This document shows, one piece after another, positions 1 to 64,000 of a DNA stretch of 64,000 bases. Made by a program: the position numbers and the translations under genes. Under the pieces are notes generated by a model. The model saw only the letters and a list, made by a program, of their open reading frames with translations. It ran no database searches and was not told where the DNA came from. The stretch comes from Acholoe squamosa (lineage: Eukaryota; Annelida; Polychaeta; Phyllodocida; Polynoidae): assembly GCA_949317995.1 (NCBI GenBank), contig OX439048.1:26231495-26295494 (forward strand), written 5' to 3'. Within the stretch, counting starts at the first letter, position 1. Every line of letters starts with the position of its first letter.

Positions 1-1240
1 CTCACAACCCCATATATACACACAGAGGAAATAATGAAAAAAGAAATAATGATGCATTCCTTGCCTTCAGTACACGTGGTTTAACACAGAAGCTACACAT
101 GTATGCTTGTTGTTTATTGTCTGAATCTTTTGGCTGGGGCAGTTAGAAGGGGGTAGCTATTCTCCTGCTCTCCAAGCAGATGTTTAGCATTGCATGAATT
201 GTGTTAGGAGAGTGGATGTCAGGGTTTGCAGAACAGATAGGAATGTGAGTGTTTCGTATCAGTTGATCCTTTGGTTGACTGGTTAGCATACCAACCTGCC
301 AACTGTCCTCTCCCTCCTGCACCCCTCCTGTCCCCTTATGACTTCTCTACCTGCCTTTTTGTCTAAAGCCCTACCTATCTACCCCCTCCCCCCACCCACA
401 GCTACCACCCACCTCCCACATACACCCCATACTCTGAGTCTTACCCTCATCCTACCATCCCTGCATATCCTTAAGGCTCTGACACACTTCAAAGTCACTT
501 TTTTCTAGTTATATACTTCCACAAAACACTGGTTAAGAGGCCACTTTCCCACCAGGTAGTTGTATCTGCAGCCTTGGGCCGCACTATGTGAACCGGAAAT
601 GGAGTTTTAAAAAGGTTGTTTGTAGAAGGGTGTCACTGTCTCCTTTTCTGGTGTTAAAACTTAATCAGTATTAACCGAGGTGTAAAGATGTGTTTTTTGT
701 CCTTCTGACATCCACATCAGTCTAGCATTAAGGTGATGGACTGCTGACATATCTAAGAGGAAAATGAATAAAAATATATTCTCTGATCTTCCTGCATGAG
801 CCTACACAATAGGTTCACCAGGGTCAGATCATATTTCACTGTTCACTCATGTAACTCGTATTCATGAGTTTTCGAGAATAAAATCATTGTCATTGTTACT
901 CAAATGAACTAATATACGTGCGTTTGATAAAAGAAAAACACACACACTTGTGTTAACAGACTTAGAAATGGTGACATTATGGTAGTTTTATGAAAGACAA
1001 CTAGTGACAACCCTCCCCATCGTCCCATGTGTTACATAGTCCATATGTCTAAGCACCTGTTTGGCAAACAGTAAGCCTTTCACTGATACTAGGAAACTGA
1101 TGAGTCTACTCTATCTACAGAGAGACTGTTCTTACATAGGGAGAGCAGTGGTGATGCTATACAAAAAGGCCCTGCTGCTATAGTAGCCAGCAGAGCTTTC
1201 TGTGGATGCATTCCCAGAAAGTCTGGGGTTTACCGCCTAC
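1..1240. other. Stretch with no recognisable gene
   Basis: I see AT-leaning unique-looking sequence with short pyrimidine-rich runs (around 300-420) and no long open frame, RNA gene or clear repeat. A possible 3' splice site ends near 1120, but the open stretch after it is only about 30 bases and its donor is weak, so no exon is called. Confidence 0.5.
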
Positions 1241-1244
1241 TCAC

Positions 1245-1306
1245 GGAGGCCGCCCTCTGAGGTGGATCCTATAGGGCTTAGTATTGAGGTCCAGTGGATC
1301 CGCCAT
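1245..1306 (-). CDS. Candidate first coding exon, unknown product
   Basis: On the minus strand an ATG in a good context (AGCA before ATGG) opens a 20-codon frame reading MADPLDLNTKPYRIHLRGRP. It runs into a strong donor, CC followed by GTGAGT, leaving two bases of the next codon. A CCAAT box in the correct orientation lies about 115 bp upstream (1418-1422), which would fit a promoter firing leftward out of the window. The frame is also open upstream of the ATG, so the start is a choice. I do not recognise the peptide. Downstream exons would lie below 1240 or off the window, and I could not find one. A chance ATG plus donor is quite possible. Confidence 0.2.
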
Positions 1307-1410
1307 TGCTTTATCTGAGACCTGGCGAGATAAGCACTGATAACAGCCTGCATGATGGGTACCAGGTGTTACATAATGTCCCCAAAAAATTCTGCAGTGA
1401 ATGTAGGGAG

Positions 1411-1487
1411 TCCTCTCATTGGTTGATAATGTATCCTGGGTCAGCCCTATACGGCACATGGCTATTGTATTATTGACCAATGGGAGG
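1411..1487. promoter_or_regulatory. Inverted pair of CCAAT boxes
   Basis: An imperfect 19-bp inverted repeat (1411-1429 and 1469-1487, about three mismatches) places CCAAT on the minus strand at 1418-1422 and on the plus strand at 1477-1481. Both arms keep the extended core ATTGRYYRAT. This may be a divergent promoter element or the arms of a small degraded repeat; the sequence does not decide. Confidence 0.3.
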
Positions 1488-2433
1488 CATCCCTGGCATA
1501 TACTGCGGAGTCGGGGGCTGAAGGTGTTAGTCATAGTGCCGTCGAGGTCTAATGGCGGCCCCCAGCTGATAATGGCTATGTGAGCTATACAACTGGGGAT
1601 TCCAGCAGTATTAACCCCTTAAGTGCCACAAGGTGCCTAGGGCCATGTTTCTTTCCCGGCTTCCTTCTCCCCTGGTTAGTGTACTTGCCAGTACTGCATC
1701 GGTGCATCATGGTACCCTTTGACCCCCACCTAGGGTTTTTAAAGTGCATGAATTCAAACCTAGCGAGTTGACTCTGCATTGCTGCAATAATGCATCATAA
1801 CGACAACTAGGCACAATGCATTAACGCACTATGTAACACTTAATGTGTTAGGCCTAAAGACCACATCCTTCTGCCATATTGTGCCTCATCATTACCCACC
1901 ATCTTATCTAGGGACATCGTCCTATTCTTGGGTACGGTTTTTCATGGGGAAAAGTGTTTTTTTTCAGCTATTCATTTCTCTTTTTCATCCTTGTGAACTA
2001 TTGGATAACTTTGTATAGGCCTTCTCATCCCCTTTCAAATCCATTGTGAAAATGCAAAGTCCAACACATTTAAAGGTGAATAATTGGGATCATATAATGA
2101 TTATAGTTTTGCATACAAGACTTGTTCCAATAACAAATTCTGGATATAACACGTGAATAGACTAACAGCTGCGGGTGGTCATGATCCATAATGCTACTAA
2201 AACATTGACTCACTGCTCTATTTCTATTGCTAGTCGGGTAAATATGTATGCAGGGACCGCTGGACGTTATGGTAGAGGAATGACAGGGTAGGGACCCCCC
2301 CCCCCCCCTGTATCCCTCCCTCCATTAGAGGATCATAGAGGCTAAACGCTACTATTGCAATCCTCACAAACTAACTGTTCACAAGTAACGACTGATTCCC
2401 ATCCTCTCCGAGGGGTGTCGCTGCAGACGCTGA

Positions 2434-2570
2434 CCTTCCGCTTCCGCTTCCGGTTGGGGGCGAATATAAGGTGAGCCCTGATTGGTCGACAACCTGACAA
2501 AGCGCTGTGTACACTCTCCCAGCCTATACCCTGGCCATCCTGTAGTGGTCGGCGATGAGCACAGTGCTTG
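2434..2570 (+). promoter_or_regulatory. CpG-rich promoter-like patch with possible first exon
   Basis: Three tandem ETS-type sites (TTCCG at 2434-2457) are followed by a CCAAT box on the minus strand (2481-2485). Two good plus-strand donors follow: AAG then GTGAGC at 2471 and CTTG then GTGAGT at 2571. An ATG at 2555 would give only MSTVL before the second donor. GC and CpG content are visibly higher than in the flanks. ETS plus CCAAT in a CpG patch is typical of animal housekeeping promoters. Transcription could go either way; the donors favour plus. The start codon is speculative. Confidence 0.35.
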
Positions 2571-2831
2571 GTGAGTGGTGGACAGAGCGTCCGGTCGGTT
2601 AAACATCAATGGCGGAGTGGTTTGTCGTGGGCAGGGAGCGTTGAGGTGTGTAAACACGCCTTCTGTGTACAGCCGGACGCCGCCCCGATGTAACTGAATC
2701 ATATGGCTCTGTTCACACGGGTTTCTGATGCTGCCCGACCCGTCCACGACCAGCACACAGGACAGCACACAAGGCAGCACACAGGGAGTTACATGGTCGC
2801 CTTGTGAACCTTGACACCACTATACGTCCTT

Positions 2832-2959
2832 TGACGTGTGTCCATGACGTCACGCCACGTGACATGAGTGACGTAGTCGTAGCAGGCCTGCCCTTTAGGT
2901 CCTAATGACAGGAACCGTCCTCTGTGACTCAGCAATTTGTCAATGACGACGTTATGACG
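2832..2959. promoter_or_regulatory. Cluster of bZIP (CRE/ATF) sites with an E-box
   Basis: Five TGACG cores occur within 128 bp (2832, 2845, 2869, 2944, 2955). One is the full palindromic CRE TGACGTCA at 2845-2852. A CACGTG E-box lies at 2856-2861 and an AP-1/Maf-type TGACTCAGCA at 2925-2934. CREB/ATF and small-Maf factors bind such sites in animals. The position, about 300 bp from the ETS/CCAAT patch, suggests a regulated promoter or proximal enhancer. Confidence 0.45.
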
Positions 2960-2970
2960 TACATAGGTCG

Positions 2971-4311
2971 ATTTAAGCCTGAAGGCCGTGTTTGGCGTTT
3001 GATGTAAGAAATGTCATTAGATCCTCTACATTAGATTTAAATACTGGCTTCAGCACATTCATCAAATCACTTGAGAGTTTAGCCATTCAAAGCAAGCACT
3101 AAGGAATGTACGTGGACGGTTCGATTTTCAACAAAGCGTCCAAATCATTCGGTAGCCTACTCCAAGCGCATCCTCTAATTTCACGTCCTCAGAACATATA
3201 GGCCTACAGAATTCGAGTACATGTAGGCAAAACTCTGAGCAATGCATCAATAGCTAGCCTATCAATGGCACAGTACATTGCTCCTCTAATGAAAAAAAAA
3301 CTCAACGTCGGATGAGCAGAGAATAAGGGGGGGGGGGCGCCATGTAATCTATACCCACATCACTACAGTAATCATAACCATACAGACTAGATGTCCTATC
3401 ATCAAACACCTTTATATAATAGACACAAGGACACAATACCTACTGTAGAAATGTTTATTGAATTGAGAGAAGGTGGCTAGATAGGAGACATCCCTGTCTG
3501 CTAGTGCACACACTGAGTGTTCATCATTTATGAATGGGTCATATATCGACCAGACCTCCATCAATGACACAGGGGTAAAGGACGGCCCGACATAGCACCT
3601 CGTTACCACCAGGTCCACTGTGAAGAATACAGACAAGAACCCGATATGTATACCCCTTTAACTGGTGAACCATAGTAGGCAGCCATTTTGCCACCCCCCC
3701 CCCTCCCAACTCTGCTGGTGCTTACAGGCTAGCAACTCCCCCAGAGGTGATGTGTGTCTTTAAAGTGATGTGTGTCTTCAATGGGCAGTAGAAACATCAG
3801 TTTAATATGAACTAGTTCTCCATTTGGTCTCTTCACCTTTTGCCATGGTGCTGTGGGCAGCTGATTTTGTCCATATACTATTTACAACAAGGGGCAGCGA
3901 GAAGAGGGTTGGAAATGTGATGATGTTGTAGGAGGTGGTGGCGCTATTTGTGGATGCTTTGTGTATTGAACTGACTTTAATCAATTGAGGTAAATAGATG
4001 AGCAGATGAGTTGGCAAGTGGAGTATGAGTGTTAAGTTAGGGATAGGCCTATACATGTATAAGGGTAAGGTGTAGGATATAGTACTGTATCATGTACGTG
4101 GACACGTTTAATATGGTGATGATGAGTGTGTCATGTAGCTGTCTATGAATCTATAATATGTGTGGTGTTAGCATTCGAACACCTCGATAAAACCTAATAC
4201 ACGGATTGCGTCCATGGAGATAAATTGTCTGAGATTAGGCCTATGTTAGCTCAATTCTGTCCTTGTTAAGTTCCTCTTCCTCATCGCTACTGATACCCAC
4301 TACGATATCTA
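2971..4311. other. Stretch with no recognisable gene
   Basis: This holds an 11-G run at 3327-3337, a C-rich run near 3694, and an 18-bp direct duplication around 3747-3780 (GTGATGTGTGTCTT twice). The open frames are short and on the minus strand, with no splice context I trust. Confidence 0.45.
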
Positions 4312-4319
4312 GCCGCCAC

Positions 4320-4450
4320 AGAGATGCCACTTTTCCTAACTTTTTAGGAATTCCGAAATTTTGGCCTTCATTCCTATAGGTATTTCCTATTGTAAATTGA
4401 GAAAATAAGGAGGATTTCCGAACTTTTGGGGATCAGTGAGTGGCATCCCT
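4320..4450. mobile_element. hAT-like MITE, 131 bp
   Basis: Terminal inverted repeats AGRGATGCCACT at 4320-4331 and 4439-4450 enclose a short AT-rich core whose subterminal parts also mirror each other (AATTCCGAAATTTTGG against CCAAAAGTTCGGAAATCC). The flanks are an 8-bp direct duplication, GCCGCCAC at 4312-4319 and GCCGCCAG at 4451-4458, matching at seven of eight bases. An 8-bp duplication with an RGRG-type terminus is the hAT signature. The element is too short to encode a transposase. Confidence 0.75.
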
Positions 4451-4519
4451 GCCGCCAGCATCTCTTTCAGGAGGTAATAATACCTATACCCCTTCTCTAC
4501 TCTATCTCAACATCCCTGG

Positions 4520-5984
4520 CAACAACCCTTACACCACACCATCCTAAACCACTGCCCTTCTCCCCCACCATCATTACACCACTCCATCATCAACCATTGC
4601 CCCTTTCCTCCACCACCTTTACACCACACCATCATCAACCATTGCCCCTCTCCTCCACCACCCTTACACCACACCATCATCAACCACTGCCCCTCTCCCC
4701 CACCACCCTTACACCACACCATCATCAACCACTGCCCCTCTCCTCCACCACCCTTACACCACACCATCATCAACCATTGCCCCTCTCCCCCACAACCTTT
4801 ACACCACACCATCATCAACCATTGCCCCTCTCCCCCACCACCTTTACACCACACCATCATCAACCATTGCCCCTCTCCCCCACAACCTTTACACCACTCC
4901 ATCATCAACCATTGCCCCTTTCCTCCACCACCCTTACACCACACCATGATCAACCATTGCCCCTCTCCCCCACCACCTTTACACCACACCATCATCAACC
5001 ATTGCCCCTCTCCCCCACAACCTTTACACCACACCATCATCAACCATTGCCCCTCTCCCCCACCACCTTTACACCACACCATCATCAACCATTGCCCCTC
5101 TCCACCACCACCCTTACACCACACCATCATTAACCACTGCCCCTCTCCTCCACCACCCTTACACCACACCATCATCAACCATTGCCCCTCTCCTCCATCA
5201 CCTTTACACCACACCATCATCAACCATTGCCCCTCTCCTCCACCACTTTTACACCACACCATCATCAACCATTGCCCCTCTCCCCCATTACATTTACACC
5301 ACACCATCATCAACCATTGCCCCTCGCCCCCACCACATTTACACCACACCATCATCAACCATTGCCCCTCTCCTCCACCACCCTTACACCACACCATCAT
5401 CAACCATTGCCCCTCTCCTCCACCACCCGTACACCACACCATCATCAACCATTGCCCCTCTCCACCACCACCCTTACACCACACCATCATTAACCACTGC
5501 CCCTCTCCTCCACCACCCTTACACCACACCATCATCAACCATTGCCCCTCTCCTCCATCACCTTTACACCACACCATCATCAACCATTGCCCCTCTCCTC
5601 CACCACCTTTACACCACACCATCATCAACCATTGCCCCTCTCCCCTACCACCATACACCACCCCATCATCAACCACTGCCCCTCTCCTCCACCACCCTTA
5701 CACCACACCATCATCAACCATTGCCCTTCTTCCCCACCACCTTTACACCACACCATCATCAACCATTGCCCCTCTCCACCACCACCCTTACACCACACCA
5801 TCATCAACCATTGCCCCTCTCCCCCACCACCCTTACACCACACCATCATCAATCATTGCCCCTCTCCCCCACCACCTTTACACACCATCATCAACCACTG
5901 CCCCTCTCCCCCACCACCCTTACACCACACCATCATCAATCATTGCCCCTCTCCCCCACCACCTTTACACACCATCACTAACCA
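4520..5984. repeat. Minisatellite, 45-bp unit, about 32 copies
   Basis: Units of the form CCCCTCTCCYCCACCACC, TTACACCACACCATCATCAA, CCATTG repeat without a break. Because 45 is a multiple of three, several frames stay open, giving 15-residue peptide repeats on both strands (HHHQPLPLSPTTFTP on plus, GGGGEGQWLMMVWCK on minus). I regard these as by-products. Units vary at a few positions, and a block of about 200 bp at 5080-5290 recurs almost exactly at 5440-5650, eight units later. The last units alternate 45 and 42 bp (87-bp period) after loss of one CAC. Confidence 0.9.
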
Positions 5985-6059
5985 CTGGCTTTTCGTCACC
6001 ATATCCTCATCAACACATCCAGGAATCCTTTCTCCTCCCCACTGAAGACCCTTCTCTAT

Positions 6060-6080
6060 CAGCAGCAGCAGCAGCAGCAG
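6060..6080 (+). repeat. (CAG)7 microsatellite
   Basis: Seven perfect CAG triplets lie just past the minisatellite. A polypyrimidine stretch ending in AG at 6046-6047 and a GACAG/GTACTT donor at 6090 could make it a glutamine-rich exon. However, no reading frame carries on into the candidate exon at 6131, so coding is unproven. Confidence 0.8.
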
Positions 6081-6130
6081 CCTGGTGACAGGTACTTTAC
6101 TCACACAGCATCCAGTCCACCTTTCCTCAG

Positions 6131-6196
6131 GAGGATGTAGGCGCGTCTAGCCCTTATGCCCCTCCTGGACCCACAGCCTGTCCATTATTTATCTCT
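6131..6196 (+). CDS. Candidate internal exon, 66 nt, unknown product
   Basis: A pyrimidine-rich acceptor (CCACCTTTCCTCAG) is followed by 22 codons open in only one of three frames, beginning EDVGASSPYAPPGPTACP. The exon then meets a CTCT/GTGAGG donor. It starts and ends on codon boundaries. Eight of 22 codons begin with G, which is coding-like. The proline/serine-rich peptide is not recognisable. If this belongs to the same transcript as the exon candidate at 8108, the phases agree (0 to 0). A chance splice pair is the main alternative. Confidence 0.22.
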
Positions 6197-8107
6197 GTGA
6201 GGGCTGTTGGTTGAACGAGAGGAACCAGGGGTCAGGGTCTGACCGACCATTTTTTACTACAGGGGAGCTTAGAGTCAAAAGGCAGCTTAGAACCTAAATT
6301 GGAGTTAATATAGAAAAAGGCAATGCTGTTGTGCTGTTTAGGCGTCACGATCGAGGTTAATCTGGTAGAGGCATGCTTTGCCCTTCGCTACAGCGGGTAC
6401 TGTGTCTACATCTATACATCAATGCTCATATGAATTATATGCCTTTAGGCATTACCCGAGCTACTGAAGCAGAGCGCAGAGAAGAATCGGTCTATAGAGA
6501 AGAACTGACGTTGTGGGATAACATAGGTATAACTGTATCCATCTGCAGCTGGTTTCCATCGACTCCTTGGTGGATCGATATCACGCGTATAAGGCCCTCT
6601 CTATTGTACGTAGATGGTTCTCCTCAAGTGTGTTGAGGTATTACTTTAGAAATAAATATGTCAATTTTATCTGATTGCTTCATAAATTACACCATTTATA
6701 TACATAATGTTTTTATCTACTTCATTAACCCTCAGAAAAATGATATCTATAATGACACGAGAACAACTGGAATAAGTATATCCATCTCTCTATTTGAATT
6801 AATGAATTTAACAATAGCTAGATCTACAAGTACATAGTTGTTACATCAGGGCCACTTGTAGGCTATTATTTGTACACCACCATAGTGTCCTATTATCATC
6901 CAGATTTCCATGAGTCAAGTGATGAGCTCTTACTAGTTTGACATACACTCATGAGTCGATCCATGTAGTAAGTGCAGTGATAACAGCCATAACTGGCGCC
7001 AAGCCAAAGCCAACACCTCACGTTACTATCAAAAACCTGATAGCCTATCACCTTATCTTTGAAAAGAGTTACTTTTTACTATGGCCTCCTCTTGTGTTAA
7101 TGGCCTCTTCCATCTGCCTATCTGTGATGATGTTAAAAAGCTCAGGAAGCAGGCATAGATCTCTTAAACAGACTCCAGTCTGTGTCATGTAACTGCGTCG
7201 TTGCTGTTTTATACAGTGTGACAATGTTGACGGTTGTCTGAGATCATTGAAACTTTTGTTTTTAAATCTTTTATTCAGACATTTACTTTTCAGCCTAAAT
7301 CAAAAGCTTCTATTCACTCTCATGAAACCCAGTAAAGTGTATTGTACCATGTAGCCGTCATTAAATCCAATTGTACAGTACATTTTATTACAGTTTTCAT
7401 TCTCTTCTCTTCTCACAATTTACCTAATTATACGTTGAGATGATTTGTTGACTATAACAAACTATCATTTTTCTCTATTCCTGTATTCTTTGCCTTTCAC
7501 ACTTTTGTCTTTGAAACGTTTTTTTCCAAGTTATCCTTCGACTCCACTACTCATGTTGCACATTCCTAAGGTACCCCCCCCCCCCCATTCCCTAAACTCA
7601 ATCCTTTTCTAGCCATTATACAAGCCAGTGGAGGGTGGGGGGTTAACTTGTAAAACCTACTTTTTAGAAACATTTTCTCCTGAATGGCAACCCATGATAG
7701 TCACTTGCACTCTCTCATCTTTATACCAAGGATTGTATATAGGCTTCTTGTTTGTACCCTCAAACCCATGTCCTTTTTATATAGCCATACCATGACAGGT
7801 ACAACGTAGCTCACACTCCAGATCCTGGTTTCCCCGAGTGCTAGCCCCATCACTCCCAGCCCCTACACCTCTCTTATGTACACAACACATGTTGTCCCAG
7901 CACGTTTTCACCATCCAGGTCACCTCCTCTCACACTTTTGAAAATCCTCAAGAGAAATTGGGGTAGTTTGAGAATGGTACTAGATATATGAGGGGAGATA
8001 GACATAGAGTGGGTTTTGGTCTAGGGGCCTTGACTTGTGACATGAACTTAGATCATTCAGTGATGGATACTCTAAGCCTGCTTGATGGTTGTTTTTGTTG
8101 ACTGTAG
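6197..8107. other. Stretch with no recognisable gene
   Basis: AT-rich sequence with a 13-C run at 7574-7586. Open frames are short. I see no repeat arms, tRNA-like boxes or convincing splice pair. Confidence 0.45.
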
Positions 8108-8218
8108 CTATTGAGGTCCAACCATGCAGACAGAGCCACTGGACCGTGGGAGGCCTGGGCTATGTCTCCCGGACACAAAAAGACCATCCGATGTCTCATC
8201 AATAAAGTGTACACCTAG
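8108..8218 (+). CDS. Candidate terminal exon, unknown product
   Basis: A T-rich acceptor (GTTTTTGTTGACTGTAG) precedes a frame of 36 codons ending in TAG at 8216-8218, with peptide LLRSNHADRATGPWEAW at its start. Another frame is also open for 31 codons. AATAAA occurs at 8368-8373, about 150 bp after the stop, which would suit a 3' UTR; another AATAAA at 8201 lies inside the frame. I do not recognise either peptide. The evidence is one splice site plus a polyadenylation hexamer, both common by chance in AT-rich DNA. Confidence 0.18.
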   Translation, partial: LLRSNHADRATGPWEAWAMSPGHKKTIRCLINKVYT

Positions 8219-8536
8219 ATAAAGAAGTCTCTACCACAAACAGTAACAGCAGCAGCAACAATCCATTAATAACACAGGGCGAGGAGGGATGTATGGGAGA
8301 ATTTAGGGTTCAAAGTCCCCATCTGACATGTCCTTACCTTTGATGGGACGACTATATTGGGACTCCCAATAAATTCAATGAAGACTTATTTTTCGGGTTG
8401 ACAAGTGTCGGTAGCTGCCCTGGATTGTTAGCTGGGAGGGGGGCAGAGGTGATTGTGCGTTAGAACCCTCATAAGCTAAATGTTTCCAGAGCAATGCTTT
8501 AAGATCCACGATAACACAGAAAACATGCCGCCGCCT

Positions 8537-8720
8537 AAAACTCGTCAATACAGACGAGTTTAGGGTAGTCAAGGTCAAATGACCGCCTAAACTGACAATA
8601 GAAAGTCGTCGCACTGACAACTTAGGTGGTCAGGATGACGACCTAAAGTTGTCACTTTGACGACCTAAACCTATAGTTTTAGGTATCGTCAACCTGAAGA
8701 CTTAAAGTCGTCTGCACTTT
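8537..8720. repeat. Nested inverted repeats (foldback element)
   Basis: CCTAAA/TTTAGG and GTCGTC/GACGAC words alternate here, forming several overlapping hairpins. CTCGTC...GACGAG with a 6-base loop lies near 8540-8566. A longer imperfect stem pairs GTCGTC-CACTGACAACTT with the mirror copy about 60 bp on. No clean target duplication was found, so this is either a degraded MITE or an accumulation of small foldbacks. Confidence 0.55.
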
Positions 8721-9248
8721 TTAGTTTCATGCCTCTCAGTTTTTCAGTGAAGACTCTAATTATAATCTGATTTATGTTTAAAAGGGAATGGCGAACCTTG
8801 GTGTGGAAAAAGAGGAAATTCTCTCCTAAGAACTCTCAACTGGACATCTTACAATCCTAGTTATTTAAATAACCTTACTTATCGCTATAGTACTAGTAGC
8901 CTATATTGAGACAAGGTGAGTATTGTCCTTGGCCTAATATATAAAGGATATATACGATGTACGTGTCCTTGATAAGCTATTGACTATGGTGCCTTATTAA
9001 ATAGCTTTCAGGGAAGTATTGTCCTTGGAAAATGATGAAATACATAAACTATTTTCCTAGATACAATCCAAGCTTGTCATGTGATAAATAAGGCAGAGTT
9101 GAATGCGGACAGGCCTCACCAAGGTGAATGCGATGCAAAATTATTCACTGGAGTAGACATTTGCATTTATGTCATGGCCTAGGGGGTTCTTTTGCTTTTA
9201 AATAAAGAAAAACTGCTCAGATCTGTTGAAAATCCAAGATGGCGGACA

Positions 9249-9295
9249 CCCATTGAATACGGTCACATCGTATTCCATCCCCCCATTGAATACGG
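9249..9295 (+). repeat. Short direct repeat
   Basis: CCCATTGAATACGG occurs twice, at 9249-9262 and 9282-9295, separated by a mirrored TCGTATTCC. It follows an AAGATGGCGG word. The function is unknown; it may be part of a degraded repeat continuing to about 10.4 kb. Confidence 0.6.
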
Positions 9296-9734
9296 AATTT
9301 ACAGTACTATTCTAAAGTATGCTCGTATCTGCCATGACATAATGTGGTGTGGCATCTTATTACCTATATGTGACCAGGTGAGGGAAAACATGCCTCATGG
9401 GGGGAAATGGCTTTTTAAGGTTTAAGTCATGGGCTTTAAAATGAGATATCTTGAGCTAAAATATCCCTGGTAGTTTTGCTGTAATTGCTTGTCAAACATA
9501 GGTTTATGTGTACAAATGAAAATAGGAAATAAGCTCTAAATGCATTATATCCTATCATAAACACTAAAAATGCAAAGAAATACAGTTTTGTGGAAAAATA
9601 ACCAAATAAATGTGATGTTTTTGTCATAAAATTTGTTCTAGAGGGAATTTTTGAGTTCTGTTTTCGGTTCTGGGTTCCTGAAGGAATTTCAAAATGAGTT
9701 TGTGGCAAAAATACACAATTGGACTTGGGGAGTG

Positions 9735-9792
9735 GTTTCCATGGCAACCAGAAATTGCCTTATCTACCAATTTTCTATGTTTCCATGGCAAC
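9735..9792. promoter_or_regulatory. Two RFX X-box motifs
   Basis: The palindromic word GTTTCCATGGCAAC occurs exactly at 9735-9748 and 9779-9792, 44 bp apart. It matches the X-box bound by RFX factors (GTNNCCATGGNAAC), which drive ciliary genes in animals. A TATAAAAA word lies about 70 bp further on (near 9860). They could instead be two copies within a repeat, since no ciliary gene is visible nearby. Confidence 0.5.
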
Positions 9793-9916
9793 CAATGTTC
9801 CAAAAATGGAACATTTTCAGTGGAGATGGAATGATTTTAAGCATACCACTGGATTCCTTATAAAAAATTGGTCTAAAGCTCTTTTTACGCATATTTGTCA
9901 GTGTCTTACCCATATT

Positions 9917-9930
9917 CTGCCCCCTGGTGG
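9917..9930 (-). promoter_or_regulatory. CTCF-core-like motif
   Basis: On the minus strand the 14-mer CCACCAGGGGGCAG fits the CTCF core CCASYAGRKGGCRS at every position. By my rough estimate a perfect match is expected well under once by chance in 64 kb. Three one-mismatch matches lie at 11307-11320 (+), 25907-25920 (-) and 57157-57170 (-). Confidence 0.4.
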
Positions 9931-12068
9931 CCAAAACCAGTACTAAAAATCCCCCCAGAGGCACGTTCTTCCCCGTTGGGCCACATATGTAGAAGATGTC
10001 CTGTATTTCACTTTGTAGAAGGCAGGCGGACTTGTAAGGCAGGAAAGTATCATTTTCCTGACTTTTCATACAGTGATTGTATCCACTCTCAGTTCCCATC
10101 CATACCACTCCACATCTAGTCAGTGTTGTGCCATCGGGTATACACAAACGTATGGGAGCTAGAGGCCATGGGTGGTGAAAGTATTCCATGTTAAAAGGAT
10201 CGAACAGTACACCCATAGGGTCACATGGGGAGTCCATTGAATCCAATACAATAGGGGAGGTATACGTGCATGTGTAGCTTTTTACCTTTTTAAAGCAAAG
10301 GCTCTGAAAACCTTTAGGTTCTCTATACATACCAGCTAATGTTGGTATAGTACTGTATTATGTACCCTATGAAATATTTAGGGTACCTGCTTGTATGACT
10401 GTGAATCATTTTATAGATTTTTAATTAGACCTTGCATACACAGTAAACCCTCTGGTGAAATGCGATATACCTGCAATTAATGTGATACAGTTTTATATAA
10501 GGATTAGCATATTTTACAGATTTTATCACTTTTGCATTAAGTTTATCCTGCAGGTAGAGATGTAGTAAAATGAAAGCCACATCCTGCAATTCTAATAACT
10601 GTCCCATAGTATAAGGTTTCCTTCTGGACTTAACTCAGCTCATTATCCTATAGTGCACCGAGTCCAATCAAAACACATTTACATAAATTCTATACATATC
10701 CTCTTACCTAATAGAATAGACTTTTAGGGAATACCATGAAATTGAAGTAAGATCATGCTGCTATAATGTACCATGGGACTTTTAATGTGTCAGTCAGTGT
10801 CATTTTGAAACTTATGCCTCCCTTATTTAGGCAGACATATGGTAATTGTAAGGTCAAAATTGCATGGAATACATTGTATAAGCTGCAGCCAGATGTTTTA
10901 ATCATAGACATATACGATGATAATAACATATATGCTTATGGTTTAATGATCTGAAATACTGCAACAGCATGTCAGTCCTCTCAACCTCAATGTTTTCTGG
11001 AACTAATTCATCTTATTACTAATAATTTATTTACCTTTTATATAATCATATAATTACAGAATACACCTGCATGGAGTATACGAGTCCTGATATACTTTCA
11101 AAATGTCCGTTGTTTTTTTTTGTTAAAAAATGAAATGGTAGTGCTCTTTCAAAATGCGACGATCATTGTTGATTTAAAGTAAATAACCATTCCTTTGTAA
11201 ATTGGTCTGAATGGTATGCCATATTTTGTGCTCTGGATGGGGATATAAACTCCCTTATCTACCAACTGACGCCAACATAGGACTGCCCCCACACACTCCA
11301 GCTTCACCACCAGATGGCCCCACTGATCCTGTAATCCTGGTTTAATAGTAGCTGTAGCAGGCCTATATCTACACTACCTGACAGTTGTAAGCCCCCTGTC
11401 ACACTCAAACAAAACCACCACAACTAGACCTTGACAGCAGCAATGAATGTAGCCATATAAATTTGTATTACTACTCCCATACACATAAAACTCACTCTAG
11501 GGCTAGAGAGTACAGATTGAGTTTACCCTACATCATCTTTGAAACCTTTACCCCCCAGTGCTATTCTACTGTCTCATTTGTTTTATCATATATGTTCATG
11601 ATGCCTTAAGGCAAATAAGTATGTTGAAGATAACTAAAATCTTTTTGCACTACAAGGTTATGAGGAACATTACTCAATTTGGGATATTCTCTCAAAAGTC
11701 TCATGTTTGAGTAAATATCTATTGTATGATAGATATTAGATAGGAGACACACAGTGTTAGTACCAAGCTTACCTAAGTGCATGCAAACCTACTCCTGAGG
11801 TCACCCCACGGTGTATTTAGATCATTTGGATCCCATCTGCAGGTAATGAGGATCATGATCACGTAGGCGTCTACCGTTGGGATCTTCAGGACAGGGAGGC
11901 CTTAATAATCATCATTCCTGGGTAGGAGGTTTAACTCCCCTTAACCCAGTTTATCTAATTGGGTCAAATAGGGATAATCATTAGCTAGAGGTAATGAGGG
12001 TGAATAATTTATATACAACGGTTTGGACTCTTGATGGTACGCTCACCTGTGTACAGTAACCTAACCTA

Positions 12069-12072
<4 letters not shown>
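9931..12072. other. Stretch with no supported gene
   Basis: A minus-strand frame of 188 codons (9764-10330) covers the left part but has no start context or recognisable motif. The rest is AT-rich, with no repeat arms that I can see. Confidence 0.4.

Positions 12073-12127
<55 letters not shown>
12073..12127 (+). repeat. (GA)23 microsatellite plus G9 run
   Basis: A perfect GA dinucleotide array at 12073-12118 passes directly into nine G at 12119-12127. Confidence 0.95.
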
Positions 12128-12294
12128 TACATACTAATATTAAATGTAAATGTCAGGGGTGAAGGTCGTCAGGGGTTTCTATGTTTTCAGTTTTTTTTCT
12201 GAATTTCATAGACCTGTGATCACCTATGGAGAGCTCACTTTCAGGGGTTCCCCCCCCCCTATTTTGGAGGGCGGGGGCGCTGTCTCTTACATAC

Positions 12295-12504
12295 CTTTCT
12301 CTTATGCAGTGGGCACTTGCAATAGAAGGTTGGCTCATACCTCCAGGCCCTCCAGTAGTTACTACCTTCCATCGTGATACATAATCCTATCAGTGTATCA
12401 TACCCTGCTCCAGAACCACCAACACTGAGTGTAAAGGGACCCTGTTTGGGATCTATAAGACTGACTGGAGCCGCTGGATCCCCCGAGTCCATAGTTAAGC
12501 ACCT
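12295..12504 (-). CDS. Candidate internal exon, 210 nt, unknown product
   Basis: A minus-strand frame ends at a strong donor, AAAG followed by GTATGT. It can start after a TG-rich acceptor (GTGTTGTTGTTGAG), giving exactly 70 codons on codon boundaries at both ends. Parts read SLIDPKQGPFTLSVGGSGAG and YWRAWRYEPTFYCKCPLHK. About 28 percent of codons begin with G. I do not recognise the domain. The plus strand over the same bases also offers a strong acceptor ending at 12309 and a short open frame, so the strand is not certain. The acceptor is the weak point. Confidence 0.27.
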
Positions 12505-12639
12505 CTCAACAACAACACTACGCATACTGACCAGCAGAGGCGCCTCCCACCTACCTCCAGCCAACCACCGCATCTTCCCCCATTGCAATCCTTACAGCTT
12601 TTGCTGCTTGCACCCAACTGATTGCCTTCTGACTCCAGT

Positions 12640-14359
12640 GGTTTGATCAGAATATTATGAGAACCTTGCTTTACTCTGCAGTATTAACACATGGGGGGAT
12701 AAGAAAGACATAAACAGTAACTGATAACATATACTGCATATAGGGTGTAACATATGTGATTATGGCAGTCAACATGGTTGAATGTATTAACATTCTGGGT
12801 ACATTAAAGCCAGAGGTGCACTAGATATACTGATCATATGACAACCCAATTTGAAAATGCTAGAACATGGAGGCTGACTTGATTGTGGGTCCTTCAGTGA
12901 AGGTGTAGGCGGATAGTGGACGGTAGTGATGAGGGGATGGAGGGCCCTAGAGGTGGTAGGTATAGGGACAGAGATTGGTGCCTTGCCAATAACCTACACA
13001 GTGATCCCATCAGAAGCACACATGGGGACTTGGCTATGTGCTCAATTAGCATGTTATGAAGCAGGTTGATCATCCCTCACCCCTCCCACACAATCTTAAT
13101 GATACTCCCTCATGCCCACTCCTCTCTTACTATCTGAAGTAGGCATTAGAGAGATATGTATACATAAACTTCAGGGTTAGAAAAGATGCCCAGTATAAAC
13201 TATATTCAAAGGAGACAGGCCCCAAATATCTCAAATGGGGTCAAGCCGGAAAGCATACACTGTTATTAAACCCTAAGTAACTAATTCAGTTCTTTTATTA
13301 TTCAGGGTGTGGGCGTTTCAGATTGTTATCTATGTCATCAAATTATATAAATCGCATTAAAGAATTGTTAATTGACAGCTGATTGGCTTCTTATATTGCT
13401 GAAAAATATTTCAAATGTAGGATTCCACGTGATGATTCTTTCTATTGAAGCTTGTATGATGTACCTGATCGCAGGCAGAGTAGCACCACTAGTACTATAC
13501 CTATTAAACCAGTAATTTCAGGATTCAGGTGAGGTTTGTAGCGTCCTCTTAATGTAAGAGTGCACAGGGTTTTACGATACAGTGCAATATCAGAGCAGTT
13601 AAGATGGAATCAACTCACATAACGACAAGTCCGACAAGTGGTAATCTCCTTTATCATTTCATATCCTACTAACACCTCCCACCCACATCTGACCACTACC
13701 GACCTCTACAATGTGTATTAACATAAATATGCACCACTCCTAAGTGTATTAGGCATTACCATAATTAGCAAGCTTGTACTATGTAGTGCTAAATATGATC
13801 TACATAACAATATCCTAAAATACGATTACCTTTACCCAATTACATATTATACAGAATCTTATACCATTCCTGCATGAACTGGACATGGTACTTCACTGAC
13901 TCCTAGTCACCTTTACCATAATATTATGTACCTCTGTAGTCACCAACAACAAGCATGCTACTCCATGTACCATTATAACATGTGTGTGGGGTTACAACCA
14001 TGATCATTAACATTACATCTGGGCCATGTCATACATACTTGACCACCTTTACTGAGGTGCCAGGCCTATTGACAGGGGTGACACAAGGGCCATTGAAGGC
14101 GACTTAGAGAACAAGACCACTCCCAATGGCCCAGCTACTCCCCCATTCCCAGGCATCTATCAAGGGCGGGAAGCTTGCATCGTGGTCGCCCATCAAGCTA
14201 CCATGTGAAAGAGCAAGTGCACTCTGGCTTCCCCCTCAGCCCCACCCCTCACATCTGAATAACAATTGGTGTGGAACGAACGCTGCCCTGATTAATAGCC
14301 CTGTTCTGTATATAGCCTGGGTAGAGTGCCTCCTGCAGCCAATAGAACTTAAGGCCATG
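12640..14359. other. Stretch with no recognisable gene
   Basis: Mostly AT-rich unique-looking sequence, becoming more GC-rich after 14.1 kb. I found no convincing splice pair, RNA gene or repeat before the reverse-transcriptase relic. Confidence 0.4.
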
Positions 14360-14425
14360 CCTCCAGGGTATATATTGGCCATTGCCGGGGTGCCACAGGG
14401 ATCTATTCTAGTCCAATGCATATAA
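14360..14425 (+). mobile_element. Relic of a non-LTR retrotransposon reverse transcriptase
   Basis: Bases 14387-14410 encode GVPQGSIL, the conserved reverse-transcriptase motif of CR1/Jockey/L1-type LINEs (usually GVPQGSILGPLLF). The following residue is V instead of G and the frame stops six codons on, so the remainder is lost. Upstream residues do not align obviously with the palm domain. An eight-residue exact motif is unlikely by chance, but I cannot see further domains. Confidence 0.4.
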
Positions 14426-14429
14426 CCCA

Positions 14430-15969
14430 TACCGCAAGAACAGAGGCAGGTATCAAAGGGGGTGTTGGAGATGAATGTAGGGGCTGATAGAAGAATGTAT
14501 GAATGCAAGCATGAAGATTCCCTTAGGGGGTTATTGACTATAGGGGGTGTGAGAGGGCAGGGCAGGGAGGTGTCATGTCCCACCTGGTTAAATATTGTGG
14601 TCACCTGTGGTCAGTTACCCATAAAGCCATTAGCACCGGTAGGGTTTGATGGGCCCCCAGGGTGTACTGGAGTGGTAGAGTAGGTGTTTATTGCCTGGCG
14701 ATCTATGTTCATTGTAGGAACGTTCACTTGTCCATGCTGGACTACTGTAAGGTGTGTAGAATGGTGAGTACCTGTACACCTCCTGGCTTTATTGACAGAA
14801 CCCCTGGGGGTGCTCCTCTACCTTGATATTGAAACCTGAAGGGGACTGTGATATAACTGCAGACCTTCTGCTGATTAAATCAAATTTAAACTATGGTCAC
14901 ACCTTAGAACAAAAGAATCTCACCCTGAATATATCGCGTAACCTGGTGCATATAGAAATCCTTCTCATATACACTAGGTGTGATAAACTTGGCATATAAT
15001 GCCAGGTATATCTTCACCTAACCATTGTCTATCTACTACATAAATGTGATCTTTAAGACATCATTGAATTCAGCATGCCCTCTTTGTGGTGACATGTCAT
15101 AGCATCTTTGGTTTGATAAAACAGTTGAGAATAACACAAGATAACAATAGGTGAATAGACTTGCCATTGCTGCCCCTGCTTTTTGTTTTGCCCATTTACT
15201 TAAATAAATGCCGCACGAGTGCATATATACCTTTATACCATTAGGTTAACCCAGATCATTAGGCCAAAGCATGCTTCCTCATATTGTATTGGTACAAAGG
15301 GTCGTATTCTCAGGTAAGATGGCATGCAAAGTTAGGCTATGACAAACATGCATGTGTGTACCACAAAGAAACTCCACACAATGATAAGTGAACCTGTCAC
15401 GTCATTTTTCACCGGAACTTCACAATCTGAGACAAAGACGACTACTCATGTTTCCTCTGTGACATGATAGTAATGTGGAGGTGGTGAAAATGACCCCATG
15501 TGGGGGCCGTATAGGTATTTGATGTATTATTATGCCTATTTGGACCCACAATTCCAGGATGCATCAATGTAATATATTGGGTCTTAGTAAGGGTATAGAT
15601 AACGTACATTCATCATGATACAAGAATACCCAAGGATGCATAATAACGATGATAATTATAGGCGCAATGCAATACTGCAAAGTTAGAAACTTTAGAAACC
15701 CAGAGGGTAGAGAAATGACAAATATAGATTAAGTTTAGTGATACGCATTCTTAGAATGTAGAATAGTCTGAGTAGATGGTAAGTGCTTGTGAGATATAAA
15801 ATGTGAGTAGTACTTCCTTTGCTGCGATATTTCACCAACCAAGCGCCCAGGAAATTTGTAACGTTTCGAAGTGATACCATTATTCCTTTTGTGATCGAAC
15901 TGCGGGAGTGCTATTGAATGATGCAGGCCAGTAATGCAGGTATATTAGATTAATGGGAAAGTGAGGTAT

Positions 15970-16010
<41 letters not shown>

Positions 16011-18351
16011 CATATTTGCTGCTTTATTGCATTATCAATGTATTAAAGGACCCACACTTTTTGTGTTAAAAGCTTCTGATGAACAAAAATTCAAATTGAA
16101 TTCAAATAAAAGAGGTGAGATATGAAATTCAATAGGGAGAGGTCTAGTTACAATTGAAAGGAAGATGGCATATATTAGATAGCAGTCATACTAATACCCT
16201 GGCTCTCCTTTTCTATTTAAAATTAGACTACTGTATTACATACGTTCATACAATGTATATTCAGTACCCTTACTCACAGCACTGCTTCCTTCTAGTTCTA
16301 ACCAACACAAAGAGGTTTGTTTGGATGTATAGACCTCCAGTGCCTGGCTCTATTGATGTAGACTGATCCTACTAGTTCCCAGGTGTTAAGTGATCATCAC
16401 TGACACCCCCTGCACCTGCCAACAGAGCTGTAGTGTCAGGTGATAGCAATCAACATGTTTATATCATTACCGCCACTCATTGCAGTCAGTGGAAGCAGAG
16501 GAAAAAGCCACCTTCCAACACAGCCAAGCTTTCCACGCCCGGTTTCCACGACAGGATCCTGTTTTTCCCTTTGCTCCTGTGATTACTGCTGCTCCGTGAG
16601 GCAACTGCACATAATCATAAATGGAAGGGGGGAATTTATTTGTTGGAATTAATGTCTCCATGCTTCACTATCTCACTGAGTGATGTTCACCAGAGGAGGC
16701 AAGTAATATTTCCAAAGGACTTGTAGTTTTTCTTCATCTTGATTTTTTTTTGCACAGTTCTACTCTCATGAATGTGTGTGGAGTAAAAACAGATGGGGAC
16801 AAAAAGGGCTTCTGGGTTGGGTGCTGGTGTATGGAGGAGTATCTGCCTCTTGTACAGCAATAGCTGACAGACTCCTGCCTTACTGACCTGATTTGAAGTT
16901 ATGACCACTCCCGTCTGGAGGCACAAGGGAACATCCTTAGCTGTACTAATGACAGCTAGGGGTGAACCACATTGGCAAATACACATCCAATATGTGGAGG
17001 CAGCTGGTAGTTTCAATATAACATCTAGCCCATGTGTTTTTCCATCTTGCAGTGTGGTATTGGAATGAATGATTACAGCTGGCATAATTATGCAATGTTC
17101 GCCCCAGGATACGGAAATGCCTTGCAAAGTGTGTATGGTAGAAACCAATGTAAAAGAGTTAGGCGAATGCAATATCCTCTATAGAGACTGCTATATGATA
17201 ATATCATGATAATTTAAATCCATGGAAATGTCAATGATTTGAGTTATTGATGATAGGTGTATTAAGCCATAATTCTGCATACATACATCATGTGTATTAC
17301 ACAGATAGTCTTCGGCTCGCCCACAGTATAGGGTAGACGCAGCGGCCATTGGCCTTACTACTAATGGGTATACACATATATCTGATATCACTGGCCACCT
17401 CTCAACAGATAGCTGTATTGGTCATACAACCTGGTATATATTATATCACAGAAGATGTAATCCAGCGTCAGTATCTCTAGATAGCCCATGGTAAAAGCAA
17501 GTAACCATGTATAACTGTATATCTAGCGGGCTCCTATGGAGAATCCAGGGTAGTGATAATGCTGATAATGCTATAATAGTGTACACAAGACTCTGACAGG
17601 TCCCACTATTAGAAGCATTCAAGGCTTTTAGTCTTGGTTCTCGTATAGGCCACATCTGTGTGAGAGACTTTTAACTCATAGAACCAAATTCTACTGTCCA
17701 GATGCACCTGTACCTTATAGCGTGTTTCTCAGGGTTGTTTTCACTTTTACATGCTGTATACCACTATCATGATGTATAATGTGGTATGGGGACTACACCT
17801 GTCTTTCTTATTGGGGATTAACTTAGACATTGGTCATTGATTCACACATAAATGTATAAACACAATACTTTGTGGAAGGCTTGAATAGAGATGTAATGCT
17901 CCCTTTATCAACCATCGTCTCGACTATCTGCGTTAATCCACTTGACAATCAAAAGTGGGATTCAGAGCTGGGAATCTGGGATAATCCAGGAGCTATTGAT
18001 CATATTACACCACTTATGGTTTCAGCACGGGGGTTTCAGGGACCAATTGGAGTAGGTCAAGGCAAGTTATGATTGTGGTAACTCTATCACTCGTGTATGT
18101 CTCCTTGTATCTCTTAATCAGAATCATTAAGAATCGATGAGTTGCAATACCCCAGATATCTATAGATGCAATGAGTCTTTATTACTTGTACATCATAGGA
18201 GTATCTATAAGTAACAGGGGTCCCACAATATAAAGACAGCACTGTCGATGCGTGTTTTGCAAAGACAAAATGCACGGTCATCAAAGCATTACATTTTAAA
18301 GGCCGATACTAAAGATATTGACCTTCCTGTTCTCCCCTCACTCCATCTTAG
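14430..18351. other. Stretch with no supported gene
   Basis: It holds a GA microsatellite (15973-16008). A 46-base plus-strand segment at about 14719-14764 lies between an AG and a GTGAGT donor. A 161-codon minus-strand frame (16687-17172) has no recognisable domain. I could not support any of these as genes. Confidence 0.4.
15973..16008 (+). repeat. (GA)18 microsatellite
   Basis: Perfect GA dinucleotide array. It is the second GA array in the window after the one at 12073. Confidence 0.95.
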
Positions 18352-18490
18352 ATGAAAAGTGCTGCAGCACACCAGTTCCCAAATGGCCTTCACCACAGTT
18401 TAATTCAGTTAGTCCGCCTACACAGGGATCCAGACAAAAGTACCAGAGACACTGCCCCTCCCACATTGATGTACCATGCACAACATATAC
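18352..18490 (+). CDS. Candidate exon after a strong acceptor
   Basis: One of the longest pyrimidine tracts in the window (CCTTCCTGTTCTCCCCTCAC then TCCATCTTAG) ends at 18351. Two frames are open afterwards. One reads MKSAAAHQFPNGLHHSLIQL and stays open to 18600; the other reads EKCCSTPVPKWPSPQFNSVS and stops at 18518. A moderate donor (TATAC/GTACGT) follows at 18491, and a second good acceptor (TCTTCTCTCAG) ends at 18545, which would leave a 55-base intron. Neither peptide is recognisable. The acceptor is good; the exon end and frame are uncertain. Confidence 0.22.
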
Positions 18491-18649
18491 GTACGTCATC
18501 AAGGTCATCCAGCTGTAAACAGCCACATATCATTGTCTTCTCTCAGGAGCTGCTCAGAGCTCTCATGGCCTTTTCTTTAACACTTTACATAGGTTCATAA
18601 TACACTTTGTCCATTGTTTACCACACTCTCAGCCCCAATTGTAAATGGG

Positions 18650-18688
18650 CAGTAGCTTGCCCTGTACGCGGTACAGGACAAGCTACTG
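18650..18688. repeat. Strong short hairpin
   Basis: Eighteen base pairs with one mismatch close a 3-base GCG loop (arm CAGTAGCTTGYCCTGTAC). It lacks a poly-T tail or any long stem, so I do not call it a terminator or microRNA precursor. It may be the core of a palindromic MITE. Confidence 0.75.
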
Positions 18689-18699
18689 TAGAGTCATGA

Positions 18700-20352
18700 G
18701 ATTTGTACTAACAGCAGCTCCTACTGTTGTCCAAAAATAAAAGCAATGTACTGTAAATAGCTTGGCGCAGTGTGACAGTGACTGAATGCAGTCCTGGCGA
18801 ATCTGGTCACCATGACTGCATTCATACCTCATGTTGGTCCTAGGGAGGCGATTGACCCCTGTAGGGTAAGCACGATGAGTGAATGTAGCCCTTGGGAGTA
18901 GACTGACCGGGGCTGCATTCTTGCATTATGACTACAATAGGGCAAAGATCGTTACAGTACTATGGGGCCCCCATAGGGTTAACGTGTTGAAGTGAAGCTC
19001 GTGTGGGTTCCTAGTGATTAGTCTTTAGGTCCGACGGTTTCCTCCTCACGTACGTTATCTTGGTGGTACCATTTGTCAGGGAAAGAAAACAAGTATAGCC
19101 ACAACCAGAGCCACTAGCATTTCCAATTGTCAGCTCCCTGCTGAGAATAACTGTCTGGAGTTTCACCAAATCAGCGGGGAAATCACATGCATAGTGTCAA
19201 AAATAATGATTGTGTTGTAGCATGAAAAAAGGCAACGTCCTGTGTTAAAGGTTTGATGATAAAATTTTAGTACTTTTCTCCCGTGTTATTTCCACCCATC
19301 TTTTGTCTATACACTCACAGTGAACTGATACGTCCCCACTCATTTCAGCTTGTATTATTTGTCCCAGGTTTTGCTCCAGTAATAAATGTAGGAGCACACT
19401 ATTTTCAGTCGACTGTTTTTTGAATATGTTAAAACACACGCTACCGTTGTTTACCAAGGTTCTGCTCCATTGATTTCACGCTCGGAGAGTTTCCACCACC
19501 TGTCAAAGGGAGTCCTCCATGACACAACATGACATCCTCTTGTATCTATAGGTCTGTAACGACTCGGGGCATGCTGGCCGCCATCTTGTCCCCCGCTGCA
19601 CATGCTTTTCCCCCTGACTGAAATCTAACGACCACCAGTAGATCCTGCAGTAGTATATAATGGTGTTTGGGCACTGTAGTGAATCATCCAGTATCCCTAC
19701 CACAGATTTAGGTTATAACCGTCTATGCCATTGCCATTACTGTCATGGAATTGTATAGGACGCGTTACATCCATATTGTGGCATGTTTAATTGATGCTGG
19801 ATTAAACATGACTGATTGAGTGCAATGTCGTAAAACTCCACAGTTGTTCTGGGGACAACTGCACATGCTCCAATAACTAATACGACCTATATGGTAAGGT
19901 TCTCTACCTAAATTAGGCACTGAAATACCTCCACTGTGTGAGTCTGCTGCAGGAGAGGTGTGAAACTGTGATAAAGCTGAAACTGGGTAGTGTTAAACTC
20001 TCCTTTCTTTGCAAGCTTATTCTGAAGCTATTTACTGGAGGATCTTTACAAACAAGGGCTCATTTTAACAGGCTTGGCTAGACCTTTAAAATGATTATTT
20101 TTTGTACAAGGTTGAATGCAGGGAATTTTGCCTTTGACCCCATCAAAGTTCAACTAAAAGTTTAGAACCATTTTATTATGAGAAGATCATTGAGCACCTA
20201 AAAATAAATGGTTCCCACCTGTTCTATGGTTAAAAATGATCTAGAAAATGTTTTCATTTTCTTTTTCTAAGGGGCTGCAGTATGTTTGACAGACCCTGCA
20301 AACTTTTTGAGCAAGATTATCTCTGGACACTTATCCCAACCTCCCAAATGTT
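18700..20352. other. Stretch with no recognisable gene
   Basis: Apart from a YY1-type site (19576-19594), I see no gene, repeat or RNA in this AT-rich stretch. Confidence 0.4.
19576..19594 (-). promoter_or_regulatory. YY1-type site over a possible ATG
   Basis: On the minus strand the 19-mer GGGGGACAAGATGGCGGCC contains the YY1 consensus CAAGATGGCGGC, often found at animal transcription or translation starts. The embedded ATG opens only 12 codons (MAASMPRVVTDL). The same 19-mer lies at 28929-28947 on the plus strand. Confidence 0.4.
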
Positions 20353-20905
20353 GGGCACTTACCTATCAATTAAGACCTTATTGTATGTATTTTATATGGT
20401 GGGAAATTGATAGCTATGATAAAAATAAGTAGTTTTGCTTTTTAGATGAAGTTATTATGTCAATTTAAATGGAAGTTATGATCATTCAAACGTCCTGAGT
20501 CAAAGACGATATTCTGCCATGGTTCTGTCAGAGCACACAGTTCAAGGGAAAAGATGACATAAAAAATTTGCTTTTACATTGTTTGATTATGATAAAATGT
20601 ATCATTATTTACATTCTTGAGGGTATATCTTGCTTATCTGAAAAGAAAATTGCCCAAAATAATCATTTTAGTGATCTAGTATACCTTGGATTCATCTTGC
20701 TTGATCACAAAATTAGATCCAAATTAAACTCTTAACTATGACAGAATTCTGGGTCTGATTTGGTACCTTTGACCGGTCATAATTCCACTTTAAATTGACA
20801 TAGAGACTTCATTTAAAAAGCAAATCCACTTCTTTTCTCAAGATCCATCCATTGATCATTAGATAGGTTTAATGGGATAAAGTCTTGAAATATTAGGTAA
20901 GTGCC
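20353..20905. mobile_element. MITE-like element with long imperfect inverted arms
   Basis: The ends carry an exact 12-bp inverted repeat GGCACTTACCTA (20353-20364 and 20894-20905). Inside, long stretches of the two arms mirror each other, for example TTGCTTTTTARATGAAGT and TATGTCAATTTAAA (left 20436-20468, right near 20790-20825). Similarity can be followed about 165 bp inward. No coding frame is present and I found no clear target duplication. Confidence 0.65.
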
Positions 20906-21739
20906 TACCTAAATGTGTGCAGATCTGCCATGAAGGGGTGAGCCCTCTATTTGTCTCACCTCTACATGAATGATATGAGTTATATCAATCAGATAGTTAA
21001 GAATATAGGTCCTCTTTATCACAACAAACATTTCCACAGCAGCAATGTGTCTTCACTGAAATGTACAGGGGTGTATTAGAGTAGAAAATGATAAATTGAG
21101 TTCCTTTCCCTGCTGTATATTATGTATGAGTCCTGATAGCCAGATGGTTGACATTATCTGCCATAACAAGGCAGGTACAGACATTACCCCCTGGTATGCT
21201 TTAATTGGCCAATAACCATGTCACACAGGGCACCACTTTCACAATACTTTGTTGAATCTACCAGTGTTACCAGTGGGTGAACAAGTTAGATTTCCCAGTT
21301 AAAAACTTGTAAGAGCTATCATAACATGCATTCAACTCTTTGTAGTGTTCAGTCAAGCCTACCAAATCCCAGGCGTTGACTTATAGCACACCTGCTGACA
21401 AATTGTAAAGTTACAATATCTCAGAGGTCTCAAGCACATGTGCAACACACAATAGACATGTTCTACTATTGTACTAGAGTATCTTTCATCCATTCATGCA
21501 ATTTGCAGCACTTGACCTTTACAGAAGGGTTGCCTATTTTCACGTCTAGATGATTGCCGCTCAAATTGATGACAAGTCCACACAGACATCCACACCTATA
21601 CCTTCAATGCAAAGTCCCCTTTTTGTCTACAATCGCTGTGGGAGGGGTATTTTTCTTCTCATCTTTTTATTTCTTCCTTCTTCAGCCAATCCCCTCCCTG
21701 ATGGTATTATTGGATTCTGATGTCGAGGCTGATTTGTGA

Positions 21740-21793
21740 GCATGCGCAATACATTATTGATTCACAAAGGGAGCCGAGAACGCATGCGTCGAC
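21740..21793. promoter_or_regulatory. CpG patch with NRF1-type sites
   Basis: GCATGCGC at 21740-21747 and CGCATGCGTCGAC at 21781-21793 resemble NRF1 sites, with a nearby CACGTCA at about 21800. The 13-mer recurs exactly at 24484-24496. It is promoter-like, but no transcript is evident. Confidence 0.35.
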
Positions 21794-22686
21794 TTGGATC
21801 ACGTCACAACTCCCACTCTCCAGGCCGATTTTACGTAGGCTTTTATCCCAGATTCCAGGGCCCTGGGGCGTTTTATCTCAATGGGTGTGAATGGAGAGTG
21901 TCTCCCATAGAAACCATACATTCCCCACCCACCCATCTACGTACCCATCCATACCCAGGTCGCTTTGGCCCATAAGGAACTCTTTAGTGCAGGAAAGGAG
22001 AGAATTAATGAGTATTGAACACAAATGTAATTCTCCTCCTGATTGGAAGAGACAAGAGCCTACCTCTAAGGGTCAGCCCTGGAGAAGAGGGTTACTGCCT
22101 GAAGAGGTGTGTTTCCCATGTGTTTGTCAGTGTCACCCCCACCCCCGACCTCCTCCAGGGTCTCTAAGAAATGGTCTTGTATATCGTATATCGATCACAG
22201 CAGTGCCTCCCGAGGGTGTTCACACCAGGCTGAGTTTGGCTTACACACCTCCAGTGGCCATGACAGCTAGTGTAAGGCACCAGGAGAGGATACATTGGTC
22301 TTGTATTTCAGAGAAAGCTCCAAGAAAATCAAAGATTTAAGAGCATTCACTATGCATTTTTATGATATATGGTTGCTTTGTATTGTAAGAGTTATGGGCT
22401 GCCCACATACATCAAAACACTTTATTGTGTTAGCTAACATATGCCTCCCAATGCCAATATCATGCTCCTTTGGCAAATTAGTGAATGATTAATTTACGTA
22501 AGATCACCTTGTATCTGAACTAATCATTTATCACAATAAAACAACAAGAAAATACGGACAAATAAAAACACCTTAAACTTAATGATCTGTATCTTTCCAT
22601 ATTACACGACTTCTGTGATTTTGGGTGCATTTTCAGGATATTCCCGATCTGATACCTGTCGATATTGCATGTTATGATGCATGTTT

Positions 22687-22751
22687 GTAAGGAGTGCTGA
22701 TATCATGGATATCTGCACTTCTAGGATATCCATGATATCAGCACTCCTTAC
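22687..22751. repeat. Perfect 27-bp inverted repeat
   Basis: Arms at 22687-22713 and 22725-22751 are exact reverse complements around an 11-base loop. The arms contain GATATCATGGATATC, itself partly palindromic. The perfect match suggests recent origin, as expected for a foldback MITE core or an extrusion-prone palindrome. It has no microRNA-like bulges. Confidence 0.85.
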
Positions 22752-22802
22752 ATATCCTTACATGTCATATGTTGTAATGTTAAAACCTACGAAATTTTCA
22801 TT

Positions 22803-22875
22803 GCCAGAGGTAGGGGTTGAACCTGCACTCTACTGATCCCAAATCCAACTCCCAATGCATTGCGCCACAGGGACT
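22803..22875 (-). repeat. tRNA-derived SINE or tRNA pseudogene
   Basis: Read on the minus strand, a box A-like TGGCGCAATGCATTGGG (22851-22867) and a box B-like AGGTTCAACCCC (22812-22823) are properly spaced. The putative acceptor arms do not pair, so it is not a functional tRNA. A related sequence (CTGTGGCGCA) lies at 56394-56460. Confidence 0.55.
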
Positions 22876-23220
22876 GATGAGAAATAGTTGGTTAAAACCA
22901 GGTCTCTATAAGTCATTGTTATGATACAAAGCCCGGGCAGGTCACTCACATATAACTAGTATACATTCAAAATGTGAAAATATCCTGCAGTCTGGGTTCT
23001 GACCCTCCAGTTTTGTCGCTGCTGCTTCCATAACCGCAACAACTGCTGGATGCGTTCAGACCATACCAACATCTCCCAGTAGCCAGGTGTGTGTACCGAT
23101 AGCGAGTCGCGCTGCAAACCCCAGGTACAGGTGATCCACCTTTTTGGCTTCATAGAAGATATGGATTAATATTATATTGATATTCTATTGATTATTTATC
23201 ATGTAATAAAAACAGTAATG

Positions 23221-23379
23221 CATGGGCTAACGGGCACCAAATTCCTTGTATAGTAGGATATCAAAACTCGTGGGCTGTGCCCACTCGTTTTGATATCCTA
23301 CCATACAAGGAATTCGGGCTGTGCCCACTCGTTTTGATATCCTACCATACAAGGAATTCGGTGCCCGTTAGCTCATACA
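23221..23379. mobile_element. Foldback element with internal 44-bp tandem duplication
   Basis: Left arm from 23221 (GGCTAACGGGCACC then AATTCCTTGTAT and GTAGGATATCAAAAC) is mirrored by the right arm ending at 23379, about 50 bp with few mismatches. The right side holds two exact 44-bp copies (23272-23315 and 23316-23359) of the segment starting GGGCTGTGCCCACTCG. The second copy probably arose by replication slippage at the hairpin. Confidence 0.75.
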
Positions 23380-24482
23380 TGACTCTCTTAATACATACTC
23401 CTTCAATTTACAGCATAGCACGACTTGTGTTCCCTTTTTAATCAAGAGATCAATTATCCTGAGGACTGCCAAACGCACGTCCATGGTTGCATGTAAACAG
23501 GACTTGAATTAAAAGTGTATGGCACATGACTTTTGTTATGGAAGGGATCTGTGACTCCTTGCATGTTTACTGTTATGTCATGCACATGGGAGATGGAGGT
23601 ATCTTCTTGGCACTATCTTCACTTGGGTTAAATGACCTTACATGCAGCAACAAAGAGTAATTCCAACAGAGCCCTTACTATTCTTATCTGACTTTGATAT
23701 CACTTTGTGGACAACTTCCACACAGACAATGGTGACCTAGCAGGTCACCTCTGTCAAAAGGATTCACTCGGGGATAGCCGTGGATTTTTATTGAATTTAT
23801 ATATCCCTGAACCCAGCATGAATTCTATGCCCTGGAATCTGTTCATGATTGGTGATGTTAGATTGACAATCTGTCTTCTCCCATTAGTGTTCAGAGACCC
23901 AGAGGCCCGATGCCCTTCTACAACCCACCTCACTCAACACACCCACTCCCCCCCCTTACCTCCCCCACACACATAATCTTTCCCTACTCTTTCCAGCTAT
24001 CTCAAATCTGTCATACCTTCAATACCGTACTCACTCCCACTGACCGGCATAACAAGCATGCAGGTCCACTTCTCTCACGATTGATCTCCAAATTCCTTGG
24101 GGGGAAGGGGTTACATTCAGCCCCCATCCTTCAGGCTAATCTATACCCGGTGGCAGGCTACTTGTTAAAACGTCGACAAGACCTCGTTAGGCCTGTCTTA
24201 GGTTTTCCTCGGGTCTGTCTTCCCCACCATAGGGGTGTATCTCACCTGAGTGTAGCGCCATGGTTGTACATGTATTAAGATTCCTATCGATAGGGATGGG
24301 GACAATACCTACTCATAAATTCTTGCCTGGGATTTCCTGGCTCCCTCATGAATCCACTTTAGCTAAATAAATGCACTTCTGGAAGAGAATCTTTGGAATG
24401 TAGAAACTCCCCAGCCACATCCTTGGGGGCCAAAATGGCAGCCCTTATATTATTACCAGTAATATACCAACCAGCTGACAGA

Positions 24483-24576
24483 GCGCATGCGTCGACAGGG
24501 CTCTCGGGGGTCACATGGGTTGGTACTCTAGTCACGTGGTAGGGCGTTGACGCCCACTTCCGGTTGCGCGTGCGCA
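24483..24576. promoter_or_regulatory. CpG promoter-like patch: NRF1, E-box, ETS
   Basis: Within 94 bp lie an NRF1-type GCGCATGCGT (24483-24492), CACGTG (24533-24538), an ETS site ACTTCCGG (24556-24563) and TGCGCGTGCGCA (24565-24576). This combination is typical of TATA-less animal promoters. A minus-strand frame starts within it, but I cannot link it to a gene. Confidence 0.45.
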
Positions 24577-24913
24577 CAGCCCACCTGAGCAGGTGGTTAG
24601 AAACGCAGAGCAGAAAGCCATGTTAACACTGCTCTCCTGGCCGAGTCTTGGTCCACTGAAGCATCTCTAGGTTCCTCCGCTGCCTATGCAAAATATGTTC
24701 AGAGGTGTCTTTGACTTCCCTAAAGCATATACCAGCATGCACCCCGGTACGCAGTGCAACGAGAGGCTCATAACAGGAGCAGTAGATTGGCATATTTTGT
24801 CCTGGGGTTACACTATGATGGGGTTCTATTCAGTTTTGACCTCCTTCAGCCTGACCTTTTAAGTTTGGCCTTATTTTGGAGATTGGGGTTGCCTCCACCC
24901 GCCACTTCCCACA

Positions 24914-25129
24914 CACTATAGAAAAACTCATTGAAATGAAGTGAAATCCTCGTCCCAAACTTGCCAGAGATCCATCGTTATTTTGACGGCGATTCCTTGT
25001 CCCACAGTGTGTATGTACTGTGCTGTTTTATCATAGAAAATACACTGCTTCACTGCAAGGCAATTGCAGTGGTTCGTTGTTCAGTTTTCCAAGGATCCCT
25101 GGTAGATTCGACAATTATTTCTTAGAGTG
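24914..25129. mobile_element. Degraded CACTG-type MITE (copy of 34319 element)
   Basis: About 200 bp share order and words with 34319-34552: TCGTCCCAAACTTGC against TTGTCCCAAAGTTGC, then TTCAGTTTTMCAAGGATCCC and GTAGATTCRACARTTATTT. Ends are eroded (CACTA at 24914, GAGTG at 25125-25129) and no target duplication remains. It lies only 38 bp before the larger CACTG element at 25168. Confidence 0.65.
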
Positions 25130-25167
25130 TATGAAAGAAAATAGTCTATTGAGTATTATATCTACTA

Positions 25168-26675
25168 CACTGTAAAAAAAATTCCGTTGAAAAAACGGAG
25201 ATTCTCTGGCACCCCGCGGTGCCAGCAAATCTCCGTATTTTTACGGTCACCGTTTTTCCTAAAGTCACCGTTTTTTAAATGGTACTTCTCCGTTACCTAA
25301 AAACATTGTTTCACCGTTTTTGACTTTACAATAATTCTCAGTTACCCCAAAAACGGTGATTCACTGGCACCCTGTGGTGCCAGCCATTCTCCGTAATAAC
25401 TACGGTCACCATTATTTTGAAATCACTGTTACTATAGTGGAAAATGTCCAGCACCCATGTATGCCTGAGAATCACCGTAATTTCACCTGAATACTTGAAA
25501 TCACTGTCATTTTGATATGGTATCAAAAGAATGAATTATTATGGTATTTCTATGATTGCTTTCACTTGTGATCCAATACTTTGCTCCATGAAAGCATCAT
25601 ATAATAATTCATCACACTTTGTAATTTCAACCTAGTGGCAAAAAGCACTCTAGGATTGGTACAAAGCTACATGCATGACAGTGTGGACATATATATTTCT
25701 TTTCACCACAAAATAGGTGTTTGTCTCATCAAAATATCACACAAAAATAGATTATCTCACCATTAAGCATATTCTAACAGCCCTATATTTAGCCATCAAC
25801 ATTGATACTGCATTTAATTGAGAAGTTTTAAATCAATATTATTTTAGGACATGCAAAAATGTCAATAGAGTAGAATGCCTATAAGAAAATCTCATCATGA
25901 AAGAGGGTGCCACCTGGTGTGATCAACCTAAACAATACATAAAACGGTGCTTCCCCGTAAATTGATAAACGGTGTTTCACTGAGGTGGATTACGGATAAT
26001 CAGCATATAGTTGATGGATATCACAGTACTTGACTGTAATTAATCACTGTGATAATTCCCCGTAAAATTTTACGGTGATCCTCCATAAATGGTTAGAGAC
26101 ACACATATATTGAATCAACACAATTAACTTTTTATATCAATGGGATATTGTTTTCTAAGGCACCACCTACTTTCAATTTGAGAAACTGCAGTATGCTGTG
26201 CATTATCATAAGTGTTTTGATACATACCAGCTTTCACAGCATTCAGTTAAAAGGTATTTTTCAGAACAGATTTTCTGCATTTCCTTGTTACATGCTCAAT
26301 CGTCTACTGAGTTTAACCAGAATTAATTGTAAGTCATGCCACACTGTGGTTCAGTGTAAATGATCAGCAGAAAGGTGTTTTTATGTACTGGTTTACAGGA
26401 TTTCCCTGTTATATGGTCAATATATACAGAGTTTTACCTGAATTGAAATTATGGAGATTCATTGTAAGTGTGCCATATTGTGCATCACCGTAAATGCTTT
26501 GATATATACATGGTTTCACCGTATTCAGGAAAAAGGTGTTTCTCTGTACTGTATTACAGGATTTCTGTGTTATATGGTCAATATCTACAGAGTTACACCG
26601 GTTTTGAAATTACAGAGATTCATTGCAAAATTAAACGGTGAATCTCCATCTATTCAACAGAATATTTTTACAGTG
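25168..26675. mobile_element. Non-autonomous CACTG-ended DNA transposon, 1.5 kb
   Basis: It begins CACTGTAAAAA and ends TTTTTACAGTG, flanked on both sides by TA (25166-25167 and 26676-26677), giving a 2-bp target duplication. The left part is built from repeated ACGGTGA/TCACCGT words and two copies of a near-palindrome CTGGCACCCYGYGGTGCCAG (25207-25226, 25369-25388). The right part has three diverged tandem units anchored by ATATGGTCAATAT-like words at 26291, 26411 and 26572. CACTG ends resemble EnSpm/CACTA-related elements. No transposase frame is seen. Confidence 0.8.
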
Positions 26676-26751
26676 TACCGTGTAAAATCTTATGAACAAT
26701 GTTATTTGTATTGCCAAAACTTGTCTAACAACCTATTTTCTACTCTTTCAG

Positions 26752-26811
26752 GTATGTACAAATGACCAACGTGTTGTCATCAACGTACGGTCTCAATTAC
26801 AAAGAGATTCT
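26752..26811 (+). CDS. Candidate internal exon, 60 nt, unknown product
   Basis: The acceptor is near ideal: a TCTAAC branch-like word, a T-rich tract and TTTCAG (ends 26751). The donor is TCT/GTAAGT. The 60-base segment preserves phase. Two frames are open: VCTNDQRVVINVRSQLQRDS and YVQMTNVLSSTYGLNYKEIL. I recognise neither. The end of the CACTG element lies only 76 bp upstream of the acceptor. The segment starts with the same bases (GTATGT) as the candidate exon at 54199. It is the best splice-site pair on the plus strand, but still only a sequence pattern. Confidence 0.33.
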
Positions 26812-27036
26812 GTAAGTAGGCCACCTTATCAAAGTTCATTTTAGTCAAGGAAACACGGAAAGTAAAATTAATGGTCAGTTTCTCTGAAAAGAATTTTCAC
26901 AAAGACGTAGCATAATGTATGGGTGACGGAGGACCCTATCCAAACTTCAGGGAGAAGAGTGTGATCACTTGGTGTTCAGCTCCAGGCGGAGGACTATTTT
27001 AGGAGGGGCTCTAGGTCAATGTGTGACTTGCATGAC

Positions 27037-27216
27037 GCGCATGCGCAGCAACACGAAACTTGCTCGGTGCTTCCGGCCTGCGTGTGCAGGTTGGAGAACA
27101 CAGAATAGCAGCAGGATATAGAACAGAGAGCTTGGTACCAGCCGGGACCCAGCAGCTTGGCTCAGAACGAGACTTCCGGTCTGTGAACCACCTGCGCACG
27201 CGCAGTAATAGCCAAT
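27037..27216 (-). promoter_or_regulatory. CpG promoter-like patch: NRF1 x2, ETS x2, CCAAT
   Basis: A perfect NRF1 palindrome GCGCATGCGC at 27037-27046, TTCCGG at 27071-27076 and again near 27173, TGCGCACGCGCA at 27193-27204 and CCAAT at 27212-27216. With the CCAAT box on the far right, a leftward promoter is a reasonable guess. A minus-strand frame across it includes a hydrophobic stretch SSLFYILLLFCVLQPAHAG that resembles a signal peptide but lacks a nearby ATG. Confidence 0.45.
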
Positions 27217-27219
27217 CAG

Positions 27220-28925
27220 AGTACAGGATTTAGAATGCATGTAAAGGTGCATGGAGTGCCAAAGTGTAGGACGGTATTTATTGCAGCTAGCTGGATAGAG
27301 GTGCAATGGACAGCATAGGTGCGAGTAGGTATAGTGCTTTAAATGGGAGTAACTCGACAGGGCTACATTCATGCATCATGCTGACCATAGCTTGTTGATG
27401 TACACTCGGGCTTGACATAATGTGATGATACAGAAAATGGCGAGTTACTTGCCAGTACTGCATTTATGCTTCATGATAATATTATTGACATTTCTACTTG
27501 AAAATTATGAATTTTTAAGGGTATCAATACCACCATATAACAGGCGGAGAAGAGATTTTAAACATAATTTATCTTTCCACTGCGGAGCCTAGTGAATAAC
27601 TAAAGACAAAACCCACGAAATTAAAATAGGTCACACATTGTTGTGTGTGTTGGCATCTTCCAAACATGAGCCCTTCCATTTGCCACTCTAAGATATGGAT
27701 TTGCGATACATGACGTTTTAAAACGTTGACTGTATCACTTACTGAATCTCATGTTTGGACACTCTGAAAAGGCAAGATCGCATGTGTTCCTAAAAGAAAT
27801 GCATTACTAAATCACCAGAGTGTTCTGCTTGCTGAGATGAATGTAAATCATTCTGTAGTACTGGTTGCACTCGACTCGTGATCATGTGACGTGCATGTAC
27901 TGTATATGGGCATGCAACTGTCTCCAATTAACACCCATGCACAAGCTACCGTGGCCATACAGTTGCCCCCAGATACATAAAAAACGTTACTAAATACATG
28001 GGAGTATTATCTGAACATGAAAACAACTAAATGATATTGATTGGCATTTGCCATAGAAGATGTAACGTATCAGTCCCTGGAATATCAGGTGATATGGCAA
28101 TTAAGAGCTATAGATATTCTGAATGAAGTGTCATAGAATATTGCTCAATATTAAATGATAACGTTGATAACAGACCACAAAGTGTTTGATATCACCAGGG
28201 TGTGAGCTATGCCTCTCTAAGGGTCCACTAGTTACATGTTCAACGACTGTTAAATCACCTCTCAACGCTACTTTATTGCAGGCATTCTGAACATTAAAAT
28301 TGATTCTTTTTTTTCATGAATTTTAGTACTTGGGCTACTTTATCATTTCTGCTTGATAATTCAAACCCAGTTATTAAAACTAGAATGGGAATGAAGATGA
28401 ACGACCTGGTACATTGCCTACAGTCTCCGTGCATGCTTCAAAAGATGGCAAATTCTTTATCTTAGCTCTTAAATTTCAATCTTGTATGATGAATTGGATC
28501 TGGTGAGTTTGAAAACATCCTACTGCAGCTGAACACAAATTACGACTCACACGCGATCCACATTGCAACATTACTAGTCATGTGAAGTCAAAGAAACATG
28601 AGGAAAATATTTTCACGTTACTGTTTAATGTTGTGTCAAGTTGTTGGAGTATGGGATAGAAGAAGGGCTGTTATCTTTCTCTCGGTATAGTCGGCGCCTA
28701 TTGTTGGAGTCAGGTTGTAAGGGAAAAGCTGCTTCTGAATCGGCCTAATGAACTCATTCTAAAGGGGTAGAGCGGGTTGCCTTCAGCGCTATATTTGTAA
28801 CAAAAGTGATAGGAAGGGGGGGGGATTGAAAATGTATCTTTAATGGTTACGTTTGTGTAAGACGGGGGCTCTGTATACGGTGGTTACGACAGTAGGGATG
28901 GTGAGATCTCGGACCAATTCAGTGA
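27220..28925. other. Stretch with no recognisable gene
   Basis: AT-rich sequence with scattered short frames. I see no repeat arms, tRNA boxes or reliable splice pair. Confidence 0.4.
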
Positions 28926-28928
28926 CTT

Positions 28929-28947
28929 GGGGGACAAGATGGCGGCC
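28929..28947 (+). promoter_or_regulatory. YY1-type site with ATG, CCAAT upstream
   Basis: The 19-mer GGGGGACAAGATGGCGGCC repeats the site at 19576-19594 in opposite orientation. A CCAAT box (GGACCAATTC) lies about 20 bp upstream. The ATG opens MAAYTVKPVIAL then TAG, so if this is a start the exon must splice within 12 codons. Confidence 0.4.
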
Positions 28948-29632
28948 TACACAGTGAAGCCAGTGATTGCCCTATAGGTCCCACCGACCCAAGGCTGTCT
29001 CAGCATCGTCAAGAAATCGTTAAGGAGTCATTACAGAGTCTGTGCTCCATGGTAAACCTTCATTTATTAAATGCAGGCAGGGCTGATTTTTACTGCAGTT
29101 CCTCCCGGGAGAATAAGCCAAATTAAAAGGGTTTAAGACGGCAGCCTTCCTCCGTCTTAAACTAGTTTTAAACAGGATCATACTAATCAAAAGGCACAGG
29201 AGGAATTTCTTATACCCCCTTTCCTCATGGATGGGCTGGCGGGTGCATGGATGGTAGGAGTCAGAAGGTGGAGGGAGGGACGAGTGGGTCTGAGGAATGG
29301 GCTCACATTTTTGGTCGACAAGTGAAAAATGAAGTTATGGAAGTAAAGAAAGCTGACTTGGGGGGGGGGAGCAGGAGCACGATTCGATGTAGTCTGCATC
29401 TCCTACCTTGTCATCAGTGTTGTATTGTCATCTCCCTTCTACTCCTGCCCCTACTTTTACAAAGAAACCCCAGCTCCCCACCCACCCCCTACATCCCCAT
29501 ATTTCACTATGGAGGAGAACATTCCCCGTGGCTTATCATCTCTTATCATCCCCACACAAAGGCTTCATTCCCTGCATTGTCAGTGGACGGTCATCATCAT
29601 TCATGATTCGTACAATAATTATTCACCTTCAG

Positions 29633-29680
29633 GTTAAAGCATTTGATAGGGTGCCTATTGAGATATGTTATCTAATTGGG
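29633..29680 (+). mobile_element. Relic of a LINE reverse transcriptase
   Basis: Bases 29636-29662 encode KAFDRVPIE, matching the palm motif KAFDRVPHE of non-LTR reverse transcriptases; EICYLIGLG follows in the position of the usual E.L...L...G. No catalytic YADD box follows at the expected distance and the frame closes by 29800. It is a short fragment of an inactive element. Confidence 0.45.
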
Positions 29681-29889
29681 TTAGGGTGGTCTGCCACAGT
29701 GGGTCGGGGTAGGGTTCTTGGGTGGGGGTACATAGACCTGTCAGATTATACAAGGATCCATACGTGGCGAGGACCCATAATTACTCTGCTACTTGATTAG
29801 GCACATTCAAAGGGTACATAGGCTATGTGAAGAACGAGCTGTAGCTGGGTAGGCTTATGGTTCCGGGGGGCACTCCCTGATATTTTGCT

Positions 29890-30210
29890 ACCATGTGTGA
29901 ACACGATTCTGAGGGAAAGGGTCACTTTTTCGGCCATGGGCACGGGCCCTCGAGGGCCCTTCAAAAGGGGTGATTTTTATACTATTTTGAAGTGAAAGGG
30001 GTGCATTTTTAGGCCCCCCAAAATGAAATTTTCATCTAAAACCATAGGCATATTGCCCAACGGTGGGTATTTCCACGCAGTTTAATGTCTGAAAGTCCTG
30101 TACTGTAAGGATTAGTTTGTTTAATGTCACCCTCAATTAGGGTATGTTATTTGGCTTTGTCCCTTGAAAAGGGCCCTAAATTTTCAGTTTTTGGCCCCTT
30201 CATTAGGGTA
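29890..30210. repeat. Repeat-like GC-island with 16-bp palindrome
   Basis: Contains a perfect palindrome GGGCCCTCGAGGGCCC (29944-29959). Mirrored words AAAAGGGGTG, GGCCCC and CCTTGAAAAGGGCCC lie on either side of an AT-rich middle. It looks like a degraded foldback element, but the borders are not clear. Confidence 0.4.
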
Positions 30211-30219
30211 CCAAATCTG

Positions 30220-32110
30220 GCTGGTTGTTCGCACATAGAAACTATAGAAAAGATAGGGAGTGGCCCCCCGGGCTTATAGTTACAGCCGGCGGTCCTAAGG
30301 CTGTAGGGTGGTCGGTCATCTTCCCTCTAAGCCTTTACCCCTCTACAACGTGTCTAACCGTCAGTCTGTCAGTGCCAAACTATGGCAGGTACTTACAGGT
30401 ACAGGGGCATGAGGCATGAAAGGAAGAGTGCATAGTGACAGACAGTAAGGTATGAAAGGGGGAGAGGGTGATGGAAGGGGGTGGGAGAGGAAGAGAAAGC
30501 TAGAGAATGAGAAAGGGAGGATAAAGATGAATTGAACCGAGTATTGAGGGCAAGATTCGAGAAATAGCCATTCATTTTGTCTGTAAGGGAATGTAATAGG
30601 TCTGTATGGACATGTTCACCTGTCTGTCTCCATCAGTATAAATACTGACTTGTATGTGGTAGGTGGGATGCAATTTTAACAAGTGCCCTTCTGTATGACT
30701 GCCAAGGGCACTGTCAGACATAGTGTGACACACTTGGACTCTCCCACCTGACAGTTTGGAGTGATGAAGTGGACATTAAGGCTGCTGCTGAACCCAATGG
30801 CTGACATGCTACCCTTTGACATCTGGGAATTCTTTATTGAGACCCCACACCTGACGAAAATTGCAATGCATTTCTTTTTTTCATAAAAAAAAAACAAAAC
30901 AACAAACAAAGAATAAAAACAAAAATTACAAACGGTTTCATAGACTAATAAGAGCCTAGTCACTTATTCATTTTATCTATCATGATATTTAGAGCATTAT
31001 AGCTTTGAATGCAATGCAGCAAAATACAGATGATCACTAAATATTCACAGAAATGCCTTCACAGCATCTACTGACGCGACCCCTCGCGGCGAAACAACAA
31101 ACTAGAAGCAGACGACAATTGATCAGTGCGTCTAGGACGTAAATACTCCTCTTATTGGTTCCCGCCTTTCACTGGGCTCTGTTTATAGTCATATTTGTTC
31201 GAACCACCAACACCAGAGGGAAGATTTAATCAGCAGTTATGTCTCTTGTCGCCGGGCCCTTTTCCCTCCACCCTGTCTTAGTCGGTATCATCGGGCGACG
31301 GCCATTTGAGTACGACGAGACAATTTTCTGTAATATATCGATTGCTGGGGACAGTTGATGTTGAAGTTGGGGTGTGGGGTTGGGTTTAGAATGGGAGGGG
31401 GCATCCATCCACAGCAGAAGAATAAGCCAAAGCAAGCAGAGCAAGCCTCCTGGCGGCAATACGTCAGGAAAGGGTTGTATCAGATAATGTAATTTGAAGA
31501 ACAATGAGTCGTTACCATACTACTACCCAACACCCCCTCCTATTTCCCAGTACACACACCTTACCATCTATACCCCCCCCATCTATACCCCCCTCCCGTA
31601 CCCCCTACTATGTTCACCCAGCAGGGACCCAGGAGGAGGGCACAGATGTGTTGAATATTTTTACCCTGAAATGGAGAGAAAATGTACAGAGAACATAATT
31701 CTCACGAGCCATCTCTCTACTTAAACGGAGAGGGATTCTTAAACAAATAAAAACATTGACAATTACTCTAAACTAAAGATGTACTTTTAGGGTTTGTATT
31801 TCAATCATTTTATCAATAAAATTTCCTTAAATACCGTAGGACATCGATACTTTATAGCATTGCTCTACACTGGAGAGAAGTGCATGGGATCAGGAACCTT
31901 TCGCATAAGACAATTATTGCTATACGAGCACCTCCCCGATACACAAGCTACCTTGTATGCATACCCCCCCTCCCTCCCATACACGACCTTCTCTCTCTTG
32001 CCCTTCCTGCCTTTGGCATGAACTACACCGCGGATGGATACACTAAGAAGACGGCTGTAAATGGGCGCCGAATTGCCGCCGGTCATTGATTGCTGCGCGT
32101 GGGACTAATT
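30220..32110. other. Stretch with no supported gene
   Basis: Includes a moderately CpG-rich part at 31070-31330 with an ATTGG box, and C-rich tracts at 31575-31610 that could form G-quadruplexes on the minus strand. No exon or repeat is supported. Confidence 0.4.
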
Positions 32111-32120
32111 GTTACTGACA

Positions 32121-32312
32121 ATGGCCAATGGTAACGAGGCCGGCTGGTCGTATTGGCCGTTTTGTAGCGTCTCTAAGTTGCTCCAGCAGCTCCAAGAGCT
32201 GCTCAGAGTGGGTGATAAGCCACAATACTCAATGGATGTGGGCCCTCTTTGTACTGGTTCCCGTTGCACTATCTGGAACAGGTCCATTGAGATATTGCTG
32301 AGATATGAGTAA
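32121..32312 (+). CDS. Small open frame with good start context, unknown
   Basis: An ATG in good context (TGACAATGG) opens 63 codons ending in TAA. It begins MANGNEAGWSYWPF, followed by a leucine/glutamine-rich helix-like stretch KLLQQLQELLRV. CpG-rich sequence precedes it. A GTGATA donor after the helix could end a first exon at about 32211. I do not recognise it, and a chance frame of this length is common. Confidence 0.2.
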   Translation: MANGNEAGWSYWPFCSVSKLLQQLQELLRVGDKPQYSMDVGPLCTGSRCTIWNRSIEILLRYE

Positions 32313-32319
32313 TGATTAA

Positions 32320-34310
32320 ATCGCTCTCCCCACCACATACAGAGGCCCTGTTTACATGTATAACTATTGATAAAACCGTTTGAAATGAATTCACACATTA
32401 TTTGAAAACTCAGGACAACAAAACAAATGCACTGTTGTCTATTCTGATGCTATAAAATGCTGGCTTTATAGATTATTTTGGTCAGACATCACACAGTGAA
32501 ACACTCCCCATGGGAGAATTGTCCTCACCCTCATACTCCAGCGGCACTAATTACAGCTAATTACACTCTAATGCCCCAACATGGAGTCAGGCGGCTTTTT
32601 AAACTGGGAATAAGTCGAGGAGAACGCATCATGGCATTTTTCCTCCTGAGCCTGGCGACAATCAAGGTTCTCATGTGATGATGGTGGCTTTTTAGCTGCC
32701 TCCCATCGACTCCTGTCCATTCAACCGTGGAGAATACTCCAGATCGTGGTGATAGTCCTCCAGTGGGGAGTGCTAATAATGGTCTCAGCTCTGAAGGTTG
32801 TTAAGTCACAGAATGAATGATATGAAATTTTGGCTTGGTTTACAAGGGAAGAGAATTGCGGAGCTCTCATAGTTTCTATGAAGTTATGAGACACTGAAGC
32901 ATGCTCCATTCCCCACTTCATATTGAGTTAAAGCAAGCTGGCATCTTGAATAGCTCTGTTTAATGGATACTATTTGATGACTCACAGGAAGTTGTTGAAT
33001 AGGACTTCCGGTGAAGTCAATCTCTTTTCTAGTGCACAAGGAAAGAAAGCATTCTGCCCAAATCTTGAACGACAAACTCCAGCTCTTAAAATGATCATTT
33101 GCTGAATGATTCACTGACTGATTACGGTCTTAGAAACCAGATTGTCTCATTCCAACATTTGATCAAAATCAACCCTTGTATAATAAGTCCTTATAAGAAG
33201 ACCAAATTTTCCTCCCCAGTGCCGACCTCAGAATTTTTTGAGATTTTTTCGGATTTTTGAGAATTTTCTCAAGATTTTTTTAAATCTTGATGTCAGGGTC
33301 CTCATTCGAAACATATACACATAATTTACCATAATTCGTCCTCATGTCATACTGGAAACGATCATTTGTTATAATAACCAGTGAAAACCCAAAAAATCCG
33401 ACCTACCGACCTCAACATTTTGGAGCATGTTACCGGAAATCCAGCTTTTTTGGCCTTATCAGTGGCAATCCGACCGCCAAGGAAAGGCCTTGTCAGTGAT
33501 GTATGGGATATAAACAGATCCTCTAATGTCAGGAAGATCTACGACCCTCTTATATTCCCCATATAGTCAGCCTCAGAGCTGAGCTACACATCTGCCCCCT
33601 AATAGATAGCACAAAAGACATATTTGAGGTGGGCCACATGCCTCCTTCATCATGAGTCTGCCACTTCATCAGGTGCCCCCATTTGGGGGTACTAAGGTGA
33701 TCTAGTTTCGTTAGAGCCCTGGAACAGTAGATATTTCATGTAAACTGGATTGTAAATCAACCCATGGCTTGATATTATATCTCCTCGTAAGCCTCCATGC
33801 TACTCAACCTACCGCAGAGTTCATTATTATAGTCATGTTCCTGCTAGATCTAGTTATTATGTGATCTAGTGACTACATGCATATGAAGCTAATTCAGAAA
33901 GTTTGGGGAACATTCTTGATTTTTTTGTGGGGTGAGTGGATTCTCAGGCAAGTTTCCTGGGTGTAAAGATGTGGTGCAATTCTAAAATGAATACTTGTCA
34001 GACTTGAATCCTGGCAAATATTCTGTCTAGTGAGTTTTGCAGAGAGTATATAAAGTATAAGACGACAGTAATACACACAGCACCACAGATGTGCTGGTAG
34101 TATTGGCATACATTTAAGAATTTGACATAAAAGGACACCACAGGAGGTAGCCTAAATGAGTTTTATGAAGTGCACCAGCTTTTTTGAGGAGAGAATTTGA
34201 AGGGAGTATTCTTAGGCATGCATGTCTAGACAAGAAGGGAGAGAAAATCTTGGTGAGAATTAGAATTTACACTCACTTCATGCATTTTTACTCTTTGATA
34301 TTGTGAATTA
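32320..34310. other. Stretch with no gene; holds one dispersed repeat
   Basis: Apart from the GACCTC-rich repeat at 33221-33425, I see no gene, RNA or mobile element. Confidence 0.4.
33221..33425. repeat. Dispersed repeat with GACCTACCGACCTC motif
   Basis: GCCGACCTCAGAATTTTTTG at the left and CCGACCTACCGACCTCAACA (33398-33417) at the right frame an AT-rich segment. The same words occur in reverse at 47640-47700 (GAGGTCGGCC and GAGGTAGGTCGGAAAA). Two copies in 64 kb imply a moderately repeated family of unknown type. Confidence 0.5.
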
Positions 34311-34318
34311 CCATCCTG

Positions 34319-34552
34319 CGCTGTAAAATAAATGTCGTCAAGATAACGAAGGATTCCTTGTCCCAAAGTTGCAAGAGATGCATCATTATTTTATTACAGA
34401 GATGTAATTATATTTGTAGATTCCTTGTACCACTGCACTGCCACCTGGAGATTCTTGTAAAACTACACTGGCCCCCTGTTATCTAACTACGGTGGTTCAC
34501 TTTTCAGTTTTACAAGGATCCCTCGTAGATTCAACAGTTATTTTTTACAGTG
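34319..34552. mobile_element. CACTG-type MITE, 234 bp
   Basis: It begins CGCTGTAAAATAA and ends TTATTTTTTACAGTG, with TG on both sides (34317-34318 and 34553-34554) as a 2-bp duplication. A diverged copy lies at 24914-25129. The ends match those of the 1.5-kb element at 25168 closely enough to suggest a common transposase. Confidence 0.7.
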
Positions 34553-35461
34553 TGGTCTAACTGTATATAATTGACCCCTCCAAGTGCAAGAATACAGCTC
34601 ATTGTAAGACTTAGATGTCTGGCCTACAGTACACCCCATTTCAGCTTACCTTTGTTGTCTGTGCACCCTTATCTAGCCTCAACTATGTTATCTTGGGGTT
34701 AAAAGGGACTGGCCATTACAGCTAATAAGAAAGCGTTTCCACCACCAACAGTACCAGTCTAGTCCCCTGTATCTAAAGTGTTAATCTTGAGGGAAGGCTT
34801 AAAGGTCACTGCCTACCATACACAGGAAGGTCTGAATACCTTCTCGATGCCCAGTGTGACAGCCAGCCAGATTCCTGCAGCATTCCCAGAAGATTCAGAA
34901 TGATTTCTCACTAATGCCACCCCCTATACCAGCAAGACCACCCCTATAACAAGTATAATATATGTACCTCTGACTGGAGTCTGGTTGCCTGGCTACTGAC
35001 CTCTCGCCCTCCGTGGTCATTCCTCACCTTGAGCTCTGCCATATGGACCTTCGGCAACCTATTGCTGTCTAACTAGCCTAAATCGTGTTAGCTCTTATCT
35101 GTACTGCATCTCAAGAACTGCCACAGAAGTAGTTCAGTTTGACAGAGACAGCCAACATTGGTATTCGATTTCTAGGAAGTCTGACAGCAAAGGAATTATG
35201 GTGCTGATTGAGAAGAAGGAAGCTTTGCAGTGAGATACTAATTCGTTATACCTCACCCAGGGTGGACCTGTCTATTCTACCCACTATGAAGAGGTTCAAT
35301 GATATAAATAATCATTGTCAGCTTCGTCAGCTTTAGTTGAGGCTACATACATGTACTAAAACAAATATCGTATTTTCACCTGTAAAATAAGCTGTGATAC
35401 CATATCTTTTTTTTTATTCTCATGTATGATCATTCATCAGTTATTAGGGATTTTATCTTAC

Positions 35462-35530
35462 CAAAATGACTGTAGGTACATTTGCTGAAGCAAAGGGGGC
35501 GGGACCGTCTGGACATAGGGTCAAGCTACC
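35462..35530 (-). CDS. Candidate internal exon, 69 nt, unknown product
   Basis: On the minus strand a long pyrimidine tract ending CACACCTTTTCCAG precedes exactly 23 codons, open in only one frame and ending VPTVIL. The donor is strong, TTTTG/GTAAGA. Phase is 0 at both ends and eight of 23 codons begin with G. The peptide starts GSLTLCPDGPAPFASA and is not recognisable. If real it belongs to a leftward gene. Neighbouring minus-strand candidates (43622, 12295) can share its phase, but a link is only a guess. Confidence 0.3.
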
Positions 35531-35539
35531 CTGGAAAAG

Positions 35540-36576
35540 GTGTGTTTGAGGGAGGAGGCACAAGCGATAGGGCATAGCCATAGGGTAGACGCGTTTCTCA
35601 TGAACAGACCCCCATGTTGGCCCAGGTGCGCCTAAATGATATATCCACTGGAAAATACCAGGCATAATGCTAGATTTAGGTAGTATAGCTCCCAGGGAGG
35701 CGGGTCAGCAGGTACAACCACTGCTACCAGCCGTCACGACCCTGACTCATATTTCACCATCTCACCCAAATCAGCCCAAGTACTCCCCCAATATCTGCCT
35801 CCAGATGCGGATACATCGGCAAGGTGGTTTATGAAGGTGTAAACTGTATAACCCACCTTCAGTATTGTTTCACAATGAATCCTGCCACAGACAGTTATTG
35901 CCATTTCGGATGGATTGAGTACTCAACCCACAATGAAAAGAAAAAAAAAAAAACAGACACTAGAGTTAGGGGATCAGGAGGGGTTTTCAAATGCAGAAAA
36001 AGTGGTAAACTATCAGGGTGTTCCTTTAAGTTCGGCAAATCACCTGTCCCTGGTAGGTAAACACTAGAGGATAGGAATACTCAGGGACAGCACCTAGTCT
36101 ATAGTGCCCTGACCACAGGTGAACCCAAAGGTCCCCACCCTGTGACCTCAACCTTTAGACCAGAAATTTGCATACAACTTAAAGTCATCCATCATTCAGA
36201 CTCATGCATATCTGTTTTGATAGCCCTACCACCTATATCCCTCAAGCATTCCCACTCCTATCACATTTCCATATACATGTAAGTCAGCAGGTATTGCATA
36301 CAGAATTTTTTCTGGCAATGTCAACCCCAATCCATCAACCTTAAAAATGCTATTCGTGAATCACCTACTTCACATTTCATTTCCATCACTCTCACACTGA
36401 TTTGATCTAGGCCTACACAATGACACAAACCAATATATTCTATTGAAGTTTTACCCATCTTACTACCAGATATATCAGAGCTCTGGATTCCATCTGAACT
36501 CTAAGAAATAACTGTTCAATCTACTGGAAGAAGGTGGAAGTCCCAATTAGTATGCTACTCCTTTCGTTTTACATAG
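35540..36576. other. Stretch with no recognisable gene
   Basis: Holds an A-rich run near 35940 and otherwise unremarkable sequence. Confidence 0.4.
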
Positions 36577-36612
36577 ATCTATCCTCATTCGATTCACACA
36601 CTGCCCAAGCAG
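36577..36612 (+). CDS. Candidate 36-nt micro-exon
   Basis: A good acceptor (CTCCTTTCGTTTTACATAG) and a strong donor (AAGCAG/GTAAGA) bracket 36 bases open in all three frames (for example IYPHSIHTLPKQ). Its length preserves phase, and frame 1 would be compatible with the candidate at 26752. The small size means the open frame carries almost no evidence, so the call rests on the two splice sites alone. Confidence 0.17.
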
Positions 36613-36619
36613 GTAAGAT

Positions 36620-38060
36620 TGTCCTTACTACAATGTCTAGTGTTTGCAGAATAGGGCCTATGCCTGGAGAGGTGGAGGGGACATGGGGTGAAGCTAGTAG
36701 GGATCTGGTGTTTGGTCCCCAAGGGACATGTACCTGGCCTTAAATAAAGAATGAAGGTGCCCAGTGTTTAGGGGCCTCAGGGTCTCACCTCTTAGCCAAC
36801 TCTCAACACGTCCACTCTAGCAAGCTGGCAAGGCCCTCAACCAGAGCACCCAAAAGAAATATTTATCCAACAACTAGCACCTATCTGTTTTAGAACCTTT
36901 GGTCTGAATGAAATAAAATCAGCGCCCATGGCATATTCACCAGGATGTATACGATTTTCCACTTTGGTAGAAACGCCCAGGGCAATTCCTATCTCACGGT
37001 GGTTTGCTGGGGATTGTTTCAATAAGACTTGATACAGTAGGGCTAATCTTTATCAATACTTGCTGCTGTTTTTGTTGAAGGACTTTAGAAAACATTTGCT
37101 GAGTTATGTAAATTTGTTGGGGCCAGGGATCCATGCACTGAGTCAATTCAGAACGTCTTGGAGTACAGGTGGGATTTGCCTTAGGTATTACTGACCACAG
37201 CTATAAGGGTATACCCTGGAGGCATTGGGCTATAATACCACCCGGCTACTTATCCCTCTCCCCACCCTTCATCCACCCTCCCTTCTCAGGAAACAAACAC
37301 TTACCACTATCTTTAAAAGTACAAAAGGTGGACCAGAAGACAACAAGAGGACCCTCTGGGGAGATCTAATCTGAGCTTAGGGAACGGGAATTTCACTAAC
37401 CCCAAAATACCTGACCTGCATGGTTTGGTTAAAAAAGGCATGGCAGTTGTTTGAATCCCTCACGCCAATACTGTACATCCTGATAGAATAGCAGAGGACA
37501 GTAAATAAAAACTTATTGGTTTCCAGATTGAGGTTAAGGACCATGTTTGTTGTTAGGCCTTGTTCTACAACTTTCTTCTATAATTCATAGATTCGATCTC
37601 CTTCACTACTCTCACTGATGCATGGTGAGGTCATGTAATTCTGATAACTTGGATTACGTACTTTTTAAGTCAGCTTTTTGGTCGGCCATCGGTAGAAAAC
37701 AAAGTTGGTCCAGGTCCCTCCCTGACTACCAATATATCCAATTGGCCAGAGCAAAAAAAGATAAAGGCATAGAAAGGTCACTTATCTGCAATTTTAAGTG
37801 TAGATAAGATTTTTTCCTCATTTAGAGCCAGAAAATTGAAGGTTTATTGCTGAAAATGTACTTTTTTCAAATTAAGATTTTTTTTTGCCAGATTCTCTAA
37901 AAAATCCCGTCGGAGAGAGGCAAGAAAATGAGAATAATTAATTTTCTTTATTTGCCCAAAAACCCGACGCCGGATCCGTTATCCATGTTATTGGAATAAA
38001 ATAGCCTTATGGCAGATGCGCCATCCCCACCCTCTGTATGTGGCTCTGTAACTATTGGAT
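36620..38060. other. Stretch with no recognisable gene
   Basis: I see no exon pair, RNA or repeat arms here. Confidence 0.4.
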
Positions 38061-38061
38061 G

Positions 38062-38303
38062 TAGGGTAGCTCGCCCCTGACTCGACCACTAGGCATGTTG
38101 GTACCTTAAGTCGACCACACTGGGTTAATTTCTTCCAGATAGCATATGACTGCCAGTTGACTTTGCACCATTAACTACAATATGAATATCCTGAACTTGA
38201 CACCCACAATTCTTATTTATTGTGAAAGTTACTCAAAATAATGCTGGATGGTCGACTCAAGGTACCATCATGCCTAGTGGTCGATTCAGGGCGAGTTACC
38301 CTA
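38062..38303. mobile_element. MITE, 242 bp, 55-bp terminal inverted repeats
   Basis: Arms at 38062-38117 and 38249-38303 mirror each other with about six mismatches. They start TAGGGTARCTCGCCC and continue TCGACCACTAGGCATG and GGTACCTTRAGTCGACCA. The 130-bp centre is AT-rich and non-coding. No clear target duplication is visible beyond the palindromic ends. Confidence 0.8.
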
Positions 38304-38309
38304 GACCCA

Positions 38310-41300
38310 GTCCTGTACAGACTACTGTTTACATGACAGTGGGGTAGTAGGAGGGAGTGTACATTTATACAACAGGGTTTTCCTAGTACCCATCCCGGAT
38401 TTACAACTTTTATAAAACTGCCCTGTCATGGCGTGACATTAACCAACTTAGTGTTAAGTGAAAAGACACTACATAATTAGAATGGAAAGGGACCTTTTAA
38501 TATAGAAACACATACATTTTGGAGAAGTGTAAAACTAAAACTAAAGACAGTCAGAGGTGAGAGGCTACACAATGAGCCAGGGGGTCCCAGCATCCAGTTC
38601 ATCCTATTTATAGTACATCATTTAATTTTTGACTTGATGGTTGATGGCGTCTTATGGGGCAGGTGTGTTACGTAACGAATTGACTACTGATTGTAGTTTG
38701 TATTGTGAAAATGTCTACAAATACCACAGGCCACAGGGGGCGGGTATTGATGGAGATCTGACCGTTAAGTATGAGCACTGCATCCTTCTTGTTATCCAGT
38801 ACAGTGATTCAGTGTCTTATGTAGGTAATAAGATAAGTACATTGCATATAGCCTGTGGGTGTCATTCTTTCTAGCACGGGTCGGGGGTCTGGATAGGCTA
38901 TTTCATTTTTGCTGTCCCTTGGGGATCTAACACATCATTCCTATATGTACAGGTATGAGAGTTAAAGGGCCTACTTATGTTTGTATAGGAATGTGCCTTT
39001 TCTGCTCCATAAACTCCAATTGAGTTCCCCAAATCCCCATGTTTCCAATTATCGGTGACATTTGACTGAGGGTAGGGTTTTAGAAATCTTATATAAGTAT
39101 TAGTGCGGGTCACAGATTTAGGAAAATATTAGCCACCAACCTTTTCCAAACCTACAGTATGGTACCATGACAACAAGGTTGACCTATTTCATAGGAATTC
39201 TGCTTTTCTAATTTGCTAACCATTTAATGATATATCGAAACTGTCATAGATACCATGATTATAAAGCAATCAGAATCCTGATGAATGAATAGCACATTTA
39301 TACTAGATAGCTTTAGAGTATCCACTATATACATTTTACAGTTTAATACCTACCGAAATCTGTTCAGTTTTGACTAATCCTTTAAACACATTTAATCTAG
39401 TGTACATAGAACCTGGGTTACAGAATCTGCCAAAGGAATGACACCTCCCTGCTGTTCCACAATACTCACTCACAATACTGAATAGCAGCACCACCTTCAT
39501 CATACCCCTATATACACCATCAGACACTCAGTTAGCTCAGTATTATACCTACTGGAGGGACACCCTATATCCCTCTACTCACCTTGACACCGTGTAGGTA
39601 GGTCTACCTAAAATTAGCCCACCTGTCGTCACACCTGTAGGCACATCTCTGTATGCCCCTGTTTGGATCCTTTGTCCACCTGGAGGCCCTCCTTTCTCCA
39701 TCCCCCAGAGCCCTTGCTAACTCATCAGGCTACCAACGGATCCCCCTCTTACAAGGACATCAATGCCTGCACTAGAAAAAGAATGAATCATTTCAGGCCT
39801 CAGTGGCGAGATTCAATTCCAATTACAGTGTTTTTCTAGGGAGTTAGTGTTGAAATTAACCAGCTTGGGTGGACAGATTTCACAGGCTAGTTAACTGTCA
39901 TGGGGGACCCTCCAAAGAAGGGTGGAAGAATGGGACACGGGTTCTCACAGCAGAATAAAAGACCTAGTAAAACTCAACAGAATGAGTCATTTTAATCCTT
40001 AATGGAAGTATTGTCCATTGTCTCTTTCAGCTGAGGAAGATACGTTTAAGTAATTATGTAACACTTAATGTCACAGATAAATACTACTAGATTTTAAATT
40101 AGTTGATACAAGTTGATAAAGCTAACTGTAATACCTAGAGAAAACAAGACATGGCCTGCTGTTGATCCATACTAATGAGATACTTAGATGCATACATCAC
40201 TGATAGTTACACCCACAGATAAGGAGTGAGAACTTTATACACCACTATGTTCCTTAACCACAATCCCACTTCTTAAATCACCAGCAAGTTCATCCCTTCT
40301 GATCTCACAAAAGAAAAGTAGAAAAAAGAGATATCTTAAGAAGCTCCTGATATTAACAATGATTATGGGCGAGAGGAGGGTGACAAATTCCAACACACAA
40401 CAAAAGGCGATAGGGTGCAGGGATAGTGATGAGAATGGAGGCCCGTCATCAGCTATTGTTTTCCAGGGCGTGGTCGAGTGAAATCAAGCTATTGGTACCC
40501 AGGGTATTGGTAATTTGACTCAGAGGCAGTTGCTACGTGAACAGCTCAACGAGAGGCGAGCAGTTCCTCAGCAGCTCGGAGTAGCTCGTCTATGACCGGG
40601 AACATTAGGGGTCTGGCTGCTCGTGCCTCCTACTGCCAGAAACACAATACTTTATTGTTGATTTAATCATGCAACTGGAGAGGAAAGTGTCTGTGCTGCT
40701 CGCCTGGAGAGAGGACTTCTGTCACTGTTCTGTGAATGTAAGGGTAAAAATCTGTGTTCTGGAACAAGGATGGCAGAAATAACAGGACTAGGGAAAATGA
40801 GTTCATTAGAAGATTAAACAGCGATTGGTGCATATCAAATTCTCAAAATATAACCCCTACCTGAAATTCATCTAGCACACATGCCTTAGAAATCAAAAGG
40901 TTCAAAAAGTTTAAATAGTAGAAATGATGGCCCGCCAGGTCTTATCCAAGCTGGGCATTTTATCAAGGATACTGCAGAGACTGAAAGCTTCTTGATTTCA
41001 TCTTTAACATCCAGGAGAACCCATTTACATGATAAATAGAATGATACGGACCACTGGCCTTAGCTAGATTAATGTTCTGCTCAGAGAACAATGCCTTTGC
41101 ATAACCCATACAACTTCCAATGCCTCCAAGGGTCCCATAGGGTAGGATGAAATCAAGGTCCTGATTTTGCAAATTGTTGATAAATACGAGTATGACTCTT
41201 AGAAAAAGGGCTTATCCTCCTCTACTGATACTCTTGTCACTTAATTTTGTCACCTCTGAATGCTGCTATACGGGACAGAGCCATTGTTAGTACCAAACAA

Positions 41301-43621
41301 ATTAGCTAGGTGGCTCATGTAGTCGGGGGCTAGATCAGCAGTTGGCCTCTTTGTACAGTTTATGTTGGTTAGCCCTTCCTAATAGTCTATATAAAGCTAT
41401 ATTCTAAAAAACTATACATTTGGATAGCAAATACTGTAACCTTAAATAATATAATCTTTATATAGACTTAGTACTTCAAATACAAGAGAAATTAAACTTT
41501 AAAAGTTTTCTTAGAGGGCACATATAATCCAGACTGAGTAAAACCAATCCATTGTCTCCCTATCAGGCTAATCCCATCCATTCACACCTAAAACAATGGA
41601 CAGATACTTAAGGTGATTAAAATAGAGGCAGGGGCAGCTTATCAGTCTTATCAATTCCCATTATTTTCTTTGTGTGGAGGGGAAGATAAGAGATTACCCA
41701 CAATCCTCTGCCAGATCCAAGATGGCCATCAGGGGGGGGGCAGTTACATAACTGATTTCAAGATGGCCACCTCCATACAGGAATGCCTCTGTTCCCTATA
41801 CCATCACTGATATAGTCAGTTTAGCATCCCAGAAAGTAGGAACAGGTCGCTCCACCACCAGTGGCGACCAGAGGCCAGATTAAGGTCTGGGGATAAACAA
41901 CTCCAGGGTCAAACTCCTTGGGCTTTGCTCTCCACTGATCCAGTGGCAATCTAGATGTTTAGTAGTGCCAGTAGCGTAGGGTTGTTGGCCTAGATAACCC
42001 AGTAAAGGTGAGGGGGCAGGTGGTAGGAGGTAACATGGGATAGAGGTCTGGGGGTGAAGGGAGGGTGTGCCTGATTAGACAGGGAGCTTATCTGAGATAA
42101 GAGGCTTAAGGTCACACGTCAATAGTGCTCTGGATTATCGTCCTCATGATAACGGTTATCAATACCAACCAACCATGGGGCACCTGGCCCAGGGGCAGCA
42201 TGTGAGGGTAGGGGATCAGGGGGTGGGGGTCAGGGGCAAAGTGATGGTGTAAGAGGGTTAGGGTTAGTAGGAGGAAGGTAGACTGGCTGCAGTCCCTGAG
42301 CTCTCCTCCCAACACCATTATACCCCCCATGCCTCTCCTCCTCTGGCACTAGAGCTCTTCTTAATTTTTCTGTTTTAAATTTTTATTTCAATCCTCTTGC
42401 ATTGCAATTGAGAGACTTGAGCAAGTCTATAGGGAAGGCTAGGTCCTATCATTAAACTGATAGTAATACACACCTGATCCATTGGGTATTCATAATAATA
42501 ATGAAATCAGCCCCCACATGCTCTCTTATGGTAAGATTGAGTAGCTCATATATGCCATACAATTACATTTTCACTAAAGTCAAAAATGTTCCTTTGAGTG
42601 AGTAATAAAGATAAAAGCATACAAGGTTTTCGAAGTGAAAAGACATAACAATGGTCTGCTTAATGACTTTCATGTAGATAAAAAGCTACCTTATAAGACC
42701 ATCTAGACTCCATCGTGAGCTTTGCCTGTAGACACCATAAATGGGGTGTTCATGAAGCATCTCTCTTCATCCAGTAGTCTAGGGAGCTGCATTGATATTA
42801 TTAGCTCATGAGGCTTTCAGAAAGCAATGTAGCATAAACCACATAGAGATTTGATGTCTTCAATTAGACTCCCGGCATATAAGGGGCGATTTATATAGAC
42901 GTCACAATGTCGATATACCTCTATATCTCTGTAATGCTAGTCTATTTTAAGTGCGGGCATATCTGATGCAGTCAGAAGCATTGTTGATGGTTAGAGCAGG
43001 AGTTGAGGTTTTTCATTTTAATCGAGGACACTGTAAGGAAACTTAACTTCCATATGATAATGCAACATGAAATTGATCCCATTTCACTTCAAATAGGCAT
43101 GGCCTAGGTGTAAGAGGTATAGCCTTTAGTAAGACACAAACCGATTCCTCTCAGATCAACATCCAACTATTTTGATCTGGGATACATTTAGGAGCCGTAT
43201 GTAGAGTTACGTATTTTTTCCCATAATTGTCCCCACAGCCCTTCCTTGAGAAACCCATTGCTGCGTGGATATACTTTATTTGAACATGGGAGTTATAGGC
43301 TCAAAGCTATAAATGTCTGGGGAGAAATGGAGACATTGTAGGTTGAATTGTAGCCAGGATTTACTAAAATTGTTTGTCTCGCCAGCAGCGTTTATGACAT
43401 TGCCTTATGATAGATAACACTGTTGATTGTGATTTATTCATTGACATAAACCACTTTGAGTATGCTTTACAATCTCCTGAAATTTCAGAGCAAGCCCGTG
43501 CCATTCAGAACCACTGCTCACCATTGGACACTGTCCTGGGGTCATTGTCCCTGGGGGTCAATGAGCACCTTACACATTGAGATGTCTTTAACCCTCTATC
43601 CTCATGGAAACAGACACCTAC
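38310..43621. other. Long stretch with no supported gene
   Basis: Over 5 kb without repeat arms or a convincing exon. Noted in passing: a strong minus-strand donor (TCAAG/GTGAGT) at 39583 with an open frame but no pyrimidine-rich acceptor; a possible 24-base micro-exon at 40861-40884 (minus); a moderately CpG-rich part near 40450-40640 with two ATTGG boxes; and a G-rich run at 42204-42236 able to form a G-quadruplex. Confidence 0.4.
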
Positions 43622-43757
43622 CTTCTGGTCATATAGACTGCTGGCAGAGGAAGCTAAGCTGTGACTGATTGGTGATGATGGAGATAACATGTCTAGACCC
43701 ACTCCTGATGCTGATGTCCTCCAGCATGCAACCAGCCAATGACCAGCTGCCCTACCA
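43622..43757 (-). CDS. Candidate internal exon, 136 nt, unknown product
   Basis: On the minus strand an acceptor CCATATTCTATTTATAG leads into 45 codons (after one base completing the previous codon), ending at a CAGAAG/GTAGGT donor. Part reads GVGLDMLSPSSPISHSLASS, a serine-rich disordered-looking segment. A complication is that the acceptor region read on the plus strand is a TATAAATAG box (43759-43767) with CCAAT at 43736-43740, so the same bases could instead be a promoter. I do not recognise the peptide. Confidence 0.22.
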
Positions 43758-43769
43758 CTATAAATAGAA

Positions 43770-45817
43770 TATGGCCTGTTACTGTGCTTTTGGTATCATT
43801 ATGGTAAATGCATGAAAACTGTACTTCTACATCTCATCTAGGCATTTACATTATCCTCCTTTTCCCCACCATGATATACATTCGAGAGAAAAGACAGAGA
43901 GGTATATTTCCATGCATGTTTTTGACAGTTATACAGAGAGTAAAGCACTAATGATCTCCAGTAAGACAATTCATCTCCAAGTAACATTGGGCCAATAAAG
44001 GGTGCCATATGCATGCATTTAATTTGTTATCTAAAATGATGATTAACGAATTACATTGATATGAGGAAATTTCTTTAAAAATAAATTGGAACTTATATGG
44101 AAGAAAGCTTCAAATATCAGAGAAAAGTATAAATATGGGATACTTGTAGAAACCATCAGAGACATGGCTTAGTGCATTGGTAGTGGGAGGGATGGGGCTG
44201 TAAGTGCATTCCTGGCTGCCGATGGGAGAGGTGCATGTCTGGTGCCGGAGGAAAAGGTAGGTTAGGTGCATGTATGGGTCATTGACACTGGTCAACCCAA
44301 CAATAGAACACACTGTAAACAGCCATTATGTGATTGTCATGTTATGGTCCTATTCCCTCTCAGTATCAGATATGTTTACTTGTGGGCCCCGGGCTTCCCT
44401 AGCCCACTTAAAAGGGTCTATATCTCGTCTTTCCTATCCCCTCGGATGTGTGTGGTGCACATATGCGCGGACACCCACACATTCCTCTGTGAAATTGTGT
44501 AATGTAGTTCTTGCCCTGAATATGACCTTAGTTGTCGAAATGGCGTTAAACATCTATTACTCATTCACTCACTTGTGGGCCCAGGAAAAGGGAGGAGGCT
44601 TTGCCATAAAATGAGACACAGTGGGGTGAGCTGCGCCGCCAATGGTTCCCTCCGATATATATATCAACAAGTACAGATTGATTATAATTATTTTGACCTA
44701 TGATTAAAACGAATATTGGCCACATATATGCAGGGAACTCAACATTCAAAAAATCTAAATTTCAAACTGGAGCTAAGGGTAGACTGCTTAGTTTTTCAGA
44801 TGGGTGGCTGGGGTATAGGGTTCATTTCAATTTCGATCCAAATTACCATGCATGTCATCCTTGGCAGATACCTGCCGGATACACATCATCGGACGCTAAT
44901 TAAACGCCAAGGCTACTATTAGACTAGATAGTGCAGGATGGCAAGACCCTGGAGCAAAAGCTTTTCTGGAAGAGATCTGTAAGTTGTGGGTCTTGATGGC
45001 AACAGATGGTCACCCAAGACATCCTTTCTAGTTCTACCCTCATGTACACCACCTGCCCTGGAGTCTGCCCCCTCCTGGGTCTCCATGCACATGGAGCCTC
45101 AGGCATTCCAACCCACAACCACCAACACGACCCCACATCTCCACCTAAAGCACCCCAGCCTGGCAAGAAAATCACTAAAACGTGTTTTTCCTTCTCTGTG
45201 TACCTAGTTTTACATAACATCCACTGACTAGATTTTCTGATCATGTTACCCTTCTTGGTTCTAGAAAATGCATGCACTCCATGTTAGACCTCACCATGTA
45301 CACTGCAAAGGTTACACAGGAAATTCTCAAACGTTTCAGGTCGAAAATTAATAGGTATACATATCACAATGGGGTGGACATGTATACACATACCTGTAGC
45401 AGAATAAGCCTGATATACAACCTTATTCAATGGTTCATTCACCTAGCTTTTGCTATCCTAACCAGAATTCTGAATAGTATGGAGCCTATCACCAGAATCA
45501 CATACATGTGATATGCTACACCTGAAGTATGCCAGTCAGACAAAACCCTGCCACAAATTATACCCCTCTTACTCTGAACATGTCATTTCTTTCCTTCTTG
45601 CACCATGGCAGCCATGTCAATCCAGATAAATGGGCCATGTCTCTAAGGAAAGGCCCTGGCGGCCAGACACGTGATCTGTTTATTGAGTTAGCCAACTAAT
45701 ATGTAAACATGGGGTTCCTAGCCACCCTCTGTGTACCTAGACATACCTACACACACCTAACCTCCAGGGGCTGGGGGGCTGGGGTTAGAACATAGGACGA
45801 GGCAGTTGGTACGTTTT
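43770..45817. other. Stretch with no supported gene
   Basis: The segment 44900-45200 has open frames on both strands and splice-like words (ATCT/GTAAGT at 44981 on plus; an acceptor TTTTCTTGCCAG ending near 45166 on minus). They conflict with each other, so none is called. Confidence 0.35.
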
Positions 45818-46035
45818 AAGGGGTTGTCTACAAAGGAATTGCCTTTTTCTACTGGGGGACCATGTAATGCATCGAAGGGGTTGTCAACAGAGGAACAAAA
45901 GATGTTTTTTTTGTTGTCTATAAGGTAGCAGCCACTTGGTATTATCAAAATCATTGTCTACAGGGGAACAGACATTATTTTGATAAACTATGCCTAGGCA
46001 TCATACGAAAGGTTGTCTAAAGACGAACAATCATT
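45818..46035 (+). repeat. Diverged short tandem repeat with GTTGTCTA core
   Basis: Words like GGGGTTGTCTACAAAGGAA recur at about 45820, 45877, 45911, 45950 and 46010 with drifting spacing (34-60 bp). The common form is TTGTCTACARAGGAACA. It looks like an old minisatellite or the remains of repeated element ends. Confidence 0.5.
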
Positions 46036-46680
46036 GGCACATCTAAAAGGTGCGTCTTTGGTACATTAGACCAGCATAAGGAAGTCCATCAGACACACCT
46101 TGTTAGGATAATTCTGAATTAGCTGACAGACTTTTGCTTTGGTGTAATCTAGGCTTAAAAGTTATATAGCCCATCTGCATCCCCATGTTACATGGCATTG
46201 ATTCAATTTTCTAAGTGAGGAATTGTGATTATGGTAGGGTGATGGTTAGGCCATCCTGTTGCCCTCCAAAGTAGCAATACTCATTGGATTTCTTAGCTGA
46301 TGAGGGGCCGTTAGACTTGTTAACCACCCTCAGTATGGTTGCTTAGTGAGGTGGAGGGATCTACGATAGCAGTTACCTACCTTAGGGAGGTTGTGAGGGA
46401 TTGGCCATAAGGACTATACTGATGTTGCGGGGGTAACAACAGGGAATTAAGGTTGTCCCCTTGAGAGTGGATAGTAAAACATGCACCACCGAACTCAATG
46501 TACCTTAATAATCAGGCAGGCCCCACTGACCACCTACACACATGATGTGGTGCTATTGATGCAGAGTAAACTCATGCAAGAAAGAAATGTGTTTCTAGTA
46601 ACATGGATAAAAAAAGGTTAAGTTAGCTAGGTCGAGTTTTCTTTTTCTTTTTATTCTCAGGTCTTATTTAGGCATACATA

Positions 46681-47510
46681 CACTGCAAAAATTGTGTTTA
46701 GATTTTAAACATGTTTAGGTCTAAACACGTTTAAAATCTAAACATATAGGTTGGTTAGGTGTCTCATCAACCACATATTTAGGAATTAAACATTTTTCTT
46801 CTAATCACCTAAACATTTATGCTAAACATGTCCAGATGTTTAGACTGTAAACATATTGAATACTAGCTGTTTAGATTTAAACATCAATATGTTCATATAC
46901 TTAGATGTCAATTACACACCATGTAGCAGCACTACCTTTGAATAAACACCCTGCACACAATCACAATCAATTGCTGTTGAGAATATCCCCAAACTCCATG
47001 TAAGACATTGTTTCATCTCATAGAATGTCATCAGAATAGAGACAGCAATAGGGAATCGACTATATTCACCTAACATCAGCATAATTAGTGTAGACTAATC
47101 AATAAGTCCCATAATAGACACCTATTTCGTGGTATTTTGCAAAGGATAAAGCAATGTCCTCCCTGTCAACTGTTGTCATTTCTCAAGTCTCTCATTCTAA
47201 TGCAGTGTATACATACATGTATATACACCTGTGGCTGACTTCTTTAAGAGACTTTTGCACTTGTAAATACCTGCTGATGTCCCCCAGAAAGGAAATGAAA
47301 AAAAAGATAGTCCATTATTTTCTTAATGCATACATCTGTGAACCCAAATTTCTAAACATAAAATTTCATATCAGAAAAATTCTAAACCTAAACACCTAGA
47401 TATCTAAGCATATTGTTTGGCTAAATGTTTAGGAGGTTAATGTGATTACAAAAACGTTGCAAGAATATGTTTAGAATTGTGTTTAGGATCTAAACACCAC
47501 TTTTGCAATG
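46681..47510. mobile_element. CACTG-ended MITE, 830 bp (copy 1)
   Basis: It begins CACTGCAAAAATTGTGTTTAG and ends CTAAACACCACTTTTGCAATG, flanked by TA on both sides (46679-46680, 47511-47512). Subterminal DNA is packed with GTTTAGAT/ATCTAAAC words that pair within and between arms. An inverted copy of the same family lies at 49614-51029. No coding frame of note. Confidence 0.85.
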
Positions 47511-48381
47511 TATGATTGTATTGAATCGAGAACATTATAAATGGAACTTCACTAGTTATTATGGCAAGGGAAAATTACCTAACGAAAATTTGACAAATAA
47601 AGTAGAAAGTACAGGCGTTTTTGAAAATATATGGAAAAATCTTCAAAAATTTGAGGTCGGCCTTGTTTTGCAGAGGTAGGTCGGAAAACAGAAACCGAAC
47701 ATTTTTCTTTCTTGCCTCAGTGTATGAGATATGACCTGCTTCACGCTTCATTTGTTACACTATCACGTTATTGGAGAGGGAGTTTAGGCTCATCGTCATG
47801 GGTAAATTGTAATTGTTATTGTATTTAATAACACCATATGAGATTTATTCTGCAATTTGAAGTATCGAGATTGCATATGATGTCTCAATGTTTCAAAAGT
47901 CAATTGACCATAGAAACTTATTTGTGTGTCTTAAAAGAAAGACTGTAGATTGGATAATGTATCGTTTAGGAGATGCATTCATTTTGTTAATCAAAATTCA
48001 ATATCAACACACTTTGCAAAATATCTAAAATGGTCTAAAATGCATTCCAAATTTATGGTTTTGGACACCTGCATCAGATAACGTATAGATTTAGCCATCT
48101 TATGGTATCGAGGCCACATAACAGAATAATCTACGATTATGACCTTCAATTCTTTTCATCTTGCTCCTCCCGATGTTCCACTCAGAACTCATTTTACACA
48201 TGGCCTCTTTACTGGCTCACATCTCCCTGTCTCCGAGGATCAGGTTCCCTACTTTTCTTTCTCCTCCACTTGAATGGATTCTTGCCGTTAAAATCGCACC
48301 CCTCTCTAGCTCCCTCGTGTGATTATCCCGATCTGCGCACGAATCTTGCTATGATTAAATTTTTGACTATACGAAGAAGAC

Positions 48382-48405
48382 GTGTGTGTGTGTGGGGGGG
48401 GGGGG
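48382..48405 (+). repeat. (GT)6 followed by G12
   Basis: Short dinucleotide run passing into a homopolymer. It is the same layout as the GA/G run at 12073-12127. Confidence 0.9.
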
Positions 48406-49101
48406 CTTATGGTAGTTTTGTATCATGGATTTTCTGGTGAGAATCGATATGTAGTATGGAAAGCCATTATGACCATGGAGTCAATTTATATCATAATGAT
48501 GTACTTTATGTCAAAGGTAAACCCCATAATCTCCTGCTTATAATGTTCAACCAACCAACGCCATAAGGACACTTTTATGATGCAGCATGGATAATCAATC
48601 AGTAGTTTCAATGATAAATTGATATAAGGCAAAAGAAATAGTTGTAATAACGGTTCAATTTTAGTTGGACCGAAAGGTAATTGATCCTTTTATTCAGCCC
48701 CATCAACATTGCATAAATTAAGCCCCGCCCCTTAGAAAAAGAAATCCGACAATGATGGCTTGTTACAATTCCCTTTTAGCATTTCCTAGAACTGCGCTGG
48801 TTCCAGGAGTACTTACTCTCAGTATTTCCGTTTGTTCCATAGACGGGTGGGTAACCAGCAGTGGTGGGGTCCCTTTGTTACCAGCCCACACCGCTAGGGG
48901 ACGCCATTCTCACTAAGCACACGACACAACCTGATTTCAGACTAATCTTGTCCCTTTTTCTTCCATCCCTGACCACAGGGACAGAGCCTAAAATGGGCGA
49001 GTGGAACTGAGTGGAAATGCAGCGTGTCTCTGTTCACCAAATTATGTTCATCAAAGCAATACACATTGGTTTTGGTGGGAGAAGTGGGTGGTGCACGCGT
49101 T

Positions 49102-49126
49102 GGTGGGTGGGTGGGAGGGTGGGAGG
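49102..49126 (+). other. G-quadruplex motif
   Basis: Five GGG runs are separated by single bases (GGGTGGGTGGG then AGGGTGGG). Single-base loops are the most stable G-quadruplex arrangement. Confidence 0.8.
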
Positions 49127-49613
49127 ATTGGGTGGGATGTGAGATGGAGATGATACTATAGTTTCATGACTCCAGAGGCGTGACAACGATTGTTCTTTTG
49201 ACGAGGAAGATCTTTTGGATCTTTCTCTATTTTATCGATCAGGATCTTCAGTAGAGGGATTTCCAATCCCCAGTCGTACCCCCTTCTCCCCTATCCCCAG
49301 CAGCCCAATATTCTCAATGGATGCTGTGCCATATTCTCCATACTCAAAGCCAGCCTATTGCTTCTAATATTTCTAAAATATAGATCATAGAATGTTCCTT
49401 ACTCAGTTCTTGCTCATACCCTCATTCAAGGACAAAATATACAATACCCACGACCGTTCTTTGTAGTCTAAGGCTGTTTCGTCTCTTGACATTCAGGTCA
49501 AAGCCATCCCTCTACATTTACCGTAAGTGTAATTTACTGAGCTCAATGACAACTAATGAAAGTGTTTTTAACATTTGTGAGAAGAGTAGTCGTTTATATG
49601 ACTCTGACCTTTA

Positions 49614-51029
49614 CACTGCAAAAATGGTGTTTAGATCCTAAACACAATTCTAAACATATTCTTGCAACGTTTTTGTAATCACATTAATATCCTAAACATG
49701 TTTAGCCAAACAATGTGCTTAGCTCAAGTGTTTAGAAATGTAGGTGTTTAGGTTAAAACTTTTGTGTTTAGATATATGAATTTTTGTGTTTAGGTGTTTA
49801 TGAATTTTTGTGTTTAGATGTTTAAATGATTTGATGGAGATTTAAGGTTTGCAGACATGTATGCATTAAAAAACAGAGATATATTTTGGGTTTTTTTCCC
49901 ATTTACTGGGGGGGGGGGACATCAGCAGGTATTTACTTGTCAAAGATGTCAGCCATAGTTATATATGTGTACATATAATACACACTGCATCAGAATGAGA
50001 GACTTGAGAAAGTACAACAGCTTGACAGGAAGGAAATTGCCTTATCTATTCCAGAATAACATCAAATAGGTGTCAGTCATGGATTTTATTGATTATTTTA
50101 TGGTAATGATGGTGGCATGAGGTGAATCTAGTCAATTTTCTATTGCCCTTTCTATTCACATGACATTCTATGAAATGAAACCATGATAAACATGGGATTT
50201 AGGGACATTTGTCACAACAATTGATTATAACTGTGTGCAGATAGTCCAGTCAAAGGTAGTGCTGCTACCTGGTGTGGATTCAACATCCAAGTATCTAAAC
50301 ATATTGATGTTTAAATCTAAACACCTATTATTCAACTGTCTCAACTCTAAACATCTAAACATGTTTAGCATAAATGTGACACAACTTAGGAAAACGTAAC
50401 ATTACGGGGATTAGTGTCATTTTTGGCCACTAGGTGGCCAATAAGTGTAAAACATGGTGCATCCTCATACATTGATGGGGGATGTTAGTCCACTTCTCCT
50501 TATCTGATTTTGATAAACAAAATATCTAAATGATCCCCAAGACTTTCTTTTTCCAATTCAAATTGTTATAGTTTAATGGGTTCATCTATATCATCTTGGA
50601 CAACTGCTTGCTTGGGTCAATTAGATATCCCTAAATTAGCAAAGGTCCCATTCCCTGTCAATTGACCTATAAAGGTACTGTCAGGGCTAGGTTTTATAAT
50701 ATGTTTGGGTTGTAAAAGGCACTTATGCCAATCATTTTGGGTCTTTTGTTTTTAAAATATGTCCCAAAGACCTACTCAAAGTTTCTGAAGAATAACAAGA
50801 AAAATACAAACATATTTCACTTGGTTTTGCCTCCTCGATTCTGCAAATAGCTCAAAATCCCCATAATGTTACCTTTTCCCGTGCTGTGTCACAAATGTTT
50901 ATGTAGTTAGAATAAAAGTGTTCATTTCCTAAATGTGTAGTTCATGAGACACCTAACTGACCTATATGTTTAGGTTTAAACGTGTTTAGACCTAAACATG
51001 TTTAAAATCTAAACACCATTTTTGCAGTG
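49614..51029. mobile_element. CACTG-ended MITE (copy 2, inverted) with nested insertion
   Basis: It begins CACTGCAAAAATGGTGTTTAG and ends CTAAACACCATTTTTGCAGTG, flanked by TA on both sides (49612-49613, 51030-51031). Its right end read in reverse matches the left end of copy 1 almost base for base over about 85 bp, so the two copies face opposite ways. Removing the 519-bp insertion at 50375-50893 leaves 897 bp, close to copy 1. Confidence 0.85.
50375..50893. mobile_element. Nested element, 519 bp, about 35-bp inverted ends
   Basis: Ends TGTGACACAACTTAGGAAAA and its mirror (right end read in reverse TGTGACACAGCACGGGAAAA) continue with GTAACATTAYGGGGATT. It interrupts the CACTG copy. Copy 1 reads CATAAATGTTTA without a break at the same place, so the junction CATAAA / AATGTTTA implies a short (2-5 bp) target duplication. 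The interior is non-coding. Confidence 0.75.
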
Positions 51030-51079
51030 TAGTTGTATTGAATACGTCTACTGCAGTTATGTGGAATGCCTCTTGGCTT

Positions 51080-51083
<4 letters not shown>

Positions 51084-51150
<67 letters not shown>
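51084..51150 (+). repeat. (TA)33 microsatellite
   Basis: A 67-base perfect TA array, 54 bp beyond the end of the CACTG element copy 2. Confidence 0.97.
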
Positions 51151-51152
<2 letters not shown>

Positions 51153-51775
51153 CCTTGCAGAGAAAACAGTTGATATTTTCTCATGGAAATGCACAATACA
51201 CTCAGGCTGATGCTCAGTGTAAAGTACATTAGTTCTCACGTCCCCCCCCCGCCCTCCCATATACGTCCTTGGCAAAATATATTAAAATTATAGTATGCGT
51301 GCACATAAGTATGCATTAAATTCTGGTTTACATGCACATAAGATGATGACATGAAAAAATTTCAATTTGGATTATGTTATTTCTGTACATATCCATAGTT
51401 TTTTTTAACTCTGTTTATACCATTGTTATCAAGTTTCGGCACTGATTTGGGGTGCCCAAACGTGATAAGTCGATGTATTTAGCATGCACTAAAGGCACTG
51501 TGGAAAATTTCGATACAAGTTGTTACATTGGCATATGATCTGAGGTCATTCCGGCAGCTGCGCGCACTCCTTACCAGCGGTTCTACTATGAAAATGCCCC
51601 TGGGACACACGTCAACGTAACATTTTGCGTCAGCGCTGTCCGGTCCACTCGCTGAGGAGGACGCCATGTTTTGATTGGAATCATAGCAATGTCATTGGCG
51701 GAAAATGGCTAAATCAGTGTATTTCATGGCTTAATAAGGTAAAACAATTAATTTAATGGTTAAACCATGGTATAA

Positions 51776-51872
51776 AGGGCATAGTGGATTGCTAGGCCTC
51801 CACTCACTCCTTTTATCCCTTTCATCAGGGGATAAAAGGACCTAGTGGAAGCCCAGCAATCCATTATGCCCT
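51776..51872. mobile_element. Small foldback MITE, 44-bp arms
   Basis: Arms 51776-51819 and 51829-51872 mirror each other with about six mismatches (AGGGCATARTGGATTGCT then GGCYTCCACT and TCCTTTTATCCC) around a 9-base centre. TAAA occurs at both borders and may be the target duplication. Confidence 0.75.
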
Positions 51873-51879
51873 AAAGATT

Positions 51880-52710
51880 GTACTTAGCTAAAAGACAATA
51901 ATTATTAAGGCAAAAGCCAAATATATCAGATTATAACTTATTTCTTTCTTATCTCTGTGCAGCAAACGGATCATCTCATTAGCTGTATTTTATTTACAGA
52001 ATGTTTTGTTCATTAGAATAAAATACTAAATTGAATTGAATTGAACTAATAACATCATCTTTTGTAAAACTACATAGAATGTTAGCAGGAGAGCCACTAA
52101 CATCACCCAATAACAAGTGTTAGTTAACGATCTCAGTTGAAATCTTCAACCAATAACCATAACACTGAATGGTCGTTCAGACTCCGCTCCCTGATTGCAC
52201 ATCCTAAATACCACAATCCCCGCACCTGGCAATGTTATAGACCCATTTAGGATTCAGTAAGGCATTTGTCCACATGTAATTGGGTGTAATTAAAATCATC
52301 CCCAGAGAGTAATGGAGAAAGGGGCCATGGCCTGCATGGATCCAATGGCGGCCTTAAACATAAAACTGTCCAGATCAAGTTGCCTTTGCAAGGACACAAG
52401 GAAATTGCCTTCGGTCTGTGCAGAGATTGGAAAATACAAATATTAGATGGAGGTGCCCATTCGCGGAAAGGAATGGTGATGATAAGAAAATAAGAAGAGA
52501 AAGAATACTATAAAAAAAAGTAAAGCTTTCACAACCATGGGCACCCTATCTACACGGAGCGCCAAAATGGCCTTTGCCCGGCGTCCTCTCGCGGAACCAC
52601 GCCAGGTTCGATAGGTGTGTCTCGGGTTGTGGGTCAGGTATGAATGGCCATACTAGGCAATTGCACACCTATACTAACATACTAAGGGGCGGGATGATAT
52701 CAGAAACTCG
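51880..52710. other. Stretch with no recognisable gene
   Basis: AT-rich to about 52550, then a short GC-rich part (52555-52640). I see no exon or repeat. Confidence 0.4.
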
Positions 52711-52990
52711 TACAATGCCATCAAATATCATGCAAAGCCATCTGATGCCATCCAAAATCACTTCCTGCCATCCATCCAATCTCATTTAATGGAACCCAAC
52801 ACCATTAGATGTTGGGGTGCATGTAATATCGGATGCTACCCAATGTAATGACTTTCACTACCAGTTAATGTTCTCTTATGCCATCCAATGCCATGATTTC
52901 ATGCAATACCATCAAATAGCATCCCAGCCTGGATGATACTACTAATTAGTCTAATGCCATCCAATACGATTAATGCCATCCAATACCATT
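52711..52990 (+). repeat. Degenerate decamer repeat (ATGCCATCCA)
   Basis: GCCATC-type words fall at 52717, 52737, 52747 and 52767, an exact 10-bp register. More copies lie at 52880, 52890, 52956 and 52975 with the same decamer form. The array is broken by unrelated sequence at 52790-52870. Confidence 0.55.
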
Positions 52991-53194
52991 AGGTCACATG
53001 GTTATCAGACCCAGGATCGGATGCATAGCAAACTGACTCTTGTAAATAACTAGAAATGCTTTTATGAAAATGGCGCCCCAAATTCAAAGCCTGCCCCGTT
53101 GCCTTCTCAGACGCTAGCAGCTCCCCACCACAGAAGGCGAATTTGATGGTATTATCGCTCAGGACAGCTTGGGACGGTGTTTGTGTCTTTTTAC

Positions 53195-53528
53195 CTCCTA
53201 ATCGGAGATTTCCATCACCCAAGGCCGAGGCCAGGCCCAAATCGATAGCCATGGATGTGGGGAGGAAGGTCCGGATTGCCCGGCCATCTATCGAATATCT
53301 AACCCTTGAAACTTCACTATAGCACCAACTGGCAGTTTTCATCACTTCCAAGAGACTCGCTTCCCTATTGCATTCCAACTCATCTACCCCCAAAGATATA
53401 TCTAAACACACGGCATCATAGGTGCCTCTGAAGGCTATTATACGAATGTGGAAATAGTGGATTGGACCCGCTGGACTTATATTTGCAAAGAGATGGGATT
53501 TGGAGAGGGGTGTAATGTAGTCTTGTGG
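53195..53528 (-). CDS. Candidate internal exon, 334 nt, unknown product
   Basis: This is the most coding-like stretch in the window. On the minus strand a C-rich acceptor (CCCCGACACACTCCGCAG) leads into 111 codons plus one base, ending at GGAG/GTAAAA. The frame stays open a further 68 codons to a stop at 52989-52991. GC content is well above the flanks, and about 31 percent of codons begin with G. Segments read PQDYITPLSKSHLF, HYFHIRIIAFRGTYDAVCLD and RYSIDGRAIRTFLPTSMAID, a mixed hydrophobic/charged composition like a folded domain. I do not recognise the family. A long chance frame or a transposon remnant remains possible. Confidence 0.42.
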
Positions 53529-53539
53529 CTGCGGAGTGT

Positions 53540-54198
53540 GTCGGGGGAGGGGGGCTGAGGGTGATAAAAAGGTGCGTCGATCGATGTCTTCCTAGATAAG
53601 TGCACGATGGCTTTCCCCTTCTTCCCCTCTCCAGTGAGTGTACTCCATCCAGTGTTGAGTCAGGGACCTCGTCTATAGATGCATTGCTATTCACAGGTTA
53701 GTATGTATTTTCAACACTACAAGTGTGTTTCTGTCTGTTCCTGCGTCTGGTTGCCTCTGTCTCTATCTGCATCTATCTGCCTGTCCCTGTATTTCTATCT
53801 GTCCCTATCATATTCTTTAGAGATATTATAACAAATACTCTCCCTGCCTTCTTCTATGGGCGGCATGCCTTCATGAGAGATGGGGCCCATGCAAGGGCCA
53901 TGTTGAAACGCCAGATTCGATGATGCCGAGTTCACTAATAATTGGATGATTGGCAGAGTCAGCAGGAACCCCCTCCCTCTTTGTGTGTAAGATGATGGGG
54001 TGGGGGTGGGGGGCTTCAACAATATACAGCATTCTCAAAAGCAAGATCCTATGACAGTTTCTGTTTCAATATCTTTCATTTTTATATAGACTGTGAAGAT
54101 CCCGGTGATTGAACAAAAAATTATAAATTTGAGAACGATAAATATTTCCAATTTCTGAGCACGACATTAATTGTTTGTCTCTTTTATACTCTTTTCAG
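53540..54198. other. Stretch with no recognisable gene
   Basis: Contains CTGT-rich pyrimidine sequence (53720-53810) and a G-rich run at 53996-54013. Nothing is supported as a gene. Confidence 0.4.
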
Positions 54199-54235
54199 GT
54201 ATGTCCGATGACAACATATACCCAAGGACCATGTT
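54199..54235 (+). CDS. Candidate 37-nt exon
   Basis: An excellent acceptor (ATTAAT branch-like word, GTCTCTTTTATACTCTTTTC then AG) and a strong donor (ATGTT/GTGAGT) bracket 37 bases open in two frames (VCPMTTYTQGPC, or MSDDNIYPRTM). The sequence around the acceptor closely resembles that of the candidate exon at 26752, including the GTATGT start. The open frame is too short to weigh, so the call rests on the splice sites. The length changes phase, so it cannot simply replace the 60-nt exon. Confidence 0.25.
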
Positions 54236-54239
54236 GTGA

Positions 54240-56293
54240 GTATGTTGCATTATAGTCTACTTCAATCTTATTTATGCCACTTCTTTAAACACATAGAATA
54301 AAATAAGTCTAACAGTCTAGACAACGATATAATGCATGTCAATTGAGATATTTCCAATATTGCCAATTTACACATTAGATAAATCATTAAGTTAACACAT
54401 GAAAAAAAAAACCTGTTGGGATGGGAGTCTGAATGAATCTTTAAATTCCCTTCTCATATACCACTAGCACTGACTTTGCTTCAAATTACATATGGAATAT
54501 TGTGGATGACTTGCTTAAACTGATAGGATATTCACCGAATGTGCACGAAGTTATCGATTTGTCAAAGGCCCCATAACAGTTAGCAATGTTTTAAATGCCG
54601 AAAAACAAACACCTAAAAAACTGCTCTGTTTGAAGTGTGGACATCCTGACCCATTGGCTCTAAACGGCCGTCCTTCAAACTGCCTACCCATAAGTCCATT
54701 GGGGCAGCTTCCGGGAGCTGATCGGGTTTAGGTCTCAGAGCAGATTCCCTCAAACCCAGAGCTGCTCAGGGCACTCCCCAAGCAGTATTTTAGTATTCTG
54801 TTGCTCAGTGTAATGTTTGGAGATGTAGACAAAGACTGGGTAGACCGTTCACTTTTGGTTAGGCCAAACTATTTTTTGTCCTGCTTGATATATCTAAAGT
54901 AGTGATGCTAAGAAGAGATGTCATTGAGAATTGAGAGAAAATGATGTCATTTGAAAGGTACTCAATGCTTTAATCAGCAAGATGGACTTTTCAGAAAGTG
55001 TTCTTTTAAACGATCCAATATATGTGTACATATAGATACTCTTCTAGATCTATTGGCCTTTTCAATCAGAGCACACCCTCCGAATCCCCAAGCAGATTTC
55101 TTTTTTATAGATTGCACTTGCTTACAGCACACATAGCAGAGAGTTTGATTGGAGAGTGAGATACTACTATGCAGGGCATTTTGGGATCGATGCCCTCGTT
55201 CTCTTGTACACGGCTGGTGCACGACCACTGCGACCCCGGGCGAGAAGGTTAGGTATTAGGTGGGAAATTAGGGTAATAGGGGTGGGCATCGACGTCAGGG
55301 GGCTACTGGGGTTAGGCTCTTTCCAGCAGTAATTTTACGGCAATGAAAATCAATGGACTCTACATTAAACCCTTCTACCCTTAAGGGCCTCTGATATAAG
55401 GTTACTTCTCAGCAAGTGATGACCCTGCCAAGAAATGTCCTCTAAGTGGGTGACTTGTATGTATGTGACTGGAGCTCAGGGAAACTTTGACATGCCACTT
55501 TATCATTAAAGATGACTTGACTGAATTTCTTGTAAATGCACCATGCCACTGGAATCTCCAGTGTGTTCCAATGTCATATTGCTGGCAATCAAATGGTCTA
55601 CTAGTTGCTTGCTGAAATCATCGTTGAGCCTCATGCCCCAGATCTGCTGGAAGCGACAGCATTGCCAGAAATCTATTCCAAAATAAACGATCAATCAGGC
55701 AAATGGGAAACGAAAAGTGAATATAATTATACATACAGCATTTGGACCCTTGATCATCGTATCCTAACAGCAAAGGCGTGAATAGTGATGTTAACTGCGA
55801 TTGGAGGAAATTAGTCCTTATTGACACAACCCACAGTACACAGCATCAATATGATTCTAGGTCAGAGGCACAGGTGAGGGGGAATTTAGAAAGGATAGCT
55901 CATGGCATAGTGCATGGACAATCCTTACTGCTTGCTTGCTCACACATTGAGAGATCAGCCCCTGTGGATGAGCAGTACCCGGTGCCATCATGCTCCGTCA
56001 CCGTCAGCCTAGAATGGGTTTGAACCAACGACCTTTGCACCAGTAGAAGCCTGTTCCCATCATTTATAAGGGGTTAGTGTTGAGGCCGCATCGCCTGTAT
56101 TTGGGCTAGGGGTTTGGAGGTGAAACGTGTGCAGCTCTGGTGTCATCCAGTGTCACAGTATGACATGTAGTGTCATCAATGAGTGTCAGAGCCCTAAGCA
56201 ATTTGTGTCAAGACTGTGAGGGTGGTAGGGTAAATCATGGTGCTTACTACACACCATTATAACATGGGCTTCAGCATGAAGGTTTAACATTAA
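54240..56293. other. Stretch with no supported gene
   Basis: AT-rich sequence. A box B-like word (GTTGGTTCAAACCC, minus strand) near 56016 hints at another tRNA-derived SINE fragment, but box A is missing. Confidence 0.4.
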
Positions 56294-56843
56294 GGTGGCT
56301 GGCGGGGATTGTCAGTTCACCATTTGGACACCAGAGGTCTCATGTGCTCTATTGATACTATGAGAACGAAATATGCAAAATTCTTAATGGGTTAAATAGG
56401 GATTTGAACTCCAGACCTCTTGTGTAGAAGGCAGAGATGTAACACATGCGCCACAGAGTCAGTTGGGGTAGGGAATTTGGAATGTACTATATATCTAGAT
56501 GTACTTATTCTAGCCATTTCCCTTAAGGAAAATTTTCAATCATCCAAAACATTAGAAATATGGCTGGGACCATATGTCAGAACTACACTCACTGCAAAGA
56601 TATGTGCATGATCTATGTGCTGAGGAAGTTATAAGAAATTCTAATTACTTCTGGATATGACTCTGTGGATTTATGTTGCATATTGCTGTATAATCCTATA
56701 TAATAGTAAAAGTTCTGTATCTCAGAAATATGCCTGGGACCCCCACATTTTTATTGCATATATGAATAGTACATATCATTTTGGGATCCTGGTGATAATC
56801 TAGCGAAAATCTAATTACTTTGATTCTATCCCCGCCAGCCACC
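56294..56843. mobile_element. TTAA-flanked DNA element, 550 bp
   Basis: Exact 16-bp terminal inverted repeats GGTGGCTGGCGGGGAT lie at 56294-56309 and 56828-56843. TTAA stands directly outside both ends (56290-56293, 56844-56847). TTAA duplication is the hallmark of piggyBac and Kolobok transposons; G-rich ends favour a Kolobok-like origin. The interior carries a tRNA-like sequence and no transposase. Confidence 0.82.
56394..56460 (-). repeat. tRNA-like sequence (SINE head or pseudo-tRNA)
   Basis: On the minus strand, box A-like TGGCGCATGTGTTA (56440-56453) and box B-like GGAGTTCAAATCCC (56399-56412) have tRNA spacing. Acceptor arms do not pair, so it is not a functional tRNA. It shares CTGTGGCGCA with the sequence at 22803-22875. 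Confidence 0.5.
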
Positions 56844-56849
56844 TTAAGC

Positions 56850-57200
56850 TTTAACATGCACATTCAATATAAAGCTTCAATGTGATAATCCTCAAAATAG
56901 CTTTTGTACATTTCGATATTAGACCTTCAATGTGGTATTTGGCCGATCTGAAAAACGTACATGTATGATTTCTGCCAATAAACTTGTTAAAACTCAACTC
57001 AAACTATTCAGCACTATAGCCTTCATTATGAAGCTTTCATATTATAAATAAACTTTCAGTATCATTAAATGTAGACACATCTGAAAAATTAGATAAATTT
57101 TGTTGTGATCCTTCTATATGAACCTTCAACATGAACCTTCAAGTTGAACCTTTATGCTGCCACCTGCTAGAGCTAGAGCAGTATATCAATGTACTGTCTA
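56850..57200 (+). repeat. Loose repeat of CTTCAAYATGAA words
   Basis: CTTCAATGTG, CTTCAACATGAAC and CTTCAAGTTGAACC recur irregularly, continuing words seen just left of the TTAA element (CTTCAGCATGAAGG at 56264). A degraded tandem repeat into which the TTAA element inserted is the likeliest reading. Confidence 0.35.
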
Positions 57201-57724
57201 CTACAATGATCATCATTTCTAAAATAGGCGTTCATCCACACACCCCTCCTTCCACCCCCCCCCCCCTTCATAGTTCAATTGATATCCTAGACAGGGTCAG
57301 TCTCTGAGACATCCAGCATTGAGTTCCTTGTTTGATGTAGAATTATCACCTGCCTCCTAGATCAACCTTCCCTGCACCTCCAGTGTTGACATTGTTGTGG
57401 TAGGTGCCAGCAGCCACCTGAGACAACTGCTTAAGTCGTGGTAACTGTTCCAATAAGAACTCCCCGGGGTATTTGCTCTATCGTATGTACAGGAATCATT
57501 TTTACTTCCATCATACCTACAAGTATATGCCCTCCTTCCTTTGTGGACACAGTATTGATCTAGGAAAATCTGTGTATCATAGAAAGCTGTCCCTTTTCCG
57601 AGTCGTTGACAGGGCGAAAATTGCATCCTCCAAAGTCCTACTCAAATCTAAATGAACAAAATCATTGGAACTACACCCCTCCCTGTACATTTCAGGATAT
57701 GAAGGTGTCTCAAATGCATATAGG

Positions 57725-58462
57725 CAGGAGTAAACATTAACACTGGCCCGGTGGCCAATGGCCAGTAGTTTTGAGTTTTGGCCAGTGATTTTTTCAAAAA
57801 CAACCTTCCTACTGGCCCGGGTGGCCAGTGGATTTTCACACGAATAAAGTCTACTGCATCTTATATAGAACAAAAAACACCATAGCTATGAGTGTTTATT
57901 CATCAAGATTGTTAGTTGATACCCAGTGGGCATAGAATATTGCATCAACATTGGCAACTGGTTGATATTGTGTTGATTGACCTGTCTGTAAAACTTTTTC
58001 AATCATTCCATTTCAGCTTTGTCAATTTCAACAACAGATGAACAGTTGACATATCAATGTTGAAATATTGTTCTCATTTTAATGTTGATTCAACATTGAT
58101 TTGTCAACATTGAATAAACTGTATCACTTTCAATGATGTTGACATGTCAATGTCAATCAGTGGTTGATATGCAAACGTTGTTGATGTGCCCAGTGGATAT
58201 CACAAACGGCTCAGGGGACCATAACTTTTCTGAAATCATTTGTGTCAGTAGAAAGTAAAGATAAATTGTATATCTGAATATAGAACAGGTGCCTATATAG
58301 GGATTAAACTGGGATTGAGTTAGAAATCCTGGACATTTTCTAATTGTTTTGTTCTTTTTACAGTACAAATCATGGGCCAACAGCTTGATCTGCGGGCCAA
58401 TAGATTTCTGAGGCTGTTGGCCCGGGTGGCCAGTGGCTAAAAAAAGTTAGTGTCTACCCCTG
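57725..58462. mobile_element. DNA transposon remnant, 738 bp, 6-bp target duplication
   Basis: Ends CAGGAGTAAACATTAAC and, read in reverse, CAGGGGTAGACACTAAC differ at three positions. TATAGG flanks both sides (57719-57724, 58463-58468). Just inside each end are GGCCCGGGTGGCCAGTGG words. The CAGGGG end is hAT-like, although hAT elements normally duplicate 8 bp. A second element (57922-58195) is inserted within it. Confidence 0.78.
57922..58195. mobile_element. Nested small element with GATA duplication
   Basis: It starts CCCAGTGGGCA and ends TGCCCAGTG, with GATA at 57918-57921 and 58196-58199. The interior is a thicket of GTTGAT/ATCAAC and CAACATTGA words giving multiple small hairpins. No coding frame. 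Confidence 0.65.
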
Positions 58463-58469
58463 TATAGGG

Positions 58470-59496
58470 ATTACGTTATGATAGCCACTAAGATCAACAT
58501 TGCCATTTTCTACTGCAGAATATCTTATAGTTTACATGTACACATTAACAAGTTAGAACCTGAACCTTATAGGTCACACCTGGTATTGTGCATCGACAAG
58601 TGACAAATATAGCGGAACATGAGGGTGACAGCAACGATTCATCATATTTTACCTTATAGCCATTCTTCCATGGAGACTTTAAGGACACATATTAAAATAC
58701 TAATAGCCTTAACACTGAAAAAAGTCTTCCTGACAGAATGACATGTATATCCATGTCAACTTGATTTGACACATAGAGCACATGTCATTGGGACATGGCA
58801 CATATGTCATCATGACAACTGTCTTCATTACGCATGTCAAGTGGAGATGACGAACCAAATGTGAGGGTGTCAACCTCATTCAACATGCCTTTCACGCATG
58901 TCATGTGGGAGACAATCTTGACCTGTGCAGTATGTGTCAAAGCGATCAGTCTTCTTTTCTCTGTGTTGGTGGAGATGTAATTTGATATAGTGGTTGATGG
59001 GGTGGCGGATAAGAAAGTAGATGGATCATGGAAACAGAAATATGACACTCAAGTGTGTGCTATCCCCAATATAGAATGCATATCCACCCAAATGTAATTT
59101 GATAGTAAATTTGAGTATGAATGTGAAAATGGCATTTTAATTGGACAGCTTTGATGATGAGTACGAAGAGGTGTTGGAGTGATCTTTGTCCCTCTGCATG
59201 GAACATATTGCATTGACATTATAAAACTAATATCATATCCTCCTCCTTGGCAACATGGAGGAGATGATAATACATTCAACAATTAAAAAAGAAGTGGCAA
59301 ACGTTTGATATACTCATCATTGGGTGCCAGGTACCCCAGATGAGCCAATCGAGTGCTGGTGAGTCTACAGATCCAGAACTGCATTGCATTATGTATCAAA
59401 CCAATCCTTCTCATAGGGTCGTCATGATACATTAATACGCTAAATGCACCCATTAAATTCTTTTTATGATGAGTCCCAGTCTCCTCCTACTTTGAG
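58470..59496. other. Stretch with no gene; loose repeats
   Basis: TGACATG/CATGTCA words are frequent at 58735-58920, including a direct repeat ACGCATGTCA-GTGG at about 58830 and 58894. A CACTGAAAAAAG word at 58713 resembles a CACTG element end, but no matching right end was found. Confidence 0.4.
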
Positions 59497-59577
59497 GCTA
59501 TTGAGGTTAGGTGCCCTGGCACTGTGGCAGGTGGCATGTCATGCTCACCAGGGGTGAGCTCCTCAGAAACTGCTCAG
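59497..59577 (+). CDS. Candidate internal exon, 81 nt, unknown product
   Basis: An acceptor with a pyrimidine-rich tract (CCCAGTCTCCTCCTACTTTG then AG) precedes 27 codons open in only one frame, ending at a strong CTCAG/GTGAGC donor. Phase is 0 at both ends and 12 of 27 codons start with G, the most coding-like composition among the short candidates. The peptide begins AIEVRCPGTVAGGMSCSPGV and is not recognised. No partner exon is evident on this strand nearby. Confidence 0.25.
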
Positions 59578-60043
59578 GTGAGCTGCTCCCTGCACAGCAT
59601 TTGACAGAAGATCTTTATGAGACACCAGGATTTAGAACGTATCGAAGGCACGGTCTTCTTTCCTATACTATTGACACATTATCAAGGACATTCATGAGGA
59701 GTTGTGGTGCTGCCTGGTGCCAATATTATTTAGGTTTGGTATAGACCCCTAAGTATGGAATCTGAACGAATGTTTACCACAGCAACTTTTGTTTACTCAA
59801 GGCGTTGGGGTTCCTGGGATCACCATTATCTTCATTTTCTACTTGTTAAAGTGAGCACAAACCAGATGTAAACTTATTTTGTTCCTAAAACATTTATTCA
59901 TCACCATTCACGCCTCTGGTATTAATACTGCAATTGCATGCGTATTCAATTTCATTGAGGAATATATCCTCACAAATAGCCTTCATGCAACGGTACACAA
60001 TGTGTAATATTCAGACTATAGAGCCGTGTTTTCTTCCTCCAAC

Positions 60044-62217
60044 GATAGTACAGTATAGGATGGGTTACTCCATACAGTCCTATAGTGAAGGCCAACAGCC
60101 CTCTACCCCCCATGAAACTAGGTGCCTTGTGTGCTCAGTATTGGGCCCTATGTAGGATAAGGGGGTTTATGGAGCTATCATGTATCTTTATGAAAGGGAT
60201 ACCACATGAAACGAAGGGACCATCTAAACCAAAAAATCTTGCTTAATCCTTTATTTTCAGAATTTGACCAAAAGTACTCAAAAATGATGTATGATGAGGG
60301 AAATATTTTGAAAATGTCCAAAAATCTTTAGATATACAACATGTCAATCAGAGTTAATACCTAAATCCACATACCAAAAATGTCTTCCTATCTTTCAGTA
60401 AGACAAGTGCTGTGCCTGTGCATTGCACTGCCTATCCCGCATACAGCATATCAATTGTGTACCTATCACTCATCCTGCCTATCTCTTCAATCCAAAACAT
60501 CTACAGTTAAATCTGGTTATATCTTAAAAGGCTTAACTTATGATGTTTCTCCATCACCTTACCTTATCTTATTTGTTCTGTCTTTCCTTTAGTCTACCTG
60601 TCCTCAATTTGCCTACAATTCATTTTATCTATCCCTCATGGTGACTATCCCCCAGACCCTCATCCCTCATGTTTAATCTGCACTGTTTGTCTGCTATATA
60701 AGGCTTTATTGGTTGACAGTACATTCCTTACTATGTCTAGTATTTCAATTCTACCTGTCCCTAATAAAGCCTATCATGAAGCGTACCTATCCCTCATTGT
60801 GTCTATCCTCCAACTCTGCACATCCCTCATATTTGACTTGTATATCTGTCCCTAGTACCCATGTTTTCATTTTTCATGTTTGCTCATCTTACAAGGTACT
60901 CTGTGCCTTTTCCTCAAATTGTTAATTGCTCACACTACCTTTCCCCCTTGCTACCCATCCTTACCTATCCCCCATGTTTTCTATATGGCTTTTTAACCCA
61001 TCTCAACTCTCTTCACCTACCTATGTCACAACCAACCTTCATTATTTATACATGTACCTTTCATTCATGCTTCATATCTTTTACTTTACCTATAAAATGA
61101 TATGAATGGAGGATAGTCATAATGGGGGATAGGTTTATTTCACAAGGCATAGAACTTGAGACAGGTGGAAGAAATTGTACACAAACTGAGATATTTATAG
61201 AAAGAGCGGGTTAGACTGACTGAGCTGAGATGGTAAGAAAGCCATGTGGAGGTCATGAAGGATAGGCATTCAAAAGGTTTTTTTAGCAAGGGGGATAGGT
61301 AGTATGAACAATATCCTGTTTGAGGGATGGGCTCAGAGAGAACCTTGTAAAATGAGCAAATGTTAGATAAAAAGAAAATATGGGTGCCAGGGACAGATAT
61401 GCAATTCAAATATGAGGGATATGCAGAGTTGGGTATAATGAAGGATAGGTAGGCTTTATGATAGGCATTGTTAAGGATAGGTAGGATCAAAATGGTAGAT
61501 ATGATAACCAATATACCATTAAGGCCTAGATAAACAGATGAACAATACAGTTTAAACTTAATGGTCTGAGGGATAGTCACCATGAGGGATAGGTAAAATG
61601 AATGATAGGCAGATTGAGGATAGGTAAACTATGGGAAACTAGGACCAGAGAAGATAAGGTAAAGTGAGGAGTAAGCTTTAGTAATTAGGCCTTTTGGGAG
61701 ATAGCCTTACTTAACTCAAGATGCTTTGGATTCAAGAAATAGGCAGTATGAGTGATATGTAGAATAAGGGATAGGCAGTATGTGAGATAAGCAGAGTAAT
61801 GCACAGTTAGAATACTTGTCAGATTGGGAGATAGGCAGACATTTGGATATGTGCATTGAGGTACTAGTTTACGTGTTTTGTCTATGAAGATTTCTCATCA
61901 TTTTGAATATTATTTCATTACATCTTTTAAATATCTTCTTCATCAAACCTCATTTTTGGGTACTTTTAGTCAATTTCTGAGAATCATAATTACAAAATTT
62001 CAGGACTTTTTGGTCTAGGTGGTTCCATCTTCCCCTTTAGTATCACCCTGATAAAGGAATACCACAGCTCTATAAACCACCTAATCCTCTATAGAAATCA
62101 ACAATGAAGACACAAGGGCACCTAGTTTCATAGGGGGAGGGGTAGAGGGGGTGTCCTGTCACACTCTACCCATAGACTTTGCTCTCAGTGACCCCTTCTA
62201 TACAGTGCTATAGTATC
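60044..62217. repeat. Long inverted repeat, about 1.05-kb arms
   Basis: The left arm from 60044 (GATAGTACAGTATAGGA) and the right arm ending at 62217 (read in reverse GATACTATAGCACTGTATAG) mirror each other across the whole 2.17 kb. Examples: ATGAAACTAGGTGCC near 60112 and 62124; TCAATYTGCCTAYMATTCAT near 60605 and 61600; and CATATTTGACTTGTATATCT mirrored at about 61403. I judge identity at roughly 75-85 percent, with small indels. The centre is near 61.1 kb. Both arms are studded with CTATCCCTCAT (right arm ATGAGGGATAG). No terminal target duplication was seen. Open frames on the two arms encode similar peptides only because of the duplication. Confidence 0.9.
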
Positions 62218-62219
62218 TA

Positions 62220-64000
62220 AACTTCTTGCTTCCTCTGCGCACATCTTGAACAAAACTATGTGGTCCCCTATATAATGCTTGTAAGGCGGGATATATGATG
62301 GGTAGTACCCTGGATGTGGAATACAATTATACATGCACCCATGGGCCACACTGCCAGGCTCCTCCTGCTGGCAGGGTGGCCGCCATGGGGGGAGGCAATT
62401 GGCGACCATGTGAATAGTGTTGGCGCTGTCAAACTCATGACCAGTCCTCAGTTAAGACATTGTCCTCTGGCATCCATTTAATTCACACAGATGAGTTTGG
62501 CTTTCATGTCTCTAGGCCTACCTTTAGCTACCTCTTGCTGGTCTTTATTCAGAAAGGGCTTTATCTTCATGATGGAAAAGGACCTCAGATCCCTCAGTTA
62601 TTTGTTTTGAACGGAAGCTGTAGCCTTAAAAAGAAATTGTGTCTTTCTACTCTTTCCTCTTTCACCATTGGTCTCTTGGCAAAGCTAGGTGTCTACTCTA
62701 GATGAAAAGGAAGGGGGAAGGTAAGCACCTTAGAGGCACCCCTATCAAACATCGCCTCTAACCTTACCGGTGCCTAACAGTGTCAGGATGAACCTGCTCG
62801 TTAAACTAACAAATGATGCCCTGCCTTAAACCTTTAGTGACAGCATGTTGTCTCAGGCTTCTTTGATCCTCATTGTGGTACTGCAAAAGTGAATCATACT
62901 GACAATTAAGGAGTGCATCAACTTCATAGGGTTGACTTGATACTTCAATGTAGTAGTACTGAACTGCTCAACAAGACTCTCTGAATCCAAAAGGCCATAT
63001 TACATTTAAGCATTTTTCAGTCCTTAAATGTTTAAGATATACACAGGATACCTAGACCTGTCTCACGCCTCCTGGCGGGGAGCTGGGCCGATGATGTCCA
63101 ATTTGTGATGTATGGGACATGCATGTACCTATATGCACCACTCCGATGTCTCTTATGAGGTGTCATTCAGACAAAATTACATATGTATACTTCTACACAT
63201 TCTACTGTATAGTGCTTAACCATGGCCCGAGGTTGCATCAGTGCTCATGGAAATTCATCCCAATGGAAAATATCATTTGAATAGTTGGCTATATCTATAG
63301 ATGATGGAAATTGAAATTATTGGTAAGCTGCCATAGGCTTTGTATTGCCGAGGTGATGTAGATGTTCCCTTCATTACATTTTTCCCCAATCCGTCTAGAT
63401 GTAGGGATGGGTATTACGGTTGATGAATCAAATTTGATAAGAGACATGTTTAAGATTTATGGTGCGGCGGTTTCATGATATCAAAACAAGTCTACATGTA
63501 CATACTTGACATCGACGACACGACACATTGAGGATCATAAATGAGCATAATATGGCCTATTTTATAAAGTATGGAGAGGGTTAGTTGTATAAACCCCGAA
63601 TGAGGAAGACGCATCATATACCATTAGATATCAACTAAAAATGCATATATTTTAACGGAATGTCTCGCCATATAACTATGTAGTAAAACACCATGGGAAG
63701 CTTTATGGGCGTTAATCGGCACGTAAATAGGCCCCAGTTCTGGTTCAGTGGTCCACATGGGTGACCGCATTCACCAGGTCATGGGGTTCTATCTCATGAG
63801 AAGACCAACCATTGAAAGTGACATTACAGTCTTTACTGAAGGATGTGGGCTGTAAGAGTAACATAAATCATTGAGGATAGTTTTAAAAGGTGTATCCTCT
63901 CTAAGATGTGTGGATTATAGCTTTCAGTTTGGCCTTCTCTCGTAAACGTCAGGTTTAATCTATTATACTTTAAACAGAATGAATATATAATGGTCTTATA
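62220..64000. other. Stretch with no supported gene
   Basis: A CAAG/GTAAGC-like donor word (AAGGTAAGCACC near 62720) lies after a short open frame, without a good acceptor. Apart from a tRNA-like sequence at 63741-63795, nothing else is supported. Confidence 0.4.
63741..63795 (+). repeat. Possible tRNA-derived SINE fragment
   Basis: TGGTTCAGTGG fits box A exactly, and GGGTTCTATCTC resembles box B with two mismatches, 42 bp apart. No cloverleaf or poly-A tail is apparent. Confidence 0.25.

Follow-up and report, generated by a model that had tools for sequence, protein, structure and literature searches.

The window, a 64,000-nucleotide stretch of the Acholoe squamosa genome (contig OX439048.1 of assembly GCA_949317995.1, positions 26,231,495 to 26,295,494), carries near its right-hand end a large inverted repeat, which is a transposon insertion and whose parts are set out in Table 1. 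The initial annotation had placed the ends of this repeat at 60044 and 62217; we correct them to 60040 and 62228.

Table 1. Parts of the element and its flanking duplications, in window coordinates
Feature	Position	Strand	Basis or remark
Left target-site duplication CTTCCTC	60033..60039	.	Identical to 62229-62235
Whole element, very probably a non-autonomous foldback-type DNA transposon	60040..62228	+	2,189 bp; ends from comparison with 59 other loci
Left tip (CAACGATAGTACAGTATAGG...)	60040..60084	+	Family start is CAA[GT]GAT in most copies
Left arm	60040..61009	+	Alignment of the arms and genome matches
GATAGGYA exact sites, left arm (n = 5)	60429..60969	-	Highest coordinates 60436, 60467, 60483, 60791, 60969
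Central stretch, weak arm-to-arm similarity	61010..61221	.	About 210 bp
Right arm, mirror of the left arm	61222..62228	-	75.8% identical overall in the window copy
GATAGGYA exact sites, right arm (n = 10)	61261..61837	+	Several 15-16 bp apart
Starts of the right-arm GATAGGYA sites	61261, 61294, 61444, 61460, 61476, 61588, 61604, 61619, 61770, 61830	+	
Right tip (...CTTCTTG)	62184..62228	-	Comparison with the right tips of other copies
Right target-site duplication CTTCCTC	62229..62235	.	Perfect 7-bp match to the left copy

Long inverted arms, a feature of foldback and long-TIR transposons, make up most of the element. In the copy at this locus (the window copy) they are collinear and agree over 1,017 aligned columns at the identity given in Table 1, and an inverted-repeat search of the window listed 20 pairs, the five longest of which (64 to 199 nt, 76 to 89% complementary) lie one inside another in a consistent order. 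The two mirrored, collinear arms initially described are real. The similarity was also said to run the full length of the arms with almost no spacer between them; the collinearity holds, but in the weakly matching center likeness, taken per 50 columns, sinks to 0.52 and 0.38, and the terminal ~40 bp at either end of the element also match each other poorly (0.46, with gaps counted as mismatches). The limits of this central stretch agree with matches to the opposite arms of other copies, which stop near 61009 on the left and start near 61222 on the right. Near its right tip, the window copy contains about ten bases that the commoner right tips lack. Searched against Pfam, the longest open frame inside the element (162 aa) gave no match, and a search of the window against Rfam at gathering thresholds yielded no structured-RNA match.

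The window copy is one older member of a high-copy family. Left ends within 3 mismatches number at least 487 in the 1.48-Gb source genome (reversed control, 0), and right ends in the form typical of one subfamily number 208 genome-wide (control, 0). Searches with the arms gave at least 99 matches for the left arm, from the best 40 scored of 2,715 first-look candidates, and at least 77 for the right arm, from the best 40 scored of 1,956. Single-arm copies had been suggested as a target for such searches; most of the places found match both arms, in opposite orientation. Copies are dispersed over the chromosomes, with the places used lying on contigs C1 to C18 and one listed place on C42 (63 contigs in all), and 58 of the 100 left ends listed from the 487 could be paired with a listed right end, at a spacing of 2,228 to 2,297 bp in 43 of these 58. 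For detailed comparison we assembled 60 loci, consisting of the window copy, 39 places from the left-arm search, and 20 from the listed ends (10 of which were chosen for unusual length); L013 and L071 are one insertion, and the 60 loci therefore represent 59 distinct copies.

Both ends were recognized in 50 of the 60 loci, and a perfect 7-bp direct repeat flanks 46 of these 50. Among the other four, two have one mismatch and two (L042 and L047) lack a duplication, the left end of L047 not being recognizable. The excluded loci, in which the right end was unrecognized in the fetched stretch, are L013, L019, L024, L026, L031, L036, L040, L041, L045, and L046; the left end of L024 was also mis-set by the script, owing to a small insertion within the tip. 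As a control, left flanks were paired with the right flanks of other copies, which produced 2 perfect 7-bp matches in 2,450 pairings. Exact flank repeats of 4 to 6 and 8 to 11 bp amount to one in all across the 50 two-ended loci, none of which has a duplication of 8 to 11 bp such as those made by hAT (8 bp) or Mutator/FB elements. The duplicated sites are themselves palindrome-like: of the 46 perfect duplications, 44 have T or C at position 2, where A does not occur, and 41 have A or G at position 6, where C does not occur, and the target profile correlates with its own reverse complement at 0.754, the largest value among 1,000 position shuffles being 0.655. The commonest target core is CTATAAT, with low information per position.

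Several copies depart from the usual form. Four (L074, L075, L076, and L077) have internal deletions that reduce them to 1.3 to 1.9 kb, with intact ends, perfect 7-bp duplications, and breakpoints at varied places within the arms. L077 and L078 lie head to head about 1.25 kb apart (G000:C6:55130550-55136250), a possible rearrangement site. L042 has an unlike right tip, ATCCTTG, which is nearer to the mirror of the left tip, and its target duplication does not match; it is possibly an older tip form or a chimera.

We aligned the 34 copies that are 2,100 to 2,320 bp long with no more than one mismatch in the duplication (16 two-ended loci were excluded on length or duplication). A young cluster holds 27 of the 34, with a mean identity of 95.8% and a best pair at 99.3%, and such near-identical pairs record recent movement of the family. 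The window copy is among the seven outside this cluster, from which it differs by about 10%. Within copies, the two arms are on average 77.8% identical (sd 1.3, range 71.8 to 79.8%; 34 near-full copies), and the near-identical arms that are usual in, but do not strictly define, foldback elements are absent from all 34. Because copies that are up to 99.3% identical to one another have arms that are just 72 to 80% alike, the divergence of the arms predates dispersal, and the similar arm likeness across all 34 copies indicates that young copies inherit the difference. The arms of the majority sequence of older copies (six, including the window copy and excluding L085) are 81.8% alike, versus 79.0% in young subfamily A, as expected of arms drifting apart in a mobile lineage, although a majority taken over few old copies may inflate the former value. 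The substitutions between the arms had been read as a sign that the structure is not brand new; the divergence is there, but since the repeat is a dispersed transposon, most of it was already carried by the mobile ancestor and gives no age for the locus.

Each arm is a degenerate array of 16-bp units around the word GATAGGYA, in a single orientation per arm and mirrored in the other. The arms match themselves best at a shift of 16 bases, with scores of 0.355 and 0.371 in the young copy L018 and 0.331 and 0.357 in the window copy (shuffled sequences, 0.27, sd 0.01). Allowing one mismatch, L018 has 24 GATAGGYA words in its right arm and 22 in its left, and the window copy has 16 and 17, respectively, where about 1.4 per arm would be expected; the wrong strand has 0 and 1 in each case. 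The recurring word CTATCCCTCAT, which had drawn attention to the arms in the first place, is part of this unit in its opposite-strand reading, and all 12 of its occurrences in the window within 1 mismatch lie inside the element (1.93 expected, and 0 of 100 shuffles reach 12). The 16-bp period in both arms likewise bears out the suggestion that an arm was formerly a tandem repeat.

Extra likeness between the arms is found at these words. In the majority sequence of subfamily A, the arms agree at 160 of 175 word columns (0.914) versus 592 of 757 other columns (0.782), and the corresponding values are 0.918 versus 0.780 for subfamily B and 0.934 versus 0.817 for the older set. A neutral simulation with the same column picking, which had more words per arm (32.5), gave an agreement of 0.792 (sd 0.022) at word columns. 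The window copy has a smaller word-column advantage (0.828 and 0.875 versus 0.76). Subfamily A and the older set differ at 9 of 380 word columns and 103 of 1,892 other columns (P = 0.009); A versus B (P = 0.11) and B versus the older set (P = 0.07) go in the same direction, above 0.05. Word columns also vary less among young copies (0.010 versus 0.0167 in A and 0.0122 versus 0.0149 in B), and low mutability may therefore explain part of the word conservation. By analogy with Galileo (see below), the GATAGGYA arrays are probably transposase-binding sites through which the ends of the element are marked and paired. We consider it likely that the element is a DNA transposon of the foldback type, non-autonomous, with arms that serve as transposase-binding arrays.

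The 7-bp duplication, the CA..TG ends, and the long, internally repeated arms make a Galileo-like transposase of the P superfamily the likeliest mover. Since no transposase-coding partner was found in the searches described here, we infer the superfamily from these traits, and lean slightly toward a Galileo-like member of the P superfamily. The genome has 20 matches to P-superfamily transposase domains, two of which are in one locus, as well as 24 to hAT and 36 to MULE domains, and none of these lies within 20 kb of the 100 left ends listed from the 487. The 20 P loci, examined with 1.5-kb flanks, lack the family tips and, save for one exact site, the repeated word. No transposase was recognized between family tips among the 58 paired ends, of which those of unusual length and a sample were read. 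The four longest end pairs (4.5 to 7.9 kb; L068 to L071) are copies interrupted at differing points; of the three inserts read, that of L069 has a reverse transcriptase, that of L070 has DDE_Tnp_4, and that of L071 has no frame of at least 120 aa. Such long pairs were considered as the autonomous partner and rejected, as their inserts interrupt otherwise complete copies. A pattern describing a partner with just the 20-bp tip in common has two sites in the genome, with one mismatch each; a stricter pattern, which would also miss most unrelated interiors, has none.

Three of the P-type transposase loci (L061, L062, and L066), situated on three chromosomes, are 97 to 99% identical over up to 3.3 kb and, by their sequence, probably represent a P-like family that was recently active in this genome.

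Among described elements, the closest likeness is to Galileo of Drosophila, above all to its many two-arm "2 TIR" copies without transposase (PMC3573991); Galileo shares with the element long, internally repeated arms, a 7-bp duplication, and a palindromic target. Galileo terminal inverted repeats measure 0.5 to 1.2 kb, with internal tandem repeats in some subfamilies, two of which have THAP binding sites, and the THAP domain of the Galileo transposase binds one site close to the end and others within the arm tandem repeats (PMC3688188); it is by analogy with this binding that we ascribe a role as binding sites to the word arrays. Galileo duplications are mostly 7 bp and its target is palindromic (PMC4168063), whereas those of the P element and zebrafish Pdre2 are 8 bp (PMC10983969), and a length of 7 bp therefore points to Galileo inside the superfamily. 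In contrast to Galileo, the element does not match the target GTANTAC, its repeat unit is 16 bp, and a coding copy was not found in our genome searches. The arms within one Galileo copy are 98 to 100% identical, strongly unlike arms being those of chimeras without matching duplications (PMC3573991); here, 72 to 80% arm likeness goes together with matching duplications. Low arm likeness (78%) is the unusual feature of the family. In the parts of the literature that our searches covered, no earlier description recognizably matched this family.

The same layout could also be moved by a hAT or Mutator-like transposase that makes an unusual 7-bp duplication, which we regard as possible but doubtful. 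Both kinds of domain are present in the genome in the numbers given above, and the tip CAAGG, the T at position 2 of the duplication, and the A at its second-last position are what we take to be hAT-like habits. The hAT target-site duplication is 8 bp, whereas 46 of 50 duplications here are perfect at 7 bp and none is 8 to 11 bp. Long arms of short tandem repeats also occur in the FB elements of Drosophila and the TU elements of sea urchins, with duplications of 9 and 8 bp, respectively. According to the report on Tetris (PMC4079207), the majority of foldback elements seem to belong to Mutator, which would favor a Mutator-like mover; against it, the Mutator/Foldback element Tm1 of root-knot nematodes has duplications of 8 to 10 bp (PMC3169594). 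Tm1 resembles the element in that its terminal inverted repeats are mostly 13- to 15-bp tandem repeats, with asymmetric outer motifs and MITE-like members, but it has no clear target consensus and its arms are 93% identical on average, versus 78% here (PMC3169594). Tetris, from Drosophila virilis, is similarly a non-autonomous foldback element with internal tandem repeats for which that report describes no autonomous partner, but it differs in its 8- to 10-bp duplications and repeat units of ~220 bp (PMC4079207).

In the reading that we favor, an inverted duplication would have given rise to the two mirrored arms, and a transposase made elsewhere in the genome would bind the repeated words of both arms, bring the ends of the element together, excise it, and insert it at a new palindrome-like 7-bp site in cut-and-paste fashion. 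The arms would still be alike because of this origin and because the binding words were kept, more than through a need for RNA pairing. The mirrored arrays offer a concrete candidate set of transposase-binding sites, and recent mobility of a foldback element whose arms are 20 to 28% different implies that movement does not require identical arms. If the assignment is true, a Galileo-like foldback element has been recently active in a large genome unlike that of a fly, the Galileo reports that our literature search returned being mainly on drosophilids. High-copy inverted repeats of this kind can seed chromosomal inversions, as Galileo is reported to have done (PMC2775673).

A further alternative is that this is a hairpin locus whose arms are kept pairable by selection, for example because a transcript feeds RNA interference, and this we judge unlikely. 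A read-through RNA of the element would form a long, interrupted duplex, as modeled by folding: the predicted MFE is -1004 kcal/mol for the window copy and -1172 kcal/mol for L018, versus -546 to -571 kcal/mol for three shuffles of L018 (the control being made from L018, not from the window copy). Uninterrupted pairing runs in the window copy reach 34 pairs with G-U counted. A long hairpin is predicted, as in the initial annotation, in interrupted form. Such a strong predicted fold would suit a hairpin locus, but about 22% of positions differ between the arms, the extra arm similarity sits in the repeated words, and pairs continue to be lost between subfamilies, since the step from the older to the subfamily A majority sequence turned 48 Watson-Crick pairs into mismatches and created pairs at 15 former mismatches. 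Nor are changes that keep a G-U pair in excess, as 22 of 70 single changes do so, approximately the level estimated from the 71:41 excess of transitions.

Evidence in favor of pairing comes from matched changes. All five double changes between the older and subfamily A majority sequences end as Watson-Crick pairs, four from another Watson-Crick pair, but subfamily B has one double change and no compensatory one. The true pairing has 7 covarying pairs, whereas 24 slid pairings, which begin with fewer matched columns, average 1.4 and never exceed 4; against the fairer control of same-base partners, there are 3 versus 0.89 with 34 copies (reached in 8 of 200 draws) and 3 versus 0.43 with 27 copies (reached in 3 of 200). 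The same weak covariation would also arise from inherited polymorphism or from rare conversion between the arms.

Selection or gene conversion had both been offered to account for the preserved arms. Changes toward the base of the opposite arm do exceed expectation (127 versus 91 in subfamily A, 337 versus 218 in the 27-copy set), and sites at which the arms differ are more variable than those at which they agree (0.022 versus 0.014 and 0.043 versus 0.020, respectively); both could result from ancestral states that were retained, or from rare conversion. Gene-conversion tracts in subfamily A were rejected, as switched sites form 2 adjacent pairs versus 2.4 expected and thus do not cluster. The 27-copy set has 29 such pairs versus 20.1 expected (sd 3.7), an excess that we read as due to five subfamily B copies sharing states. 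Of the original suggestion there remain the opposite-base changes and a weak excess of double changes, without clustering of sites or a G-U excess. The matched double changes and covariation hint weakly that one arm is now and then corrected from the other or that pairing is under constraint, and a mobile element whose arms are truly constrained to pair, whether as a hairpin (of DNA at transposition, or of RNA) or through repair of one arm from the other in the folded state, strikes us as improbable.

A local inverted duplication or assembly artifact at the window site alone, for which nothing speaks beyond the palindrome itself, has a negligible probability, as hundreds of ends lie elsewhere and 46 examined copies have their own perfect target duplications, and the recurrence of this architecture at dozens of independent places rules out the assembly artifact that the initial annotation had allowed for.

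Other repeats are present in the window. A tandem array at 4525-5970 comprises 32 copies of a 45-bp unit and is strongly C-rich on the plus strand (GC skew of -0.705 in 4001-6000); as 45 is a multiple of 3, its frames stay open on both strands, for 535 aa on the plus strand and 396 aa on the minus strand. At 23272-23361, a 44-bp unit is present as two perfect tandem copies, and the duplication is, for that reason, probably recent. Small arrays of TTTAG/CTAAA words, some units of which are self-complementary, occur at 46695-46745, 47346-47392, 49744-49824, and 50966-51004, within a span of ~4.3 kb.
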